A stretch of DNA of 64,000 bases, from contig JAGAXW010000003.1 of assembly GCA_017847725.1 (NCBI GenBank), forward strand, positions 62,001 through 126,000. Reading direction: 5' to 3'. The position numbers were made by a program, and so were the translations under genes. Origin of the DNA: Prevotella sp. (lineage in GTDB: Bacteria; Bacteroidota; Bacteroidia; Bacteroidales; Bacteroidaceae). The notes beneath the pieces are model-generated. The model was not told the DNA's origin. It ran no database searches and saw only the letters and a list, made by a program, of their open reading frames with translations. Positions 1 through 64,000 of the stretch are shown one piece after another (positions within the stretch are counted from its first letter, which is position 1; each line of letters begins with the position of its first letter).

Positions 1-1
1 T

Positions 2-637
2 ACCCTGCCCGCCTACCAGACAGCTGCAGGTGCCACGGATATCATGATGCATACCATGGAACGGTATTTCTCAAACTATGAGGACATGACGCTTACGGAT
101 GCTATCTCCGAGGCGCTCCTCAGAACGGTTAAGGACGCTGTTATCACTGTTCTGCAGCATCCCGACGACTATCGCACCAGAGCGCAGATTATGTGGGCCG
201 GCTCATTGGCACACAACGACCTGACGGAATGTGGTACGGAGAAAGACTTTGCCACCCATCGGCTTGAGCATGAGCTAAGTGCCCTGTTTGGCGTCACCCA
301 TGGTGCAGGCCTGGCAGCAATCTGGCCTTCCTGGGCCCGCTATGTCAAGAGTCGACACCTGAGTCGCTTTGTCCAGTTTGCCGTCAACGTGATGGGGGTT
401 GAAAACGACTTTGCACATCCTGAGGAAACGGCAGAGCGCGGCATCTGTGCCGTAGAAGACTTCTATAGGAAGATAGGCATGCCCACCAATATTCATGAAT
501 TAATCGGACATGATATAACGGATGAAGAGCTGGATATCATGGTCGACAAATGTTCCAGAGGCGGCACTATTACGATAGGAGCCATGGAGGTGCTGGGCAC
601 AAAGGAAATGCGAGAAATCTACGAGATGGCCCGTTAG
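2..637 (+). CDS. Iron-containing alcohol dehydrogenase, C-terminal part (start outside window)
   Basis: Partial gene: the frame is open from base 2 and encodes the last 211 residues of an iron-dependent alcohol dehydrogenase of the butanol-dehydrogenase (BDH/YqhD) type. These cytosolic enzymes reduce aldehydes with NAD(P)H. The recognisable part is the metal-binding stretch around visible residues 85-104 (THRLEHELSA followed by GVTHGAGLA), which carries the family's conserved histidines; the all-helical C-terminal domain continues to the stop. The stop overlaps the stop of the convergent TRIC-like gene by three bases. Substrate cannot be told from this fragment. Confidence 0.88.
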   Translation, partial: TLPAYQTAAGATDIMMHTMERYFSNYEDMTLTDAISEALLRTVKDAVITVLQHPDDYRTRAQIMWAGSLAHNDLTECGTEKDFATHRLEHELSALFGVTHGAGLAAIWPSWARYVKSRHLSRFVQFAVNVMGVENDFAHPEETAERGICAVEDFYRKIGMPTNIHELIGHDITDEELDIMVDKCSRGGTITIGAMEVLGTKEMREIYEMAR

Positions 638-1263
638 TCAGCGGGCCACTCTCCTTTGAGCGTAGGCAGCGAGAGATGATACCTGATGGCAAGGTATCTC
701 ATCAGACACGTAACCAGGAAGGAGAATATCACCGTCACTTCAACAGAACTTCCTAACACATCTAATAGCCAATAGGTTGCACCTCCGAGTACCGATGCTA
801 TGGCGTAAATCTCCTTACGAAAAATCACGGGCTCATTGTTGAGCAGGATATCACGTATCACGCCCCCAGCCGACCCCGTGATACATCCCATGATGATGGC
901 CACCCAATAAGGCTGGCCAAAGACAAGCGACTTCTGTATGCCAGCGATGGTGAAAAGTGCCAGTCCTAATGTGTCGAAGAAGAACCAAGTATTGCTAAGG
1001 CGTTTTAGATGCTTGGCAAAAATAACGACAAAAACGAGTGCCAGCGCCGTACATATCATATAGATAGGATTGGCCATCCAGAACGGTGTCGTTCCCAGCA
1101 TGACGTCGCGGATAGTACCACCGCCGATAGCCACGGCAATGCCGCAGACATATCCGCCAAACCAGTCGAAATGCTTGGCAGCGGCGTGGCGTATGCCAGA
1201 GATGGCAAAGGCAAAGGTTCCTAAGAACTCGATGACCTGCTGTATGATGTCTTCGTAAGCCAT
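634..1263 (-). CDS. TRIC/UPF0126 family membrane protein (YadS-like)
   Basis: A 209-residue integral membrane protein of the bacterial TRIC cation channel / UPF0126 family. It shows the two-repeat layout of the family: the first half holds GTFAFAISGI then GIAVAIGGGTIRDV, and the second half repeats the pattern with LGLALFTIAGIQ and ITGSAGGVIRDIL. The glycine-rich GGGTIRD and GGVIRD segments are the pore-lining motifs of the family. Six to seven hydrophobic helices fill the whole length. Some members have been linked to glycine uptake, so the transported species is open. It starts 15 bases after rarA ends and is probably co-transcribed with it. Confidence 0.85.
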   Translation of the reverse strand: MAYEDIIQQVIEFLGTFAFAISGIRHAAAKHFDWFGGYVCGIAVAIGGGTIRDVMLGTTPFWMANPIYMICTALALVFVVIFAKHLKRLSNTWFFFDTLGLALFTIAGIQKSLVFGQPYWVAIIMGCITGSAGGVIRDILLNNEPVIFRKEIYAIASVLGGATYWLLDVLGSSVEVTVIFSFLVTCLMRYLAIRYHLSLPTLKGEWPAD

Positions 1264-1278
1264 GTCGTACTGATTTGC

Positions 1279-2556
1279 TTAATCGTCCTTGTATCGCTCT
1301 CCCCAGTAGTTGACCATACGATCGTAGAGTTTCTGCTCCGAGGGTGAATGTTGTCCATGCCACAGGCGCTCATGCTGCAGTGCATCCGGCAGATACTGCT
1401 GTGCCGTAAAATGTCCAGCATAGTCGTGCGGATAGCGGTAGCCGTCGCTGTAGCCCAGGTCCTTCATCAGCTGGGTGGGTGCATTGCGCAGATGCAACGG
1501 CACAGGCTGATTGCCAGTGCGCTGAACGAGTTCGAGGGCCGAACCGATACCCATATAGGCGGAGTTACTCTTGGGCGACGTGGCCAGATATACGGCACAC
1601 TCTGCCAACGGTATGCGCCCCTCGGGCCACCCTATCTTCATCACGGCATCGAAGGCGGCGTTGGCCAGCAACAGCGCATTGGGGTTGGCCAGTCCGATAT
1701 CCTCGGCAGCGGAGATAATCATACGGCGTGCGATAAACTGAGGGTCTTCCCCACCCTCTATCATACGAGCCATCCAGTAGAGTGCGGCGTCAGGGTCGGA
1801 GCCGCGTATCGACTTGATAAAGGCAGAAATGATGTCGTAGTGCATCTCTCCGTCCTTGTCGTAAGCCAGAGGGTTCTGCTGCAGATAGTTGCTGACCAGT
1901 TCGTCGGTGATGACGACAGGCTCTGTCGCAGCCGACTCGACGACCAACTCCAGGATATTAAGCAGCTTGCGGGCATCGCCACCGCTGAAACGCATCATGG
2001 CAGCCGTCTCCTTGAGCTCTATCTTCTTCTCACGCAGTATGATGTCTTTGGTGATGGCGCGCTGTAGCAGTTCCTCCAGATCGGCCTTGTCCAGCGACTT
2101 CAGCACATAGAGCTGGCAGCGCGAAAGCAGCGGGCGTATTACTTCGAACGAGGGATTCTCGGTGGTAGCGCCAATCAGCGTCACGGTACCTTTCTCCACA
2201 GCCCCCAGCAGCGAGTCCTGCTGCGACTTTGAGAAACGGTGTATCTCGTCGATGAAGAGTATGGGCGACGCCTCGTTGAAGAATCGCGTCTTCTGGGCCC
2301 GCTCTATCACGTCGCGCACATCCTTGACGCCACTGGTGACTGCAGACAGTGTATAGAATGGTGTCTTTAGCCGGTTGGCGATGATTTGTGCCAAGGTGGT
2401 CTTGCCCACCCCCGGGGGGCCCCAGAGTATGAACGAAGAGATGCGTCCTGCGTCAATCATGTTGCGCAGCACAGCACCTTTGCCCACCAGGTGTTTCTGT
2501 CCGATATAGTCGTCGAGCGTGCGGGGCCGCAGTCTTTCTGCTAATGGTTCTGACAT
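1279..2556 (-). CDS. rarA: Replication-associated recombination protein A (MgsA-like AAA+ ATPase)
   Basis: AAA+ ATPase of the RarA/MgsA/WRNIP1 family, which acts at stalled replication forks and on gapped DNA together with RecA and SSB. Residues 1-20 hold the family start MSEPLAERLRPRTLDDYIGQ. The Walker A motif is GPPGVGKTT, Walker B is LFIDEIHRF, sensor 1 is IGATTENPSFE, and the C-terminal tetramerisation region (PSEQKLYDRMVNYWGERY at the end) is present, so the protein is full length at 425 residues. The frame can be extended four codons to a TTG at 2568, but the ATG at 2556 matches the family start and follows a good promoter. Confidence 0.95.
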   Translation of the reverse strand: MSEPLAERLRPRTLDDYIGQKHLVGKGAVLRNMIDAGRISSFILWGPPGVGKTTLAQIIANRLKTPFYTLSAVTSGVKDVRDVIERAQKTRFFNEASPILFIDEIHRFSKSQQDSLLGAVEKGTVTLIGATTENPSFEVIRPLLSRCQLYVLKSLDKADLEELLQRAITKDIILREKKIELKETAAMMRFSGGDARKLLNILELVVESAATEPVVITDELVSNYLQQNPLAYDKDGEMHYDIISAFIKSIRGSDPDAALYWMARMIEGGEDPQFIARRMIISAAEDIGLANPNALLLANAAFDAVMKIGWPEGRIPLAECAVYLATSPKSNSAYMGIGSALELVQRTGNQPVPLHLRNAPTQLMKDLGYSDGYRYPHDYAGHFTAQQYLPDALQHERLWHGQHSPSEQKLYDRMVNYWGERYKDD

Positions 2557-2564
2557 AATTGAAC

Positions 2565-2597
2565 GCAAAGGTAGTAGTATTTTGCGAAAATTGCAAA
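2565..2597 (-). promoter_or_regulatory. Promoter of rarA
   Basis: On the minus strand, TTTG at 2597-2594 is followed after 20 bases by TACCTTTGC at 2573-2565, a full match to the Bacteroidota housekeeping promoter. The predicted transcript begins very close to the rarA ATG at 2556. Confidence 0.7.
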
Positions 2598-2614
2598 AAT
2601 TATCCGTGAAAAAC

Positions 2615-2646
2615 TTGTAAATAGGAAATAAAGTATGTACATTTGC
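2615..2646 (+). promoter_or_regulatory. Promoter of the 2680 gene
   Basis: TTG at 2615-2617, 20-base gap, then TACATTTGC at 2638-2646, matching the Bacteroidota -33/-7 form. It is divergent from the rarA promoter and lies 34 bases before the ATG at 2680. Confidence 0.65.
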
Positions 2647-2679
2647 ACAGAAAAGTTTTTATAACCCCACTTATAATTT

Positions 2680-3480
2680 ATGAAAGAGACAGCATCAAAC
2701 AAGACACTTAACCTCAAGTCACTGACCAAGAGCACAGTTTGGGATATTCAGGAGAACGACATCTTCCGTATGTTGGAAACGGCAGAAAAAGATGCAGAAA
2801 TCAAGGATAACCTGCGCCATTATGCTGACATCATCCGCAGCGCATTCATGATTGAGGAGATCAAGGACGAAAGTAAGCTCCTGAGAGAAAAATATACAAA
2901 GCTGGGTTACAAGGTAGGTGCCGTGAAGTTGGCTGAAGACACTAAAGTAGTATGGGCCATCAAGAAGCGTCCCATCGTGCGTGTTACCGACCTTACCTAC
3001 GAGAATATACGCCACATCTCTGCTGCCAAGCTGATTGAGGTACTCGACCGTAACTTCGGCGGCGGTTGGGATTCGCTGTCACAGTCTATACAAGACATCA
3101 TCGAGAGCGGTTTCGACATCTCTACCACTACCCTTCCCAAAGACCGCCTGCACAAGAAGGGCGGCATGTACGACAAGAAGGTGGCCGACGGCTATGAAGT
3201 GCTTGAAGTAGAGAAAGGCACATGGGTGGAAGCTATCTTTGCCAAGCTGAAGCCTGAGATTATCAAGCCGCGCATGAAGTTCGACGACACGCGCAACGAA
3301 GACGACGAGGACGACGACCTGCCGGAAGACGACTACAACCGTCCTGACGAAGACGACATTGAGGTCGACGAGCCCAACGACGACGAAATCAACGAGAACA
3401 ACTACCGTACGACGTTTGCCATCGAGCCCGACGCCGACGAAGACGCAGAGAGCCTGTCCGACTATATCGCCGACGAATAG
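2680..3480 (+). CDS. Hypothetical protein with acidic C-terminal tail
   Basis: A 266-residue soluble protein that I do not recognise by function. The first about 200 residues are a mixed charged region with no signal peptide or membrane segment. From about residue 205 to the end the protein is extremely acidic, with runs such as NEDDEDDDLPEDD, suggesting a disordered tail that could bind a basic partner. It has its own promoter and a 46-base gap to hppA. No terminator is visible between the two, so they may be co-transcribed. I have an impression of similar proteins in Bacteroidales but cannot test it here. Confidence 0.75.
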   Translation: MKETASNKTLNLKSLTKSTVWDIQENDIFRMLETAEKDAEIKDNLRHYADIIRSAFMIEEIKDESKLLREKYTKLGYKVGAVKLAEDTKVVWAIKKRPIVRVTDLTYENIRHISAAKLIEVLDRNFGGGWDSLSQSIQDIIESGFDISTTTLPKDRLHKKGGMYDKKVADGYEVLEVEKGTWVEAIFAKLKPEIIKPRMKFDDTRNEDDEDDDLPEDDYNRPDEDDIEVDEPNDDEINENNYRTTFAIEPDADEDAESLSDYIADE

Positions 3481-3526
3481 AGTCTCTATGCCCACCAAGA
3501 CACTATTTCTTAGCTAAATAAACAAT

Positions 3527-5719
3527 ATGAATATTCCAAATGTATTTTGGCTGATACCTTTGGCCTCGCTGGTGGCATTAGGTATGGCCTACACCTTCTT
3601 TTGTCAGATGATGAAGGAGGACGAGGGCACTCCTCGTATGCGAGAAATCGCACTTTACGTTCGCAAAGGCGCCATGGCTTATCTGAAACAGCAGTACAAG
3701 GTGGTGGCCATCGTCTTCGTCGTACTCTGCGCACTATTTGCCTTTATGGCCTATGTGCTGCACGTACAGAATCCCTGGGTACCCTTCGCCTTCCTGACGG
3801 GTGGTTTCTTCTCGGGTCTGGCAGGCTTCTTCGGCATGAAGACAGCCACCTACGCCTCGGCACGTACTGCCAATGCAGCACGCAAGAGTCTGAACAGCGG
3901 TCTGAGAGTGGCCTTCCGCTCCGGCGCCGTGATGGGCCTTACGGTGGTAGGCCTGGGCCTGCTCGACATCGCCCTGTGGTTTATCGTACTGAACATCTTC
4001 GACACCGACGGACTCATCTCCATCACCACCACCATGCTCACCTTCGGCATGGGTGCTTCCACCCAGGCGCTCTTTGCCCGCGTCGGAGGCGGCATCTACA
4101 CCAAGGCTGCCGACGTGGGGGCCGACATCGTAGGCAAGGTCGAAGCAGACATTCCTGAGGACGACCCTCGCAATCCCGCTACCATTGCCGACAACGTGGG
4201 TGACAACGTGGGCGACGTGGCTGGTATGGGTGCCGACCTCTACGAGAGCTACTGCGGTTCCGTGCTGTCTACGGCTGCACTGGGCGCCTCGGCCTTTGCC
4301 GCCAGTTCTGTCGAGGGCATGCAGCTCAAGGCTGTCATCGCCCCGATGCTCATTGCCGCCGTAGGCGTATTCCTCTCGTTGATAGGCATCTTCATGGTGC
4401 GCACCAAGGAGGAAGCCGGCATGAAGGACCTGTTACACTCCCTGTCTGTAGGCACCAACGTCAGCGCCATTCTCATCGCCGGCGCCACCTTCTGCATCCT
4501 CTATCTGCTGGACATCGACAACTGGCTGGGGCTCTCGTTCTCCGTCATCTCCGGACTGGCGGCAGGTGTCATCATCGGCCAGGCCACCGAATACTACACG
4601 TCGCACAGCTACAAACCGACTCAGAAGATTTCTGAAGCCGGACTGACTGGTTCGGCCACCGTTATTATAAAAGGTATAGGAACAGGCATGATATCAACCT
4701 GCATCCCTGTCGTCACCATTGGCGTAGCCATCATGCTGAGCTATGCCTTCGCCAACGGCTTCGACCTGTCCATGTCGTCAGAGAGTCTGTCACATGGCTT
4801 ATACGGCATTGGCATCGCCGCCGTGGGCATGCTCTCCACACTGGGCATCACGCTGGCCACCGACGCCTATGGCCCCATCGCCGACAATGCTGGCGGCAAT
4901 GCTGAGATGAGCGAGCTGGGCGAAGATATACGCCATCGCACCGACGCCCTCGACGCCCTCGGCAACACCACGGCAGCCACCGGCAAGGGCTTTGCCATCG
5001 GCTCTGCCGCCCTTACCGCCCTGGCCCTGCTGGCCTCTTATATAGAAGAGGTAAAGATAGCCATGGAGCGTGCAGGCGTGATGATGCATAACGTCAAGGG
5101 AGAGGTTATCACAGCCTCTCAGGCCACGATACCCGACTTCATGAACTACTTCCAGGTCAACCTGATGAATCCCAAGGTGCTCGTCGGGGCCTTCATTGGT
5201 GGTATGGCTGCCTTCCTCTTCTGCGGACTCACGATGGAGGCCGTAGGCCGTGCTGCCCAGAAGATGGTCGAAGAGGTGCGCCGCCAGTTCCGCGAGATAG
5301 CCGGCATTCTCGAGGGCAAAGCCACTCCCGACTACGGCTCCTGCGTAGAGATTTCCACACGAGCTGCTCAGCATGAGATGATATTTCCTTCGTTGCTCGC
5401 CATCGCCATCCCCATCGTTGTCGGTGTCGTATTGGGCGTTGCCGGCGTACTCGGGCTCCTCGTGGGCGGTCTCACCTGCGGCTTCACGCTGGCGGTGTTC
5501 ATGGCGAATGCCGGCGGTGCATGGGACAATGCCAAGAAGATGGTCGAAGAAGGCCATTTCGGTGGCAAGGGCTCCTTCGCCCACAAGGCCACCATCGTTG
5601 GCGACACCGTGGGCGACCCGTTTAAGGACACCAGCGGTCCGTCGCTGAACATCCTCATCAAGTTGATGTCGATGGTCTCTATCGTCATGGCCGGCCTGAC
5701 CGTACTCTTTATACAATAA
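3527..5719 (+). CDS. hppA: Membrane-bound sodium/proton-translocating pyrophosphatase, K+-dependent type
   Basis: Membrane-integral pyrophosphatase of 730 residues that couples PPi hydrolysis to pumping of Na+ and/or H+ across the inner membrane. The substrate-binding acidic motifs are intact: DVGADIVGKVEADIPEDDP, DNVGDNVGDVAGMGADLYES and, near the C-terminus, GDTVGDPFKDTSGPSLN. The determinant of potassium dependence is readable: the segment GNTTAATGKG carries alanine where K+-independent enzymes carry lysine, so this is predicted to be K+-dependent. In Bacteroides such enzymes pump sodium, in some cases together with protons. About sixteen hydrophobic helices are present. An intrinsic terminator follows directly. 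Confidence 0.96.
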   Translation: MNIPNVFWLIPLASLVALGMAYTFFCQMMKEDEGTPRMREIALYVRKGAMAYLKQQYKVVAIVFVVLCALFAFMAYVLHVQNPWVPFAFLTGGFFSGLAGFFGMKTATYASARTANAARKSLNSGLRVAFRSGAVMGLTVVGLGLLDIALWFIVLNIFDTDGLISITTTMLTFGMGASTQALFARVGGGIYTKAADVGADIVGKVEADIPEDDPRNPATIADNVGDNVGDVAGMGADLYESYCGSVLSTAALGASAFAASSVEGMQLKAVIAPMLIAAVGVFLSLIGIFMVRTKEEAGMKDLLHSLSVGTNVSAILIAGATFCILYLLDIDNWLGLSFSVISGLAAGVIIGQATEYYTSHSYKPTQKISEAGLTGSATVIIKGIGTGMISTCIPVVTIGVAIMLSYAFANGFDLSMSSESLSHGLYGIGIAAVGMLSTLGITLATDAYGPIADNAGGNAEMSELGEDIRHRTDALDALGNTTAATGKGFAIGSAALTALALLASYIEEVKIAMERAGVMMHNVKGEVITASQATIPDFMNYFQVNLMNPKVLVGAFIGGMAAFLFCGLTMEAVGRAAQKMVEEVRRQFREIAGILEGKATPDYGSCVEISTRAAQHEMIFPSLLAIAIPIVVGVVLGVAGVLGLLVGGLTCGFTLAVFMANAGGAWDNAKKMVEEGHFGGKGSFAHKATIVGDTVGDPFKDTSGPSLNILIKLMSMVSIVMAGLTVLFIQ

Positions 5720-5733
5720 TAGCACGAAATCAG

Positions 5734-5785
5734 AAGAAAAGAGTTCCAAATTTCTTATCGGGACTCTTTTCTTTTATTTTTTTGA
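5734..5785 (+). terminator. Intrinsic terminator of hppA
   Basis: AAGAAAAGAGT at 5734-5744 pairs with ACTCTTTTCTT at 5763-5773, with extra TCC/GGG pairing, followed by a T-rich run. Confidence 0.8.
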
Positions 5786-5803
5786 AAAAAACTTTGGAAA
5801 AAG

Positions 5804-5836
5804 TTTGGTGGTATCAAAATAAACCCGTACCTTTGC
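5804..5836 (+). promoter_or_regulatory. Promoter of tRNA-Lys
   Basis: TTTG at 5804-5807, 20-base gap, TACCTTTGC at 5828-5836; 20 bases before the tRNA. Confidence 0.7.
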
Positions 5837-5856
5837 ACCCGCAATTCAGAAATGAA

Positions 5857-5929
5857 GCACCCGTAGCTCAGTTGGTAGAGCACCTGACTCTTAATCAGGG
5901 TGTCCAGGGTTCGAACCCCTGCGGGTGTA
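5857..5929 (+). tRNA. tRNA-Lys (CTT)
   Basis: A 73-base cloverleaf. The acceptor arm pairs GCACCCG (5857-5863) with CGGGTGT (5922-5928), with a G-U end pair and discriminator A. The D arm has GCTCAGTTGGTAGAGC, the anticodon loop is CTCTTAA with anticodon CTT, and the T loop has GGTTCGAACCCC. CCA is not encoded. The defence island begins just beyond it. Confidence 0.95.
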
Positions 5930-5935
5930 CAAAGC

Positions 5936-5970
5936 AAAAGAGGTAAACATTCAAAGTTTACCTCTTTTTT
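5936..5970. terminator. Intrinsic terminator after tRNA-Lys, facing the defence operon
   Basis: AAAAGAGGTAAAC (5936-5948) pairs with GTTTACCTCTTTT (5956-5968) over a 7-base loop, then a T run. A-rich sequence on the other side means it could also stop the convergent GIY-YIG operon. Confidence 0.85.
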
Positions 5971-6015
5971 GTTCTACTAGCATACCATTCTTCCCCTATG
6001 GGCACGACGGTTGAT

Positions 6016-7224
6016 TTACACATGTTCAAGTATGGCACCAAGATAATACTCAACGATACCATCAGCATATTTCGTGTCAACGACTTGTACCAAGGCGCTC
6101 TCACGATCTTTATGATAGCCAACAAAAAGTCGGAGGGCATCGTATCTGCGAAGATACCGCTTGCCGTCAGCTTCATCTATATATGTGTATTTATTGAGAG
6201 TCGTTTGTTTCAATTCCCTATATTCCACCTTCTTAGTTCCATTGATGATTTCATCGAAATACCGCTTTTTAATATTAAGCGACAGCACCCTCATGTCCTT
6301 GGTGTTGAATGTAGATTCCTTCTTGACAATTCTCTTTTCAAGACATTGCATCTCGGGGTTATAAGTATATCCAGTGATTGAACCATCCGTCACCTTCTCT
6401 ATGATAACATTCACAACATCCAAAGGAACCACAAACCATTCCTGGGGCTCATGGCTGATACCCTTATCATCAACAACCGTCACGTGGAATTGCACAACTC
6501 TCAGTATCTGATGTATCAAATCCTCAAACTTCTGAGAGTTCAGATTCACGACCTTATAGGTTGCCACTATCTTTACAGGAGCCATAAGATAGGTCGGTTC
6601 GTGGGCGGCATTAGCCACACGCTCTTCCACCGTGTTCGTAGAGAATCCAATCTTGTATAAATCCTTTTGGCGCTTGATGGCAGGATTATCAGACAGAGAG
6701 CTCAAAACGTAGATATAGCCCGTCACCTTGTCACCGTCCGTCAAGTCTGCATTGCTGAAGAACTTTTCCTCACTTTCTTCTTGTAATTCCGTTACTGCAT
6801 AGCCATTGCTGACAACATTCTTGCGAAGTGTCTGTAACAGGATATCCGATTCTGTGCCATTTTCATATATGCAGCGCGTTCTGCCGTCTGGCAAGGAATT
6901 GCTACTTTGCTTTTTCTCACCAATCATCTCCAACAACAACATTTGGCCATCCACAATATAGTAGTGACCAGGCAATAGGTTAATCGTCTTTGATACTTTT
7001 ACCAGGCTCCGCTTACCGCGCCTCAAGTCTCGATGCACTTGCTGGAACAACGGACGATATTCGTCAAAATTCTCACATAACTTATGCTGGGCTACATAAT
7101 CTGCCTTGTTCTTTTTCATAGCCTTCCGCATGTCCTTTGGAATATCGAATAGTTCTGCTTCCCTATTCGAAATCTCCAACAAAGGGTCGTCAAAGATGTC
7201 TTCTAACTCCTTATCAATATTCAT
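6016..7224 (-). CDS. GIY-YIG (T5orf172-type) nuclease with C-terminal ASCH-like domain, YeeC-like
   Basis: A 402-residue protein, probably the nuclease or effector arm of the system upstream. Residues 1-15 carry KELEDIFDDPLL. A middle region (about 30-160) has the family pattern of FxxYxPLFQQVHRDLRRGKR and RCIYENGTESDILLQTL. Residues about 175-250 form the GIY-YIG fold of the T5orf172 type: GYIYVL, then DLYKIGFST and an ERV arginine. The last 95 residues start MRVLSLNIKKRYFDEII and look like an ASCH/PUA-type domain. The start at 7224 is chosen because its ATGA overlaps the stop of the preceding small gene; an upstream start at 7326 would run through that gene out of frame. The same order of methylase, helicase and GIY-YIG protein is known in Bacillus subtilis yeeA-yeeB-yeeC. 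Confidence 0.85.
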   Translation of the reverse strand: MNIDKELEDIFDDPLLEISNREAELFDIPKDMRKAMKKNKADYVAQHKLCENFDEYRPLFQQVHRDLRRGKRSLVKVSKTINLLPGHYYIVDGQMLLLEMIGEKKQSSNSLPDGRTRCIYENGTESDILLQTLRKNVVSNGYAVTELQEESEEKFFSNADLTDGDKVTGYIYVLSSLSDNPAIKRQKDLYKIGFSTNTVEERVANAAHEPTYLMAPVKIVATYKVVNLNSQKFEDLIHQILRVVQFHVTVVDDKGISHEPQEWFVVPLDVVNVIIEKVTDGSITGYTYNPEMQCLEKRIVKKESTFNTKDMRVLSLNIKKRYFDEIINGTKKVEYRELKQTTLNKYTYIDEADGKRYLRRYDALRLFVGYHKDRESALVQVVDTKYADGIVEYYLGAILEHV

Positions 7225-7454
7225 ACCACAAAACCTTTCTGTCTTAAAGAAGTCATTGCTGCCCACATCATTTTTTCCTTCAGTGCTCCACTCTCTTTCG
7301 GTTCTCGACCATTTTGTTCCATCCATGTCCTCACCTTCTGCAGTTTCTGACTCATCCTGTCATCTGCTGTTGGAGCCATTACCTTAGGACGAACCCCATC
7401 CAACAATGGGTCGTCGAAAATATCCAATAGTTCTTTTGGCCATTCCATACTCAT
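7221..7454 (-). CDS. Small protein: split-off N-terminal module of the GIY-YIG partner
   Basis: A 77-residue protein between helicase and GIY-YIG gene: it starts 5 bases after the helicase stop and ends with an ATGA overlap into the GIY-YIG gene. Residues 5-16 read PKELLDIFDDPL, almost the same as KELEDIFDDPLL at the start of the next protein. The rest (KVRTWMEQNGREP and following helices) resembles the extreme N-terminal region that, from my knowledge of the family, single-chain GIY-YIG homologues carry. I infer that the usual long N-terminus is here encoded as a separate subunit. An ATG two codons downstream is an equally possible start. Confidence 0.75.
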   Translation of the reverse strand: MSMEWPKELLDIFDDPLLDGVRPKVMAPTADDRMSQKLQKVRTWMEQNGREPKESGALKEKMMWAAMTSLRQKGFVV

Positions 7455-7459
7455 ACATA

Positions 7460-9469
7460 TTAGGGTTCATAATCCAATCCTGCCAGTCGTCTTGCTTTCA
7501 GGTTCTTTATCATCTGCAAAGCTGCGGCCATCTCTCTCACCTTAGGGTCTGGATGATGAATGTCCGGCACCTTTCCGTCGTGTTCCTTCACATATTCTTT
7601 CAGAGGACCTTTGAAAATCATGATTGCCTGTTCAAGGGTCAAATCAAACTTCTGTTCCGCTATGGTGTCTTGAATAATCTTTAGTGTGGGAGCATCGACA
7701 GACTTCGACAATACTTCATACGCTCTCTGGAAGGGATTGATGGTATCTATCAAGTTGATGCTCAACTTGTCGATATTGATAAAACGGTTGGCAATCTTAA
7801 TAAGCCTATTGCCCTCACTCTCTTGCTCACCATCGCTACTGTCGATATCAACTGGCTCCCCTTTGTCATCCACAATGTCATTGCCTTTTATCACGGTATC
7901 CAGCAATACCCTTTGACGGACTTCCTCGACCTCCCCTTCACTCAAGTCAGGATAGCGTTCACGAATCACCTTGGGTATCAAGTTTTGTGTAATGGTCTCA
8001 GCCGTAGTAGATCCACTGATAGCCCGCACCACCATCTCGTCTTGCAAAATGGCAGCTTTCAGGTCGTCCAACTGTTCTTGGACTATGAGTTTCGTCTTTT
8101 CACTTGACAGCGGTTTCAGCCCCTCTACAATAATAGTCCTGGCTGTTTCCCGATTGTCGTCATCCTCCTTCACCGTCTTGAAGTGCCAACTTGGTGCCAT
8201 CACCTGCTCCATCAGCAATGATGCCGTGATAGCCTTCAGAAAATCATTCACGGCAATCTTGACATCGCCCTGTTCTGCATCAGGCATAGCAATCATATTC
8301 ACAAACTTAGCCGTCTCTTTTCCTTCACAGTCACGAGTACAACGACCTATAATCTGAATAACCTCCGTCAACGAGCCACGTACACCTATTGTCAGACAGA
8401 CCTCACACCATTGCCAGTCGAACCCCTCTTTAGCAGTGCCTAAGGCGATGATGATATCCATGTCCTCGCGACGTTTCATCTGCTGCAGATAGCCCTGCAC
8501 CATATTACGCTCCTTTTGGTCGTCTTCCACCAAGTCAGCGACCTTCAACAGTCGCCCGTCCTTTGTACGAACATAATAGATACCCGTGTTATAGTCTTTT
8601 TTCTCTATAGTTCCTATCGCCTTCATGATTTGATCCGTTTCCGCATACTTGCCGATACCCGTCGATGCTCTGGCGTTGACACTGGGAATATGAATAATCG
8701 TCTTTTTCGTAGTATCCAGCACCTCATGGATGTGGTCCAGATAGCTGCCATGATAGAAATGGTAGCCCAACACCAGATTCTTCAGATACTTATACCCATT
8801 CAGCTGCTGATAATAATTGTACGTGACAGGATAGAAACGGGCTTCGTCCTCAACCCTCAATACTGGGATGCCATCCCCACGGAAATAGCTGCCTGTCATC
8901 GCCACGATATGACCTGTTGAGTTATTCATCACCCTACGTACCACATCACCCAAGTTCGAGTTGGCGTCGGCGCTGGTATGGTGAAACTCATCGATTGCCA
9001 ACAGCGTGTCATTGAAGTCCTCATCGTTGATTTCCTTCATGCCATTACGAAGGGTAGCATGGGCACATACCAGTATCTTAGCACTACTCTGGTGGAAGAA
9101 CTCTATAAAACGCCCCTTCTTGTCTTTCTCGTTCTTGACATCTGTCAGGTTGAAATAAACAGCAACCTTCCAATCAGCAAAGAAACCAAAGGGTATCAGA
9201 CTGGTATTTTGGAAAGAACGCCCGATACTTTTCTCTGGAACAGCTACCACTACTTTCTTTATTCCTTGGTGATACAACTTGTCCAAGGCAATAAACATCA
9301 GCGCCCTGCTCTTACCAGAGGCAGGCGGCGCTTTAATCAACAAGAATCGTTTGTTACGAGCTTCGTATGCTTTTGCCTGCATCTCACGCATTCCCAATTC
9401 GTTGGTAGCACTCGACTCCCCTGTTTGTTGGTAACGTATATCTACGATGTTATTGCTATTTTGTTCCAT
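7460..9469 (-). CDS. SF2 DEAD/DEAH-type helicase of a restriction-like defence system, YeeB-like
   Basis: A 669-residue superfamily 2 helicase. Motif I is APPASGKSRA near residue 50, motif II is DEFHHT near residue 165, motif III is MTGSYF, and motif VI is IIGRCTRDC near residue 375. The C-terminal 250 residues are helical and unlike common helicases, perhaps an interface to the partner proteins. It is presumably an ATP-driven translocase or unwinding component acting with the methylase. Downstream genes follow within a few bases (small module, GIY-YIG nuclease). Upstream it is separated from the methylase gene by the oppositely oriented antitoxin/PIN pair, so it needs its own promoter or readthrough. 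Confidence 0.88.
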   Translation of the reverse strand: MEQNSNNIVDIRYQQTGESSATNELGMREMQAKAYEARNKRFLLIKAPPASGKSRALMFIALDKLYHQGIKKVVVAVPEKSIGRSFQNTSLIPFGFFADWKVAVYFNLTDVKNEKDKKGRFIEFFHQSSAKILVCAHATLRNGMKEINDEDFNDTLLAIDEFHHTSADANSNLGDVVRRVMNNSTGHIVAMTGSYFRGDGIPVLRVEDEARFYPVTYNYYQQLNGYKYLKNLVLGYHFYHGSYLDHIHEVLDTTKKTIIHIPSVNARASTGIGKYAETDQIMKAIGTIEKKDYNTGIYYVRTKDGRLLKVADLVEDDQKERNMVQGYLQQMKRREDMDIIIALGTAKEGFDWQWCEVCLTIGVRGSLTEVIQIIGRCTRDCEGKETAKFVNMIAMPDAEQGDVKIAVNDFLKAITASLLMEQVMAPSWHFKTVKEDDDNRETARTIIVEGLKPLSSEKTKLIVQEQLDDLKAAILQDEMVVRAISGSTTAETITQNLIPKVIRERYPDLSEGEVEEVRQRVLLDTVIKGNDIVDDKGEPVDIDSSDGEQESEGNRLIKIANRFINIDKLSINLIDTINPFQRAYEVLSKSVDAPTLKIIQDTIAEQKFDLTLEQAIMIFKGPLKEYVKEHDGKVPDIHHPDPKVREMAAALQMIKNLKARRLAGLDYEP

Positions 9470-9474
9470 GTTTA

Positions 9475-9506
9475 TTTGTTTATTCAGATTTTATTCGTAA
9501 CTTTGC
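9475..9506 (+). promoter_or_regulatory. Promoter of the antitoxin-PIN pair
   Basis: TTTG at 9475-9478, 19-base gap, TAACTTTGC at 9498-9506; the antitoxin ATG follows at 9532. The element sits directly upstream of the divergent helicase start at 9469. Confidence 0.65.
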
Positions 9507-9531
9507 CTACAGAAATCAAAAGTATTGAGTT

Positions 9532-9810
9532 ATGACAGAGTTTGCACAGCGTATTTCAGAAACCCCGATGGCTCCATACACTGACTTGCTTCGTAGTATG
9601 CAGCCAAAAGACATGCGTATTGTCGTTTCATTCCTGCAAGAGGCCTTGGCTGAAGCTGAGAAACCACATAAAACGGCATCTGAGATTATACGTGAAAAGT
9701 ATAAGAACTTGACTATTTCACCAGAGACGAAAGAACTGATTGAAGGTCTTTCTCTGTCGAGAGATGAGATGGATGACGAAAGGACAAGATACATATTGGG
9801 ATACAAATGA
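9532..9810 (+). CDS. Antitoxin-like protein of a type II toxin-antitoxin pair
   Basis: A 92-residue protein overlapping the PIN gene by ATGA, the usual antitoxin position. The first half is helical and may be the DNA-binding or dimer part (QPKDMRIVVSFLQEALAEAE). The second half (KTASEIIREKYKNL to the end) looks like the extended toxin-wrapping tail. I do not recognise a named antitoxin family such as AbrB, RHH or Phd, so the call rests on gene arrangement and size. Confidence 0.75.
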   Translation: MTEFAQRISETPMAPYTDLLRSMQPKDMRIVVSFLQEALAEAEKPHKTASEIIREKYKNLTISPETKELIEGLSLSRDEMDDERTRYILGYK

Positions 9811-10223
9811 AGAAGAAAGTCTTTCTTGATACAAACATCCTGATGGATTTTGTTGACAATCGCGAAAACATTGAATATGCCAAGACAATTGTTGAACTGG
9901 GTAAGACGGGAGTTATTCAATTGTTTGCCTCTTATCTGTCGTATGCCAACATGGGATATATACTTCGCAAAAGATCTCTGAAGGAACGTTATCATCTGAT
10001 ACGCCTTGCCAGAAAGATTGCAACCGTAGTTCCATGCGATGTCACTCAACTTGATGCAGCTATTAACCATCCTGTCAAGGACTACGAGGATATGTTGCAG
10101 TACCAAAGCGCATTGGCTGCGGGATGCGATGTAGTGGTCACAAATAACAAACGTGACTTTCAAGAGTTCTGCCAGCTGCCTTTTCTGAGTTCCGAAGAAT
10201 TCCTTTTGCAACTTGAAGATTGA
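9807..10223 (+). CDS. PIN-domain ribonuclease toxin (VapC-like)
   Basis: A 138-residue single PIN domain, the usual toxin length. The first acidic residue is in FLDTNILMDF at residues 6-15, the middle acidic pair in VKDYEDMLQY near residue 93, and the last acidic site in VVTNNKRDFQEF near residues 110-121, so the Mg2+ site looks complete. VapC-type toxins cut RNA, often tRNA. The gene ends 11 bases from the stop of the convergent methylase gene. The pair therefore lies inside the methylase-helicase operon on the other strand, which suggests insertion or a guardian role. Confidence 0.88.
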   Translation: MKKKVFLDTNILMDFVDNRENIEYAKTIVELGKTGVIQLFASYLSYANMGYILRKRSLKERYHLIRLARKIATVVPCDVTQLDAAINHPVKDYEDMLQYQSALAAGCDVVVTNNKRDFQEFCQLPFLSSEEFLLQLED

Positions 10224-10234
10224 ATACTTTTCTT

Positions 10235-12988
10235 TCATTTCTTCGTCGTCATCTTTTCGTACAACTTAAACAAGCACTCTAAACGGGCTTCATCGGAAGC
10301 GAAGGGATAGCCTGGGTAGCAACTTTCCACGATGTCATCCAACTTTTCGTGGGCATCACGCAAGTCCTGTGGCATCTTGTCTGGGTCGTAAAGGTCGGCC
10401 AATGTCTTGTCTGGGTAGAACTCACGAGTTACTAATACTTCTTCTGCAGCTGATTCGATTTCCGCTTTCTTCTCGGCAGAGATTTTGGGGAAGGGGAAGG
10501 TGTTGTAGCAGAGTGTTGAAGAATAGCGAATATCATTCTTAAGTTTTCCAGATACTGCTTTAACCCATACCATATGGAGTTTTGACTCAATAATACCAAA
10601 GTTTATTATGTCGCAATTCGCTATGGTCTGGGCAGAGTTTAATACTAAGACGTCCTTTTCCACAAATCCCAAAGGAAGATATTCCCTATTTGCAGAAGAA
10701 ACGACAGGCACAACAAGTACAGGTTCTTCTTTGTAGGTTGAATTCGTAAATTGGTTGGGCCGATCTGCGTATTTTACTGTATCAGCGCGTTTGCTGGTCA
10801 ATCTATATTGAGAAACTTTTTCAAGCCTGTCCTTTATGAATGGAAACGTTTTTGCTTCTTCTACTTCATTATCCGTAATCCATAGACAATAACGGATGAT
10901 TCCATTGATATACTCATTAGAACCAACAATACGCTTTACGAATTTGAGATGATTTGGACTTTCTCGCTCAATAAATTCCCTATCAAAGGAGTCAAGCATA
11001 AGGTAGCCGCCTTCACGAGGTTCGGAGCCATAAACCATTGTGTTAAACAAAGAAGAGATTGGCTCTCTCCTGTTATCTATGAAGATATTTCTCGCATTAG
11101 ATAAATAGCCATTGATATTGTTACATAAAACAACATTGTCATTTGTATAAAGTTTCTTAGGGCTATTATTACAATTGCAAATGCCTATTATTACTACTAT
11201 TACATGAGCCTTGTTTTTGGCATTATTATTCCATTCAAAAGAAGTATATGCAAACTCAATTTGAAGATTCAACTCAAAAATGGGCTTCCATAAAGACAAA
11301 ACTTGTTCTCCTTGGGTTATAGAATTAGTGCTGACAAAAGCACATTTGGTGGATGTCCTTTTAATATAGTTAGCTGCTTTCCAAAACCAAATGGCAATAT
11401 AGTCAAGTTTTCGGTAATCTTTCAATTTTGAGAGACAGAAATCCAAGTCCTCTTTATGTTCCTCTTCTTGATTCCTGCTTCCCAAATACGGCGGATTGCC
11501 AAACACAAACACTTCTTCATCTTTGGTATGCGGGCAAACTGTATTCCAATCTATGCGGCAGGCATTGCCACAGACGATTTGGGTGATGTTCTTCAGAGGC
11601 AGGGCTTTGGTGTTGACGCCAAAGTTCTCGTTGAGTTTCGTGTTCATCTGATGCTCGGCGAGCCAAAGAGAGAGCATGGCCACCTCGTGGGGGAAGTCAA
11701 GCAACTCGATGCCATAGAACTGATTGAGGCTAATAACGCTATTGTCAACAAACAGGATCTCACCCTCTGGGGTACACTTACGCTCCAGACCAAGGATATC
11801 CATTTCAAGGAAACGAAGGCTTTTATAAGTGATAATCAAGAAGTTACCGCTGCCACAGGCTGGATCGAAGAATTTCATCTTGCTCATGCGCTTCAGCAAT
11901 GCTTCACACTTGCGCTTGACAGCCTTACATTCATCATAGAACTGTTTACTGTTGAGGACTCCGATATCCTTCATCTGACGCTTTTGCTCGTACAGCTCGT
12001 TGAGTTTATTATACTCACCACGGAGTTCGTCCATAAACAGCGGATTGATAACCTTCATGATGTTGGGCACGCTGGTGTAGTGCATTCCCTGATTGGCACG
12101 CTCCTCTGGGTTGACAACGGCCTGAATCATGCTGCCAAAGATGTCGGGGTTGATGTCCTTCCAGTCCAGTTCGCCACATTCGATAATAATCTTACGCGCC
12201 TTGGCTCCCATCCGTGGTATCTGGATGCGACGAGAGAAGAGACCACCATTGACGTAAGGGAATTGCTTCACAATACTTGGAATGTGTGAGGGGCGCAGCG
12301 AGAGGTCCATCACGTTGAAGGTCTCATCCAGATATTGTGTCAAGTCTGAGCCATCGGGTTTGGTATAGCGCTGGATGCTGCCCGTAAACAGATTGTTTTC
12401 GAAGATGCCTGTGTCCTCGGCAAAGAAACAGAACAGCAGACGGGTGATGAAGATATTCAAGTCGTGTAAGTCACTGTCGCTACGGAACTCGTTATAGGCA
12501 CGAAGTTCGTCATGCAGTTTGGCTAATTTCTCTGCCGCCTTCACGTCGGCAGGACTCTCCTCCACATAGTGGACGCGCTCCACATCCATCAGCGGATAGA
12601 AGAAGGCGAAGTCGCAATACACTCGCTCTAATGGATTCTCGTAGGTATCCTTTTCGCGCAGGTCGTAGGCCAGCAGCGTCTGTCCGTCGCTGACGGCCAC
12701 AATCTTGGGCGCAGCCTTCACCACCTGAACATCGCGCTTCAGACGTTCAAGTTCGCTCTGCAGGTGGGTAGCCGTCGTGCCACGATAGCAGAAGAGGCCC
12801 TTGATGAGCAGACCATCAAAGGTCTTCATCACACCCTTGCCCTCACGATAGCGCTGGATGTCGCGCTCACTCTTGCCAAAGGCATATAGCAACTGATAGC
12901 CGATCTCATCGGCTGGTAATGATGTACGTTTCAGCGACTGCAAGCGATCCTCAATCTCCTTGTAGCCCAGCTGAATTTTCTTTGCCAT
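10235..12988 (-). CDS. Type IIG-like DNA adenine methyltransferase, YeeA/MmeI-like
   Basis: A 917-residue protein with a central N6-adenine methyltransferase domain: motif I FFDPACGSGNFL near residue 375 binds SAM and motif IV GNPPYLGS near residue 500 is the catalytic NPPY. The N-terminal 330 residues match the arrangement of MmeI-type enzymes, but I do not see an intact D-(E/Q)xK nuclease motif there; the closest segment is FDGLLIKG. Cleavage may therefore depend on the GIY-YIG partner. Residues about 520-790 form the likely target-recognition region and are visibly richer in A+T than the flanks. This is the first gene of the defence set, expressed away from the palindromic region at 13 kb. 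Confidence 0.9.
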   Translation of the reverse strand: MAKKIQLGYKEIEDRLQSLKRTSLPADEIGYQLLYAFGKSERDIQRYREGKGVMKTFDGLLIKGLFCYRGTTATHLQSELERLKRDVQVVKAAPKIVAVSDGQTLLAYDLREKDTYENPLERVYCDFAFFYPLMDVERVHYVEESPADVKAAEKLAKLHDELRAYNEFRSDSDLHDLNIFITRLLFCFFAEDTGIFENNLFTGSIQRYTKPDGSDLTQYLDETFNVMDLSLRPSHIPSIVKQFPYVNGGLFSRRIQIPRMGAKARKIIIECGELDWKDINPDIFGSMIQAVVNPEERANQGMHYTSVPNIMKVINPLFMDELRGEYNKLNELYEQKRQMKDIGVLNSKQFYDECKAVKRKCEALLKRMSKMKFFDPACGSGNFLIITYKSLRFLEMDILGLERKCTPEGEILFVDNSVISLNQFYGIELLDFPHEVAMLSLWLAEHQMNTKLNENFGVNTKALPLKNITQIVCGNACRIDWNTVCPHTKDEEVFVFGNPPYLGSRNQEEEHKEDLDFCLSKLKDYRKLDYIAIWFWKAANYIKRTSTKCAFVSTNSITQGEQVLSLWKPIFELNLQIEFAYTSFEWNNNAKNKAHVIVVIIGICNCNNSPKKLYTNDNVVLCNNINGYLSNARNIFIDNRREPISSLFNTMVYGSEPREGGYLMLDSFDREFIERESPNHLKFVKRIVGSNEYINGIIRYCLWITDNEVEEAKTFPFIKDRLEKVSQYRLTSKRADTVKYADRPNQFTNSTYKEEPVLVVPVVSSANREYLPLGFVEKDVLVLNSAQTIANCDIINFGIIESKLHMVWVKAVSGKLKNDIRYSSTLCYNTFPFPKISAEKKAEIESAAEEVLVTREFYPDKTLADLYDPDKMPQDLRDAHEKLDDIVESCYPGYPFASDEARLECLFKLYEKMTTKK

Positions 12989-13477
12989 ACTCTGATAGCT
13001 TTAGGAGCATAGCACTTATCTGGCTTTACAGGTTCATCCGTCACCAACCAAAAAAACACGAAAATAGTGCAGACCGCACTATATCCGTGTCTGAGGTGGT
13101 GAGATAATACCTGTCCAAATAGATAAGCGACATGTCCGCACTATCAAGTGCAGATTAGCCATTTATCGTTATTTGGACATCGTGTTCTAAACATCTCACC
13201 TTTCAGACACGCCGAATAACTGCTAATGCTGTTATTGTTTAACCCTCAAAAATCATATTGCCACCCTGCGCTCAGGGATTCTTGTGCCTCACGGGCGAGG
13301 CATGCACCGTTTACAGTGCTTTCAGCAATACTTGAGTGCAAAGATACATCTTTTTTTTGGAAAAACCTCATAACCTCCCGATTTTAACGCGAATTACGAA
13401 GGTTTCCCAAAATCGAGGTAATTATTATAATAATGTAGGGTAAGAAAACTTCTTTTGAGAGAGACCACATAGAGCTA
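12989..13477. other. Gene-free, highly structured region upstream of the methylase
   Basis: No convincing gene lies here. It contains a hairpin at 13056-13090 (ACACG, ATAGTGC paired with GCACTAT and CGTGT), the 126-base palindrome at 13086-13211 described separately, a CCCTG/CAGGG hairpin near 13264-13277 and a TGCCTC/GAGGCA pairing near 13286-13303. A minus-strand -7 element TATCTTTGC lies at 13346-13338, so a transcript starting there would carry all these hairpins as a leader of about 340 bases before the methylase ATG. Confidence 0.6.
13086..13211. repeat. 126-base imperfect palindrome with nested arms
   Basis: Outer arms: CGTGTCTGAGGTGGTGAGAT (13086-13105) with ATCTCACCTTTCAGACACG (13193-13211). 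Inner arms: TGTCCAAATA (13112-13121) with TATTTGGACA (13170-13179), then GATAA with TTATC. Apex: GCACT-ATCA-AGTGC (13138-13151). The left outer base CGTGT also pairs with an upstream ACACG, giving two exclusive folds. Function unknown; a small non-autonomous element or a structured leader are the two main readings. Confidence 0.75.
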
Positions 13478-13870
13478 ATGGCACACCTCGAACGGTTGGA
13501 GCAGAAAGTACAAAAGGACAGCCTTCTGATACAGTTCCTCATCGATCAGAATAAGAGCCTGCAGGAACAGTTGGATAAGGTTACCCAACTGCTCATCTCG
13601 CAGCAGGGCCATACTGTGCCGAAGCCTGTGGAGGATTCTCCGCTACATCAAGACCAATAGCTTGACAATCAGGATTTATCACAGTTGCTTCATGTCTCTG
13701 TTCGCTCCCTCCAACGGTATCGGAGTCTGGGAATCTTGCCTTATAAGATGATGCACAAGAAGGCTTACTACACAAAGGAAGGTGTATTGCAGTTCCTAAA
13801 TTCAAATGTAGTAAACTATAATAGAGAAGAAGTTGCACTTTACTTCGCAAAACTTGGAATGTCTGCATAG
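13478..13870 (+). pseudogene. HTH (MerR/excisionase-like) gene interrupted by an in-frame amber codon
   Basis: Two open stretches in the same frame (13478-13660 and from 13661 on) are separated only by a TAG at 13658-13660. The first part is a 60-residue coiled-coil-like region (QFLIDQNKSLQEQLDKV). The second begins LDNQDLSQLLHVSVRSLQRY and continues as a winged-helix DNA-binding fold ending FAKLGMSA. Proteins of this kind in Bacteroidota normally read WLDNQD at the junction, so the stop is best explained as TGG changed to TAG. It could be inactive, or give a free coiled-coil and, from an internal start at 13685, a truncated HTH peptide. Confidence 0.75.
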
Positions 13871-14021
13871 CTTTACATAGCCAACACAGACAGAGTTCAA
13901 AGCCCTCTTAAAAATCCCTACAACCAGTCAAATCTCGTACATAAAATGAACATTATTCATTAAAAATATCGATTTTCGCAACTTTTTCAGGGCTTTTGTC
14001 TTTTTTATGCGGATAATTGAG

Positions 14022-14030
14022 TAATTTTGT
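14022..14030 (+). promoter_or_regulatory. -7 element before the XRE gene
   Basis: TAATTTTGT matches TAnnTTTG and lies 21 bases before the ATG. A TTTTG at 13994-13998 is a slightly distant -33 candidate. Confidence 0.5.
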
Positions 14031-14051
14031 GCATTAATCTAAAATGACTAT

Positions 14052-14276
14052 ATGGCAGGCAATAAAGATCTCAACCGCCTGAAGGTGGTACTTGTAGAAA
14101 AGAAAAAATCTAGTCTATGGTTATCCAGACAACTGGGATGTGCGCCAACGACGGTATCAAAGTGGTGTACCAATTCGTCGCAACCTCCTTTAGAGATGTT
14201 GATGAAGACCGCAAAATTGCTTGACGTAGAACTAAATGATCTCGTCAGGTTTGAAGAACTTTATAAAAACGATTAA
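14052..14276 (+). CDS. XRE-family helix-turn-helix regulator
   Basis: A 74-residue protein consisting of one Cro/CI-type helix-turn-helix domain: NRLKVVLVEKKKSSLWLSRQ is helix 1-2 and CAPTTVSKWCTNSSQPPLEM is the recognition region, followed by the family's typical LMKTAKLLDVELNDLV end. It is probably the local regulator of the defence genes that follow (38-residue ORF and GmrSD-like gene), which are on the same strand. Confidence 0.85.
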   Translation: MAGNKDLNRLKVVLVEKKKSSLWLSRQLGCAPTTVSKWCTNSSQPPLEMLMKTAKLLDVELNDLVRFEELYKND

Positions 14277-14315
14277 GCAAAAGATAAACCTGTTGGCGTA
14301 ATATTTGAGAAGGTT

Positions 14316-14432
14316 ATGGAAAAAATATCACGAAAGAAATTGCTCGACTACATTGTGCATGATAAGGCCAAGCCCATTTCAATCGCAAGACTCTCTCGTT
14401 TGAATATCCCAACGGGCTTATTGAAAAAGTGA
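14316..14432 (+). CDS. Possible 38-residue protein
   Basis: Short frame starting ATGGAAAAAATATCACG and encoding a basic peptide (MEKISRKKLLDYIVHDKAK, ending GLLKK). It lies between the XRE gene and the GmrSD-like gene, on the same strand, with 39 and 35 bases on either side. An upstream AGAAGG could serve translation. I do not recognise it and it may be the truncated start of a longer gene. Confidence 0.35.
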   Translation: MEKISRKKLLDYIVHDKAKPISIARLSRLNIPTGLLKK

Positions 14433-14467
14433 AGTTGAATCGGCACTTGTAATGATTTTAAATTGAA

Positions 14468-16399
14468 ATGGAAATAAAGAGAATAGACTACGGCAAGTTG
14501 CCTATCATAGATATATTCAGTGACTGGTATACGGTTCCTTCATACCAACGTCATTACGTCTGGGACACAGACAATGTCATGGATTTGCTATGTGATTTCA
14601 AAGAAGCACTAGACACACATCCCAACGATGAATACTTCCTTGGTTCATACATTTATCAAAGCAATGAAGGCGAAAAGAACAAAGACTTGCTTGACGGGCA
14701 GCAACGTATCACCACTTTGTTCCTAATATTTGCTTACCTGCGTGACTACGGTAACCTTGATGACACAATGAAGCAGACTTTGCACGGTTTTGTTTATCAA
14801 GAAGAAAACAAACTGGCAAGAAAAAATGCGAAAGTCCGCTTGCAATATGAAATCAGGGGTGATGTTGGTAACTTTATCCAAGAACATGTTGTAGAAAAGA
14901 ATGTGCTGACACAAGACGAGAATTGGAAAACAATTTGCGCAATAGCCAAAAACAGGAATGAGAATGTTTCCGTCAACCACGTTTGCAGCACTCTCTTCGC
15001 TTGTCAGAAATTCTTCAATGAGAATCCCGACATTGACGTTATAGATTTCCTGGCCTATATTTTAAATAATGTTGTGATGATTTACGTCTCTGCTTCCACG
15101 CTTGAGGATGCATTTCGTCTCTTTTCCATCATGAATGACAGAGGTCTGAAATTGAGTAATGCCGACATACTCAAATCTTCCAATCTAGAGTATATTCCTG
15201 AGAAATCCGATAAAGCCATGGTTGCCAAGAGGTGGGAGGACATTCAGGAGGATATGGGAGACAATTTTGACAGATTTCTGTCATACGTAAGAACAATGAT
15301 ACTCCGTACAAGACCGAAGACTAACCTGTTGGACGAATTTGAGAAAGAGATATTCCAAAAAGGAGTTATCAGCAGAGGAAAGACGTTTTTTGATTTGGTG
15401 TTTAGAGCCTATGACTATTACTGCAAGACGATAGAGCCGGAAGCAAAAGAGACTGGCTATAACTACGTGAATCTGGTGAAGGTTCTGAAATACACCTATC
15501 CCTCGACCGACTGGATTCCCGTTGTCATGTTCTACTATTCACGGTTCAAGACCGACAATCTATATGAATTCACCAGCAAGATGATTCATAAGAACATTGC
15601 CGATATCATTTGCGGTTCCATGCCGACTACGAGGGTTGAGAATCTTAATAAGATTATCGGGGCAATTAAAACGTCGCAGTCGCCAGTAGATGTCTTGAGC
15701 AATCATCAACTATTTCATTTCGACCATAAGAAGTTCATGAGCATCGTAAACATGGACATCTACGGACGCAAATGTACCAAAACGCTACTGATGCTTTTGG
15801 AGTTGAAATATCATAGCGATGAGCGGGAAATAGGCACAGGCATCATAACGATAGAACATATTCTTCCACAAAATCCGAAAGTCGGATCGGAATGGACTCG
15901 CAACTATAGCTCTGAGCAACGAAACCTCTATACTCACAAGATTGGGAATCTGTGTATATTGACCCGCAAGAAAAACTCCGTATTTAGTAATCTCGATTTC
16001 GAGGATAAGAAAATGCGATATTTTTACGGCAAGATAGACACTATGCCACGAACATTGCATATTATCAACAACCATAGCACATGGCTACCATTCGATTTGG
16101 AACAAAATCAGCACATGGTGCTTGAAGACATAAGGGAGATATTCGAAATTCACGATGTGGCTTCAGAGTTCGATGACGTTAAAGACATCACTTACGTGGA
16201 AAGGACCAGGGTAGAATATTCAAATGCCTATAAACCTTGGACGGAAGACGAAGAAGCGCAACTGCTGAGACTCTTCTACAATAAAACTTCGATAGATGAC
16301 ATCTGCAAGATAATGGGGCGCAACAGCGGAGGAATCACTTCACGACTTTCAAAGTTGGGAGTGCTCCAACCCGATAGTGATATTTCAATTACAGAATAG
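14468..16399 (+). CDS. GmrSD-like DUF262/DUF1524 protein with C-terminal HTH-like domain
   Basis: A 643-residue single-chain relative of GmrSD, the type IV restriction enzyme that attacks glucosylated hydroxymethylcytosine DNA. The N-terminal DUF262 (ParB/Srx-like nucleotidase) domain shows VPSYQRHYVW at about residue 23 and the signature DGQQRITT near residue 76. The DUF1524 His-Me finger nuclease domain at about residues 400-535 shows ITIEHILPQNP and HKIGNLCIL with a later FxxK-type segment. The last 55 residues (PWTEDEEAQLLRLFYNKTS then RNSGGITSRLSKLGVL) form an added SANT/HTH-like domain seen in some nucleic-acid enzymes. Substrate modification type is not predictable here. Confidence 0.88.
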   Translation: MEIKRIDYGKLPIIDIFSDWYTVPSYQRHYVWDTDNVMDLLCDFKEALDTHPNDEYFLGSYIYQSNEGEKNKDLLDGQQRITTLFLIFAYLRDYGNLDDTMKQTLHGFVYQEENKLARKNAKVRLQYEIRGDVGNFIQEHVVEKNVLTQDENWKTICAIAKNRNENVSVNHVCSTLFACQKFFNENPDIDVIDFLAYILNNVVMIYVSASTLEDAFRLFSIMNDRGLKLSNADILKSSNLEYIPEKSDKAMVAKRWEDIQEDMGDNFDRFLSYVRTMILRTRPKTNLLDEFEKEIFQKGVISRGKTFFDLVFRAYDYYCKTIEPEAKETGYNYVNLVKVLKYTYPSTDWIPVVMFYYSRFKTDNLYEFTSKMIHKNIADIICGSMPTTRVENLNKIIGAIKTSQSPVDVLSNHQLFHFDHKKFMSIVNMDIYGRKCTKTLLMLLELKYHSDEREIGTGIITIEHILPQNPKVGSEWTRNYSSEQRNLYTHKIGNLCILTRKKNSVFSNLDFEDKKMRYFYGKIDTMPRTLHIINNHSTWLPFDLEQNQHMVLEDIREIFEIHDVASEFDDVKDITYVERTRVEYSNAYKPWTEDEEAQLLRLFYNKTSIDDICKIMGRNSGGITSRLSKLGVLQPDSDISITE

Positions 16400-16753
16400 C
16401 AACAGACGGTATGACAGTATGAAATTAAGATCGGAATACATAAAACATGGCAAATCGGTTATCCATAAACAGTTACGATAAACGCCAGACTGGGGAAAGA
16501 CGAATACCATAACTGAATATGGATAATGAATAGAAGAAGATAAACCATCTACTCATGTGAGTTAATTATCCTCTTCGTCACGTTCAAACAAATCGATGAA
16601 ATATGACAATATCGAGGATTCGACCCCGTTTCAGAAGATGATATGGATGACAACGGCATGAGTCGGTATATGGAGAATAATGATGAAGAAGGATGGGATT
16701 AGTGATTGATAGGAAAAAAGTTGTATATTTGCAAGTGAAAATTGAATAAGACA
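16400..16753 (+). other. Intergenic stretch with a possible decayed small acidic ORF
   Basis: No intact gene seen. From 16596 an ATG opens KYDNIED, and after dropping one frame the sequence continues FDPVSEDDMDDNGMSRYM to a stop at 16702, which reads like a frameshifted acidic peptide gene. TATATTTGC at 16724-16732 is a good -7 element for the next gene. Confidence 0.4.
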
Positions 16754-18397
16754 ATGAACATATACGAGACATTCAACAATCTGCGCTACCATCACGAGGA
16801 TGAGGTGGTAGAGTTCAAGAAGGCAGAGAACAACTTTGACTTTGATGACTTAGGCAAGTATTTCTCGGCACTGAGCAATGAGGCAAACCTGAGAGATAAG
16901 GGATTCGCATGGTTGGTATTTGGTGTGCATGACAAGACACGTGAGATATTAGGCACATCGTATAAGAACAGTATGAAAAGCCTACAGAGACTGAAGCAAG
17001 ACTTGTCGCAACATACTACTGACCACAATACCTTCCGTGATATATATGAGTTGGAGGTTGAGGGTAAGCGTGTACTGATGTTCCAGATACCTGCAGCGCC
17101 TCGTGGTATTCCGATGGCTTGGCAGGGGCATTTCTATGCCCGACGTGGTGAGAGCCTTGGTGCTCTTGACATGAACAAATATGAAGAGATACGTAGCCAG
17201 ACAGTGAATGAGGACTGGTCAAAACAGATTGTTGAGGGTGCTACCATAGCCGACTTGGACGAGAGAGCCATCAAGAAGGCTCGCGAGGGATACAAGGAGC
17301 ATTATCCCAAGCAGAAGGCAGACGTGGACGGTTGGAGCGACGAGGTGTTTCTGAACAAGGCAAAGATTACCATTGACGGAAAGATAACGAATACGGCTAT
17401 TCTGTTGCTGGGCAAACCTGAATCGTTACACTACATCAATCATATAGGCGAGATTGTGTGGCGACTGGCAGATAAAGACAATGTGGGGCAGGTGTTCTCT
17501 ATCCCGTTCCTATTGACAACAACGGAGGTGATGCACAAAATCCGGAACTATCCGTTCAAGCTATTCCCAAAGAACAGTTTTCTGCCAGGTGAGGGAATGA
17601 AGTACGATAGTGAGGTGATACTCGAAGCCCTCCATAACTGCATAGCCCACCAAAATTATGCGGAAGATGCCCGTATTATCGTGATTGAGCGTGAGAATGA
17701 ACTGGAATTTAGGAACAGCGGTGGTTTCTACGATGGTACATACGAGGACTATATCACTGGTGAGCGTATTCCAAATAAGTATCGTAATAAGTTCTTGGCG
17801 CAGGCTATGGCGAACATCAAGATGATTGATACTGAGGGCTTCGGCATCCATAAGATGTTTGTTTCTCAGAAAGACCGCTGGTTGCCCATGCCTGATTACG
17901 ACAAGAGCGATGGAGATACTGTGGTGCTGACGCTGCCAGGCAATGTGATTGACGAGAACTACAGTTTATTGCTGCTTGAAAATTCTGACATAGACTTGAC
18001 AACAGCGGTGCTACTTGATAAAGTTCAGAAGGGGAAGCCGATAAGTGACGAAGCAATCAAGATGCTGAGAAAGAAAAAATTGATTGAGGGTCGTAAGCCG
18101 CATTTGTATGTGTCAAAGCAGATTGCAGGGGTGACAGATCAAAAGGTGGAGTATTCCAAGCATAAGGGGCTGGCGGATAAGAAGTGCGAGGTACTACTGC
18201 TTGATTCACTAAAAGATCACAACAGCCTAACAAAGCAAGAAATAGTAAATCTTCTTTGGGATGTTTTGTCAGACCAGCTGGATGATAAGCAGAAAATGAA
18301 CAAGATAGATAACATCCTGCGTAAGATACGAGAAGCCGGTAAGATTGTTAACGAAACCGTAGGTAACAAATCTGTATGGTCGCTCGTAAAAAAGTGA
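16754..18397 (+). CDS. AlbA_2 (Schlafen-like) / RecG-like ATP-binding domain protein
   Basis: A 547-residue protein of the AlbA_2 DNA-binding family, often annotated as RecG-like helicase although no helicase motors are present. The N-terminal AlbA_2 fold shows VVEFKKAENN at residue 15 and FAWLVFGVHD near residue 50. The central part has NCIAHQNYAEDARI near residue 295 and GFGIHKMF near residue 365, typical of the HATPase-like region of these proteins. A C-terminal winged helix lies at about 470-547. The ATG at 16754 is preferred over a TTG at 16742. Such proteins are common in defence islands and as transcription regulators. A short repeat array starts inside its last codons. Confidence 0.82.
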   Translation: MNIYETFNNLRYHHEDEVVEFKKAENNFDFDDLGKYFSALSNEANLRDKGFAWLVFGVHDKTREILGTSYKNSMKSLQRLKQDLSQHTTDHNTFRDIYELEVEGKRVLMFQIPAAPRGIPMAWQGHFYARRGESLGALDMNKYEEIRSQTVNEDWSKQIVEGATIADLDERAIKKAREGYKEHYPKQKADVDGWSDEVFLNKAKITIDGKITNTAILLLGKPESLHYINHIGEIVWRLADKDNVGQVFSIPFLLTTTEVMHKIRNYPFKLFPKNSFLPGEGMKYDSEVILEALHNCIAHQNYAEDARIIVIERENELEFRNSGGFYDGTYEDYITGERIPNKYRNKFLAQAMANIKMIDTEGFGIHKMFVSQKDRWLPMPDYDKSDGDTVVLTLPGNVIDENYSLLLLENSDIDLTTAVLLDKVQKGKPISDEAIKMLRKKKLIEGRKPHLYVSKQIAGVTDQKVEYSKHKGLADKKCEVLLLDSLKDHNSLTKQEIVNLLWDVLSDQLDDKQKMNKIDNILRKIREAGKIVNETVGNKSVWSLVKK

Positions 18398-18521
18398 AAA
18401 TTACGAGCGATTACGAGCGGAATTACGAGCGAATTTTACGAGTGATATAATATAAGTTGCTGATAATCAATGTGAATTTCGCTCGTAAAAAGAGTAAAAA
18501 AATTACAAGCGATTACGAGTG
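18381..18521. repeat. Array of TTACGAGCG 9-mers
   Basis: Direct copies start at 18401, 18411 and 18423 (TTACGAGCG), with variants at 18436 and 18513 (TTACGAGTG) and 18503 (TTACAAGCG). Inverted copies CGCTCGTAA lie at 18381-18389, inside the AlbA_2 gene, and at 18480-18488. Spacing of 10-13 bases puts neighbouring copies on the same helix face, as for iterons or operators. Confidence 0.75.
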
Positions 18522-18711
18522 GCAAGCGTTCGAAATTGAGCATGATAGCCATTCAGCTTTTCTGAGAATGGACGCATCTTCTTGTTCTCCTTGATGACAC
18601 GAAACGATTCACCAAAGACCATCGATTTACAGAAAACGGCCTTGGCATAGACACCCGATTCCTTGTATCTCGCCACGAATTTTCATACTCTTCGTCATTG
18701 AATCTTACCAT
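18503..18711 (-). pseudogene. Remnant of a MobC/relaxosome-type mobilisation gene, frameshifted
   Basis: Minus strand from ATG at 18711 reads MVRFNDEEYEN, then after a one-base loss continues in another frame as FVARYKESGVYAKAVF, SFRVIKENKKMRPFSEKL and NGYHAQFR before a TAA inside the repeat array at 18503-18505. The pattern (FxxxExxxF, a Y/F-SGV turn, VFGESFRVIK and a HAQFR end) resembles relaxosome accessory proteins of Bacteroidota mobilisable elements. The 3' end is cut short by the repeats. Family assignment is from memory of the pattern. Confidence 0.55.
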
Positions 18712-18817
18712 CACGCAGTGCGTTCATTCTTCTTTTTTATGAAAATCCGCACAACTTTACAAATACTTTTTGAAAAATATGGCACTTTGCCATTATATTT
18801 CCACTTATTTAATGACT

Positions 18818-18993
18818 TGACATTTTTCTGCACGAGAAAGGCAAAAGCCTACACTAACAGACTTAGCACTCTGTCTTATAACGGATTAGGCCATGTAGGC
18901 TTTCTTAAAAGCCTACACTGATTAAACGAGTGTGTTTCAACTGGTTATATCATTCAGTGTAGGCTTTTGTCTTTCTCGTTCATAAAAATGTCA
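18818..18993. repeat. 176-base element with about 40-base terminal inverted repeats (MITE-like)
   Basis: The left end TGACATTTTTCTGCACGAGA (18818-18837) continues AAGGCAAAAGCCTACACT to 18855. The right end reads as its complement with about four mismatches: AGTGTAGGCTTTTG...CTTTCTCG...AAAAATGTCA, ending at 18993. The centre holds a second perfect hairpin, TGTAGGCTTT-CTTA-AAAGCCTACA at 18894-18917. No coding capacity. It separates the defence island from feoAB. It could alternatively act as a large bidirectional terminator. Confidence 0.7.
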
Positions 18994-19005
18994 GAACGGA
19001 TTTTG

Positions 19006-21315
19006 CTACAGGAAAAATTGGCCTACCTGATACGTCACGGCACTGACAACCCACGCCAGGACTGTGGTGTAGAGCGCAGCATAGAGAGCCCAGCGCCACG
19101 AACCGCTTTCGTGCTTGATGGCTACGATGGTGGCGATGCAGGGGAAGTAGATGAGGACGAACAGCAGGAAGCTGTAGGCTACCAGGGGCGAGAAATTGTA
19201 GTGGCCATTGTAGAGGACACCGATGGTGGAGGCGACAATCTCCTTGGCTCCGACACCGGCCAGCAGACTGACGTCGAGGCGCCAGTCGAAGCCCTGGACT
19301 GCAAAGACGGGCTCGATGGCCTTGCCAAGCATGCCTATCAGGCTCTCCTCCAGAGACGGGGCTACGCCCGACAGGCTGAAATAGCCCAAGGCCCACACGA
19401 TGATGGAGGCTACGAGGATGATGCCACCCATCTTCTTCAGATACTGCTTGCCCTTCTCCCACGTGTGGCGGAAGATGGCTTTCGCGGTGGGAAAGCGATA
19501 GGGCGGCAGCTCCATCACGAAGGGGGTGTCCTCGCCCGTGATGACCCACTTGCTGAGCACGCGGGCGATGACGACGGAGAGCAGGATGCCGACGGCATAG
19601 AGCGATATCATCACCAGACTCTGGTACTTTGCGGCAAAGAAGGCTCCTGTAATCATGATGTAGATGGGCAGGCGGGCCGAACACGACATCATGGGCAGCA
19701 CGAGCATGGTGATAAGGCGGGAGCGGCGGCTCTCGATGGTGCGGGTGGCCATCACTGCGGGCACATTGCATCCGAAGCCCATGATGAGTGGAATGAACGA
19801 CTTGCCGTGCAGGCCCATGCCATGCATCAGCTTGTCCATGATGAAGGCGGCACGGGACATATAGCCAGAGTCTTCCATCAGAGAGATGAAGGTGTAGAGT
19901 ATGAGTATCTGCGGCAGGAAGACGATGACGGCTCCGACACCTCCGATGATGCCGTCGACCAGCATGGCCTTTAGCGGTCCGTCGGCCATGGACTGACTAA
20001 TCTGGTCGGCTATCCAGCCGACGCCTGCGTCGATCCAGTCCATGGGATACTGGCCGAGCGTGAAGGTGACCTCGAACATCAGATAGAGCAGCAGCAGGAA
20101 GATGGGGAACCCGAGCCACCTGTTGGTGATGACGGCGTCTATCTTGTGGGTCATCTTATAGGTGTCCTCCTTGTTGCCTATCTCGAAGCCGGCCTCCTGC
20201 AGCGCACCATGTATGAAGCCGTACTTGGCGTCCATGATGGCCGTCTCGCAGTCGTTGCCCGTCTCTTCCTTGACGCGGCGCGAGGCGACGTTGCGGGCGG
20301 CGACGATGTCAGCGTACTCAGGCAGCAGACTGACGACCTGCTCTGCCTGACGGTCGTTCTCGAGCAGTTTGATGGCCAGCCAGCGGGTGGAATAGCGCAT
20401 GCGCAGCAGGTCGTTGGTCTTCAGATACTGCTGGATGTTGCCGATGCCGGCTTCTATCTCGTGACCGTGGTTGATATGGATGTGGCGATAGTAGTTGTCG
20501 TGTCCCTCAAGACTCTCGAAGAGGTGTATCACCTCGTGCATGAGCTCAGTCAGTCCCCTACCCGTCTTGAACGACGTGGGCACCATAGGCATGCCGAGCA
20601 GGGAGCTGAGGATGTCGATGTTCAGCCGGTCGCCGCGCTGCTCCAGCTCGTCGTACATGTTGAGGGCGCAGACAACGCGCAGGTGCATGTCCATGAGTTG
20701 CGTGGTGAGATAGAGGTTGCGCTCCAGGTTCGACGAGTCTATCACGTTGATAACGACGTCGGGGGTGTCTTCGACGAGCTGATTTCTAACATACAGTTCC
20801 TCGGGCGAATAGGCCGAGAGCGAATAGGTGCCGGGCAGGTCGATCAGGCGGATGCGGTAGCCCTCAAAGTCGGCATAGCCCTCCTTGGCGTCGACCGTCA
20901 CCCCGCTGTAGTTGCCCACGCGCTCGTGGGAGCCCGAAGCAAAGTTGAAGAGCGACGTCTTGCCGCAGTTGGGGTTGCCCACCAGGGCGACGGTAATCTC
21001 GGAAGCCCGCCTTGAGGTGTCACGGTATGCGTCATTCTCCTGCAGGCTCTCTGCGGTAGAAATGCCGGCGTCGGTGGCGGCCGAATCTGCTGTGTTGTAT
21101 GCTACTTCTATCATGTCGGCTTCCTGACGGCGCAGACTCACCTCGTAGCCCATTATTTTATACTTGACGGGGTCTTGCAGGGGTGCGTTCAGCAGGACGC
21201 TAACGGTCTGTCCCTTTATAAAACCCATCTCCACGATGCGTTTGCGAAAGCCTCCATGTCCTATCACCTTGACAATGACGGCCTTCTCACCAGTTTTCAG
21301 TTCAGATAATTTCAT
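19006..21315 (-). CDS. feoB: Fused FeoA-FeoB ferrous iron transporter
   Basis: A 769-residue fusion typical of Bacteroidota. Residues 1-72 are a FeoA SH3-like domain (MKLSELKTGEKAVIVKVIGH). The FeoB G domain follows, with G1 GNPNCGKTS near residue 115, G3 DLPGTYSLSAYSPEE and the G4-like ALNMYDE. The C-terminal half is the membrane part with gate repeats: LPQILILYTFISLMEDSGYM then GFGCNVPAVMATRT, and the second gate around GAKEIVASTIGVLYN. It imports Fe2+ across the inner membrane under low oxygen, driven or gated by GTP. A single gene therefore supplies both subunits; no feoC is near. Confidence 0.96.
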   Translation of the reverse strand: MKLSELKTGEKAVIVKVIGHGGFRKRIVEMGFIKGQTVSVLLNAPLQDPVKYKIMGYEVSLRRQEADMIEVAYNTADSAATDAGISTAESLQENDAYRDTSRRASEITVALVGNPNCGKTSLFNFASGSHERVGNYSGVTVDAKEGYADFEGYRIRLIDLPGTYSLSAYSPEELYVRNQLVEDTPDVVINVIDSSNLERNLYLTTQLMDMHLRVVCALNMYDELEQRGDRLNIDILSSLLGMPMVPTSFKTGRGLTELMHEVIHLFESLEGHDNYYRHIHINHGHEIEAGIGNIQQYLKTNDLLRMRYSTRWLAIKLLENDRQAEQVVSLLPEYADIVAARNVASRRVKEETGNDCETAIMDAKYGFIHGALQEAGFEIGNKEDTYKMTHKIDAVITNRWLGFPIFLLLLYLMFEVTFTLGQYPMDWIDAGVGWIADQISQSMADGPLKAMLVDGIIGGVGAVIVFLPQILILYTFISLMEDSGYMSRAAFIMDKLMHGMGLHGKSFIPLIMGFGCNVPAVMATRTIESRRSRLITMLVLPMMSCSARLPIYIMITGAFFAAKYQSLVMISLYAVGILLSVVIARVLSKWVITGEDTPFVMELPPYRFPTAKAIFRHTWEKGKQYLKKMGGIILVASIIVWALGYFSLSGVAPSLEESLIGMLGKAIEPVFAVQGFDWRLDVSLLAGVGAKEIVASTIGVLYNGHYNFSPLVAYSFLLFVLIYFPCIATIVAIKHESGSWRWALYAALYTTVLAWVVSAVTYQVGQFFL

Positions 21316-21332
21316 CAGATTTCTATTTGCCT

Positions 21333-21341
21333 ACAAAGTTA
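21333..21341 (-). promoter_or_regulatory. -7 element of feoAB
   Basis: Minus-strand TAACTTTGT lies 17 bases before the ATG. The -33 region is weak. No clear Fur box seen. Confidence 0.5.
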
Positions 21342-21400
21342 GCAAATATTATTGAATAACACGTGCGAAAGACATGAATATACCTACAAATGATGACCGT

Positions 21401-22102
21401 TTAGTCTTGTTTACCAAGCGGCTTGACAAATTTCATCTCTCTCAGGATGCGTTGCTGGCGCTTCAGCATGTAGCCTGACGGCTGGGCAGAGTTGAAGCGG
21501 AGCGGATTGGGCAGCGACACCGCTATCAGCGCACACTGCGCACGCGACAGCTGGTCGGCCGACGTTCCGAAATGGTGGCGGGCCACAGCCTCGGCACCAT
21601 AGATGCCACGCCCCATCTCTATCGAATTGAGGTACACCTCCATGATGCGCTCCTTGGTCCAGAACAGCTCTATCAACACGGTGAAGTATACCTCGAAGCC
21701 TTTTCTGAGCCACGAGCGGCCCGGCCACAGGAACACATTCTTGGCCGTCTGCTGCGAGATGGTGCTGGCACCCAGCCGGCGCTTCTCGGGATGCTTGATG
21801 TTGCGCATGGCGGCACGCTCGATGGCCTTGTAGTCGAAGCCGTGGTGCTCCAGAAAGCGCGCATCCTCTGACGCCATGACAGCCTGCGGCAGGGCCGGGG
21901 CTATCTCGTCGATGGACACCCACTGGTGGTGCCACGCCAGCTCTTCGCCCGACTTGAGCTGCTGGTAGCAGCGGATGAACATCAGGGGGGTGGTCAGCAC
22001 CGGCATCCAGCGCAGGGCCACAACAGAAAGGATAGTGGAAGCAAAAAATGCAACCACTATCCACATTAGAATTCGTTTGATTTTGCTGATGAAGTCGCTC
22101 AT
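21401..22102 (-). CDS. mtgA: Monofunctional biosynthetic peptidoglycan transglycosylase
   Basis: Family 51 glycosyltransferase of 233 residues that polymerises lipid II glycan strands at the inner membrane. One N-terminal membrane anchor (residues about 11-30) is followed by the catalytic domain with [16 protein letters not shown], which contains the catalytic glutamate, and [35 protein letters not shown] and [13 protein letters not shown], all classic motifs. There is no transpeptidase domain. The ATG directly follows the TAA of the OmpA-like lipoprotein gene, so the two are co-transcribed. Confidence 0.95.
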
Positions 22103-22771
22103 TTACTGCAGCGTGCCTGACTCAGCCTTCTTGATCATGTCCTGAGAAGCGTACATGTAGACCTCTACGCGGCGATTCTGCTGACGGCCGGCCTCTGTGC
22201 TGTTGTCGGCAACAGGATTGGTAGAGCCCTGACCCTCGACGCTCTTAATCTGACTGGCGCTGACGCCACACGACATCAGGTAGCTGTTGACGCTGTTGGC
22301 ACGGCTGACAGACAGGGGCTGGTTGATGGCATCCGAACCCGTGTTGTCGGTATGGCCGATGATGGATACGTCGCAGTCCTTATTATTGTTTAGAACGCGA
22401 GCCAGCTGGACCAGCGAGTTCTTGGCGCTCTGAGAGAGGTCAGCCTTGCCGGTAGCGAAGAGGATACCCGAGTCGAAGGTCAGCTTGACAGCCTGCAGGC
22501 CGTTGTTGTCCTTGACGGTCTCCACCTGGGCGTTCTGAATCTTCTGAGCCTCGGCCTTGGCCTTATCCATCTTCTTACCGATGATGGCACCTGCACCTGC
22601 ACCGACAGCTCCGCCGACAGCAGCACCCACCATCGTATTGCCAGCAATGGCACCGATAATACCGCCTAACAGGGCACCGCCTCCGGCTCCGATACCAGCA
22701 CCTTTCTGGGTGTTGTTACATGCGAGTACCATGCCTACGCACAGTAAAAGTGAAATGATTTTTGTCTTCAT
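22103..22771 (-). CDS. OmpA-family lipoprotein with glycine-zipper region
   Basis: A 222-residue outer-membrane lipoprotein. Residues 1-19 are a lipoprotein signal with lipobox VLAC. Residues about 25-70 are a glycine-zipper domain (GAGIGAGGGALLGGIIGAI and similar). Residues about 95-210 are an OmpA C-terminal peptidoglycan-binding domain with SIIGHTDNTGSDAINQPLS and NRRVEV. It probably ties the outer membrane to the cell wall. Frames extend upstream to 22930 but that part is non-coding and holds the promoters; the ATG at 22771 is preferred because it starts the signal peptide. Confidence 0.92.
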   Translation of the reverse strand: MKTKIISLLLCVGMVLACNNTQKGAGIGAGGGALLGGIIGAIAGNTMVGAAVGGAVGAGAGAIIGKKMDKAKAEAQKIQNAQVETVKDNNGLQAVKLTFDSGILFATGKADLSQSAKNSLVQLARVLNNNKDCDVSIIGHTDNTGSDAINQPLSVSRANSVNSYLMSCGVSASQIKSVEGQGSTNPVADNSTEAGRQQNRRVEVYMYASQDMIKKAESGTLQ

Positions 22772-22812
22772 AATTTTTTTTATTTTTGGTAAAACAATCT
22801 TCTTTTCAATAT

Positions 22813-22821
22813 GCAAAGTTA
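22813..22821 (-). promoter_or_regulatory. -7 element of the OmpA lipoprotein-mtgA operon
   Basis: Minus-strand TAACTTTGC, 41 bases before the ATG at 22771. The -33 part is poorly conserved. Confidence 0.5.
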
Positions 22822-22864
22822 CAAAATAATTATGAATTATGAATGCTAAATTATGTTTTTTTCG

Positions 22865-22873
22865 TACCTTTGC
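22865..22873 (+). promoter_or_regulatory. -7 element of proS
   Basis: TACCTTTGC, 29 bases before the proS ATG at 22903; divergent from the lipoprotein promoter. Confidence 0.55.
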
Positions 22874-22902
22874 AGTCAAATTTAGAAAAAAATTATCAAA
22901 AC

Positions 22903-24378
22903 ATGGCAAAAGAACTAAAAGAGTTAACAAAACGGGCTGACAACTACAGCCAGTGGTATAATGATTTAGTAGTCAAGGCCGACCTCGCTGAGCAGTCGGC
23001 CGTACGTGGCTGTATGGTCATCAAGCCCTATGGCTACGCCATCTGGGAGAAGATGCAGCAGCAGCTGGACAAGATGTTCAAGGAGACGGGGGCGCAGAAT
23101 GCCTATTTCCCCCTGCTCATCCCCAAGTCGTTCCTCAGCAGGGAGGCAGAGCACGTAGAGGGTTTTGCCAAGGAGTGTGCCGTGGTGACTCACTACCGCC
23201 TGAAGGCTGCCGACGGCGGCGTGGTGGTGGACCCTGCAGCGAAGCTCGAGGAAGAGCTCATCGTACGCCCCACCTCAGAGACTATTATATGGAACACATA
23301 TAAGAACTGGATTCACTCGTGGCGCGACCTGCCCCTGATGTGCAACCAGTGGTGTAACGTGATGCGATGGGAGATGCGCACGCGCCCCTTCCTGCGTACG
23401 TCGGAATTTCTGTGGCAGGAGGGTCACACCGCCCACGCCACACGCGAAGAGGCCGAGCAGGAGGCCCAGAAGATGCTGGGCGTATACGCCAAGTTTGCCG
23501 AGGAGTGGATGGCCGTTCCCGTGCTGCAGGGCGTGAAGAGCGAGACGGAGCGCTTTGCCGGTGCCCTCGACACCTACACCATCGAGGCCATGATGCAGGA
23601 CGGCAAGGCCCTGCAGAGCGGCACCAGCCACTTCCTGGGCCAGAACTTTGCCAAGGCTTTCGAGGTGACCTATCTTAATAAGGAGAACAAGCCAGAGTAT
23701 GTATGGGCCACCTCATGGGGCGTATCGACCCGACTGATCGGGGCGCTCATCATGACCCACTCTGACGACAACGGACTGGTGCTGCCGCCCAAACTGGCTC
23801 CCATCCAGGTGGTCATCATCCCCATCGCCACCAAGCCCGAGCAGATGGAGCAGGTGAACAGCGAGGTACAGCCCATCATCGAGCAGCTGCGGCAGAAAGG
23901 CATCAGCGTGAAGTTTGACGACGCTGACAACAAGCGCCCGGGCTTCAAGTTTGCCGACTACGAGCTGAAGGGTGTCCCCGTACGTCTGGTACTGGGTGCA
24001 CGCGACCTGGAGAACGGCACCATCGAGGTGATGCGTCGCGACACGCTCGAGAAGGAGACACGCCCCATCGAGGGTATCGTACAATACGTGGAGCAACTGC
24101 TCGATGACATACAGCACAGCATCTTTGAGAAGGCTCGCCAGTATCGCGACGCTCATGTGTACGAGTGCGACAACTACGAGGAGTTCAAGGAGCGCGTCAA
24201 GGACGGCGGCTTCTTCCTCTGCCACTGGGACGGCACTGCCGAGACGGAGGCACGCATCAAGGAGGAGACACAGGCTACCATCCGCTGCGTACCCTTCGCC
24301 TACGAGCAGACCGAGGGCGTAGACATGGTCAGCGGCAAACCGGCCAAGCACCGTGTCATCATTGCCAGAAGTTATTAA
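22903..24378 (+). CDS. proS: Prolyl-tRNA synthetase, class II, archaeal/eukaryotic-like short form
   Basis: A 491-residue prolyl-tRNA synthetase without the editing insertion found in long bacterial forms. The start [19 protein letters not shown] is family-typical and is used rather than an earlier in-frame ATG at 22843, which precedes the promoter. Class II motif 2 is seen around [24 protein letters not shown], motif 3 near [17 protein letters not shown]. The anticodon-binding domain (PIQVVIIPI onward) and a C-terminal zinc-binding-like domain ending IIARSY follow. Monocistronic, closed by the hairpin at 24404. Confidence 0.96.
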
Positions 24379-24403
24379 CTAATCAACCTAATACCATATA
24401 GAA

Positions 24404-24440
24404 GAAAATGCAGGACCCTGTGATAGAGTCCTGCATTTTC
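24404..24440. terminator. Bidirectional terminator between proS and the OMP gene
   Basis: GAAAATGCAGGAC (24404-24416) pairs with GTCCTGCATTTTC (24428-24440) over an 11-base loop; it lies between two convergent genes. Confidence 0.85.
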
Positions 24441-24461
24441 ATATCGTATAGAATCTGTCGC

Positions 24462-26021
24462 TCAGAAAGTATAGCCGAGGGTCATGAGCAGCTGGTGCCG
24501 CTTGTTGGAGACAGCGGTGTACGTGGCCAGGTTGGTGTCAGCAGGGGTCGTGTCGTCGACGTAGCTCATGAAGGGGGCAAACGTACCCTTGGCGGTCGAG
24601 AACTGGTAGGCCAGCGAGACATTGAAGTTCTTGTAGGTGTAGCCGGCACCGCACGTGATGCGATGGGTTCCCTCCCAATTGGTATAGTCGGTGGCCGAAC
24701 TGACATAGGAGCCGTCGGTGTCGAGCGTACCGTCCTTGAAGGCATCGGTCTCATACATCGAACTGACGTAGTTGTAGCCGAGACGCACGGCGAGTTCGGG
24801 CATAATCTTATACTCGGCACCCACCTTGATGGTATGGACACTCTTCAGTGCGTTCTTCGTATGGCTGTTCATCGTCCTGTCGCTCTCCGAACGATTGGAA
24901 TAGGAACTGGTGACAAAACGGGTGTCCATGCTACTGTAGTCGGCCAACTCGTAGGTGGCGCCAAGGGCCAGGTCGGTGCCTACGGTATAGGCCAGGCTGG
25001 CACCAAACTTCCAGGGAGTGTAGAGCTTGAACTTATAACTGGTACGGGGACCGGCATCGTTGTTCTCACGACTGCTGTGGGTGTTTCTGCCGTCCGTGAC
25101 ATAGGTGTAGTTCTTGGTGGTCAGCTCGTAGAACGTCGGAGTGGAGACAGAGAGGCCGAAGCGGAAGGGCGAAGACTCGATGGGACGGACGATGATGCCG
25201 GCCTTGACGTCGAAGCCCGAGCCCGTAATCTCACGGTCGTCAGCCACCGTGAGGCCGAAGTCTGTAAGGTCTTCGCTGTACTCGCTGTAGTGCTTGTAGT
25301 GTACATCGTGGATGCCGACGGTCAGTCCCAGATAGACCCGATTGTTGATGTTGCCGCTGATGTTGAAGTCGTAGACACCGATATATCCCTTGTGGGCACG
25401 GTCGAACTGGTAGCTGGCGCCGTCGTAGTAGCCCCACGGCTGCGGACGGCTCTCGTCGTAGTTGAGGTTGGGAGCCAGGATGTCGTCGAGCTGGTTGCAG
25501 GAGAGATAGGGTCTGTTGATGTCCCAGCGCACTTCGCCGTTGTTGTTGGTGTACTCCTCATAGAGCAGTCCGTTCTTGGCCTTTGCGTATGTCAGCTTGT
25601 TCATGGAGGCATTGTTAAGGCCGTTGGATGCAGAGAGTATCATGTTGAAGTTACGGCTCTTGTGGAAGTTGAAGGCCAGGTTGAGGAAGGAGGTCTTACC
25701 CGTACGTGCCGAGTAGACGAAACCAGCCTGATCGAAAGAGGCGTTGGTCTTACTCCCGCCGACGGCGCTCTTGGCATCGGCCTGCGACACAAGGCCGAAG
25801 GAGACGGAGACGTTGGAATGGCGGAACAGGCCGATGCCTGCCGGATTGGTAGAGATGGTCGAGATGTCGGCACCAAGGGCTTCCATGGCGCCTCCCATAC
25901 CTACATAGCGGGCAGTACCGTTGAGGTCTTCTGCTGCTATCTTTGCGTTTTCATAAGTTTCCTGGGCAGACAGTGACAGGGCGGTCACCATCAGTACTGA
26001 AAGGGCAAGTATTTTTTTCAT
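24462..26021 (-). CDS. FadL/OmpP1-like outer membrane transport protein
   Basis: A 519-residue outer-membrane beta-barrel with an N-terminal signal peptide (cut near LSLSAQ). The early segment GTARYVGMGGAMEALGADIST followed by NPAGIGLFR is the signature of the OMPP1/FadL/TodX family and its Bacteroidota relatives, which pass hydrophobic molecules through the outer membrane. Alternating strand patterns fill the rest, and the final residues HQLLMTLGYTF end with the aromatic residue recognised by the BAM machinery. The cargo is unknown; such proteins are often mis-labelled hemin receptors. Confidence 0.85.
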   Translation of the reverse strand: MKKILALSVLMVTALSLSAQETYENAKIAAEDLNGTARYVGMGGAMEALGADISTISTNPAGIGLFRHSNVSVSFGLVSQADAKSAVGGSKTNASFDQAGFVYSARTGKTSFLNLAFNFHKSRNFNMILSASNGLNNASMNKLTYAKAKNGLLYEEYTNNNGEVRWDINRPYLSCNQLDDILAPNLNYDESRPQPWGYYDGASYQFDRAHKGYIGVYDFNISGNINNRVYLGLTVGIHDVHYKHYSEYSEDLTDFGLTVADDREITGSGFDVKAGIIVRPIESSPFRFGLSVSTPTFYELTTKNYTYVTDGRNTHSSRENNDAGPRTSYKFKLYTPWKFGASLAYTVGTDLALGATYELADYSSMDTRFVTSSYSNRSESDRTMNSHTKNALKSVHTIKVGAEYKIMPELAVRLGYNYVSSMYETDAFKDGTLDTDGSYVSSATDYTNWEGTHRITCGAGYTYKNFNVSLAYQFSTAKGTFAPFMSYVDDTTPADTNLATYTAVSNKRHQLLMTLGYTF

Positions 26022-26061
26022 ATTACTCTATTTTGTCGAAATTAATAACATTATTCTGTCT

Positions 26062-26871
26062 TTAACGTCCGAAGCGACCGCCGCCACCACGACTGCCACC
26101 GCCATGACCACCGCCAAAGGAGGAGCCGGAACTGTTGAGCGAGCCGCCAAAACTGCCGAAACTGCCGCTATGTGAGCGGCTGGAGCCGCCAAACTGGCTG
26201 CCCGACAGGCTGCGGCCACCGAACGTGCCGTGAGAGAAACGGGCGCTGTTGCCGTTGCTGAAGGTACGCGAACCGATGGCGTGGCGATTGACACGCACCA
26301 CATGAGGACGGTAGACCGTACCTACGTATCTGTAGTGCGGACGGTACCAGCCATAGTATCCCCACGGGCGGTAATAGGTGATGCGCCATGGCGAATAGTA
26401 GCCATAGTAGCCGTAATAGCCATAATACCAGGGATCGTCCCAGTACCAGGGGTCATACCACACATAATGGCGGGAGTAATACCACGGCGACGACCACGCT
26501 CCGTCGCGAAAACCGTCCCAGTAGGCCTGACTCGGGGTGTAGTCGTCAAAGCGACTCATACGACGCATGTAGCGATAGTCTCTGTCGTTGTTCTCAGTAT
26601 AGGTGGAGTCGGGATAGACGCCACGTACAGCAGAGAAGTCAATGATGTCATTCCCGGCAGAGTCGATCGGCGTCACCTTAGACCACGCCCTGCGATTGTA
26701 TTCATCCACACTTCTCTGGCTTCCGGAGTAGTAGGTGTCGCGAGGCAGGCCGTAGGTCTGGGCCTCTTTCTCGACGTTCTCCTTGGTAGGAACGAAATAC
26801 ATATCATCGTCCTGCGCCATCGTCATCAGTGGCAAAGCCGAAACGGCAGTCAGTAGAATCCATTTTTTCAT
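26062..26871 (-). CDS. Secreted Tyr/Trp- and Gly/Ser-rich low-complexity protein
   Basis: A 269-residue protein with a signal peptide (MKKWILLTAVSALPLMTMAQ). Residues about 30-125 are ordinary and charged. Residues about 130-190 are packed with Tyr, Trp, Pro and Gly (WYDPWYWDDPWYYGYYGYYG is part of it). The last 70 residues are Gly/Ser/Phe repeats ending GGGGRFGR. No catalytic motif is seen. The composition suggests a sticky, disordered surface or envelope protein. The start at 26871 is preferred over one 12 codons earlier because it begins the signal peptide. It is 40 bases upstream of the FadL-like gene and may share its transcript. Confidence 0.75.
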   Translation of the reverse strand: MKKWILLTAVSALPLMTMAQDDDMYFVPTKENVEKEAQTYGLPRDTYYSGSQRSVDEYNRRAWSKVTPIDSAGNDIIDFSAVRGVYPDSTYTENNDRDYRYMRRMSRFDDYTPSQAYWDGFRDGAWSSPWYYSRHYVWYDPWYWDDPWYYGYYGYYGYYSPWRITYYRPWGYYGWYRPHYRYVGTVYRPHVVRVNRHAIGSRTFSNGNSARFSHGTFGGRSLSGSQFGGSSRSHSGSFGSFGGSLNSSGSSFGGGHGGGSRGGGGRFGR

Positions 26872-26903
26872 ATTCTGTAACTCCTTATCTATTTGTTCAC
26901 GAT

Positions 26904-26912
26904 GCAAAAATA
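26904..26912 (-). promoter_or_regulatory. -7 element of the secreted-protein gene
   Basis: Minus-strand TATTTTTGC, 32 bases before the ATG; a TTTTGC about 15 bases further upstream is a short-spaced -33 candidate. Confidence 0.4.
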
Positions 26913-26953
26913 CATCTAATTTACATGCAAAATTAAGGAAAAACCCTAAGACG

Positions 26954-26986
26954 TTGTAGGTTTTTCCCTATTTTTTGTAATTTTGC
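26954..26986 (+). promoter_or_regulatory. Promoter of prmA
   Basis: TTG at 26954-26956, 21-base gap, TAATTTTGC at 26978-26986, 18 bases before the ATG. Confidence 0.6.
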
Positions 26987-27004
26987 GCTCAAATTTAACA
27001 TCTC

Positions 27005-27862
27005 ATGAAATACTACGAAGTGCTATTTACACTGAATCCGTGTACACAGGACATGCGCGACGTGCTGTCGGCAATGGCGGGCGACGCAGGTTTTGAAACC
27101 TTTGAGGAAGTGCCGACGGGGCTGAAAGGCTATGTGCAGCAGGCGCTGCTCGACCGCGAAGCGCTGGACGCCATCATCGGCATGTTTCCGTTTGCCGATG
27201 CCCATATCCACTACGAAGTCAGCGAAGCCGAGGACCGCGACTGGAATGAGCAGTGGGAACAAGAGGGATTCGACCCTATCGTCGTCGACCAGCAACTCAT
27301 CATACACGACGGACGGCACCTGGGCGGTATTCCTGACGACGGAAAGTACATGCTCATCGAGATTGATGCGCATCTGGCGTTCGGAACCGGTACGCACGAC
27401 ACGACACGCATGATTTGCAGCGAATTGCTTAAACGCCCGATGAAGGGACTCAAGATACTGGACTGCGGCTGCGGAACGGGCATTCTGGGCATCTGCGCGC
27501 TGAAACTGGGCGCCAGCGAGTGTGTGGCTTACGATATCGACGAGTGGAGTGCTGACAACACACGCCATAATGCCGTCATCAACCAGGTGGACGACAGGCT
27601 CACCGTATACTGTAGCGACGCTACCCTACTCGACACGCTCCCGACGTCCTTCAACGTGGTGATGGCGAATATCAACCGTAACATCCTGCTGGCCGACATG
27701 AATCGCTTCCACCAGGTGATGGCCGACGGCGCCATCCTGATACTGAGCGGCTTCTACGAAAACGACTGTGCCTTACTGACAGATAAGGCACAGTCGATGG
27801 GATTGTCACTGGTGTCTGAACGCGTGTCAGACCATTGGGCCTGTCTGGTGTTCCAGCGTTAG
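27005..27862 (+). CDS. prmA: Ribosomal protein L11 methyltransferase
   Basis: A 285-residue SAM-dependent methyltransferase that trimethylates ribosomal protein L11. The N-terminal substrate-binding domain holds the family's EDRDWNEQWEQEGFDPI. The catalytic domain shows AFGTGTHDTTRM, motif I LDCGCGTGILGICALKLGA and the NPPY-like site replaced by the PrmA pattern MANINRNILL. The stop overlaps the stop of the convergent DUF5686 gene by four bases. Confidence 0.95.
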   Translation: MKYYEVLFTLNPCTQDMRDVLSAMAGDAGFETFEEVPTGLKGYVQQALLDREALDAIIGMFPFADAHIHYEVSEAEDRDWNEQWEQEGFDPIVVDQQLIIHDGRHLGGIPDDGKYMLIEIDAHLAFGTGTHDTTRMICSELLKRPMKGLKILDCGCGTGILGICALKLGASECVAYDIDEWSADNTRHNAVINQVDDRLTVYCSDATLLDTLPTSFNVVMANINRNILLADMNRFHQVMADGAILILSGFYENDCALLTDKAQSMGLSLVSERVSDHWACLVFQR

Positions 27863-30450
27863 AACGTCAGTCGGAAGATATAGCGTATACCCCACTTCTC
27901 GGCGGTAGGCAAGTCACGATAGTTCAGGCGGCGCACATACTCTACGTGGATAAGCTTGAAGATGTTGTGGATGCCGATGACAAACTCTGCATAGGGTTTC
28001 TTGGTGTCCATGATATAACAGCCTGCGGGGAAGTACATCAGACGGTCGCTGCCGACATTCTGGGCCAGATAGGGATTGTTCTTGTCGCTCAGTCCGCCCC
28101 ACAGCATATTGATGCCAATATACTCGCGCCACTTGAGGCGCTTGATGAGGGGGATGCGGTTGAAGAACTTGCCGTTGAGGTCCCACGAAAGCATGAGCGA
28201 TGCGTAGCGGTCGTTCAGGAACTCCATGTTGTTTATCAGGCTGAACATCTCCTCCTCAATGACATACGACTGGTTGGCCACAGGATGGATGAGCAGCATG
28301 TAGGGCACCTGATTCCACTGCACGCCTCCCTTGATGTGGCAGTCTATCTTACCCCAGCTGTTCAGCCAGAAACGCTTGTATATCTTCAACTCGGTGAGGT
28401 TGCTGGTATACTGGCCTCCGAGCACATTCTTGAAACCGAAGGTGTGGCTGATGCTGATGGCGGGTGCGTCGTGATTGATGGCGACGCGGCGCTGCTTGCT
28501 GTTGATATAGGTCTCGTCGGGAGCATAGCGCAGCTCGGCAAAGAGCTCGGTGGTGCGCAGAAACTCGCGATTGGGCTTCAGGTCGACGTACTCTATGGCA
28601 GGTTCGCTGAGTTTGCGGAATGACATCTTACCGCAGGCCTCGTACTCCTCGGCTTTCAGGCTGAGGGTGGTGCGCAAACCTCCATAATACTCATACTCGA
28701 ATCCAATCTTCTGACGGTTGCATACGGTCATCTTGTCTATGCCCGCCCACTTGAAGGCTACCAGGAAGTTATCCTTATCAGTAGGCAGATAGCGGTCGCT
28801 GGGCGAACTGATGTCGTAGGTGCTCTCCAGCTGGATGGTGCGCTTGGGATATTCCCACGGCATATAGTTCTTCTCATTGAACGAATACGTCAGCTTGGTG
28901 CTGTAATAGTTCTTGTGACTGCCCCATCCGTGGGCGTAATAGCCCGACGCAAAGAAGTGCTTGTTCAGGTTGGCAGTGGTTTGCAGACTGAGCCTGCTGC
29001 GCCAACCGTCAATCTCGTTGCGCGTAAGGAAGGTGTTGACGGGCGACAAGTCAATCTTGTTCGGATTGCCAGTCTCAATGGAGTTCTCTATCAAGGCGTT
29101 GAGGGCTAACATGATGTATTTGAAGCCCTTGATGTTCTGGATGTTCTGAATGAACGAGCCCATAGAGTTCTCGCTCTTCGTCAGCTCCACCTGTCGGTAC
29201 TGGTTCCAGAACGACTTGCCGCGCATGCCGGCATCCGGCTCACGAATCTCAGTACGCTTGCCCTTGAAGCGCTTGGCCGGCATCTCCGCGAACGAATAAT
29301 TGGTGAAACGCGTGGTGCGGATGGCGATAACCTTCTGGATGAACTTGGCAAACCTCAACTCCGTAATCATGTCGTCGCGAGTGAGCACCCATTCTTTGTT
29401 GTCGAGCTGCTCGAACTCCTGTTCAATCCTCATGTTCTCCACAAAGTTGACCGAGCTCTGCTTGGGCAGCGTCAGCTCGCAGCGGCGCACGTGATAGGTG
29501 GAATCCTTGAGGATGTACAGGTCGCCACGGAAGCCAAAGTCCATCTGGTTGTTCGGCAGGAAGTGCAGATGGATGCAGCTGTCGCGCTCTATCTTCACCG
29601 TGTCCTCAATATAGAAGCGGTAGAAACTGATGGCATCCTTGCCAATAGGCGACGTGAAGGGATACTGCAGCAGACGAATCTGGTCGTTATAGAGATTGAC
29701 GTCAGTGAAGACGTCTTTCATCACGACATTGAGGATGTCGCCGGTCTGGAAGAGGTCGTTGATGCCCGATGCCTGTTCACCCTTGATAATGGTCTTCTCC
29801 GTCTTGGGATTCTTGCGGTAGATATTCTCCGAAACGGTCTCTTCGACACTGATGGGGAGAATCATCTTGTTGTTGTACTTGCACTTCTCCACCTGATCAA
29901 GGAGCCAGGGAGTGCTGGAGAAGGGTTTCTTCTGCAAACGCTCTTCAGTGAGGTCGTTGGCGGCCAGCGTCATCTTCTGGTACTTGTCGTAGCTATAGTA
30001 GTCGTGATTCTTCAAGTCGGTCAGCTTGCGGGCGGCTATGACCTTCTTCATCAGTTCTACGGCAGGATTGTTCTTGCGACTATATTTGCCGCGCTTGGCA
30101 CGTATGGTCACTTCGTTGAGCAACTGCTTGTCGGGCTTGAGCCTGACGATGAAGGGATTCTTGACACGACTGTTGACAACAATGCTCTGCGACTGGTAGC
30201 CGACAGCACTGAACGTGAGCGTCCAACCCTGTCGGCGAGGTATGGCATACTTGCCGCAGTCGTCGGAGATGGCCACCACATTATGCCCCTTGTAGACTAC
30301 GCTGACATAGGGTATGCTGTCGTTGGTCTCGTCGTCGACAACAGCACCGACAATCTTCTGTTGGGCGTATGTCGGAAGGCTCAGACACAGAATAGCAACG
30401 AGGGCGATGATTCTGCATGTAAGTCGGATATGTCGCTGGAATATGATCAT
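27859..30450 (-). CDS. DUF5686 outer-membrane protein with carboxypeptidase-regulatory-like domain
   Basis: An 863-residue exported protein, last gene of the acyl-chain operon. A signal peptide (residues 1-28) precedes a carboxypeptidase-D regulatory-like beta-sandwich (QKIVGAVVDDETNDSIPYVS to IVRLKP, about residues 29-110). The rest is the DUF5686 region that starts with NPAVELMKKVIAARK and ends in a long series of amphipathic strands finishing RYIFRLTF, which I read as a beta-barrel. The ATG overlaps the stop of the LolA-like gene (ATGA). In this context it may receive or anchor the product of the operon at the outer membrane, but that is inference. Confidence 0.85.
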   Translation of the reverse strand: MIIFQRHIRLTCRIIALVAILCLSLPTYAQQKIVGAVVDDETNDSIPYVSVVYKGHNVVAISDDCGKYAIPRRQGWTLTFSAVGYQSQSIVVNSRVKNPFIVRLKPDKQLLNEVTIRAKRGKYSRKNNPAVELMKKVIAARKLTDLKNHDYYSYDKYQKMTLAANDLTEERLQKKPFSSTPWLLDQVEKCKYNNKMILPISVEETVSENIYRKNPKTEKTIIKGEQASGINDLFQTGDILNVVMKDVFTDVNLYNDQIRLLQYPFTSPIGKDAISFYRFYIEDTVKIERDSCIHLHFLPNNQMDFGFRGDLYILKDSTYHVRRCELTLPKQSSVNFVENMRIEQEFEQLDNKEWVLTRDDMITELRFAKFIQKVIAIRTTRFTNYSFAEMPAKRFKGKRTEIREPDAGMRGKSFWNQYRQVELTKSENSMGSFIQNIQNIKGFKYIMLALNALIENSIETGNPNKIDLSPVNTFLTRNEIDGWRSRLSLQTTANLNKHFFASGYYAHGWGSHKNYYSTKLTYSFNEKNYMPWEYPKRTIQLESTYDISSPSDRYLPTDKDNFLVAFKWAGIDKMTVCNRQKIGFEYEYYGGLRTTLSLKAEEYEACGKMSFRKLSEPAIEYVDLKPNREFLRTTELFAELRYAPDETYINSKQRRVAINHDAPAISISHTFGFKNVLGGQYTSNLTELKIYKRFWLNSWGKIDCHIKGGVQWNQVPYMLLIHPVANQSYVIEEEMFSLINNMEFLNDRYASLMLSWDLNGKFFNRIPLIKRLKWREYIGINMLWGGLSDKNNPYLAQNVGSDRLMYFPAGCYIMDTKKPYAEFVIGIHNIFKLIHVEYVRRLNYRDLPTAEKWGIRYIFRLTF

Positions 30451-31031
30451 TTAAAAGTATAGTTTGAGAAGGTGTATTCCGTGTAGCCTGCACGATCGTT
30501 CATACGCAATGTACGTAACTCGGAGGTACGCGTGTCGATAGTCAGGACAAACGAGGAGAACAGCATACGGCGAGCAGCTTTCTTGCTCTTGGCCTGAGGC
30601 GTGATGGTGAGAATGAGCAGCCCATTCTGCTTCGTCATCGTCAGGTCGGTAAGCTTGCTGATATCCTTGTCGCCGCCTGCTAGAATGCTTTCGAAGACGG
30701 TCTGGAAGGATGCAAACTGCGGATTGGTCTGACTATTGGTGGTATGCTTGCGGCCCTTGATAATCATCGTAAACTGGCTGCCCTGCATAATCAACTGGTC
30801 CTTGCCTTCGTTACAAGAGATGCATACCTCTGCAGGCTGATTCATGGTCAGCGTACCTTTGTCGACGGCGTCCTTGGTGATGGCCTTCTTGTGGACGGTC
30901 TTGGTGACGGTTGCCGTAATATGATGGCTCTTCTTATAACGGGCCACTGACTTCTGGAAATCTGTCTGCTGAGCAGTGGCCATCAGGCAGAAACAAATAC
31001 TGAGAAACGCGGTGAATACCATCTTTTTCAT
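30447..31031 (-). CDS. LolA-like periplasmic carrier protein
   Basis: A 194-residue protein with a signal peptide (MKKMVFTAFLSICFCLMATAQ) and a half-barrel pattern of the LolA type (KGTLTMNQPAEVCISC, QLIMQGSQFTMIIKGRK, TSELRTLRMNDRAGYTEYTF). LolA-like proteins occur in aryl polyene and flexirubin gene clusters, where they are thought to move the lipid-like product through the periplasm. It overlaps the ketoreductase gene upstream and the DUF5686 gene downstream by four bases each. Confidence 0.82.
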   Translation of the reverse strand: MKKMVFTAFLSICFCLMATAQQTDFQKSVARYKKSHHITATVTKTVHKKAITKDAVDKGTLTMNQPAEVCISCNEGKDQLIMQGSQFTMIIKGRKHTTNSQTNPQFASFQTVFESILAGGDKDISKLTDLTMTKQNGLLILTITPQAKSKKAARRMLFSSFVLTIDTRTSELRTLRMNDRAGYTEYTFSNYTFK

Positions 31032-31747
31032 GTGTAAAGTCCTCCATTAATTGATACTACATTACCGGTAATATATCCGGCGTTTTCTGAAACGAGAAAT
31101 GCCACCAACTCTGCAACCTCCTCTGGGGTTCCAAAACGGTTGGCGGGAATGGTTTTCTTGAGGGCGGCCTCGTCGAGGCCCTCCGTCATATCTGTCTTGA
31201 TGAAACCGGGCGCTACGGCATTGACCGTGATGCCACGGCGGGCAACCTCCTGGGCCAGGGCCTTCGTGGCTGCAATAATACCGCCCTTGGCAGCTGAATA
31301 GTTGGTCTGTCCAGGCAGTCCTTTGAGACCGCTGACGCTGGCCATATTGATAATGCGTCCGAAACGGTGCAATTGCATGGCGGGAAGCAGCGGCTGGGTG
31401 ACATTATAGAATCCGGACAGCGTGATGTCGAGCACGCGATGCCAGTCGGATTCGGGCATGAGGGCCAACACGTTGTCGCGACGGATGCCGGCATTGTTGA
31501 CAACCACCTCGATATATTCGTCGGGGTGCTGCTGCTGCCACTGCTCAAGAGCCTCACGGACCTGGCTGAAATCGCTGACGTCGAAGCGCATCAGTTCTCC
31601 TCTGCCCTCCACGAGGTCAAGGGTGTGACGAGCTTCCTCCTCATTACTTGTATAATTTACTAAGATGTTGTAACCTTCTTTTGCAAGTCTGACGGAAATG
31701 GCACGGCCGATTCCACGACTTCCGCCTGTCACTAATGCATATTTCAT
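31028..31747 (-). CDS. 3-oxoacyl-ACP reductase (FabG-like short-chain dehydrogenase)
   Basis: A 239-residue short-chain dehydrogenase. The NADPH motif is TGGSRGIGRAI at residue 7, the NNAGI motif lies near residue 87, the catalytic Ser is in MASVSGLKG and the Tyr-Lys pair in TNYSAAKGGI, followed by the FabG-like VAPGFIKTDMT. The active site looks complete. As part of this operon it would reduce the ketone of an ACP-bound chain after the ketosynthase step. The genome presumably has another fabG for primary lipid synthesis. Confidence 0.9.
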   Translation of the reverse strand: MKYALVTGGSRGIGRAISVRLAKEGYNILVNYTSNEEEARHTLDLVEGRGELMRFDVSDFSQVREALEQWQQQHPDEYIEVVVNNAGIRRDNVLALMPESDWHRVLDITLSGFYNVTQPLLPAMQLHRFGRIINMASVSGLKGLPGQTNYSAAKGGIIAATKALAQEVARRGITVNAVAPGFIKTDMTEGLDEAALKKTIPANRFGTPEEVAELVAFLVSENAGYITGNVVSINGGLYT

Positions 31748-31751
31748 AATT

Positions 31752-33206
31752 CTAACTGTTTATAATCTTATTAATATATTCTTGTCCAAGTATCTCGCCA
31801 CAGGTCTGCATGGCTGTCATCGTCACGCCTTCGACCCCATGAAGCATGAGGTTCTGGCCTGTTAAGAGCAGATTGGGGATGGGGGTGCGTGGCGACAGCA
31901 TGGTCATAATCAGATTGCGACTGTCTTTCTGTATGCCGTATGCCGAACCGTCTGGTGTGAGCGTATAGTCACGCCACGTTAGAGGGGTGCTGACATATCG
32001 CTGCTCGACCATTGACGCCAAGCCGGGAAGCACCGTCTCTGCAAGCTGGACACAAGCGTCGGCCATCTTGTTCTTAAATGCTTCGTAGCCTGCATCTCTA
32101 TGGCCAAGACGGGTGTCCTTCCAAGGCTCCATCGCAGTCAGAGGCAACGGTGTCAGCAGGTCGACGACGCGTGCATGCAAGCTGTCATCTTCGGGCTTGC
32201 GTACACTCACCATGAGCCCTCCAATTTGCGTATTGTCTTTATAGAAAGTCCACACATCGGGCTTTTGATAGACAAAATGGTTGTAGTTGAAGTACGACAG
32301 GACTCCCGGCTTCAGAACCAGGGAAACGGTAAGCATACCAAACGTATTTGGAAGAGAACCTATTCTGCGCCTGAATAGCCGCTTCAAGTGTGTCGACTCT
32401 TTCACCAAGTCGAAAGTGGCAGCTGGATGGATGTCGCTGATGAAGATGCTACCTTCGTAGACTTCCCCATTACGGCAGCGGGCCATCACGATACGACCGT
32501 CTTCTTCTACCAGCTCTTCTACTTCATTTTTGCATATTACGCGACCGCCATTCGACTGGATATTGTTTGTCAACTGACGGACTAGCATATTACCATCACC
32601 AGCCAATCGCCAGCTGCTCTGAATATAACTGCTCTGGCCATGGGCAAAGACATAGAGCGGCAGGGACTCCTTGCACAGCTCCATTTTCAGAGAGGAGCCG
32701 GAGAGCACATTGATGAGCAGGTCGTCGGTAAATGTCTGCTTCAGATAGTCATACGCATTGACGCCGAAACGGGTAAATATCTCGTCAGAGCCCAGGGGGA
32801 CGGCGTCGACTTGCTGCAGCATCTCGACGTAGTTCCTCAGTGCTGCCTGCTGATGCGGGAAATGCGTCGAGAGCTTCTCAACGAATCGATCGTAGCCTTG
32901 TGCAAAGTCGAATGTCTGACCCGCTATGGTGATGCGGTCGAAAGCTTCCCCGTCGAGCTGATGCCATGGCAGGCGCATCAGTCCCAAATGAGAGAAAATG
33001 CTATGCAGCTTTTGCCCTTCTTGAAGTCCACCGATATAATGCAGTCCTGTGTCAAAGGTATAGCCGTTGCGGCGATAGCTCTGCATGCAGCCTCCTGGCT
33101 GTACCTGGCGTTCCAACACGAGTACGCTCCGGCCGGCCTGGGATAGCAAGCTACCACAAACCAGTCCGCCTAAGCCGCTTCCAATAATCACTGCGTCGTA
33201 CTTCAC
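31752..33206 (-). CDS. FAD-dependent oxidoreductase, CrtI/phytoene-desaturase-like
   Basis: A 484-residue flavoprotein. The dinucleotide motif IIGSGLGGLVCGSLLSQAG is at residues 7-25, followed by VLERQVQPGGCMQSYRRNGY, typical of the phytoene desaturase / retinol saturase group. The C-terminal FAD segment LLLTGQNLMLHGVEGVTMTA is present. The start codon is GTG, overlapping the MMPL stop as GTGA. In the operon it is a candidate for desaturating or saturating an acyl or polyene chain; the direction of the reaction cannot be told. Confidence 0.85.
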   Translation of the reverse strand: MKYDAVIIGSGLGGLVCGSLLSQAGRSVLVLERQVQPGGCMQSYRRNGYTFDTGLHYIGGLQEGQKLHSIFSHLGLMRLPWHQLDGEAFDRITIAGQTFDFAQGYDRFVEKLSTHFPHQQAALRNYVEMLQQVDAVPLGSDEIFTRFGVNAYDYLKQTFTDDLLINVLSGSSLKMELCKESLPLYVFAHGQSSYIQSSWRLAGDGNMLVRQLTNNIQSNGGRVICKNEVEELVEEDGRIVMARCRNGEVYEGSIFISDIHPAATFDLVKESTHLKRLFRRRIGSLPNTFGMLTVSLVLKPGVLSYFNYNHFVYQKPDVWTFYKDNTQIGGLMVSVRKPEDDSLHARVVDLLTPLPLTAMEPWKDTRLGHRDAGYEAFKNKMADACVQLAETVLPGLASMVEQRYVSTPLTWRDYTLTPDGSAYGIQKDSRNLIMTMLSPRTPIPNLLLTGQNLMLHGVEGVTMTAMQTCGEILGQEYINKIINS

Positions 33207-35644
33207 TTCTTCCGGTTTTTAAGCCAATTAAATACAGCAGGTTGTAACACATAGGCAATGATGACTGCAGACAGCAATCCGACAAGTGTTGAGAAACCAA
33301 CACTTCGGATGGCGGGGTGCTGAGCCAAGAGCATGCTGCTGACTGTAACAATCAGTGTAATTGCACTCAAGAATATCGCTGTCTTATGATAGGACAACTT
33401 CTGCTGGTCGCCGCCCACAAGTCCGTTCATCACGAAGATGCTATAGTCGACGCCAATACCAAAGATAAACGTGGAGATTATTATGCTAATGAGGTTGAAA
33501 CGCACATCGAAAATCACCATGGCTCCTAACACAATCATCCAACTCAGCAAGATAGGCAGGAACCCAAGAATGGTATGCATGATGTTCAAGCGGAACGAAA
33601 GGAGCAGGACTACAAATACAAACGCCATCGAAATCCATTGCAGCAAGTCGAAATCTTCACTCATCTGGATCAAGGTGTCTGTCGTATAATAATAGGTGTC
33701 AAGAACCAGCAGTCCTGGAACACTTGCGATGGCATCACAGATGCGGATATAGTCGCTGTCGTCGCTGCGAACAGAATCGTTGGCACATCTCACAGAGGTA
33801 AAGCAGAGATAGTTGCCATCATAGCTCTGTTCCATGAGTGTCGACTGATAGCCGGCAGGAATAATACCGCTATTGTAGAACGCATCGGCTTCATAATCGG
33901 CTTCTGCAGCTTCAAAGAACGTATCGAAAGCCTCTGGACGCAAGCCCGCCTGAGGAGCCGTCTCGCCGATCAACTGGCGCACCTTGGCCTTTCGGTCTGC
34001 CGTCCAATAGTTTTTCCAGGCGGCAATGCGTTCTTTCTGTCTCTTCAGCGGAACAAAAATCTGGTTGGTATGGGTGTAGTCCTTGACGAGTCCCAACTTC
34101 TGAAGAGAATCGAGCTTTTGCTCCAAGATGCCAAACCTCTCAATGGCTTCCTCCATGGTATGACCTTCGCTGGCAAAATATTTCTGCTTGTCACCTGTAT
34201 AGGTCTTGTCACGCAACAGCTGTTCTGAATATTCCGTCATATCGTCAAGGTAGCCCAAATTATGCATATCGGCATCAAAGCGGGTGCCACCCACAAAATA
34301 GGCACAGATACATGTTACCATCACGATGCAGATGGCTGCTATCAACCCCTTGCGGCGATCGAACGGATAGGAAATGAACTTGTCCACAAAACCTGGCATC
34401 CCGACTTGCTTGGGTTTGCGTAACAAGGGGGGCAGGAAGACGAGTGAGAACAATGTGGTGCCGAGAATGGCAAAGGCTGCAAACAGGCCAAAATCCTGCA
34501 GGAGGTCGGTCTTTATAAAGATTAAGCCTGCAAACGAGCCGATTGTGGTCAGGCATCCCAGCCACACGGGCTTTACCTGGTCACGGAGCATTTGTTCGCC
34601 GTCGTCAACATACTGGTGATGCGTCAAGACGTGAAGTACATAGCTGAGTGCTACACCAAGGACAACACCACCAATACCTAATGCCAACAGGGAGAACTGT
34701 CCCTTCAGCCAATACATAATGGACAATCCGAACAACGTACCGAAGATAACTGGCAATATGAGCAGGGGGATGGAGTCCCAACGTCTGAAACAAATAAAAA
34801 GGAACAGCAGGACCAGCAACAAAGCACCTGCTATCGTGGTAGTCAGGTCTTTCTTTATCTGTGTGGAATTATAATATCCACTGGCCGGCGTGCCATGATA
34901 AGTTATGAGCACATCGGGATGAGCGGCCTTGAATTTTGAAATCAGTTCGTTTAACCGCTCAAACAATGCCGAGCCCTGACCCGTGTTGGTCGAGGAGAAA
35001 TGGGGTGTAATAAAGGTGACACAGACGGTGGAGTCTTTTACAAAGAAGTGGTCGTCTATCGTGATGTAGCTGTTTCCGCCGGCATTTAACAGGGGCTCTG
35101 CCTGTTTTGCCAAGACATTGCGCATACCGATAGGGTCCATCTGTATCAGTTCTGGGAACACCTCGCCGAACTCTCCTGTAAGGTCTTCTCTGTTCTGCAT
35201 CATCTGCTGAGCAAGATGTTCGCGGGTCAGCAGCGTGTCTATCGCAGAATAAGCGGTGGTGTCTATATATGCGGGGAAGTGCGTCAACATATAGTCGACG
35301 CCATCTTCCATGATATTCTCAGGGAGGCGATAGAAGAAGTCTTCTATAAGGGTAGAGTCTTTTTCTAAAGAATCAGCAAATACGTCGCATACTTCTGTCA
35401 ACTCTTCTACGGAATGTCCTTCGAACAGCAGGAATACCTTATCTTTGATTTTCAAGTTGGAAAAAGCAAGCTTTATGGTGCCGTCCTCATTCTTGGAGGA
35501 TGGCATTAGCTTGTTGATGTCTTCTTCCAGATGGATTTGCACTGCAAAATATCCAAAGAAGACAAACATGCCAATCATCGACACCCAATACACGAGACGG
35601 TGGCTATGAAAGTATTTGTAGATTCTGACGAACAACTCTGTCAT
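33203..35644 (-). CDS. MMPL/RND-family lipid exporter
   Basis: An 813-residue RND-type transporter with the MMPL layout: one N-terminal helix, a large periplasmic domain (about residues 40-250), five helices, a second periplasmic domain (about 430-640) and the last five helices. The GIGVDYSIFVMNGL segment near residue 720 matches the conserved transmembrane motif that carries proton-relay residues. MMPL proteins export lipids and pigments in mycobacteria and in aryl polyene clusters, so this is the likely inner-membrane exporter of the operon's product. Four-base overlaps join it to both neighbours. Confidence 0.88.
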   Translation of the reverse strand: MTELFVRIYKYFHSHRLVYWVSMIGMFVFFGYFAVQIHLEEDINKLMPSSKNEDGTIKLAFSNLKIKDKVFLLFEGHSVEELTEVCDVFADSLEKDSTLIEDFFYRLPENIMEDGVDYMLTHFPAYIDTTAYSAIDTLLTREHLAQQMMQNREDLTGEFGEVFPELIQMDPIGMRNVLAKQAEPLLNAGGNSYITIDDHFFVKDSTVCVTFITPHFSSTNTGQGSALFERLNELISKFKAAHPDVLITYHGTPASGYYNSTQIKKDLTTTIAGALLLVLLFLFICFRRWDSIPLLILPVIFGTLFGLSIMYWLKGQFSLLALGIGGVVLGVALSYVLHVLTHHQYVDDGEQMLRDQVKPVWLGCLTTIGSFAGLIFIKTDLLQDFGLFAAFAILGTTLFSLVFLPPLLRKPKQVGMPGFVDKFISYPFDRRKGLIAAICIVMVTCICAYFVGGTRFDADMHNLGYLDDMTEYSEQLLRDKTYTGDKQKYFASEGHTMEEAIERFGILEQKLDSLQKLGLVKDYTHTNQIFVPLKRQKERIAAWKNYWTADRKAKVRQLIGETAPQAGLRPEAFDTFFEAAEADYEADAFYNSGIIPAGYQSTLMEQSYDGNYLCFTSVRCANDSVRSDDSDYIRICDAIASVPGLLVLDTYYYTTDTLIQMSEDFDLLQWISMAFVFVVLLLSFRLNIMHTILGFLPILLSWMIVLGAMVIFDVRFNLISIIISTFIFGIGVDYSIFVMNGLVGGDQQKLSYHKTAIFLSAITLIVTVSSMLLAQHPAIRSVGFSTLVGLLSAVIIAYVLQPAVFNWLKNRKK

Positions 35645-36057
35645 TGCATAAATATTTTTAAATTGGCCTTGGCTATGGTCTCACCATTGACACGACATTC
35701 GCCTTGCGCTATCGTAACATTGCCGAATGAAAAGCCAAATTGAATCGTGGTGTCAATCGTTTCGTTTAACATCGGGCGACGAATGCACTCGAAATGTTTG
35801 ATTTCTCCAATAAGTCCAATACGTGGATGGTTGTCAGCCAACGACTGATAACCGACAAGTGCAGCAGCAGACTGAGCAATATGCTCTACAAGGCCAGACT
35901 CTGCCATCGTCTGGTCAGGAAGAATGAAATAGTTCTCCGACAATACCGTTAGACGAGTGTGGGCAGTATTTTCATCTACTGCCTCACACTCATCAATCAT
36001 CATGAATGGTTCACGTTGCGGGATGAGTCGTTTAATGTCGTCGCCTCGCATTATCAT
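35641..36057 (-). CDS. Hotdog-fold 3-hydroxyacyl-ACP dehydratase, ApeP/FabZ-like
   Basis: A 138-residue hotdog protein. The helix SGLVEHIAQSAAALVGYQS carries the glutamate that FabZ-type enzymes use, but the FabZ loop GHFPGxPxMPG is missing, as in the ApeP-type dehydratases of aryl polyene pathways. It probably dehydrates a hydroxyacyl-ACP to an enoyl chain. ATGA overlaps link it to the ACP gene before it and to the MMPL gene after it. Confidence 0.78.
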   Translation of the reverse strand: MIMRGDDIKRLIPQREPFMMIDECEAVDENTAHTRLTVLSENYFILPDQTMAESGLVEHIAQSAAALVGYQSLADNHPRIGLIGEIKHFECIRRPMLNETIDTTIQFGFSFGNVTIAQGECRVNGETIAKANLKIFMQ

Positions 36058-36296
36058 GCCATGTGTTGTTCAATGTAGTCGTACAGGTCATTGAATGTCT
36101 TAATCTTGGGCAGGTCAGAGACGGGTATCGTCACCTTATAGGTCTGCTGCACAAGGGCAACCATGTCTACCAGACTCAGGCTGTCGAGCATCAAGGTATC
36201 CTTGACATTTGCCTCTGGAGTAATGTCAGCCTGTTCTACTTCGAATTCTTCAGCGAGCAGTGCATTAACCTGCTCCATAATTTCATTACGTGTCAT
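36054..36296 (-). CDS. Acyl carrier protein
   Basis: An 80-residue acyl carrier protein. The phosphopantetheine attachment serine is in LMLDSLSLVDMV near residue 39. Acidic helices flank it, as needed for docking to ketosynthase and reductase. It is three bases downstream of the ketosynthase gene, so it is dedicated to this pathway rather than the housekeeping ACP. Confidence 0.93.
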   Translation of the reverse strand: MTRNEIMEQVNALLAEEFEVEQADITPEANVKDTLMLDSLSLVDMVALVQQTYKVTIPVSDLPKIKTFNDLYDYIEQHMA

Positions 36297-36299
36297 TTT

Positions 36300-37520
36300 T
36301 TACAAGTTTTTTATTATTAATGTTGAATTTGTTCCTCCAAAACCAAATGAGTTGCTCAAGAACATGTCAAAATGGGCATCAATAGTCTTTGGCACCACAT
36401 TGATACATGCTGTCTCGTCGTCAGGATTCTCAAAGTTGATGCTGCCGGCAATAAAGTCGTTCTTCATCATCAGGAGAGAATAGATAATCTCACTGGCACC
36501 TGCCATCCACATCTCATGGCCCGTCTGACTCTTTGTCGATGTAACAGGAACACGATAGTCACCGAAAATCTGGGCAATGGCCTGTGCTTCACGGCTGTCT
36601 CCAATTTTCGTAGATGTTGCATGCGCATTGATATATCCAATCTCCTTGGGATTGACATTTCCGTGCTTCAAGCACAGTTCGAGCGAACGGGCGGGTCCGG
36701 CAACATTAGGAGTAGAGATGTGGTCGCCATTGCCAGAGAATCCCCAACTGACGATTTCTGCCAGGATGGGAGCGCCACGGCGCACGGCACTTTCATAATC
36801 TTCAAGCACCAGAGTGGCTGCACCGCCACCAGGTACCAGTCCGTTTCTGTCGCGATCGAAAGGACGACTGGCATGGACGGCATCATCGCCACGCAGGGCG
36901 AAGGATTGTATACCGTCAAAAGAAGCAACACCATACATGTTGGCCTCTTGTGCACCGCCGCAGATGACACAATCCTGCAGTCCATTCTGAATGAGCAATG
37001 CTGCCAGTCCTACCGACTGAGAACCAGAGGCGCATGCTGCGGATGCTGTCAGATTGATACCTTTCAGGCGGAACAGGCATGCCAGATTCATGGTTACAGT
37101 TGAGTTCATCGACTGGAAGATAGCTCCACTTCCGCATGCTGAAGTGCTGCCAAACTCACGAAATTTGTCAAGAGCATGCATCGTAGCTTCGGCAACGGAA
37201 TCATTACCGTATATAATTCCCACTTCATGCTGCTCGATATAGTCCAAGTCCAGTTTCGCATGCTCCAGGGCATCCTTCGTAGCCATATAGGCATACTGTG
37301 CCTCCTCGGGCATGAACTGGCGCTGGTTTCGGGCAACAAATGGTTTAAGGTTGGGCTGAGGAACATCCGCACAGAATGCAGACCTAAATCCAGCATCTTT
37401 ACGCTCCTGACTGCAAATGATTCCACTTTTTCCGTCATACAAAGACTGGCGGACTTCTTCTAGTGTCGTACCAAGACAAGACCAAATGCCAAGTCCTGTG
37501 ATAACTACTCTTCTTTGCAT
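36300..37520 (-). CDS. Beta-ketoacyl-ACP synthase, KAS II-like
   Basis: A 406-residue thiolase-fold condensing enzyme. The catalytic cysteine is in TASAACASGSQSVGL near residue 163, and both histidines are present: INAHATSTKIGD and KSQTGHEMWMAGAS. It is therefore an active ketosynthase and not a chain-length factor. The last residues FGFGGTNSTLII are family-typical. No second ketosynthase is encoded nearby, in contrast to many aryl polyene clusters. It would extend the chain on the adjacent ACP. Confidence 0.93.
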   Translation of the reverse strand: MQRRVVITGLGIWSCLGTTLEEVRQSLYDGKSGIICSQERKDAGFRSAFCADVPQPNLKPFVARNQRQFMPEEAQYAYMATKDALEHAKLDLDYIEQHEVGIIYGNDSVAEATMHALDKFREFGSTSACGSGAIFQSMNSTVTMNLACLFRLKGINLTASAACASGSQSVGLAALLIQNGLQDCVICGGAQEANMYGVASFDGIQSFALRGDDAVHASRPFDRDRNGLVPGGGAATLVLEDYESAVRRGAPILAEIVSWGFSGNGDHISTPNVAGPARSLELCLKHGNVNPKEIGYINAHATSTKIGDSREAQAIAQIFGDYRVPVTSTKSQTGHEMWMAGASEIIYSLLMMKNDFIAGSINFENPDDETACINVVPKTIDAHFDMFLSNSFGFGGTNSTLIIKNL

Positions 37521-37527
37521 ATTTCTT

Positions 37528-38673
37528 TTATTTATAAATTAACTTTTTAAAATAACATCTTCTACGTTTAACAAACTGAGGATTGAGGGGCTTCCATTGT
37601 GACAATTCCCGTACGTTGTCCTCTAATTGGGGACCTGTCTCTGCCCACTCGAAACCATAATTATTATATATCGGAATAAGGTCTTCAAAGAAAAGGGCAT
37701 TGACACCAAGGCCCTGGAATTCGGGATCTATGGCTATCAACAGCATTTCGGCATTTTTCTCACGCCTCCATTTTAGTGCCTTCAAAAGATGATACCATCC
37801 TATGGGAAGCAACTTGCCATTTGCTTTCCTCATAGCCTGAGACATCCCGCCCATGGTAATGCATACGCCAACCAGCCTTTGCTCATCATTGACAACGACA
37901 GGTATCAGTTGCTTGTCTATCATCTTTAAGTATTTATGGATGAATTTGTCTGCCTGTGCATCCGTCAGTGATGAATATCCGAAAATGGGCGAATATGCCT
38001 TATTCAGCAAATCGAAGATTTTCTTACCGTATCCATATTGGTATACATCTTTATTGCTTAGCTTGATTACCCGCAGCCCCATCTGTTCTTTTGCATATTG
38101 TGCAACACGGGCATATCTGGCCGGGAGCTCCTTGGGAACTTGTATGCGAATCTGTACCCAGTCTACTTCCTTTTGGTAGCCCAGTTGCTCCATGTGTATC
38201 GGATAGTATGCAGGATTGTAGATGGTACTCATCGTTCCCATCAGCTGAAAGTCTTCTATCAGCATGCCCTCCTTGTCGAAATCCGTAATACCCATCGGGC
38301 CCTGTATGGTGTCCATCCCCATATCTCTTCCCCACTCTTCGACAGTGGTTATCAGAGCCTTTGAAACGGCCGGGTCGTCGATGAACTCAATCATAGAAAA
38401 CCTGACATTGTTGGTCTTCCATTTCTTGTTAGCCCGATGGTTAATTATTCCGACAATACGCCCGACAGGTTCGGTACCACGATATGCGACAAACGGTTGA
38501 ACATTTGTAAATTCCAGCCCTGGGTTTTTCTTTTTGTCGAACATATCCTTGATATCCGACTTTAAATCAGGAACATATTGCAGGCAGTCCTGATAGATAC
38601 CATCTACAACATTGAGGAAATCACTCATGCCGTGCTGGTCAACGACTTTTAAAACCTTCACTTCGCCTATCAT
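37528..38673 (-). CDS. GNAT-like acyltransferase of unknown specificity
   Basis: A 381-residue protein with a GNAT-type pattern, for example MLLIAIDPEFQGLGVNALFF near residue 315, which corresponds to the acyl-CoA-binding motif A. The N-terminal part has ALITTVEEWGRDMGMDTIQGP followed by TDFDKEGML, seen in long Bacteroidota GNAT proteins often annotated only as N-acetyltransferase. It overlaps the AraC-type regulator by ATGA and precedes the ketosynthase by seven bases. It could load or release an acyl chain (for instance onto an amine), which would make the product an acylated amine rather than a free acid. This is inference. Confidence 0.7.
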   Translation of the reverse strand: MIGEVKVLKVVDQHGMSDFLNVVDGIYQDCLQYVPDLKSDIKDMFDKKKNPGLEFTNVQPFVAYRGTEPVGRIVGIINHRANKKWKTNNVRFSMIEFIDDPAVSKALITTVEEWGRDMGMDTIQGPMGITDFDKEGMLIEDFQLMGTMSTIYNPAYYPIHMEQLGYQKEVDWVQIRIQVPKELPARYARVAQYAKEQMGLRVIKLSNKDVYQYGYGKKIFDLLNKAYSPIFGYSSLTDAQADKFIHKYLKMIDKQLIPVVVNDEQRLVGVCITMGGMSQAMRKANGKLLPIGWYHLLKALKWRREKNAEMLLIAIDPEFQGLGVNALFFEDLIPIYNNYGFEWAETGPQLEDNVRELSQWKPLNPQFVKRRRCYFKKLIYK

Positions 38674-39536
38674 AGTCCTTTCTTATGCTCCGTTCTGTAA
38701 CTGATAGGCGTAACCCCTGCCTGTTCGCGAAAATATTGTCCAAAGAACGAGGAGTTGGGGAAACCTAACCGGTTGGATATTTCTTTTACACTTAAATCTG
38801 TCTCAATGAGAAAGCGATACCCATCCTGCATGACGCTCTCGGTAATCCAGCGTAGCGGACTTTTCCCACTGACGCGCTTACTGATGGTTGACAGGTGCTT
38901 GGATGTAATATGCAATTGATTAGCATAGAAAGACACCCGCTGGCGTTTCTTTTCTTGCTTGCTTACCAACTGCAAAAACAGATTGAAGACCTCCTTGTCA
39001 TGAATGGTAGATGTGTCGCTGACTGTCATCATGTCAGCGAGCTGAAGCAGCTTTTCACAAATCATCAGCATGACGGTTCGCAAAAAGGAGTAAATAATCT
39101 CTTGAGACAATATCGGCATGCTATTACCGTCGAAGACAGAACTCATATAGACTTGCATGCCATTTATCCATTCAGCATCAGGAAGTACATAAATCTCCTT
39201 CATGTACATTGCTTTGTTCCAAATATTAATCTGGTTTCCAAGAAGCATCTTCAGGGTACGGTCTGATATCAGCAATGCGCTTGCAACCGCATCGGCACTC
39301 ATCAGCATGGGTTGCACCATCTTGCCTGCAGGGATTAGCAACAACTGGTTAGGCAGCGCCTTCACCTGATTGCTGCCGCCAACCTCTACAACAATTTTGC
39401 CCTTCTGACACAATACGATTGTGTTATAGGCCATTCTGATAGTAGATAGATTGTTAACCTCACGAATGTTACTGATGACGAGAACATCATCCTTCAGAGC
39501 ATGCGTTATATTGTATTCTGTACTTTTCTTTTTCAT
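38670..39536 (-). CDS. AraC-family transcriptional regulator, first gene of the acyl-chain operon
   Basis: A 288-residue regulator. The N-terminal 180 residues form a cupin-like sensor domain (KGKIVVEVGGSNQVKAL) and the C-terminal 100 residues the double HTH: FYANQLHITSKHLSTISKRV, then the second helix pair in LSVKEISNRLGFPNSSFFGQ and the AraC signature FREQAGVTPISYR. It is translationally coupled to the GNAT-like gene, so it probably controls its own operon. The inducer is unknown. Confidence 0.9.
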   Translation of the reverse strand: MKKKSTEYNITHALKDDVLVISNIREVNNLSTIRMAYNTIVLCQKGKIVVEVGGSNQVKALPNQLLLIPAGKMVQPMLMSADAVASALLISDRTLKMLLGNQINIWNKAMYMKEIYVLPDAEWINGMQVYMSSVFDGNSMPILSQEIIYSFLRTVMLMICEKLLQLADMMTVSDTSTIHDKEVFNLFLQLVSKQEKKRQRVSFYANQLHITSKHLSTISKRVSGKSPLRWITESVMQDGYRFLIETDLSVKEISNRLGFPNSSFFGQYFREQAGVTPISYRTEHKKGL

Positions 39537-39584
39537 TTTTGCTTTCGAAGAATGCCTACCAGAGGCATCGTATTTTAAGCGAGT

Positions 39585-39593
39585 GCAAAATTA
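39585..39593 (-). promoter_or_regulatory. -7 element of the AraC-led operon
   Basis: Minus-strand TAATTTTGC 48 bases before the ATG at 39536; no good -33 element, as expected for an activator-dependent promoter. Confidence 0.5.
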
Positions 39594-39752
39594 AACATTT
39601 TTGTATAATTATCGACGTTCACTTTTTCGTTCATAATGTTTGTTTTGAGATTTCTTGTAAAAAAATGATGATTAGATGCCATAATTGACTACACGAGTGT
39701 TTATTTTTTTTTAAAATCGCGCTGTTTATGCCATTTTTCTATTTAATTATTT

Positions 39753-39761
39753 TAATTTTGC
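39753..39761 (+). promoter_or_regulatory. -7 element immediately before nth
   Basis: TAATTTTGC ends four bases before the nth ATG at 39766, predicting a nearly leaderless transcript. Confidence 0.5.
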
Positions 39762-39765
39762 GCTT

Positions 39766-40401
39766 ATGAAAAAGCAAGATAGATATCAATACATCCTCGA
39801 GTATTTTCGGAAGCAGATGCCAGAAGTACAAACTGAGTTGGAATTTGGAAATATTTTCCAACTGTTGGTTGCGGTAATACTCAGTGCCCAGTGTACTGAC
39901 AAACGAATTAATCAGGTTACTCCCGAGTTGTTCCGTCGCTTTCCCGATGCCCATTCTATGGCATCTGCAGAACCGGAAGATGTATTGGAATATATCAAGA
40001 GTGTCTCCTACCCCAATGCCAAAGCTGATCATTTGGTAAAGATGGCGCGAAAGATAGTTGAGATACACCACGGCGAAGTTCCTTCAGACATGAATTTATT
40101 ACTTGACCTTCCCGGCGTGGGACGTAAGACGGCAAACGTTATCCAATCTGTTGCTTTCGGAAAATCTGCAATGGCAGTAGATACGCACGTCTTTCGCGTT
40201 AGCCATCGATTAGGTCTTGTACCCGACAAGGCCAATACTCCTTTCAAAGTTGAACAAGAACTGATAAAATATATACCAGAGGAAGACATTCCCCGGGCAC
40301 ATCATTGGCTGCTGCTACATGGCCGGTACATCTGCACCTCCAGGCGTCCGCACTGTGAGAAATGTGACCTTACCGGCGTTTGCCCCTCTGCCAGCCTTTA
40401 A
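39766..40401 (+). CDS. nth: Endonuclease III
   Basis: A 211-residue base-excision-repair glycosylase/AP lyase for oxidised pyrimidines. The helix-hairpin-helix LPGVGRKTANVI contains the catalytic lysine, the catalytic aspartate is in AVDTHVFRVSHRLGL, and the four cysteines of the 4Fe-4S cluster are at the end (C-x6-C-x2-C-x5-C around CTSRRPHCEKCDLTGVC). Its 3' end overlaps the end of the convergent Spy-like gene by 32 bases. Confidence 0.96.
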   Translation: MKKQDRYQYILEYFRKQMPEVQTELEFGNIFQLLVAVILSAQCTDKRINQVTPELFRRFPDAHSMASAEPEDVLEYIKSVSYPNAKADHLVKMARKIVEIHHGEVPSDMNLLLDLPGVGRKTANVIQSVAFGKSAMAVDTHVFRVSHRLGLVPDKANTPFKVEQELIKYIPEEDIPRAHHWLLLHGRYICTSRRPHCEKCDLTGVCPSASL

Positions 40402-40804
40402 ACATGCGGCGGTGAAAGCGGTTTTCAGCTTTGATTACGTCGTAAACCTTTATTGCAGAAACCTCAAGCATCATTTTTTTATGATAGCCATGTTCGATGT
40501 GTTTCAACTCGATATTCATCTTGTCATACTGCTTGATGGCATCCTCACACTCTTTCTCGGTAGCAGGCTTCTCCTTATTGAGCTTACGCATCTTTGAATA
40601 AACGACGCGTTGCCTGTCATGCATTTCTTTCAGAAGGGGAAGTATCTTTGACGCTTCCTGCTGACTAAGATTTGCCTCCTCTACAATGTATTTCTCAAGT
40701 GCTGCATCGAACTTTTCCGGCGAGAACTTCCTGTCCTGTGCACAGATGTCAGCAACGCCAAACGACATCAAGACGACAATTGCTATAAAAAACTTCTTCA
40801 TCAT
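40370..40804 (-). CDS. Spy/CpxP-like periplasmic protein
   Basis: A 144-residue protein (start 40804 or the next codon) with a signal peptide cut after DICAQ. The mature part is helical and charged (FDAALEKYIVEEANLSQQEA, KILPLLKEMHDRQR), the pattern of the Spy/CpxP and LTXXQ proteins that sense or chaperone in the periplasm. In Bacteroidota such genes often follow an ECF sigma and anti-sigma gene, as here, 10 bases after the anti-sigma-like gene. The last 32 bases overlap nth tail to tail. Confidence 0.75.
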   Translation of the reverse strand: MMKKFFIAIVVLMSFGVADICAQDRKFSPEKFDAALEKYIVEEANLSQQEASKILPLLKEMHDRQRVVYSKMRKLNKEKPATEKECEDAIKQYDKMNIELKHIEHGYHKKMMLEVSAIKVYDVIKAENRFHRRMFKGWQRGKRR

Positions 40805-40814
40805 AATTATCCCT

Positions 40815-41150
40815 TTAGTTTTCTGCAAGATATGAATAGATGTCGACATTGTCTATCATCGTATAGTCTGCAGCCTCGTCGATATAATTGCCGTCAACTG
40901 ATACGGACATATATTCCTGTTTTGCCTTATTCTGACGGTTGGAATGAAACGTGAGGCCCACGAAGAATATAGCAATGATGCAAGCTGCTGCATAAAGCAG
41001 TGGGCGGAATCTTACGAAGATGCTCTTTGACTTCCGCTCCGGCAGATTTTCCATCATGCTACTGGCAAACTGCTCGAAATAGTTGTCAGGCACGAGGAAC
41101 GGATTTTCCTTCTTTATCTTGCTTTTCAGATATTCCTCTTCTGTTATCAT
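40815..41150 (-). CDS. Anti-sigma-like single-span membrane protein
   Basis: A 111-residue protein with a cytoplasmic N-terminus (MITEEEYLKSKIKKENPFLV, then NYFEQFASSMMENLPER), one membrane helix at about residues 50-68 and a short outer part. Size and position directly downstream of the ECF sigma gene indicate the membrane-bound partner that holds the sigma factor. There is no zinc-type HxxxCxxC motif. Confidence 0.7.
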   Translation of the reverse strand: MITEEEYLKSKIKKENPFLVPDNYFEQFASSMMENLPERKSKSIFVRFRPLLYAAACIIAIFFVGLTFHSNRQNKAKQEYMSVSVDGNYIDEAADYTMIDNVDIYSYLAEN

Positions 41151-41193
41151 ATCTCTTTTTTTTGTTAATTTGACGTATAATATTGACTAACGT

Positions 41194-41745
41194 TTAATCA
41201 TTTTTATGGAAAAACTCAGATATTTTTTTTACTGCAATATGGTAGGATGCCTTTAGCGAGCCTTCCGAAGTGTGCATAATGGCGCTAATCTCACTATATT
41301 TCATGTTGTCGAAATAACGAAGGTTAAAGACTGTCTTCTGCACATCGGGCAGTTGGGAAATAGCCTGTTGCAGAAGTGCATCCGCCTCGTCTCCGTCAAA
41401 ATATTGATCAGCTTGCAGCCTGTTCGCCACTTGCATGATATCGTCGTCTGTGTGTATATTGCTTTGCTTCTTGTTACGACGCAGGACGTCCAGACTCTCA
41501 TTGATAGCGATACGATACAACCATGTGGAGATTTTGGACTCCTGATGAAATTTGTCCAAGTGGGTCCACGCCTTCATGAAGACATTTTGCATGACGTCGT
41601 TGGCATCCTCATGATACAGGACGATACGTCGTATTTGCCAGTAAAGTGGTTCACTGAATTCCTTTACCAGTTTTCCAAACGCAGCGCGCTGCGTTTTCGG
41701 ATTGGTCAGTTGCTGCATCAACAGCTCTTCATCTTTCTTTGTCAT
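41194..41745 (-). CDS. ECF-type RNA polymerase sigma factor
   Basis: A 183-residue sigma-70 family factor. Region 2 shows DANDVMQNVFMKAWTHLDKF, with the usual polymerase-binding and -10 recognition helices, and region 4 shows LPDVQKTVFNLRYFDNMKYSEI followed by SEGSLKASYHIAVKKI. The start is taken at 41745 (MTKKDEELLMQQL); its A is shared with the TAA of the upstream L,D-transpeptidase gene, so translation is coupled. Likely controls envelope functions. Confidence 0.9.
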   Translation of the reverse strand: MTKKDEELLMQQLTNPKTQRAAFGKLVKEFSEPLYWQIRRIVLYHEDANDVMQNVFMKAWTHLDKFHQESKISTWLYRIAINESLDVLRRNKKQSNIHTDDDIMQVANRLQADQYFDGDEADALLQQAISQLPDVQKTVFNLRYFDNMKYSEISAIMHTSEGSLKASYHIAVKKISEFFHKND

Positions 41746-43331
41746 TATATATAAGGCTGTAGACGTTCCCAAATTATTTGATCGTAGCCATAGACGTCAG
41801 GCCAGGTTCTCACACTTCCATTCTCGTCGGGCCAGATTGTGTAGTAAATCAAGAAAAGAGGCACATGTGGTTTCACTGGGACATAGCCTATTAGCCTATG
41901 TTCCTTGTCCTCACTGTGTCTTTCCAGATATGCCCGTCCTCTTTCTGTTTCTGGTTTGATATCCATCGAAATGCGTATCCGGTCCAGAAGCCACTCGTCG
42001 GGCTGGTCCAAAACGTATTGTGCCAACTCAAAGGGCTTGGCCACTCGTACACATCCGTGCGACACTGCTCTCATGTCACGCATGAAGGCACCGGGGTTTG
42101 AGGTATAGTGAAGAAACACGGAGTAATTGTTCTTAAAGCGGAACACGATGCGGCCTAACGAATTATCCGAACCACTCTGTTGCGCAACACGATAGTTTCC
42201 ACTCAAAAGCATACTCCGCGAGACACTGCTAACATCTATCACTTTATTGGTGGTTTTTTCGTATATCTGATAGCGGTTTCGTGCAAAATACGCGGTATCA
42301 CCGACATGCTTGACGACGTCTTTTTCTACGATACTCCTGGGAATAACCCACTGGGGATTAACCTCCATCCATTCGATGGCACTGGTCAGCAGCGGTGTCT
42401 TCGTCTTCTGAGCACCACAGACAATGCGCATGTCGAGTAATGTGTCCGCGTCGAATGCATACAGATGATAGGCAGGTATATTGACTACAATATACTTGCC
42501 CGACTCGGGTATGGGCTGGCGGAGTCTCCAGCGTCCGCGTTCCATGTTACAAAGGATGCACCGGCGCTGCTCATTGTCTGGCTGTTCATACAACATCTCC
42601 TTCATCTGCCGGTAGTATTTGCCGTCGGGCTGTATCTCGCTTAAGAAGGCTGCGATGCTGTCGTTCTTTATCTTGCTCAGCACACTACGATAGAACGAGG
42701 ACGAGGGTACGTCCATGGGAATGTCGAACAGCTCACGATAGATTGTCCTGTGGTGTACCGTATCTTCTTTCTCTACATCAAGATTGTTGAACACTCTTCT
42801 CGGATTTATATATCCGAACCGCTGTCCCGTGGCATATCTAAGGCAGGCGCGTGTCAACTGGAACTCCAGCCTTGCTGCCACCCTGTTGATTTCCTGCGAA
42901 TCGTCAAAGTCCAGTTGGCGCAATTTCCTAATGTCATTTTCTATTCCGACGATGCCAAACGCATTCGGACTCATGCCAATTTCGGGCAGCAAACGGAGCC
43001 ATGACACCAGCGAGTCTGCCCTGTCGTCTATGCCATAATAGTCTATCCACAACAGTTTGTCATGCTCCAGATAATAGCTTCGCGTCACTCTGTCGACATC
43101 CACTTCTACAGGGGTCTCCCAGGCTATTTTCTGCAAATTACCTTTTATCTTGTGATAGTCGAAAACAAATGCAGGCGTCTTCAAATCTGAAAACGCCTCC
43201 GTCGTTGTTATTCTATTTTGATCGTTCTCTCTCTGGTTGCAACTTGTCAGCAACAAAAGCACCAAAGCAAGTAGTTCAGTTAGTGTATAGAAACTTTTCT
43301 GACTACCTTTCCTATTTTTAGAATGTAGCAA
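41745..43331 (-). CDS. L,D-transpeptidase, YcbB/LdtD-like lipoprotein
   Basis: A 528-residue cell-wall enzyme. The start is a TTG; it gives a basic n-region, a hydrophobic stretch and a lipobox-like LLTSC at about residue 31, so the protein is probably a lipoprotein, but the start is not certain. The catalytic YkuD domain at about residues 285-440 has the signature RAVSHGCVRVAKP with the catalytic Cys and His. The long N-terminal region resembles the scaffold domain of YcbB. It would make 3-3 crosslinks or attach proteins to peptidoglycan. Its first 52 bases overlap the preceding small gene, and its stop overlaps the sigma factor start. Confidence 0.88.
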   Translation of the reverse strand: MLHSKNRKGSQKSFYTLTELLALVLLLLTSCNQRENDQNRITTTEAFSDLKTPAFVFDYHKIKGNLQKIAWETPVEVDVDRVTRSYYLEHDKLLWIDYYGIDDRADSLVSWLRLLPEIGMSPNAFGIVGIENDIRKLRQLDFDDSQEINRVAARLEFQLTRACLRYATGQRFGYINPRRVFNNLDVEKEDTVHHRTIYRELFDIPMDVPSSSFYRSVLSKIKNDSIAAFLSEIQPDGKYYRQMKEMLYEQPDNEQRRCILCNMERGRWRLRQPIPESGKYIVVNIPAYHLYAFDADTLLDMRIVCGAQKTKTPLLTSAIEWMEVNPQWVIPRSIVEKDVVKHVGDTAYFARNRYQIYEKTTNKVIDVSSVSRSMLLSGNYRVAQQSGSDNSLGRIVFRFKNNYSVFLHYTSNPGAFMRDMRAVSHGCVRVAKPFELAQYVLDQPDEWLLDRIRISMDIKPETERGRAYLERHSEDKEHRLIGYVPVKPHVPLFLIYYTIWPDENGSVRTWPDVYGYDQIIWERLQPYI

Positions 43332-43603
43332 CCTTTGGGAATGTTAAGTTCGACTCTCTGTGCAGGACTTTCTATCTTTATGGACATGATACGTCGTCCC
43401 GTCAACGAAACGACCTCCAAGACCTGTCCCTGTGCACCGCTAATAGTAACCGACTGACCATCGACACTAATCGAGACATCCTCGTCGAGAGACTGTTCAA
43501 TCGCTGCCATCTGCATATCGGCAGCACTAACTGTGACGGAGCTCGTCGCCAACAGGGCAGATACAAAGATACATATTGTAAGTAGTCGTTTTATCATACG
43601 CAT
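43280..43603 (-). CDS. Small exported protein with sorting-domain-like C-terminus
   Basis: A 107-residue protein with a signal peptide (residues about 1-28, ending VSA). The mature part is a small beta-domain: ISVDGQSVTISGAQGQVLEV then SLTGRRIMSIKIES and KGCYILKIGKVVRKVSIH, which is the pattern of type IX secretion C-terminal sorting domains (a conductor-like VYxxxG form is replaced by CYILKIG). No cargo domain precedes it. It opens the envelope operon. Confidence 0.65.
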   Translation of the reverse strand: MRMIKRLLTICIFVSALLATSSVTVSAADMQMAAIEQSLDEDVSISVDGQSVTISGAQGQVLEVVSLTGRRIMSIKIESPAQRVELNIPKGCYILKIGKVVRKVSIH

Positions 43604-43620
43604 TCATATATATACCACTG

Positions 43621-43653
43621 CAAAATTATAAAATAAAAAGGTTCTAACCAAAT
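43621..43653 (-). promoter_or_regulatory. Promoter of the transpeptidase-sigma operon
   Basis: Minus-strand TTTG at 43653-43650, 20-base gap, TAATTTTGC at 43629-43621; 18 bases before the ATG at 43603. Confidence 0.65.
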
Positions 43654-43674
43654 TTTTTTGTGAAAAAATGCAGC

Positions 43675-44589
43675 CTAAACGTCAAAAACAGCCATTTCTT
43701 CGGTAAGGAAACTGTCTGGGAAGACCTCCTTAGCCTCGTTCAACAAGACCATCTCGTCCTCATAGCGTGAAGAATAATGCCCAAGCAGCAGCTTACGCAC
43801 CCCGGCGTCACGAGCCACCTGTGCAGCCTGCCGCGCTGTTGAGTGGTAATATTTCTCTGCCATCTGCAGATAGTCCTCAGCATACGTACTCTCATGATAC
43901 AGTGTGGTGACACTGTTCAGTTGTTGGTAGAGACTGGAAACATATCGTGTGTCGCTGCAGTAGGCATAGCTGCGAGGTTGGTCGGCAGGAATCGTGAGCT
44001 TCTGATGGGAAATCGTTTCACCTTCGGCCGTAGTCCAATCGGCACCAGCCTTGATGTTGTTAAACTGGCTTACAGGCACTCCGTAGAAATCTGCTACATC
44101 TCTGCGGATATGGGGCATCATTGGCTTTTCCCGGAAAATATATCCGCAACACGGCACCCTGTGCTCCAAGGGGACCGACTCCACCACCAGTGAGCGGTCT
44201 TCGTATATCGTTTTATGCTGAGTGGTATCTACCGCATGAAACTCTATCTCATATTCCAGGCCCTGGCAGAATTCACGTATCTGCATTTCCAGAATCTGTC
44301 CAAGCTTCTGAGGGCCATAGATGGACAATTTGGCTGTACGCCCGAGAAGTCCAAAGGTGCTTATCATGCCAATCAGTCCAAAACAGTGGTCACCATGCAG
44401 ATGGGATATGAAGATGGCACTAATCTTGGTAAAACGTAGTCTTGAGCGGCGCAACTGTATCTGAGTGCCTTCGCCACAGTCCACCAGAAACAACTTACCA
44501 CGCACCTCGACAACTTGTGCCGAGGGGAAATGCTTCAGCGTGGGCAGTGCGCTTCCGCAGCCAAGAATATGGACTCGAAACGGCTCCAC
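43675..44589 (-). CDS. rnz: Ribonuclease Z
   Basis: A 304-residue metallo-beta-lactamase-fold enzyme that trims 3' trailers of tRNA precursors. The zinc motif is SHLHGDHCFGL near residue 63, and other metal ligands appear in HRVPCCGYIF, YCSDTRY, YHESTYAEDY and LLGHYSSRY. The flexible-arm region (LEYEIEFHAVDTT and surroundings) needed for tRNA binding is present. Last gene of the mazG-lipoprotein-rnz group, three bases after the lipoprotein gene. Confidence 0.95.
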   Translation of the reverse strand: MEPFRVHILGCGSALPTLKHFPSAQVVEVRGKLFLVDCGEGTQIQLRRSRLRFTKISAIFISHLHGDHCFGLIGMISTFGLLGRTAKLSIYGPQKLGQILEMQIREFCQGLEYEIEFHAVDTTQHKTIYEDRSLVVESVPLEHRVPCCGYIFREKPMMPHIRRDVADFYGVPVSQFNNIKAGADWTTAEGETISHQKLTIPADQPRSYAYCSDTRYVSSLYQQLNSVTTLYHESTYAEDYLQMAEKYYHSTARQAAQVARDAGVRKLLLGHYSSRYEDEMVLLNEAKEVFPDSFLTEEMAVFDV

Positions 44590-44592
44590 TCT

Positions 44593-45258
44593 CTACATTT
44601 TGAAATCGTCGGTAGCGTCTTCCAATTCCACCTCCAGCCCATAGGTCTCACGAGGCTTCTGGCGACCATACTCGAAGATGTCTTCCGAATCCTTGAACAC
44701 CAGTGAGTCTGCGCCCAGCTTGACAATGTCATAGAGATTCACCTCGTCCTCCTCGCTGCCGCCCTCTCGAACGCATACAATTTCCAGCTGTCCTCTGACA
44801 AGTCGCCAGGTCTTGTAGGTAATCGTGCTCTGCTCTATTCCCTCAACGATGCCACCCTCTTTGATGCAGATGCCAATCTCGTCGCTACCGTCTATCGGGT
44901 TGGGCATCACCCAACTTCCTAACAAAGAAGACTGATTGACAACCATCACAGCCTCTTTCTTGTCTTTCGTGGGAACCACCGCCATTCTGTCGCCGGGTTG
45001 CAGTCCGCCAAAGACTTTCTCGTCTTCCTGAGCGGCAGACATGTCGATACGCAGCGTGTCGCCCGTATCAGTGATAAGCTGCAGGGAGTTCATCGACGTA
45101 GCTTCGCCACAAATACCGTAAAGCGTCGGGTCGAGATTTTCCACTTCAGCCGAGTCTCCATCGTCAAATGGTACTTTTTTTGTTCCGTTTCCACAGCTAC
45201 CCATCATCACGACAACAAGTGAGATGATGGTAGGGATTACGATCTTATGCATTTTCAT
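44593..45258 (-). CDS. Hypothetical lipoprotein, lipocalin-like
   Basis: A 221-residue protein with a signal and lipobox MMGSC at about residue 22, so it is membrane-anchored. The mature part is acidic and rich in beta strands, with a later segment LLGSWVMPNPIDGSDEIGIC followed by EGIEQSTITYKTWRLVRGQLEI that recalls small lipocalin-like domains of Bacteroidota lipoproteins. No active site is seen. It lies between mazG and rnz in one transcript. Confidence 0.7.
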   Translation of the reverse strand: MKMHKIVIPTIISLVVVMMGSCGNGTKKVPFDDGDSAEVENLDPTLYGICGEATSMNSLQLITDTGDTLRIDMSAAQEDEKVFGGLQPGDRMAVVPTKDKKEAVMVVNQSSLLGSWVMPNPIDGSDEIGICIKEGGIVEGIEQSTITYKTWRLVRGQLEIVCVREGGSEEDEVNLYDIVKLGADSLVFKDSEDIFEYGRQKPRETYGLEVELEDATDDFKM

Positions 45259-45271
45259 ATCTTTCTATTTA

Positions 45272-46141
45272 TTATTCTTTTTCCAGTTTCTTTGCTTCGT
45301 TCCACAGTTCGTCCATTTCTTCCAGAGTCATCTCTGTCAGCGGCTTGCCAACCTTGATGCTGTGTTGCTCGATGTAGTTGAATCGGTGTATGAATTTCTG
45401 GTTGGTCTGCTCCAAGGCGTTATCCGGATTCAACTTATACAGACGTGCAGCGTTGATTACGGAAAACAGGAAGTCGCCCAGTTCTTCCTCAGAGCGCTGC
45501 CGATTGTCCTTTTCCAATTCAGCCTTCAGTTCGTCAATCTCTTCATGCACTTTGGCCCATACATCCTGCCTTTCCGCCCAGTCGAAGCCCACGTGACGCG
45601 CCTTGTCTTGAATGCGGTATGCCTTGATGATGGAAGGCAGTGCCGTGGGCACACCGGCCAGCACCGTCTTGTTGCCGTCCTTCTCCTTTTGTTTGATCTG
45701 CTCCCAGTTGTCGAGCACCTGCTCCACATTCTTTGCCTCGGCAAATTCAGATTTCTCCCTGTTCTCTGCCGGCACGTAGGGCAGCGGCTTGGGATTGGGC
45801 TCTCCTACCTGTGACGGATGGTAGACATGAGGATGCCTGAAGACCAGCTTGTCAACCAGTTTGTTACACACGTCAGCAACGTCGAACTGCGATTTCTCCT
45901 CGCCGATGCGAGCGTAGAAGACGATGTGCAGCAGCACGTCGCCCAGTTCCTTGCATATTTCGTGGTTGTCGTTATTGATCAGCGCCTCGCACAACTCGTA
46001 TGTTTCCTCGATGGTGTTGGGGCGCAGGCTTTCATTGGTCTGTTTCTTGTCCCATGGACATTTTTCCCGCAACGTGTCCATCACATCGAGCAGGCGCCCA
46101 AATGCGTTCATCTTTTCTTCTCGTGTATGCATTTGTTCCAT
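45272..46141 (-). CDS. mazG: Nucleoside triphosphate pyrophosphohydrolase MazG
   Basis: A 289-residue NTP pyrophosphohydrolase that cleaves NTPs to NMP and PPi and helps clear aberrant nucleotides. The start region LRVMDxLRxxCPWDxxQT is present as LDVMDTLREKCPWDKKQT. The Mg2+ motif EETYELCEAL-x-KELGDVLLHIVFYARI (EExxE...ExxD) is intact, and a second, weaker repeat with EEIDELKAEL and EEELGDFLFSVINAARL follows. The -7 element TACTTTTGC lies just upstream at 46157-46149 on the minus strand. Confidence 0.95.
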   Translation of the reverse strand: MEQMHTREEKMNAFGRLLDVMDTLREKCPWDKKQTNESLRPNTIEETYELCEALINNDNHEICKELGDVLLHIVFYARIGEEKSQFDVADVCNKLVDKLVFRHPHVYHPSQVGEPNPKPLPYVPAENREKSEFAEAKNVEQVLDNWEQIKQKEKDGNKTVLAGVPTALPSIIKAYRIQDKARHVGFDWAERQDVWAKVHEEIDELKAELEKDNRQRSEEELGDFLFSVINAARLYKLNPDNALEQTNQKFIHRFNYIEQHSIKVGKPLTEMTLEEMDELWNEAKKLEKE

Positions 46142-46178
46142 AATACTTGCAAAAGTACGAATAATATTTGAAATAGAA

Positions 46179-46218
46179 ATAAAAAAAGAAGAATTTCGAT
46201 TAAAAAATTCTTCTTTCC
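46179..46218 (-). terminator. Terminator of tRNA-Arg
   Basis: On the minus strand AAAGAAGAATTT pairs with AAATTCTTCTTT, followed by a T run; lies just beyond the tRNA 3' end. Confidence 0.75.
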
Positions 46219-46240
46219 TATTCTTAAATTCTGTTTTGAG

Positions 46241-46314
46241 TGACTCCCGCGGGATTCAAACCCACAACCTTCTGATCCGTAGTCAGATGCTCTATTCAGT
46301 TGAGCTAGGGAGCC
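46241..46314 (-). tRNA. tRNA-Arg (ACG)
   Basis: A 74-base cloverleaf on the minus strand. The acceptor arm pairs GGCTCCC with GGGAGTC (one G-U), discriminator A. The anticodon stem TCTGA/TCAGA encloses the loop CTACGGA with anticodon ACG. The T arm has GGTTTGAATCCC. CCA is not encoded. Confidence 0.94.
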
Positions 46315-46333
46315 TCATTTCTTTTAAGCGAGT

Positions 46334-46366
46334 GCAAAGGTACGCACTTTTTATTTAACCACCAAA
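46334..46366 (-). promoter_or_regulatory. Promoter of tRNA-Arg
   Basis: Minus-strand TTTG at 46366-46363, 20-base gap, TACCTTTGC at 46342-46334. Confidence 0.7.
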
Positions 46367-46424
46367 CTTTTTTGCGACTTTTTTCTAAAAAAAATGTTTT
46401 TTCCCGTTTTTCAGCCGTTTTTCT

Positions 46425-46468
46425 TAAAAATTAAAGGGAGACTCCTGTCTCACGACACAAGTCTCCCC
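46425..46468 (-). terminator. Terminator behind the cobalamin riboswitch
   Basis: Minus-strand hairpin GGGAGACTTGTGTC-GTGA-GACAGGAGTCTCCC (plus positions 46436-46467) with a GUGA tetraloop, followed by TTTAATTTTT. It lies 73 bases after the B12 box and 59 bases before the tRNA-Arg promoter. Confidence 0.8.
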
Positions 46469-46540
46469 GAGACTTATATAATAATACACGTATTCCGTCT
46501 TACGATCTAACCCCAGAGATCTAAAAGACGAATGAATCAT

Positions 46541-46680
46541 CAGGCAGGTCTTCTGACTTACTCCCTCCCCCGGTTCGCCTTCCCAAAAATATCAGTGGCG
46601 TAATGAACCGAGAGTGCAAGGAGAGCTTACAGCTGCGGGACAGTCGGGGATTCACACCCCGTTCCCTTACCTAATGCGTG
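46541..46680 (-). ncRNA. Cobalamin (B12) riboswitch without a recognisable target gene
   Basis: Read on the minus strand, all hallmark parts of a cobalamin riboswitch are present in order: GGGAACGGGGTGTGAATCCC, CGACTGTCCCGCAGCTGTAAG, the GCCACTG motif, GGGAAGGCGAACC and the B12 box AGTCAGAAGACCTGCC at 46558-46543. It binds adenosyl- or other cobalamins and normally controls B12 transport or B12-independent enzymes located downstream. Here the sequence downstream is a terminator followed by tRNA-Arg. An ATG begins one base after the box and opens a 38-codon frame (46540-46424) that runs through the terminator, but its sequence does not look like a protein. Confidence 0.9.
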
Positions 46681-46734
46681 GCAAAGATACGAAATAATAC
46701 CGACATACGAAAGTTTTTTGGGAAGATTAACGCA
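46681..46734 (-). promoter_or_regulatory. Promoter of the riboswitch with an upstream TGCGTTAATCTTCC block
   Basis: Minus-strand TATCTTTGC at 46689-46681 is the -7 element. A TGCGTTAATCTTCC block lies exactly 31 bases upstream (46734-46721). The same block and spacing recur before a -7 element at 62486-62478. Confidence 0.55.
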
Positions 46735-47373
46735 GGCCGCCCCATCAATAGCAGATTTGCAGGCAATAGCCACAAAATTTATGTACGCGTACTTATTTAA
46801 TATGAATTCGACGAAAAAAAACAGTTTCACACACGGACATATACCGTTGATGTTTAACGAGATACGTGTGAAACTATATTTTCGGCTCGTCACGTCTGTA
46901 TCATCTCCCATTATAGTCTATTTCATATTTTGTAACGGTGGCATTGTATCGTGCGACGGCCGTCGCACATATCTACCACGGCCGTCGCACGATATAAAAT
47001 AAGGCTCTCCAGACGGTGATAAACCTGGCATAGATGATGATTCAGCCTAACTTGATAGATAGCACACCCGGACTGCATACCAGTGTTCTCCAAAACTTAG
47101 TTTCACACCTAAAACTCAGTCACACAGACGGATACAAGTTGTCGTGAATCTGTTTTTTTGAGTTAAAATTATAATCAATGAGCAATCAGAAGCTACGCAC
47201 GATAGGAGAACAATATAAGAAACAGAAGACTTCACCTTATTTATATATGATATTACCATATACCAATCAGGGCGTGGAAATCTAAGCAAGCCAAAAAAAA
47301 TGTTGCACTTTTGTGGCGTTACCCTGAAAGTAATCTTTTTACCTTAAAAAGGACTAATACCTATTTAAGATTG
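46735..47373. other. Gene-poor stretch with palindromes and short repeats
   Basis: No convincing gene. It contains a GTACGCGTAC palindrome near 46783, three AGTTTCACAC copies (46823, inverted at 46866, and 47099), the palindrome pair at 46949-46998 described separately, and one short frame at 47178-47285 (35 residues, MSNQKLRTIGEQYKKQ at the start) that could be a small gene but has no recognisable relatives or promoter. A 94-residue frame at 46718-47002 has no protein-like composition. Confidence 0.5.
46949..46998. repeat. GTGCGACGGCCGTCGCAC palindrome pair
   Basis: ATCGTGCGACGGCCGTCGCA holds an 18-base perfect palindrome, and 12 bases later CGGCCGTCGCACGAT repeats one arm with its flank, so the whole block also folds as one long hairpin with ATCGTGCGACGG paired to CCGTCGCACGAT. 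It is very GC-rich in an AT-rich setting. Confidence 0.75.
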
Positions 47374-47410
47374 AAAGCGGTTGCCTCTGAGGGGCATCGC
47401 TTTATTTTTT
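47374..47410 (+). terminator. Intrinsic terminator upstream of rplU
   Basis: AAAGCG (47374-47379) pairs with CGCTTT (47398-47403), with an inner TGCC/GGCA helix, followed by ATTTTTT. It implies a plus-strand transcript from the gene-poor stretch that stops before the rplU promoter. Confidence 0.6.
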
Positions 47411-47421
47411 ACTCGCTTTTC

Positions 47422-47453
47422 TTGGTTGTTTCATTATTTTTTTGTACCTTTGC
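47422..47453 (+). promoter_or_regulatory. Promoter of rplU-rpmA
   Basis: TTG at 47422-47424, 20-base gap, TACCTTTGC at 47445-47453. The leader to the ATG at 47540 is about 80 bases, long enough for autoregulation by L21. Confidence 0.7.
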
Positions 47454-47539
47454 GGCCGATTTAGTCTGTAGTGGCCTAAAAAAGTTGTTGCACAAAGTGA
47501 CACGCCATGCAGAAAAACCCGTTAAAACAATTAAAAACA

Positions 47540-47857
47540 ATGTACGCAATTGTAGAAATCAACGGTCAACAGTTCAAGGCTGAGGAGGGCAAAAAGCTTT
47601 TCGTTAACCACATGAAGGATGTGGAAGCTGGTAAAACTGTTGAATTCGACAAGGTACTGCTTGTCGACAACGAAGGTACAGTACAGGTAGGTGCGCCCAC
47701 CGTAAGCGGTGCCAAAGTAGTATGCGAAGTGGTAAATCCGCTCGTAAAGGGTGAGAAGGTTATCGTGTTCAAGATGAAGCGTCGTAAGGACTCTCGCAAG
47801 CGCAACGGTCACCGTCAGCAGTACACCCAGGTAGAAGTTAAATCAGTAATCGCTTAA
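47540..47857 (+). CDS. rplU: 50S ribosomal protein L21
   Basis: A 105-residue ribosomal protein L21 of normal length. It starts [20 protein letters not shown] and contains the RNA-binding stretch [21 protein letters not shown] shared by the family. An upstream in-frame ATG at 47507 would add 11 residues not seen in L21. rpmA follows after 18 bases with AGGAGG just before it. Confidence 0.97.
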
Positions 47858-47875
47858 AATTAGGAGGAACAAGAA

Positions 47876-48139
47876 ATGGCACATAAAAAAGGTGTAGGTA
47901 GTTCTAAGAACGGCCGTGAGTCAGCAGCTCAGCGACTGGGCGTGAAGATTTTTGGCGGTCAGAAGGTTGTAGCTGGTAACATCATCGTTCGTCAGCGTGG
48001 CTCTAAGCACAATGCTGGCAACAATGTTGCTATGGGTAAGGACGACACGCTCTACGCACTCGTCGACGGAACTGTTCAGTTCCACAAGGGCAAGCGCGAC
48101 AAGAGTTATGTTTCTGTAATTCCTGAAGCTCAAGCCTAA
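47876..48139 (+). CDS. rpmA: 50S ribosomal protein L27
   Basis: An 87-residue ribosomal protein L27 at the peptidyl transferase centre. It begins [20 protein letters not shown] and has the conserved [21 protein letters not shown] and HFKGKRDK-like [13 protein letters not shown]. There is no cleavable N-terminal extension of the Firmicutes kind. AGGAGGAAC upstream is a strong ribosome binding site. Confidence 0.97.
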
Positions 48140-48173
48140 GAGAAACAAAAATAATTTATTCCAAACAAACACT

Positions 48174-48206
48174 AAAGGGAGCCCTCGCAAGAGCCTCCCT
48201 TTTTCA
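48174..48206 (+). terminator. Terminator of rplU-rpmA
   Basis: AAAGGGAG (48174-48181) pairs with CTCCCTTT (48195-48202), followed by T residues. Confidence 0.75.
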
Positions 48207-48218
48207 TTTCAAGTATAA

Positions 48219-48250
48219 CAAAAAAATTGATTGTCTCACGACAATCAATC
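48219..48250 (-). terminator. Terminator of the paaK-DUF3256 transcript
   Basis: Minus-strand ATTGATTGTC-GTGA-GACAATCAAT followed by TTTTTTT, with the same GUGA tetraloop as the hairpin behind the riboswitch. Confidence 0.75.
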
Positions 48251-48357
48251 TTTTAAATTAACCTTAATAATCTAATACCATGAAAAACACACTGCAAATT
48301 TACAAAAAAAATTAAAGACTATAACAAATGCCCTTGTATAAGTTACGGATTTTAAAT

Positions 48358-48930
48358 TTAATTAAAGATTTTCTTGTTCCAGTTAAGCTTCATTGACACT
48401 TTTGAGGGATTTTTCTGTCCTTCAATAGCAGGAATATCCAAATAATCCATGACGTCGATAGTTAGCATTGGCACCTCACTGTCTAACAATAGGGTATGCA
48501 TCCCATCGGGCAATGTGATATAGTCTGGAACATTCAGCTTTCTCCATTTCATGGAATAGAATTCTATGGTACTCTCCCGGACTTTTTCGCCGTATGTTCT
48601 AACGACGCAAACTATTTGCATCGCGCTGTCTATCGGCTCCGACGTATCCAAAAGCCGCATTTGCATTTGAGAATAATCATTCAGGGACAACTCAGCGTAT
48701 AGTTCGGTAAGCTTGTGCATCTTACTGTTGCCCTCAAGAGCGTTATTCACCTTGGCATCCATCTTGGATTCCATGAAATCGATGAAGTCGAGGCGATTGT
48801 TCTCCGTCAGATAGCCAACGAGGGAGTCGGGCATGTGCGTGAAGACTTGGCGCATATTCTGTTGTGAAGATGCACCAAGACTGACGCAGCATAACAGCAC
48901 TAAAAGAAATGGTCTCATCATTTCTGACAT
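48358..48930 (-). CDS. DUF3256 family exported protein
   Basis: A 190-residue protein with a signal peptide (FLLVLLCCVSLGASS). The mature part shows the Bacteroidales-specific DUF3256 pattern: FTHMPDSLVGYLTENNRLDF, then IDFMESKMDAKVNN, and a strand-rich second half. Function unknown. It starts four bases after the paaK stop and shares its transcript. Confidence 0.8.
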   Translation of the reverse strand: MSEMMRPFLLVLLCCVSLGASSQQNMRQVFTHMPDSLVGYLTENNRLDFIDFMESKMDAKVNNALEGNSKMHKLTELYAELSLNDYSQMQMRLLDTSEPIDSAMQIVCVVRTYGEKVRESTIEFYSMKWRKLNVPDYITLPDGMHTLLLDSEVPMLTIDVMDYLDIPAIEGQKNPSKVSMKLNWNKKIFN

Positions 48931-48934
48931 AATC

Positions 48935-50275
48935 TTATCCCCTACCCGGCCTTAAGTCCTTGACGCGCACAGCCTTGCCTTCGCTCTGCGGCAACGAGCC
49001 TTTCTTCACCAGTTTTACGCGTGGCGTAAGCAGTATCTCGTCTTTCAGAGCGCGCTGGATGTCGCGGGTCATCTTCTGCAACTCAGGATATACATCGGTA
49101 TTCAAACCATCCAATTCCACCTCGACCGTCATGATGTCATTGTCATCTTCGGTATCAAGCGTGATAAGATAGTTGCTTCCGAGCCCCGGATACTGCACCA
49201 GGATCTTCTCGACCTGCATGGGGAACACATTTACACCCTTGATGATAAACATATCGTCGGTGCGACCTTTGATACGGTCGATTCGGCGATGCGTACGCCC
49301 ACACTTGCACTCACCAGGAATAATTCGCGTCAGGTCGCGCGTGCGATAGCGCAGGATAGGCATCATCGTACGGTCGAGCGTGGTGAGCACCATCTCGCCA
49401 ATCTCTCCATCAGGTAGAGGCTCGAGTGTATCGGGATCGACAATCTCCACGATATAGTTGTCTTCCCATAGGTGCATGCCGCACTGCTCTTTACATTCGA
49501 AGGCCACACCAGGCCCATTCATCTCCGTCATGCCGAAAGAGTTATAGGCCTTTACGTCCAGCATACGTTCGATGCGGCGGCGCTGTTCCTCTGTATGTGG
49601 TTCGGCACCGATACACAACGTACGAAGACTGGTACTACGAGGGTCTACCCCTTCTTCCTGGAACACCTCAGCCAGACGGATGGCATAGGAAGGAATTGCA
49701 TGCAGACAGGTTGTGCCAAAATCCTTGATGAACTTTATCTGACGTTTCGAGTTACCGGCAGCAGCAGGAACCGTCATGGCCCCTAACCACTCTGCACCGT
49801 ACTGGAAACCCAGACCGCCGGTAAACATGCCATATCCGCTGGAGTTCTGAAAGACATCGCTCTTACGACATCCTACCATATACAGATTGCGGGCAATCAT
49901 ATTCGCCCACGACGCTATGTCATGTTCCGAATATACTACGACACAGGGATTACCCGTTGTTCCGCTGGTAGAGTGAATGCGGATGGCATCGTCCATATTT
50001 CCGCCAACGAGTCCGAAAGGATAGTTGTCACGAAGGTCTTGCTTCGTTGTGAATGGTATCTTACGGACATCCTCTGGTGTCTGTATTGAATCTGCCGTAA
50101 TACCCAGCTCACCCAGTCGTTTCTTGTAGAAGGGTGATTTCAGAGCAACATTGATACTCTCCCTGAGTTTCTTTACCTGGACTTCTCTAAGTTGCTCACG
50201 TGGCATTTTCTCGATTTCCGGCTGCCAGCACTCCCCATCGGGTTTGATGGTAGCCATGATTTTTTCATCAGTCAT
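48935..50275 (-). CDS. paaK: Phenylacetate-CoA ligase (PaaK-like adenylating enzyme)
   Basis: A 446-residue ANL-superfamily ligase that activates an aryl acid with ATP and joins it to CoA. The P-loop-like motif is HSTSGTTGNPCVVVYSEHD near residue 113, the adenylate-binding segment AYNSFGMTEMNGPG near 240, YRTRDLTRI near 330 and the hinge to the C-terminal domain RIKGRTDDMFIIKGVNVFP near 355. In gut Bacteroidota it acts on phenylacetate and indole acetate made from amino acids. No other phenylacetate catabolic genes are nearby. Confidence 0.92.
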   Translation of the reverse strand: MTDEKIMATIKPDGECWQPEIEKMPREQLREVQVKKLRESINVALKSPFYKKRLGELGITADSIQTPEDVRKIPFTTKQDLRDNYPFGLVGGNMDDAIRIHSTSGTTGNPCVVVYSEHDIASWANMIARNLYMVGCRKSDVFQNSSGYGMFTGGLGFQYGAEWLGAMTVPAAAGNSKRQIKFIKDFGTTCLHAIPSYAIRLAEVFQEEGVDPRSTSLRTLCIGAEPHTEEQRRRIERMLDVKAYNSFGMTEMNGPGVAFECKEQCGMHLWEDNYIVEIVDPDTLEPLPDGEIGEMVLTTLDRTMMPILRYRTRDLTRIIPGECKCGRTHRRIDRIKGRTDDMFIIKGVNVFPMQVEKILVQYPGLGSNYLITLDTEDDNDIMTVEVELDGLNTDVYPELQKMTRDIQRALKDEILLTPRVKLVKKGSLPQSEGKAVRVKDLRPGRG

Positions 50276-50295
50276 GTTCGTTTCTGTTTAGTATA

Positions 50296-51024
50296 TTATA
50301 TACAGTTATTATTTTTAGACAATTGCATCATCATTACTGCTGCAAGCCCCGCAGTCTCTGTTCTTAACCGGCTACTGCCCAAGTGTACCGACTGGTAGCC
50401 ATTAGCGACAGCAAGCCTGACCTCCTCTATCGAGAAGTCACCTTCCGGACCGACCAGCACCAGCGCATCGTCAGTTGGCGACTTGCGGAGTTCGTCAAAC
50501 AGATAGGTGCGGTGTATTTCTTCATAGCAGTGAGCGATGTATTTCCTTGTGGTTCTCGACGTCTTGACAAAGTCGCTGAAACGCTGCATTTCGTCCAGTT
50601 GTGTTATCCACGCCTTACGACTCTGCTTTGTGGCTGCAATGACTATTTTCTCCATTCGCGGAACCTTGACGACACGTCGTTCAGAGAACTGACAGTCGAG
50701 GAAAGAGATGCTGTCGACACCGACTTCTACCGCCTTCTCGACCATCCACTCCATGCGTTCCATCATTTTCGTCGGTGCAATGGCCAGATGCACCATACCC
50801 TGCCATGCACGCTGCTGTGCCAAGGTCTCCTTGATCTCGTAGCAGCAATGATGCCCTTGAGCCATCGTGACTTCAGCACGGTAGAAGCTGCCATGGCCAT
50901 CCATGAGCATGATTTCGTCACCCTCTGACAATCGTAACACACGCAGGGCATGTGTTGCCTCGTCAGCAGGCAGCTCTCTGCTTTGGCATGCATCGGGTGT
51001 ATAGAAGTATCTGACCTCTTTCAT
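50296..51024 (-). CDS. rsmE: 16S rRNA m3U1498 methyltransferase
   Basis: A 242-residue SPOUT-class methyltransferase that makes m3U1498 in 16S rRNA. The N-terminal PUA-like domain starts with HALRVLRLSEGDEIMLMDG, and the C-terminal knot holds VGPEGDFSIEEV and VHLGSSRLRTETAGLAAV, which bind SAM. Nine bases downstream of the nucleoside permease gene. Confidence 0.95.
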   Translation of the reverse strand: MKEVRYFYTPDACQSRELPADEATHALRVLRLSEGDEIMLMDGHGSFYRAEVTMAQGHHCCYEIKETLAQQRAWQGMVHLAIAPTKMMERMEWMVEKAVEVGVDSISFLDCQFSERRVVKVPRMEKIVIAATKQSRKAWITQLDEMQRFSDFVKTSRTTRKYIAHCYEEIHRTYLFDELRKSPTDDALVLVGPEGDFSIEEVRLAVANGYQSVHLGSSRLRTETAGLAAVMMMQLSKNNNCI

Positions 51025-51032
51025 GCTGCGAC

Positions 51033-52385
51033 TTAATGGGAAATCTTCTCTATTGGCTTTTCCTCCGGTTTAAACACAAGGGCAAAAGCAAAACCAACCA
51101 CCAAGGCAAAAGCAGCAAAAACGAACCAGCAGGTCTGCCAGTCGCCAACCAGGAAGCTCTGCTTCTCACCATTGACCATGAAGTCTTGCCAAGAGCAGAA
51201 GCTATTGACGATTTCGCCAGCTGCCAGTGTGCCGATGGTTGCTCCCAGTCCGTTGGTCATCATCATGAACAAGCCCTGTGCCGATGCTTTTATCTTAGGA
51301 TCGCACTCTTGGTCTACAAATATACCGCCAGATACGTTGAAGAAGTCAAAAGCCACTCCATAGACTATGCAGGAGAGGATAAAGAAGATAACACCTGGCA
51401 TGGCCGGGTTACCGACACCGAAGAAACCGAACCGGAACACCCATGCAAAAAGCGACATCAACATGACCACCTTGATACCAAAACGCTTGAGGAAGAATGG
51501 TATCATCAGGATGCACAACGCCTCACTAATCTGTGAGATGGAGGTGAGCAGTGTAGCATTGTTGGCTGCAAAAGTATTGGCATATTCCGGTATTCCCTTA
51601 AAACTGGTCAGGAAAGGACCGGCAAAGCCGTTGGTCACCTGCAGGCACATACCTAACAACGCCGAGAAGATAAAGAACAGGGCCATCTGCCGGCGCTTGA
51701 ACAACTTGAAGGCATCAAGTCCCAGACTTTCTATCAGCGACACCTTGCCTTCTTTCTTTTCCAGTTTGCACTCAGGAAGCGTAAGACAATAGGCAAAGAG
51801 CACCATGCTCAGAATACCTGATACAAAGAACTGCATATAAGTATACTGGAACTTATGCGAATTCTCGGCCAGCGTAAAGCCAAAACCTGTTTCATCGACA
51901 AAGGCGCAGTTGACAAACCACATGGTAGCGATGAATCCCACAGTGCCCAGCACACGGATGGGCGGAAAGTCCTTCACCGTATCCATCCCGTTATTCTTCA
52001 GGATTGTGAACGCAGCGGTATTGGTCAACGCAATGGTCGGCATAAAGAAGGCCACACTCAGCGTATACAGTGCGATGAAGAGCGACTTGTCCGGCAGTTG
52101 CTGACCGAATCCTGCCTCCATGCCCAGCCACCAGCAACCTATCATAAATCCGCCTGCCAACAGATGGCACAATCCCAAGAGTCGCTGTGGCTGGATATAT
52201 TTGTCTGCTACGATACCCATCAATGTCGGCATAAAGATAGACACAATGCCCTGAATGGCATAAAACCATGAAATCTTGTCACCCAGGCCGGCTATGCCCA
52301 AATAGTTGCCCATACAAGTGAGGTAAGCGCCCCATACGGCAAACTCCAAGAAATTCATGATAGACAAACGTACTTTCAAATTCAT
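51033..52385 (-). CDS. Nucleoside:H+ symporter family MFS permease
   Basis: A 450-residue 12-helix transporter of the Nuc_H_symport (NupG/XapB) branch of the major facilitator superfamily. The family start MNLKVRLSIMNFLEFAVWGAYL is clear, and IMNFLQFFIWGSWL-type sequences mark NupG relatives. It probably imports nucleosides with protons across the inner membrane. It sits between the small 80-residue gene and rsmE on one strand. Confidence 0.88.
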   Translation of the reverse strand: MNLKVRLSIMNFLEFAVWGAYLTCMGNYLGIAGLGDKISWFYAIQGIVSIFMPTLMGIVADKYIQPQRLLGLCHLLAGGFMIGCWWLGMEAGFGQQLPDKSLFIALYTLSVAFFMPTIALTNTAAFTILKNNGMDTVKDFPPIRVLGTVGFIATMWFVNCAFVDETGFGFTLAENSHKFQYTYMQFFVSGILSMVLFAYCLTLPECKLEKKEGKVSLIESLGLDAFKLFKRRQMALFFIFSALLGMCLQVTNGFAGPFLTSFKGIPEYANTFAANNATLLTSISQISEALCILMIPFFLKRFGIKVVMLMSLFAWVFRFGFFGVGNPAMPGVIFFILSCIVYGVAFDFFNVSGGIFVDQECDPKIKASAQGLFMMMTNGLGATIGTLAAGEIVNSFCSWQDFMVNGEKQSFLVGDWQTCWFVFAAFALVVGFAFALVFKPEEKPIEKISH

Positions 52386-52395
52386 AGTTTTATAT

Positions 52396-52638
52396 TTAAG
52401 TTAATGGTTCTTCATTGTAATAAGCATGTACGGTGCCATCCTCATTCTTTAGTAAGATTTGGCCCTGTAACCACTCGGTGAATGGCAGTTCCTCCTGCAG
52501 GGGGTACTGTCTGACGACGATTCCGTTGTATATCTCGATGACGTGTTGTGTCAGGCACTGGCCTTGGCATGTGACCAACTGGCTGCACGCTATCCTCCTT
52601 AACCTCGACGCTGACTGAATCTTTGTGCTCTGTTTCAT
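52396..52638 (-). CDS. Small conserved-looking protein, 80 residues
   Basis: The reading frame ends in a protein-like segment CQGQCLTQHVIEIYNGIVVR followed by YPLQEELPFTEWLQGQILL, a pattern I associate with a small Bacteroidales protein of unknown role. The ATG at 52638 lies well inside the upstream DUF4296 frame (overlap of 197 bases). Two cysteines occur close together. Function unknown. Its composition is more protein-like than the overlapping frame. Confidence 0.6.
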   Translation of the reverse strand: MKQSTKIQSASRLRRIACSQLVTCQGQCLTQHVIEIYNGIVVRQYPLQEELPFTEWLQGQILLKNEDGTVHAYYNEEPLT

Positions 52639-53413
52639 TGGCTATCGGTGTCTCCTTACTGTGAAAACGAATAAGCTGCATCTGGCTGATAAACATCATC
52701 TTGCGTATGTCCACAGGGTCGTCTCCATGTCCAAGATAGATGTAGCCATAGATTTGACGTACCTTCTTCTCCCGATTCGACGGAATACGCAACTGCGAGA
52801 CACCCATTCCCGAAATATGGTTAAGTACCTGTACGATGCTGTCGCCCTCATATTTGGCTATCATGCATACGACAGCATCCCTGGCACCGCTCTGATAGAT
52901 GTGCTCGCTATTGAACTGGAACATAAACGAGTCGCCCACCCGGAATGAAGAGTCTGCCACGACCGTGAAGTCATAGCGGTTCATGGTGGGATACGGTACC
53001 AGCAGGACATCCGTGGCCTGCTGCCAGATATTGGCCGTGTCACCCGTTGCGCTATACTGCGAATAGAAGTTCGTTGCTCCCACCGCAGCTCCCAGGTCCT
53101 TGGCCGTTTCCGTCAGTCGCTCGTTGACATGCGAATAGATGTCTTTCAACCGATATACATGAGAGTAGTAGTAAACCAGTGAAGAGTCGAAGTCCGCCTC
53201 AGTCACCTGATGTTTCTCCAAAACAGACCTGAAGTACATATTTTTATTCAGTGCCTCATTCTCCACATCTCCAGACTTGGCTACAGCCTGACTCAGGTGA
53301 TACTCATAGAGAATATCCTCCATCTCGTCTGGCTGTATATATTCTGACGGAACAGTTGGCTTGCAGCCGACCACGAGCATTAATATATATATGTACGCGA
53401 GGCTACGTCTCAT
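52442..53413 (-). CDS. DUF4296 lipoprotein, probably with a run-on C-terminus
   Basis: A 323-residue lipoprotein: signal peptide and lipobox LVVGC at about residue 17, then the DUF4296 domain (PDEMEDILYEYHLSQAVAKS, about residues 27-115) typical of Bacteroidota. The middle part is ordinary. The last about 55 residues (starting near PVGHMPRPVPDTTRHRDIQR) are Arg/Pro-rich and look like an out-of-frame translation of the small gene that overlaps here, so the original stop was probably lost. It overlaps lspA by four bases at its start. Confidence 0.78.
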   Translation of the reverse strand: MRRSLAYIYILMLVVGCKPTVPSEYIQPDEMEDILYEYHLSQAVAKSGDVENEALNKNMYFRSVLEKHQVTEADFDSSLVYYYSHVYRLKDIYSHVNERLTETAKDLGAAVGATNFYSQYSATGDTANIWQQATDVLLVPYPTMNRYDFTVVADSSFRVGDSFMFQFNSEHIYQSGARDAVVCMIAKYEGDSIVQVLNHISGMGVSQLRIPSNREKKVRQIYGYIYLGHGDDPVDIRKMMFISQMQLIRFHSKETPIANETEHKDSVSVEVKEDSVQPVGHMPRPVPDTTRHRDIQRNRRQTVPPAGGTAIHRVVTGPNLTKE

Positions 53414-54039
53414 TTTCTTTTGATACTAATCTCACTGATTTCCTTACGATAGAATATGAGTAGCAAAACAACTCCGACCGAAATGCTTGAATCTGCAAAA
53501 TTGAAGACAGGACTGAAAAACACATAGGGACTGCCACCGACTATCGGTACCCACTCCGGCCACGTCGTTACGATGAGAGGGAAGTAGAACATATCCACTA
53601 CCTTGCCAAGCAGGAAGGGTGCATAGCCTGTTCCAAAAGGCACGAAGTAAGACGTGTAATACTCTGAACTTGAATTAAATATCAGTCCATAGAATGCCGA
53701 GTCGATAATATTACCCATAGCTCCCGCCAGTATCATGGCGAGGCATACGAGATAGCCCCATCTGGCCTGTTTCCTCACTTGGCCGACCATATAGTAGCTT
53801 AAGACTAAGATAGCAACAACGCGGAAAACGGAAAGAACCAGTTTGCTGCCAATCTCCATACCATAGGCCATACCGTTGTTCTCGATGAAGACAATCTTGA
53901 ACCACGACAATATCTCTATCTGTTCGTGAAGCGTCATGTGCGTTTTAACCCAGATTTTAATAACCTGGTCGACTATCAGCACAGCGCATACTATCAGTAT
54001 GACCAGCCAGCCGCGTTGAGCGATGCCCTTGTTTGCCAT
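53410..54039 (-). CDS. lspA: Lipoprotein signal peptidase
   Basis: A 209-residue aspartic protease in the inner membrane that removes lipoprotein signal peptides. The two catalytic aspartates are visible in AGAMGNIIDSAFYG and FNFADSSISVGV, and the family's N-terminal VDQVIKIWVKTHM and IENNGMAYGM are present. The loop between strands is longer than in E. coli LspA, as in other Bacteroidota. It starts directly after the DksA-like gene and precedes a lipoprotein gene. Confidence 0.95.
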   Translation of the reverse strand: MANKGIAQRGWLVILIVCAVLIVDQVIKIWVKTHMTLHEQIEILSWFKIVFIENNGMAYGMEIGSKLVLSVFRVVAILVLSYYMVGQVRKQARWGYLVCLAMILAGAMGNIIDSAFYGLIFNSSSEYYTSYFVPFGTGYAPFLLGKVVDMFYFPLIVTTWPEWVPIVGGSPYVFFSPVFNFADSSISVGVVLLLIFYRKEISEISIKRK

Positions 54040-54420
54040 CTACTTCTTGCCCGCCATCTTTGACTCTACGCTCAGTGTAGCATGGGGCACTGCGCGCAGG
54101 CGCTCTTTCGGAATCAGTTTACCCGTGATGCGGTCGATGCCATAGGTCTTATTCTCAATACGGGTCAGCGCAGCCTTCAGTCCTTGGATGAATTTCTGCT
54201 GTCGTGCGGCAAGCGAGATAATTTCCTCTTTTGACTGGGTGGCACTACCCTCTTCCAGCGCCTTGTACGTTGGAGATGTATCGTCGACGTCGTTAGAGTC
54301 TTGGTTCATCAACACACGCATCATCTGGTCATAGTCTCGTTTGGCGAGAGCCAGTTTCTCATTAATAATCTCACGGAATTCTTCTAATTCCTCATCCGTG
54401 TAACGTGTTTTTTCTGCCAT
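54040..54420 (-). CDS. DksA/TraR-like protein lacking the zinc-finger cysteines
   Basis: A 126-residue protein of the DksA/TraR family: a long coiled-coil (YTDEELEEFREIINEKLALA onward) and the C-terminal signature TYGIDRITGKLIPKERLRAVP followed by HATLSVE. DksA uses CxxC pairs around this site; here the protein has no cysteine at all. Bacteroidota homologues are commonly cysteine-poor. Probable modulator of RNA polymerase. Between ileS and lspA. Confidence 0.88.
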   Translation of the reverse strand: MAEKTRYTDEELEEFREIINEKLALAKRDYDQMMRVLMNQDSNDVDDTSPTYKALEEGSATQSKEEIISLAARQQKFIQGLKAALTRIENKTYGIDRITGKLIPKERLRAVPHATLSVESKMAGKK

Positions 54421-54425
54421 AATTA

Positions 54426-57400
54426 TTAGGATTTAGTTATTTTGATGTTTAGCTTAAAGTCATCAAATTCCACTTCAGTACCGTCGTTAGGTGCAACATG
54501 GATGGCATCGGCCAGTACCTGAGTCTTAATATAGTCGCCAAAAGCCGCTACCGCCTGCTCTACATCCGCATGAGGAGCCAGTGTTATCTGGATGCGGTCT
54601 GTAATCTCCAAACCACTTTCCTTACGGATGTTCTGAACGCGGTTTATGATTTCGCGTGCCATGCCCTCCTGGCGCAATTCGTCTGTCAGTTCCACCTCAA
54701 GAGCGACGGTCAGTGCTCCCTCGTTGGAAACGAGCCATCCGGGAATGTCCTCGCTGATGATGTCGACATCAGCAGCTTCTACCAACAGGTCGTTGCCGTC
54801 TACATGGAGCGCTATCGTGCCATTGTCCTCCAAGGCTGCTATCTGTTCCTGACTCAGCTGATCAACGGCAGCTGCCACACCCTTCATGAGTTTTCCATAC
54901 TTCTTACCCATGGTGCGGAAGTTGCACTTCACCTTCTTCACCAGTATACCGGCACCTTCCACGAACTTCAGTTCCTTGACGTTCACCTCGTTCATTATCA
55001 AGTCCTTGACAGCCTCGATATGAGCTTTCTGCTCTTCGGTGGCGGGTATCATAATGCTCTGCAGCGGCTGGCGCACCTTGATATTCACCTTACGGCGCAA
55101 TGCCAGCACCATGGAGGTAATCTTCTGTGCCATCTCCATGCGAGCTTCCAGGTCCTTATTGATCAGTTCCTCGTCAGCCACGGGGAAGCTATCCAGATGT
55201 ACCGAGTCCTTCGTGCCACCCAGATCCTTATACAATTGGTCGGCGTAGAACGGAGCAAACGGAGCCAGCAACTTCGACACTGTCAACAGACAGGTATACA
55301 ACGTATCGTAGGCAGAACGCTTGTCAGCAGACATCTCCTTGCCCCAGAAACGCTTGCGGTTAAGACGGACATACCAGTTAGACAGGTCGTCATTGACGAA
55401 AGCGTCAATCAGACGTCCGGCACGCGTCGGGTCGTAATTGTCCAGTTCTGCCGTTACCTTCTTAATCAGCGTATTCAGCGACGACAGGATCCAGCGATCT
55501 ATCTCCGGGCGCTCGTCCTGCTGTACAGCATCGGCAGACGGAACAAATCCGTCAACATTGGCATACAGCGCGAAGAAGCTATACGTATTATATAAGGTGC
55601 CGAAGAACTTACGGCGTATCTCGTCAACTCCTTCGGGGTCGAACTTCAGGTTGTCCCACGGTTCTGAGTTGGTCATCATGTAGAGTCGAACGGCATCAGA
55701 GCCGTATTTCTCAATCATGTCAAACGGGTTGACCACATTGCCGACATGTTTCGACATCTTGTTACCCTTGGCGTCCAGTACAAGTCCAGAAGAGATTACG
55801 TTCTTGAAGGCCACCGAGTCGAATATCATCGTAGCGATGGCATGCAGGGTGAAGAACCAGCCGCGTGTCTGGTCAACGCCCTCGTTGATGAAATCTGCGG
55901 GGAAAGCCTCACCCTTGTCGATCAAGTCACGGTTTTCGAAAGGATAGTGCACCTGTGCATAGGGCATCGAACCGGAGTCAAACCACACGTCAATAAGGTC
56001 TGCCTCACGCTTCATCTTCTTACCTGAAGGCGATACGAGGAAGATGTAGTCGACATACGGACGGTGCAGGTCAATCCGGTCGTAGTTCTCCTGCGACATG
56101 TCGCCTGGCACAAAGCCTTTATCCTTCAGCGGGTTGGAGGCCATGAAACCAGCTTTCACCGACTTCTCTATTTCGTCATACAGTTCCTCTATGGAACCGA
56201 TGCAAATTTCCTCCCCTTCTTCTGAGCGCCAGATGGGCAACGGCGTACCCCAGAAGCGTGAGCGCGACAGGTTCCAGTCGTTCAGGTTGTCGAGCCAGTT
56301 GCCAAAGCGTCCTGTACCCGTTGACTCCGGCTGCCAGTTGATGGTCTTGTTCAATTCCGACATACGCTCTTTCTTGGCCGTGCTCTTGATAAACCACGAA
56401 TCCAACGGATAGTAGAGCACAGGTTTGTCGGTGCGCCAGCAGTGCGGATAGTTATGCACGTGTTTCTCTATTTTGAACACCTTGTTCTGGGCCTTCAGGT
56501 CCATGCAAATGCTGATGTCCAGCGTCTCGTCCTTGTCAGTCAGGGTGTCGTCATAGGCATTCTTCACATAGCGGCCTGCGAACTTGTTCCACTCGTCCAC
56601 ATTGACATACTTGCTAACGAAGCCGGGGTCGAGATCGTCCACCACAAAATACTTGCCTTGCAGGTCGACGACAGGTCGTTCAGCCCCCTTCTTGTCTATC
56701 AGTACGATGGGGCAGATGCCGGCTTTCTTGGCCACGAAGGCATCGTCGGCACCGAAGTTGGGTGCGATATGCACGATACCGGCACCGTCCTCTGTCGTCA
56801 CATAGTCGCCGGGAATCACCCTGAAAGCGTCGCCCATCGGCTTGATGGCAGGCATCAGCTGCTCATACTCCATCCCCACAAGGTCGGTACCCTTGTAGCG
56901 GGCCACGATGCGATAGGGAATCAGTTTGTCGCCCTTCTTGTATTCGGGAAGTTCGCCGCCGTCCGTGATAGCGCCCTCGGCAGGCAAATAGGCGTTCAAG
57001 CGCGCCTCGGCCAACACCAATGTCACCTTGTCGGCAGTATAAGGGTTGTAGGTTTGCACAGCCACATAGTCAATCTTCGGGCCCACGCAGAGAGCCGAGT
57101 TGGCAGCCAGTGTCCACGGTGTCGTCGTCCATGCCAGGAAGTAAGGAGTTCCCCACGCAGCCATTTCCGGCTTCGGGTTCTTCATCTTGAACTGTGCGGT
57201 ACAGGTCGTATCCTTCACATCCCGATAGCAGCCGGGCTGGTTCAGCTCATGGCTCGAAAGGCCCGTACCGGCAGCAGGAGAGTATGGCTGGATGGTATAG
57301 CCCTTATACAGCAGACCCTTCTGGTAGAACTGCTTCAGCAGCCACCACAGCGTCTCTATGTACTTGTTGTCATACGTGATATACGGATGGTCGAGGTCTA

Positions 57401-57845
57401 CGAAATAACCCATCTTTTCAGTGAGTTCGCGCCACTCTGCCGTGTACATCATCACATTTTCACGACACTTGGTGTTATAGTCCTCTGTCGAGATATAGCG
57501 CTCCGACTCTTTGTTGTCGATGTCGGCCTTAGTGATGCCCAACTCTTTCTCCACGCCCAGTTCTACGGGCAGACCGTGGGTGTCCCAGCCAGCTTTGCGC
57601 TTCACCTGATAGCCGCGCATGGTCTTATAGCGATTGAATGTATCCTTGATGCTTCGAGCCAAAACGTGATGAATACCCGGATGTCCATTGGCCGAAGGAG
57701 GTCCCTCGAAGAATACGAACTGCGGACAGCCCTCGCGCTCCTCTACGGAACGCCAAAACACATTCTGCTCTTTCCACATCTGCAGGATGTCGTTGTTCAC
57801 CTGCGTCAAATTCAAGCCGTTATGCTCGGCAAATCTCTTTCCCAT
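54426..57845 (-). CDS. ileS: Isoleucyl-tRNA synthetase
   Basis: A 1139-residue class I synthetase, longer than the E. coli type (about 940 residues) and of the eukaryotic/archaeal-like form common in Bacteroidota. The HIGH-like motif is PSANGHPGIHHV near residue 50, the large editing domain lies at about residues 200-420, and KMSKS is present as KGNKMSKHVGN near residue 690. The anticodon-binding part includes YVRLNRKRFWGKEM. First gene of the ileS, DksA-like, lspA, DUF4296 operon. Confidence 0.96.
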   Translation of the reverse strand: MGKRFAEHNGLNLTQVNNDILQMWKEQNVFWRSVEEREGCPQFVFFEGPPSANGHPGIHHVLARSIKDTFNRYKTMRGYQVKRKAGWDTHGLPVELGVEKELGITKADIDNKESERYISTEDYNTKCRENVMMYTAEWRELTEKMGYFVDLDHPYITYDNKYIETLWWLLKQFYQKGLLYKGYTIQPYSPAAGTGLSSHELNQPGCYRDVKDTTCTAQFKMKNPKPEMAAWGTPYFLAWTTTPWTLAANSALCVGPKIDYVAVQTYNPYTADKVTLVLAEARLNAYLPAEGAITDGGELPEYKKGDKLIPYRIVARYKGTDLVGMEYEQLMPAIKPMGDAFRVIPGDYVTTEDGAGIVHIAPNFGADDAFVAKKAGICPIVLIDKKGAERPVVDLQGKYFVVDDLDPGFVSKYVNVDEWNKFAGRYVKNAYDDTLTDKDETLDISICMDLKAQNKVFKIEKHVHNYPHCWRTDKPVLYYPLDSWFIKSTAKKERMSELNKTINWQPESTGTGRFGNWLDNLNDWNLSRSRFWGTPLPIWRSEEGEEICIGSIEELYDEIEKSVKAGFMASNPLKDKGFVPGDMSQENYDRIDLHRPYVDYIFLVSPSGKKMKREADLIDVWFDSGSMPYAQVHYPFENRDLIDKGEAFPADFINEGVDQTRGWFFTLHAIATMIFDSVAFKNVISSGLVLDAKGNKMSKHVGNVVNPFDMIEKYGSDAVRLYMMTNSEPWDNLKFDPEGVDEIRRKFFGTLYNTYSFFALYANVDGFVPSADAVQQDERPEIDRWILSSLNTLIKKVTAELDNYDPTRAGRLIDAFVNDDLSNWYVRLNRKRFWGKEMSADKRSAYDTLYTCLLTVSKLLAPFAPFYADQLYKDLGGTKDSVHLDSFPVADEELINKDLEARMEMAQKITSMVLALRRKVNIKVRQPLQSIMIPATEEQKAHIEAVKDLIMNEVNVKELKFVEGAGILVKKVKCNFRTMGKKYGKLMKGVAAAVDQLSQEQIAALEDNGTIALHVDGNDLLVEAADVDIISEDIPGWLVSNEGALTVALEVELTDELRQEGMAREIINRVQNIRKESGLEITDRIQITLAPHADVEQAVAAFGDYIKTQVLADAIHVAPNDGTEVEFDDFKLNIKITKS

Positions 57846-57882
57846 GTCTATTTAATTGTTATTACTGTTTCTGAAATAATGT

Positions 57883-57915
57883 GCAAAGGTAATCAAAAAA
57901 ATTTATATCTCCAAA
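57883..57915 (-). promoter_or_regulatory. Promoter of the ileS operon
   Basis: Minus-strand TTTG at 57915-57912, 20-base gap, TACCTTTGC at 57891-57883; 37 bases before the ATG. The -33 lies near the end of the nitrilase gene upstream. Confidence 0.7.
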
Positions 57916-57917
57916 AT

Positions 57918-58688
57918 TTATTGGTCCCTATCTTCAAGGACTTTGAATTTGTCACGACGCCGGCGCAACTCCTGCAGGTCGATGTCCGCCATCCTGACCT
58001 CTGCCACATGGCGCCTACACTGTACCATGGTACGACCGATAGCGTCTACCACGACACTGGCCCCGGCATAGTGACAATAGCTATCGTCGCCCACCCTATT
58101 GACGCCTATCAGGTAGCACTGGTTTTCTATCGCTCTGGCACGCGTCAGAATCTGCCAGGCCGACTGACGCGACTCGGGCCAGTTGGCGACGACAATGATG
58201 GCATCATAGTTGAGGGCATCGGCATAGCGGCTCCAACAAGGGAAGCGCAGGTCGTAGCAGGTGAGCAGCAAAAATCGCATGCCCCCATATTCCACCAGGG
58301 TGTGCTCGTGGCCCGACGTGTAGTAGACATCCTCTTTCCCATAGGTGAAGAGGTGGTGCTTGTCATAATGATACTGCCGTCCCGACCTGCCGTCCATAAA
58401 ATAGAAGCGATTTCGATAGCTGTGGTCGGCCAGGCGCACCGCCACACTGCCACAGACGGCACAGTGGTGACGCTCTGCCACACGCTGCATCCACTCAATC
58501 GCCTCATTGCCTGCCTCGTCGCGGGCGATGCCCTCAGGTTCCGTGGCAAAGCCCGTGCTCCACATCTCCGGCAGCACATACAGGTCTGCACCCCTATTGG
58601 ACTCCACCAGTTGAGAAGCGACCTCAATATTCCTTGACGGAGCACCCCAGCAGACATTCATTTGTAATAACGCGATTTTCAGCGACAT
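57918..58688 (-). CDS. Nitrilase-family amidohydrolase (omega-amidase/YafV-like)
   Basis: A 256-residue carbon-nitrogen hydrolase. The catalytic triad is visible: Glu in LYVLPEMWSTGF near residue 41, Lys in YDKHHLFTYG near residue 110, and Cys in LTCYDLRFPCW near residue 144. The spacing and the GDxxxxYxxG-like SGHEHTLVEYG match the Nit2/YafV branch that deaminates omega-amides such as alpha-ketoglutaramate. A TAAATTTGC -7 element lies at 58757-58749 on the minus strand. Confidence 0.9.
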   Translation of the reverse strand: MSLKIALLQMNVCWGAPSRNIEVASQLVESNRGADLYVLPEMWSTGFATEPEGIARDEAGNEAIEWMQRVAERHHCAVCGSVAVRLADHSYRNRFYFMDGRSGRQYHYDKHHLFTYGKEDVYYTSGHEHTLVEYGGMRFLLLTCYDLRFPCWSRYADALNYDAIIVVANWPESRQSAWQILTRARAIENQCYLIGVNRVGDDSYCHYAGASVVVDAIGRTMVQCRRHVAEVRMADIDLQELRRRRDKFKVLEDRDQ

Positions 58689-58810
58689 ATACGTATTCGA
58701 TATTTATTTTCTTGAATATTAAGATTTGTTTTTTCGACTTATTTTCCTGCAAATTTAACAAATATAATCGGAATAAAAAAGAGATTTTTTAAATTTTAGG
58801 GACTCTTTTA

Positions 58811-58843
58811 TTTGTTCGTTTCATAAAAAAAACTTAATTTTGC
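58811..58843 (+). promoter_or_regulatory. Promoter of the HU-CCDC81/SPOR gene
   Basis: TTTG at 58811-58814, 20-base gap, TAATTTTGC at 58835-58843. The ATG follows only four bases later, predicting a leaderless mRNA. Confidence 0.65.
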
Positions 58844-58847
58844 ACCG

Positions 58848-59963
58848 ATGATTGCATTAAATCGACATATTGAAGCTCTACTTTTGGAGAACGAATGTGT
58901 GATAGTCCCTGATTTTGGTGGATTTATGACGCATCACGTCAACTCGCGCTATGACGACGCCGACCACTCCTTCCTCCCTCCGCTCCGCACACTGGGATTT
59001 AATCCGCAGTTGCGCATGAACGACTCCGTACTGGTACAGTCGTACGTGGAGGCCTATGACATCAGCTATCCTGAAGCCCTGCGCAAAATTGAGCAAGAGG
59101 TGGAGGAACTGAAACTGCAGTTGGCAGAAAACGGCAGCTACGAGTTGGAGAACCTTGGCCTGCTCACCGTCAACCAGGAAGGCAACTATCTGTTTACGCC
59201 CACCGAAGCCGGTGTATTATCGCCAGAATACTACGGTCTGGGCTCCTTCTTCTTCAAAGAGCTCAAGGACAAGGCCACGGAGGAGGTGCAGCCGACTGCC
59301 GACATCAAGGTCAGTACGACGGAAGAGGCCTCTCCCACCCAGCCCGCACTGCTGGAGTTTACCGACTCTGACAGTAACGAGGCCGTATCTATCAAGATGT
59401 CGTGGATTCGCAATACCGTGGCTGTTGCGGCAGCCGTCATCGCCTTCTTCCTCATCTCTACCCCCATCACCAACAGCAACTTGGGCAACCAGAGCATGAG
59501 CGACATCCAGAACAAGCTACTGTTTAAGATACTGCCGAAAGACACCAACAGGATTCCGGCAGACTCGTTTGCAACCGACAAGCAGGAAGAGGAAGCCGAC
59601 GCTGTCGCAGCGGACGACAACACGGAGGCCGAGCCAACGGAAGAGTATGCCAGCACTGACGCCAAGCCGGCTGAAGAGCCCGCCAGCGAGGAGCCGACAG
59701 AGGATGCAAAACCCACAGAACCGACTTTTAATTATTGTATTGTTCTGGCCAGTCAGGTAAAGGAGAGCAATGCACGGATTTTTGTTAATCAGCTTCATCA
59801 GAAAGGATATGCTGACGCCAAAGTCTATACCCACAACAAGATTGTCCGCGTCATCTGCGGCGAATACGCTACTGAGGCCGAGGCATACAGCAGGCTGAAC
59901 GCCCTCAACGGCAAGGACGGCTTTGAAGACGCATGGGTATACAAGAAGAAATCCGGTATCTGA
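58848..59963 (+). CDS. HU-CCDC81/SPOR domain membrane protein
   Basis: A 371-residue protein. Residues 1-130 carry two HU-CCDC81-type subdomains (ECVIVPDFGGFMTHHV and YELENLGLLTVNQEGNYLF). One membrane helix lies at about 188-205. An acidic, repetitive linker (about 235-290) leads to a C-terminal SPOR domain (FNYCIVLASQVKESNARIFV to AWVYKK) that binds denuded peptidoglycan at division sites. Topology would put the HU-like part inside and the SPOR domain outside. These proteins occur across Bacteroidota. The FHA gene follows on the same strand after 25 bases. Confidence 0.88.
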   Translation: MIALNRHIEALLLENECVIVPDFGGFMTHHVNSRYDDADHSFLPPLRTLGFNPQLRMNDSVLVQSYVEAYDISYPEALRKIEQEVEELKLQLAENGSYELENLGLLTVNQEGNYLFTPTEAGVLSPEYYGLGSFFFKELKDKATEEVQPTADIKVSTTEEASPTQPALLEFTDSDSNEAVSIKMSWIRNTVAVAAAVIAFFLISTPITNSNLGNQSMSDIQNKLLFKILPKDTNRIPADSFATDKQEEEADAVAADDNTEAEPTEEYASTDAKPAEEPASEEPTEDAKPTEPTFNYCIVLASQVKESNARIFVNQLHQKGYADAKVYTHNKIVRVICGEYATEAEAYSRLNALNGKDGFEDAWVYKKKSGI

Positions 59964-59988
59964 AATTTTGTTGAAGTAAAGGAAGCTT

Positions 59989-60513
59989 ATGAAGCGTGTA
60001 AGATGCCCTAAATGCGACAACTATATCACGTTTGACGAGACGCAGTATGCGGCTGGTCAGTCACTGGTGTTCAAGTGCGACGTCTGCGGTCGCGAATTCG
60101 GCATCCGCATTGGCGTCTCCAAGCTGCGCAACATGCAGAAAGACGACCATCCCGACGAACAGGAGAATGCCGGGGGCTGCGGTTCCATCGTAGTGATTGA
60201 GAATGTCTTCCACTACAAGCAGGTCGTTCCCCTGCACATGGGCGACAACGTCATCGGACGCTACCAGAAAGGCAACCGCGCCAACTGTACCTTCGAAACC
60301 GTCGACCCCAGTGTCGACCTCAACCACTGTACCATCAACGTCAGCCGTGACAAGCGCGGCAACCTGCGCTATACCCTCTCCGATAATAACAGCAACACGG
60401 GCACCTTTGTTGACAACGTCGAACTAAGGCCCCGTGAGCGCCGCATTATTGAGGACGGAACACTATTCACCCTTGGTGCCACCAGTATTCTGTTGCGCAC
60501 CAAGGGTGAATAG
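59989..60513 (+). CDS. Zinc-ribbon/FHA domain protein
   Basis: A 174-residue cytoplasmic protein. The N-terminus holds a CPKC...CDVC zinc ribbon (residues 6-35). Residues about 75-170 form a forkhead-associated domain: NVIGRYQKGNRANCTF, then SVDLNHCTINVSRD in place of the usual SxxH, and SNTGTFVDN. FHA domains bind phosphothreonine peptides, so a kinase substrate or division partner is likely. Co-transcribed with the SPOR protein. Confidence 0.88.
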   Translation: MKRVRCPKCDNYITFDETQYAAGQSLVFKCDVCGREFGIRIGVSKLRNMQKDDHPDEQENAGGCGSIVVIENVFHYKQVVPLHMGDNVIGRYQKGNRANCTFETVDPSVDLNHCTINVSRDKRGNLRYTLSDNNSNTGTFVDNVELRPRERRIIEDGTLFTLGATSILLRTKGE

Positions 60514-60518
60514 GTTGT

Positions 60519-62351
60519 TTAGATATTTACCAGGAACGACAGTCCCATGGTGAAATAATGCATATTCTTCTTCAGTTTATACTCTCTGACCGACAATCCC
60601 TGATTGTCACCATAGTCTGCAGCAAAATCCATTAGGTAGTTTGCTCCCGGTGTCAAGCCGTTTTGGGTGAAGTGGAAGGGGTCATACTTGGCTGTGTAGT
60701 TCTTTCTGGTGTAGTCGTAGTCGAAGTACAGGCGCCACGAGAAGTTCGACTTGTACTTGTAGGTCAGCGACAGGCCCGTACCAAACGAGGTCGACGTCTC
60801 TGAGCCCACGGTCAGGTAGTCCCAGTCGTCAGTCCACTGCTCACCAGTGTTGGTGGGATACTCCAGGCTGGTCAGGTTTGCGCTGGGATTTCCATTCACC
60901 GTATTGTCGATGGCGAGTTGGTACTTGATATCCTTCTTGTTACCCTCTGCATGACCGTCGATATCGAGCTCCTGAGTGAACGAGCGACCAATCAGCGCCT
61001 TGCTGCCCAGGGCGAAATGCTTGCTCAGCGGCAAATTGAAGTAAAGACCCACACTACCCGTAAACTCCGTGATATGGTCGCTCTTCACCGTACCGTAGAT
61101 ATTGGTGACAGGGGCGTTGCTCATGTTGGGGGTTTCCGTACCGAGGTCATATCCCACCTTTTTCATATAGATGGTCCAGTCCTGATCGTATTGTGCTTCG
61201 GGAGTGGCAGCAGCGGGATACTGGTCTGGGAAGTGTTTCTTATACATTTCCATCATGCCCTCCCAAGCGTCGTAGTCTTCCACGGCGACATACTTGGCAA
61301 AGTCTCCGAAGTCCTTGGCCGACATGGCTCTCACTCTCAGACGGCCACCCACACCGATATATTTATTAAAGAAGTAGGCACCTTCCGCATCTACCACCGT
61401 AGCGGCACGGAACTTGATGTTCATCGACTCGTCGCCATCGCTGAAATCAAGATCCTTGCTGCCAAGGCCAAGACCCATGGAGACGCTGAAGAACGTTGGT
61501 TTCTCGCTGTTGAACTCGAGGTCGTTGCGCAGCAGGCCTTTCTCCTTGAAGAGCAGGTCGCCAAGGGCATAACCCAGCTCACCGGCCAGGATACCGATAC
61601 CGGCACCCGACATTACGTCGCTCACCCAGTGGCGGTTGTTCAGCACGCGCATCACACCCGTAGCCGTTGCCACGCCATAGCCAGCCACCGAGAACCACGG
61701 CGAACGCGTCAGACCATACTCCTTATGCAGGATGGTAGCACCGGCAAAGGCCGTAGCCGTATGGCCTGAGGGCCATGAGTTGGCCGACGATCCGTCAGGA
61801 CGCATCTCCTTGGCCGAGTTCTTAATCACGTTGACCGTGAGGGCCATCAGTCCGTAGGACATACCGGCACTGGCCAGCAGGCGGGGCCAGTCGCTACGGC
61901 CTTCATAGCCGGCCAGCTTCAAGCCCACCACGGCTGCCGGACCGAAGAACTGTGTATAGTCATCGATGCCGGTCTTGAAGTCTGTCAGCAGCTGGGTATT
62001 CTTCTTGCCGCCCTGTTCTGCCTTCTGATTGACGCGGAACATGGCCTTGTCGCCTTTCAGGGCCAAACCGGCCACGAACAGGGGAATGCCCACGAACGTC
62101 ATGTCGTCCAAGAACTTATAGGCTTTGACACCTGGGGCAGTCTTCGACTTGAAGAAGTCGAAGTCCATCTTGTGGTTGGCCTCAGGCACCTTTAAGTCAT
62201 AGTTGGCAGCCGGTTGCTCTGTCGGGAGCACCAGTTCCGCCTTCATCTCAGGCTCTTCCAGCGTGAGAGCCTTCATCTCCCGGTAGTTGTCGGCACTGAC
62301 CTGAATAGCCAGAGCAGCAACAACAATAGTTAAAATCTGTCGTATCATCAT
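60519..62351 (-). CDS. PAP2 phosphatase fused to a C-terminal outer-membrane barrel-like region
   Basis: A 610-residue exported protein (start 62351, or the next codon) with a signal peptide ending VSA. Residues about 130-270 hold a PAP2 acid phosphatase domain with all three motifs: KEMRP, PSGHTATAF and NNRHWVSDVMSG. The remaining 330 residues alternate in strand-like fashion and end MGLSFLVNI, so I read them as an outer-membrane barrel or barrel-like domain. The enzyme would remove phosphate from lipids such as phosphatidate, undecaprenyl-PP or lipid A, possibly at the outer membrane. It is monocistronic. Confidence 0.85.
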   Translation of the reverse strand: MMIRQILTIVVAALAIQVSADNYREMKALTLEEPEMKAELVLPTEQPAANYDLKVPEANHKMDFDFFKSKTAPGVKAYKFLDDMTFVGIPLFVAGLALKGDKAMFRVNQKAEQGGKKNTQLLTDFKTGIDDYTQFFGPAAVVGLKLAGYEGRSDWPRLLASAGMSYGLMALTVNVIKNSAKEMRPDGSSANSWPSGHTATAFAGATILHKEYGLTRSPWFSVAGYGVATATGVMRVLNNRHWVSDVMSGAGIGILAGELGYALGDLLFKEKGLLRNDLEFNSEKPTFFSVSMGLGLGSKDLDFSDGDESMNIKFRAATVVDAEGAYFFNKYIGVGGRLRVRAMSAKDFGDFAKYVAVEDYDAWEGMMEMYKKHFPDQYPAAATPEAQYDQDWTIYMKKVGYDLGTETPNMSNAPVTNIYGTVKSDHITEFTGSVGLYFNLPLSKHFALGSKALIGRSFTQELDIDGHAEGNKKDIKYQLAIDNTVNGNPSANLTSLEYPTNTGEQWTDDWDYLTVGSETSTSFGTGLSLTYKYKSNFSWRLYFDYDYTRKNYTAKYDPFHFTQNGLTPGANYLMDFAADYGDNQGLSVREYKLKKNMHYFTMGLSFLVNI

Positions 62352-62394
62352 TTTATGTATTATAAATAGTTTCAAGAGTGTGTAGAAAACTTGT

Positions 62395-62426
62395 GCAAAG
62401 TTACGGAAAATCGAGAGCAAAACAAA
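62395..62426 (-). promoter_or_regulatory. Promoter of the PAP2 gene
   Basis: Minus-strand TTTG at 62426-62423, 19-base gap, TAACTTTGC at 62403-62395. A second TAACTTTGC lies further up at 62486-62478 with the TGCGTTAATCTTCC block 31 bases beyond it. Confidence 0.65.
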
Positions 62427-62816
62427 GAAACTTGTTTCTTTTTTTGCCGAGATGGAGTAAGTTCGCCATCTTTGATGGCAAAGTTACGAAAAAAGCTTGT
62501 AAATAGAAAGCGATTTTGGAAGATTAACGCAATTCAGCCTGAAATAAAGGCAAAGAGGGGAAGAATGAAGAAGTTCAATTTGGGTCAAATAGCAAATTGG
62601 GGAGGATTGGTGAAGGAGTTAGGTTGCCAAATCGTAACCCAAAATTAGGGTTCTGATGCAGGTTAATCGACTAAGCAAATCGGGGCAGAATGACATACCT
62701 TTCACCGTCCGTTCACTTCCCGTTTCTTATTCCGCAAACTGCTACATTTTGCATAGCGATGGATGCCAAAAGAAATAGTAGTTTTGCAGCCAGAATTAAA
62801 AAACGGAGTAAGAAAC
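62427..62816. other. Intergenic stretch before the recombinase
   Basis: No convincing gene. It holds the second minus-strand -7 element (62486-62478), the GGAAGATTAACGCA block at 62518-62531 and a GCCATC/GATGGC hairpin near 62466-62479. GGAGTAAG at 62805-62812 may be the ribosome binding site of the recombinase gene. Confidence 0.45.
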
Positions 62817-64000
62817 ATGAGAAGTACTTTTAACATTCTGTTCTATGTGAACAAGAGTAAGGAGAAGAACGGTGTGGTGCCTGTGATGGGCAGGGTTACG
62901 ATTAACGGGACTCAGTCGCAGTTCAGTTGTAAGAAGACGATTCCGCTTGAGATGTGGGACGTGAAAGGCAATTGTGCCAAAGGCCGTAGCAAGGAGGCGT
63001 TGCAGATTAACCGCGAACTTGATAATATCAAGGCGCAGATTATCAAGCACTATCAGCACCTGTCGGATCGCGAGGCTTTCGTAACGGCAGAGATGGTACG
63101 CAACTCTTATCAGGGATTTGGGAGCGAGTACGAGACCTTGCTGAGTGCATTTGACAAGGACATTGGCAATCAGAAGAAACGAGTGGGCAAGGATAGGGCG
63201 GCAAGCACTCTTTGGGCTATGGAACGTTCAAGAAAGGATGTGGCAGAGTTCATTCTGTCACACTACCGTCGTACTTGCTGGAACTGACGCCAGAATTCAT
63301 CAAGGACTTTGCCGCCTACCTAAGCACTGACCGAGGACTTGCCAATGGAACTATCTGGCAGCGTTGTATGTGGTTGAAAGGTGTTGTATTGAGAGCGCAT
63401 TACAACGGAAAGATTCCCCGTAACCCGTTCGCACAGTTCTTGCCTTGCAAGCGACAAAGTCGATTACCACATCAGCCCGAATTGCAAGGAAAGGGAGTTC
63501 CTAACCGAAGAAGAGTTGAAGACAGTCGTAACGCACGAGTTCGAGGATGCAAATCTCGCCTTCGTCCGTGACATCTTCGTCTTTGTGTGCTTCACCGCCC
63601 TCTCGTTCATTGACGTGAAGAACCTGACAACTGACAACATTGTGGACATCAATGGCGACAAGTGGATCATCAGCAAGCGTCACAAAACCAACATCCCCTT
63701 TCAGGTGAAACTGATGGACGTACCCTTGCAGATTATCGACCGCTACAAGCACCTACAGGAAGACAAACTGGTGTTCGGCAAGATGAACTACTGGTCAATG
63801 TGCAAGAAGCTGAAAACAGTGATGACCGCCTGTGGCATTGAGAAATCCATATCCTACCACTGTAGACGGCACTCGTTCGCTACGTTGGCGTTTTCAAAGG
63901 GTATGCCCATCGAGAGTGTGAGTCGTGTATTAGGACACACGAACATCGTCACGACACAGATTTATGCAAAAAACACATCGCAGAAATTGAATGCAGACCT
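62817..64000 (+). pseudogene. Tyrosine recombinase (integrase) with two frameshifts, runs off the window
   Basis: Bacteroidota-type integrase. From ATG at 62817 the frame reads MRSTFNILFYVNKSKEKNG, the usual N-terminal arm-binding and core-binding region, and stops at 63287. The homologous sequence continues in another frame as LLELTPEFIKDFAAYLSTDR to NPFAQF (to about 63440) and then in a third frame from about 63441 as SDKVDYHISPNCKEREFLTE to the window end. The catalytic part keeps HCRRHSFATL, VLGHTNIVTTQIYAK with the tyrosine. Two single-base indels therefore break the gene. It probably marks an integrated element that lies beyond 64,000. Confidence 0.8.

Follow-up and report, generated by a model that had tools for sequence, protein, structure and literature searches.

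On the minus strand of the analyzed Prevotella sp. DNA, a stretch of 64,000 nucleotides (the window), a cobalamin riboswitch is followed by an AU-rich stretch, a terminator hairpin and a U-rich tail, and the next gene downstream is a tRNA-Arg gene, which is probably not controlled by the element (Table 1). The aptamer was assigned with Rfam cmscan to RF00174 (Cobalamin; E-value 4e-21), and the match covered positions 1-189 of the 189 model positions, so that the aptamer is complete. The covariance-model check proposed in the earlier note thus came out well above the gathering cutoff (90.6 vs 31.5 bits). The Rfam scan of the window at gathering level gave no further family overlapping the element, and plasmid BLAST with the element returned aptamer-like and tRNA-like pieces only. 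A covariance match to the small RNA FopS (RF04319) was absent from the element and present elsewhere in the window, at 48290-48217 (-), right behind the genes for the ribosomal proteins L21/L27 (70.8 bits, cutoff 56). Upstream of the element, 800 bp are noncoding and include, at window positions 46950-47000, an inverted repeat that looks perfect (CGTGCGACGGCCGTCGCAC with its repeat).

Table 1. Features of the riboswitch element and of the adjacent tRNA gene (positions in the window).
Feature	Position	Strand	Basis
-7-like promoter box TATCTTTG of the putative small RNA	46682..46689	-	by-eye reading
Cobalamin riboswitch aptamer (RF00174)	46526..46689	-	cmscan
Hairpin 3' of the aptamer, loop CUCUGGGGUUAG	46496..46530	-	predicted fold
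Conserved putative seed GUGUAUUAUUAUAUAAGU, 18 nt, within the AU-rich stretch between aptamer and terminator	46472..46489	-	
Terminator hairpin, 10+4 pairs	46435..46468	-	predicted fold
U-rich tail UUUAAUUUUU, RNA 3' end	46425..46434	-	sequence
Promoter-like boxes TTTG / TACCTTTG belonging to tRNA-Arg	46335..46366	-	sequence
tRNA-Arg(ACG), next gene downstream	46240..46314	-	ARAGORN, Rfam

The -7 promoter consensus of Bacteroidota is TAnnTTTG, and from the box resembling it the RNA would start at about position 46677 and thus have a length of about 250 nt. A sigma-70 promoter scan gave no promoter at the element, the scan being uninformative for this phylum. The hairpin behind the aptamer, which we take to be P13-like, has a loop whose columns did not vary in any of the 19 rows of a relatives' alignment; the rows had been chosen by the exact 18-nt motif, so that the invariance of the motif itself in this alignment is by construction. 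For the 281-nt RNA, the folding energy was better than that of shuffled sequences (z -3.04; 1 of 200 shuffles equally good). In the whole-RNA fold the mean unpaired probability of the seed was only 0.44, and its 3' end has an alternative partner in the terminator's 5' arm (nascent fold -11.2 kcal/mol). On the element's strand no open reading frame (ORF) of at least 50 aa was found from the aptamer and terminator to tRNA-Arg. The element thereby combines a promoter of its own (as a box read by eye), a Rho-independent terminator and the lack of an ORF, as in a small RNA gene, and the earlier description as an orphan cobalamin riboswitch with its own terminator and without a gene before tRNA-Arg was borne out by the aptamer score, the hairpin and the missing ORF.

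Searches of the host genome covered an assembly of 2,388,429 bases (2.39 Mb) in 56 contigs, an uncultured-type draft of ~81% completeness, and further targets may therefore be unseen. Three cobalamin riboswitches were found, the window copy with 90.6 bits and the others with 80 and 79.2 bits. Both of the latter directly precede genes for TonB-dependent receptors (Pfam), with no terminator-like hairpin seen in between, and lack the AU-rich seed motif, which occurs once in this genome.

Using the element DNA as query, 56 of 398 genomes of the genus gave a match at E <=1e-12, including 21 near-full-length homologs in 20 genomes besides the window. The 18-nt motif was exact in 19 of these 21, while the other two carried one extra T. 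The pattern GTGTATTATN{0,3}ATAAGT was present at 65 places in 57 of 150 genus genomes, and a reversed control pattern at four places. Across the order (198 genomes, up to two mismatches) the motif was absent or at chance level, with its own and six other places vs 15 control places. A scan of contigs from named genomes yielded at least 119 stretches, mostly of Prevotella type and including some clear chance matches in other phyla; named carriers among the matches listed are Prevotella communis E15-14, a MAG labelled Xylanibacter ruminicola SIG140, P. koreensis KCOM 3155 and X. brevis ATCC 19188. By these comparisons, GUGUAUUAUUAUAUAAGU is conserved within the Prevotella-type genus and can be read as a small-RNA seed.

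Counting the window copy, 80 distinct loci with aptamer and motif were found, 28 with a short and 52 with a long linker, and the motif followed the aptamer in sense orientation 80 times and never in antisense. The next ORF of the short-linker loci, located behind the terminator, resembles the TonB receptors of the window's own genome in 23 of 28 cases (one of them matching another ORF of such an operon); the five without it are the window and loci L354, L361, L368 and L402. By sequence class, the window copy belongs to the short-linker type. For the 52 long-linker loci, the next ORF is TonB-like by the same resemblance in three, an ORF of 132-133 aa in seven and on the opposite strand in 11; three further pieces have no ORF, and the others precede varied genes at varied distance. 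Altogether, the next ORF lies on the opposite strand in 14 of the 80 loci, and the first ORF of at least 100 aa past the motif does so in P. communis, the X. ruminicola MAG, P. sp. OH937 and P. koreensis, the last having tRNA-Thr and tRNA-Gly genes first after the motif. In view of these loci, the stand-alone copy in the window is no oddity among its relatives.

Several further arrangements were observed. The 132-133 aa ORF lies directly 3' of riboswitch, seed and terminator in L137 (2493-2894), L147, L172, L343, L344, L352 and L380; the one scanned (L137) had no Pfam match, and it is possibly a new B12-related protein. Stand-alone long-linker copies in L097, L098, L099, L101 and L103 lie beside a membrane protein/peptidase gene pair, and in L097, L101 and L103 the other flank is a divergent sigma-factor-like gene similar to that at window 41194-41772. 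In seven loci (L150, L165, L157, L146, L300, L303, L316), a sense seed with a terminator-like hairpin and no detected aptamer is located downstream of B12-receptor or cobalamin operon genes; these copies look like 3'-UTR-derived small RNAs with identical seed. The first codons of cbiK (cobalt chelatase) in L167, L168, L169, L145 and L155 (Pfam for L169) consist of sense seed and hairpin. There the motif is coding, and as a leader peptide it would read VYYYIS (Val-Tyr-Tyr-Tyr-Ile-Ser), but the same letters stand in another frame in L153 and L176, which indicates a constraint at the nucleotide level, and a leader peptide was excluded.

At seven of the 65 places matching the exact pattern, the match was antisense and just 5' of a start codon, which suggested a small-RNA seed. 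The respective genes are mutA (L123), oadG-like genes (L124, L154, L175; labelled by N-terminal similarity to the gene of the window's genome), those for the alpha subunit of lysine 5,6-aminomutase (L130 and, by Pfam, L160) and that for the alpha subunit of a ferredoxin oxidoreductase (L125, by Pfam). In the 2.39-Mb assembly itself, the 11-mer ACTTATATAAT, the complement of the seed core, was found at three places: at the seed locus on the other strand, in the mutA start region (C7:12117-12127) and in the oadG start region (C7:10229-10239); a reversed control was found at two. The 19-mer with up to three mismatches matched the seed and the oadG site, and its control nothing. The mutA gene belongs to the adenosylcobalamin-dependent methylmalonyl-CoA mutase. 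On this contig, which is not that of the window, Pfam identified mutA, mutB with a B12-binding domain and, in the divergent operon 1.9 kb off, OAD_gamma (oadG), a biotin carrier and OAD_beta, preceded by an Asp-Al_Ex permease gene. Predicted seed duplexes reach -18.1 kcal/mol for mutA (with one bulge) and -18.6 for oadG, and cofolding gave -24.6 vs -10.8 apart for mutA and -27.3 vs -12.7 for oadG. The mutA duplex ends a few bases upstream of the ATG; the 5' ends of mutA matches lie at -38 to -19 relative to it. For metH (PF02965 loci, L256-L285), no clear site was found, the best (L276, -13.4) being at an ORF that is not metH-like. The lysine 5,6-aminomutase gene kamD is a candidate target in few genomes, as PF09043 was found in 1 of 120, with a second copy in genome G165 (L160).

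Over the genus, pairing of the seed with 60 mutA start regions from 59 genomes had a median of -14.7, with 46/60 at -12 or better and 38/60 at -14 or better. Other start regions reached these values in 4/510 and 1/510 cases (Mann-Whitney p 4e-31, overstated by kinship), the background being 691 start regions minus the loci fetched by the motif (L107-L183, L255, L288-L320) and mutA-like starts. The reversed seed reached -12 with none of the 60 mutA start regions. In the 46 genomes with both seed and mutA, the mean for own pairs was -16.3 and for swapped pairs -14.7, and none of 10000 permutations was as low; this test pooled seeds of all contexts (riboswitch, 3' UTR, cbiK start), and neither it nor the previous one is independent, since the genomes are related. 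Own pairs were at -14 or better in 42/46 genomes, and shuffled start regions had a mean of -6.6. Variant seeds fit variant targets in G129 (seed GTGTAATATTATATAAGT, target ACTTATATAATATTACA) and G076 (seed GTGTATTGTTATATAAGT, target ACTTATATAACAACA); the G129 type of target is, however, also seen alongside the ordinary seed (G074, G134, G141). A seed is present and a good mutA match absent in G136 and G090, and of 13 genomes in which no seed was found, 6 nevertheless carry a mutA site that reaches -14. By co-occurrence, mutA is present in 40/42 genomes with an exact seed vs 40/78 others, with the seed genomes picked manually on the basis of exact sense matches, excluding antisense and chance matches. 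A mutA site (-13.5 to -18.2) is present in each of the eight genomes reached via named or MAG loci; three of these genomes (G597, G600, G602) are identical with G085, G064 and G007, and five are new. The conserved seed is thus complementary to unlinked mRNA starts, above chance and co-varying with them.

A published data set on X. ruminicola KHP1 (PMC11575231) bears on these candidate targets. In that study, B12 raised mutA and mutB at both RNA and protein level (log2 1.3-1.7), and mmdB, mmdC and oadG of the mutAB locus were up in RNA by less than 0.8 log2, while the mmdA-mmdC genes of a separate locus were unchanged or slightly down. In total, 502 genes changed, and only three proteins were higher with B12. 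The authors regard the mechanism as unknown and the effects as minor, favor post-translational control, and consider cobalamin riboswitches, of which KHP1 has four, not directly involved, as none lies near the responding genes. The two responding transcription units (mutAB; oadG-mmdBC) are those with target sites in the genome of the window.

We propose, with a probability of about 0.83, that the element encodes a trans-acting small RNA that is controlled by a B12 riboswitch, is made at low B12 and represses the B12-dependent propionate pathway. This reading is based on what the analysis shows directly, namely the aptamer, the terminator, seed conservation, complementarity to start regions, genus-wide co-variation and orientation. 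The 5' riboswitch would set the output of an RNA extending from about 46677 to 46425 (-). At low B12, the full RNA would be made and stop at its own terminator, and the seed GUGUAUUAUUAUAUAAGU would pair just 5' of the start codons of mutA and of oadG, the first gene of the adjacent decarboxylase-subunit operon. Such pairing would block translation and lower the mRNAs, which would spare the cell a B12-dependent pathway that could not operate. With B12 abundant, the riboswitch would turn the RNA off, possibly through termination (early or Rho-dependent), masking of the seed or RNA decay, and the pathway would be expressed. We infer transcription, repression with its direction, and the way in which bound B12 lowers the active RNA. 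Cobalamin riboswitches usually shut genes off upon B12 binding, as is also stated in PMC11575231; the RNA is therefore expected at low B12, repressing then, which agrees with the published direction in KHP1. For the short-linker class, the alternative pairing of the seed 3' end with the 5' arm of the terminator could mean that termination frees the seed and anti-termination masks it. Copies preceding receptor genes may thus yield either the receptor mRNA or the small RNA, and the direction may be the opposite one: the terminator ahead of a TonB-like gene could act as an attenuator there, with the short RNA perhaps more common at high B12. The switching direction in these copies is the weakest point of the model.

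The earlier note had offered three options, namely a stand-alone regulated small RNA, a remnant, or a transcript reading through into tRNA-Arg and mazG without B12; the first is favored by the conserved seed, the intact terminator, the two targets at start regions within the same genome and further stand-alone copies in the genus, the other two lost ground, and the distant targets were absent from it. That tRNA-Arg and mazG are indeed the next genes on the strand speaks for a read-through leader, which we consider barely credible given the strong terminator and the separate promoter-like boxes of the tRNA gene; also, tRNA-Arg matches in 20 scanned relatives had no cobalamin riboswitch nearby. 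A riboswitch stranded after loss or relocation of a btuB-type gene and now functionless would fit the TonB-receptor-like gene that comes next in most short-linker relatives, the window copy being of the same class. This is very improbable as well: the aptamer is the top scorer of the three in its genome, the seed is exact or nearly so in the near-full-length homologs, none of aptamer, hairpin, seed and terminator is damaged, the seed still matches both targets within its genome, and stand-alone copies persist, as seen from the loci with the next ORF on the opposite strand.

Two other explanations take the motif itself as functional. The shared word could be the DNA site of a B12-responsive transcription factor acting on B12-uptake loci and on mutA/oadG, as would suit the identical word at both kinds of loci and the AT-rich character of many sites. 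An operator of this kind, which we regard as unlikely, would not be expected to have the fixed orientation seen after aptamers; moreover, mutA starts match as complement only (reversed and sense-orientation controls 0/60), the mutA site falls between a promoter-like box and the ATG, single-base bulges and, in G102, G-U pairs are tolerated, and pairs from one genome outdo swapped pairs. Orientation, site placement and the tolerance of bulges and G-U pairs thus favor RNA pairing over a protein operator. With as little probability as the stranded riboswitch, the terminated RNA could be a decoy of the Rli55/EutX kind that sequesters an RNA-binding protein acting on cobalamin mRNAs with sense motif and hairpin: such sense copies do occur inside cobalamin operons (before cbiC/cobJ-like genes and at cbiK starts), but the antisense matches at mutA and oadG would be left unexplained.

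Beyond the single locus, we consider it rather probable, though clearly less so than the small RNA itself, that the genus has a B12-economy circuit in which one seed, carried by stand-alone riboswitch RNAs, leaders of B12-receptor operons and terminator-bearing stretches of cobalamin operons, represses B12-dependent and linked enzymes at low B12, with methylmalonyl-CoA mutase, decarboxylase subunits and, in some genomes, lysine 5,6-aminomutase as targets. If true, the circuit would be a cofactor-sparing response with sensor and effector in one RNA, and the leader copies would choose by terminator and anti-terminator between receptor mRNA and a freed seed. The B12-dependent propionate production by Prevotella/Xylanibacter matters in the gut and for the nutrition of ruminants. 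The B12 induction published for KHP1 in 2024 (PMC11575231) would be explained by a small RNA that is under riboswitch control and acts on remote genes, and this model predicts which transcripts respond. For annotators, it would mean that a riboswitch without a neighboring gene can by itself form a complete regulator, and that targets may be found by searching the seed of a riboswitch RNA at the start codons of the enzymes using the cofactor.

No prior description of this RNA was found in the open-licence PMC literature (bioRxiv not included), and related principles are known from other bacteria. In RyhB-type metal-sparing systems, a small RNA is induced when a cofactor is scarce and represses the proteins that require this cofactor, as proposed here; RyhB is controlled by a repressor protein, whereas here the sensor is within the same RNA. 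The likeness and the difference of the element to Rli55 of Listeria hold likewise for EutX of Enterococcus, its counterpart. Rli55, as described in PMC8079631, also has a cobalamin riboswitch on a stand-alone RNA and allows B12-dependent enzymes only when B12 is present, but acts by sequestering the antiterminator EutV via ANTAR elements, whereas here the evidence is pairing with mRNA starts. From the same source, AspocR of Listeria resembles our proposal in that a B12 riboswitch shuts off an RNA repressing a B12-using pathway, the full RNA being made at low B12; it is a long RNA running antisense to pocR within one locus, in contrast to a short seed and unlinked genes here (PMC8079631). Unlike AspocR, the element has no gene opposite and its targets on another contig; the sole ORF above 90 aa opposite its upstream part (46718-47002 +, 94 aa) clears aptamer and seed. 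SreA/SreB of Listeria are riboswitch RNAs that pair in trans with a 5' UTR and also lie upstream of a transporter operon, but their ligand is SAM, the acting form is the terminated RNA at high ligand, and the target is a virulence regulator instead of enzymes that use the ligand (PMC8079631). As described there, none of Rli55, AspocR and SreA unites a B12 riboswitch with a pairing seed directed at the enzymes of its own cofactor, as we propose for the RNA described here.
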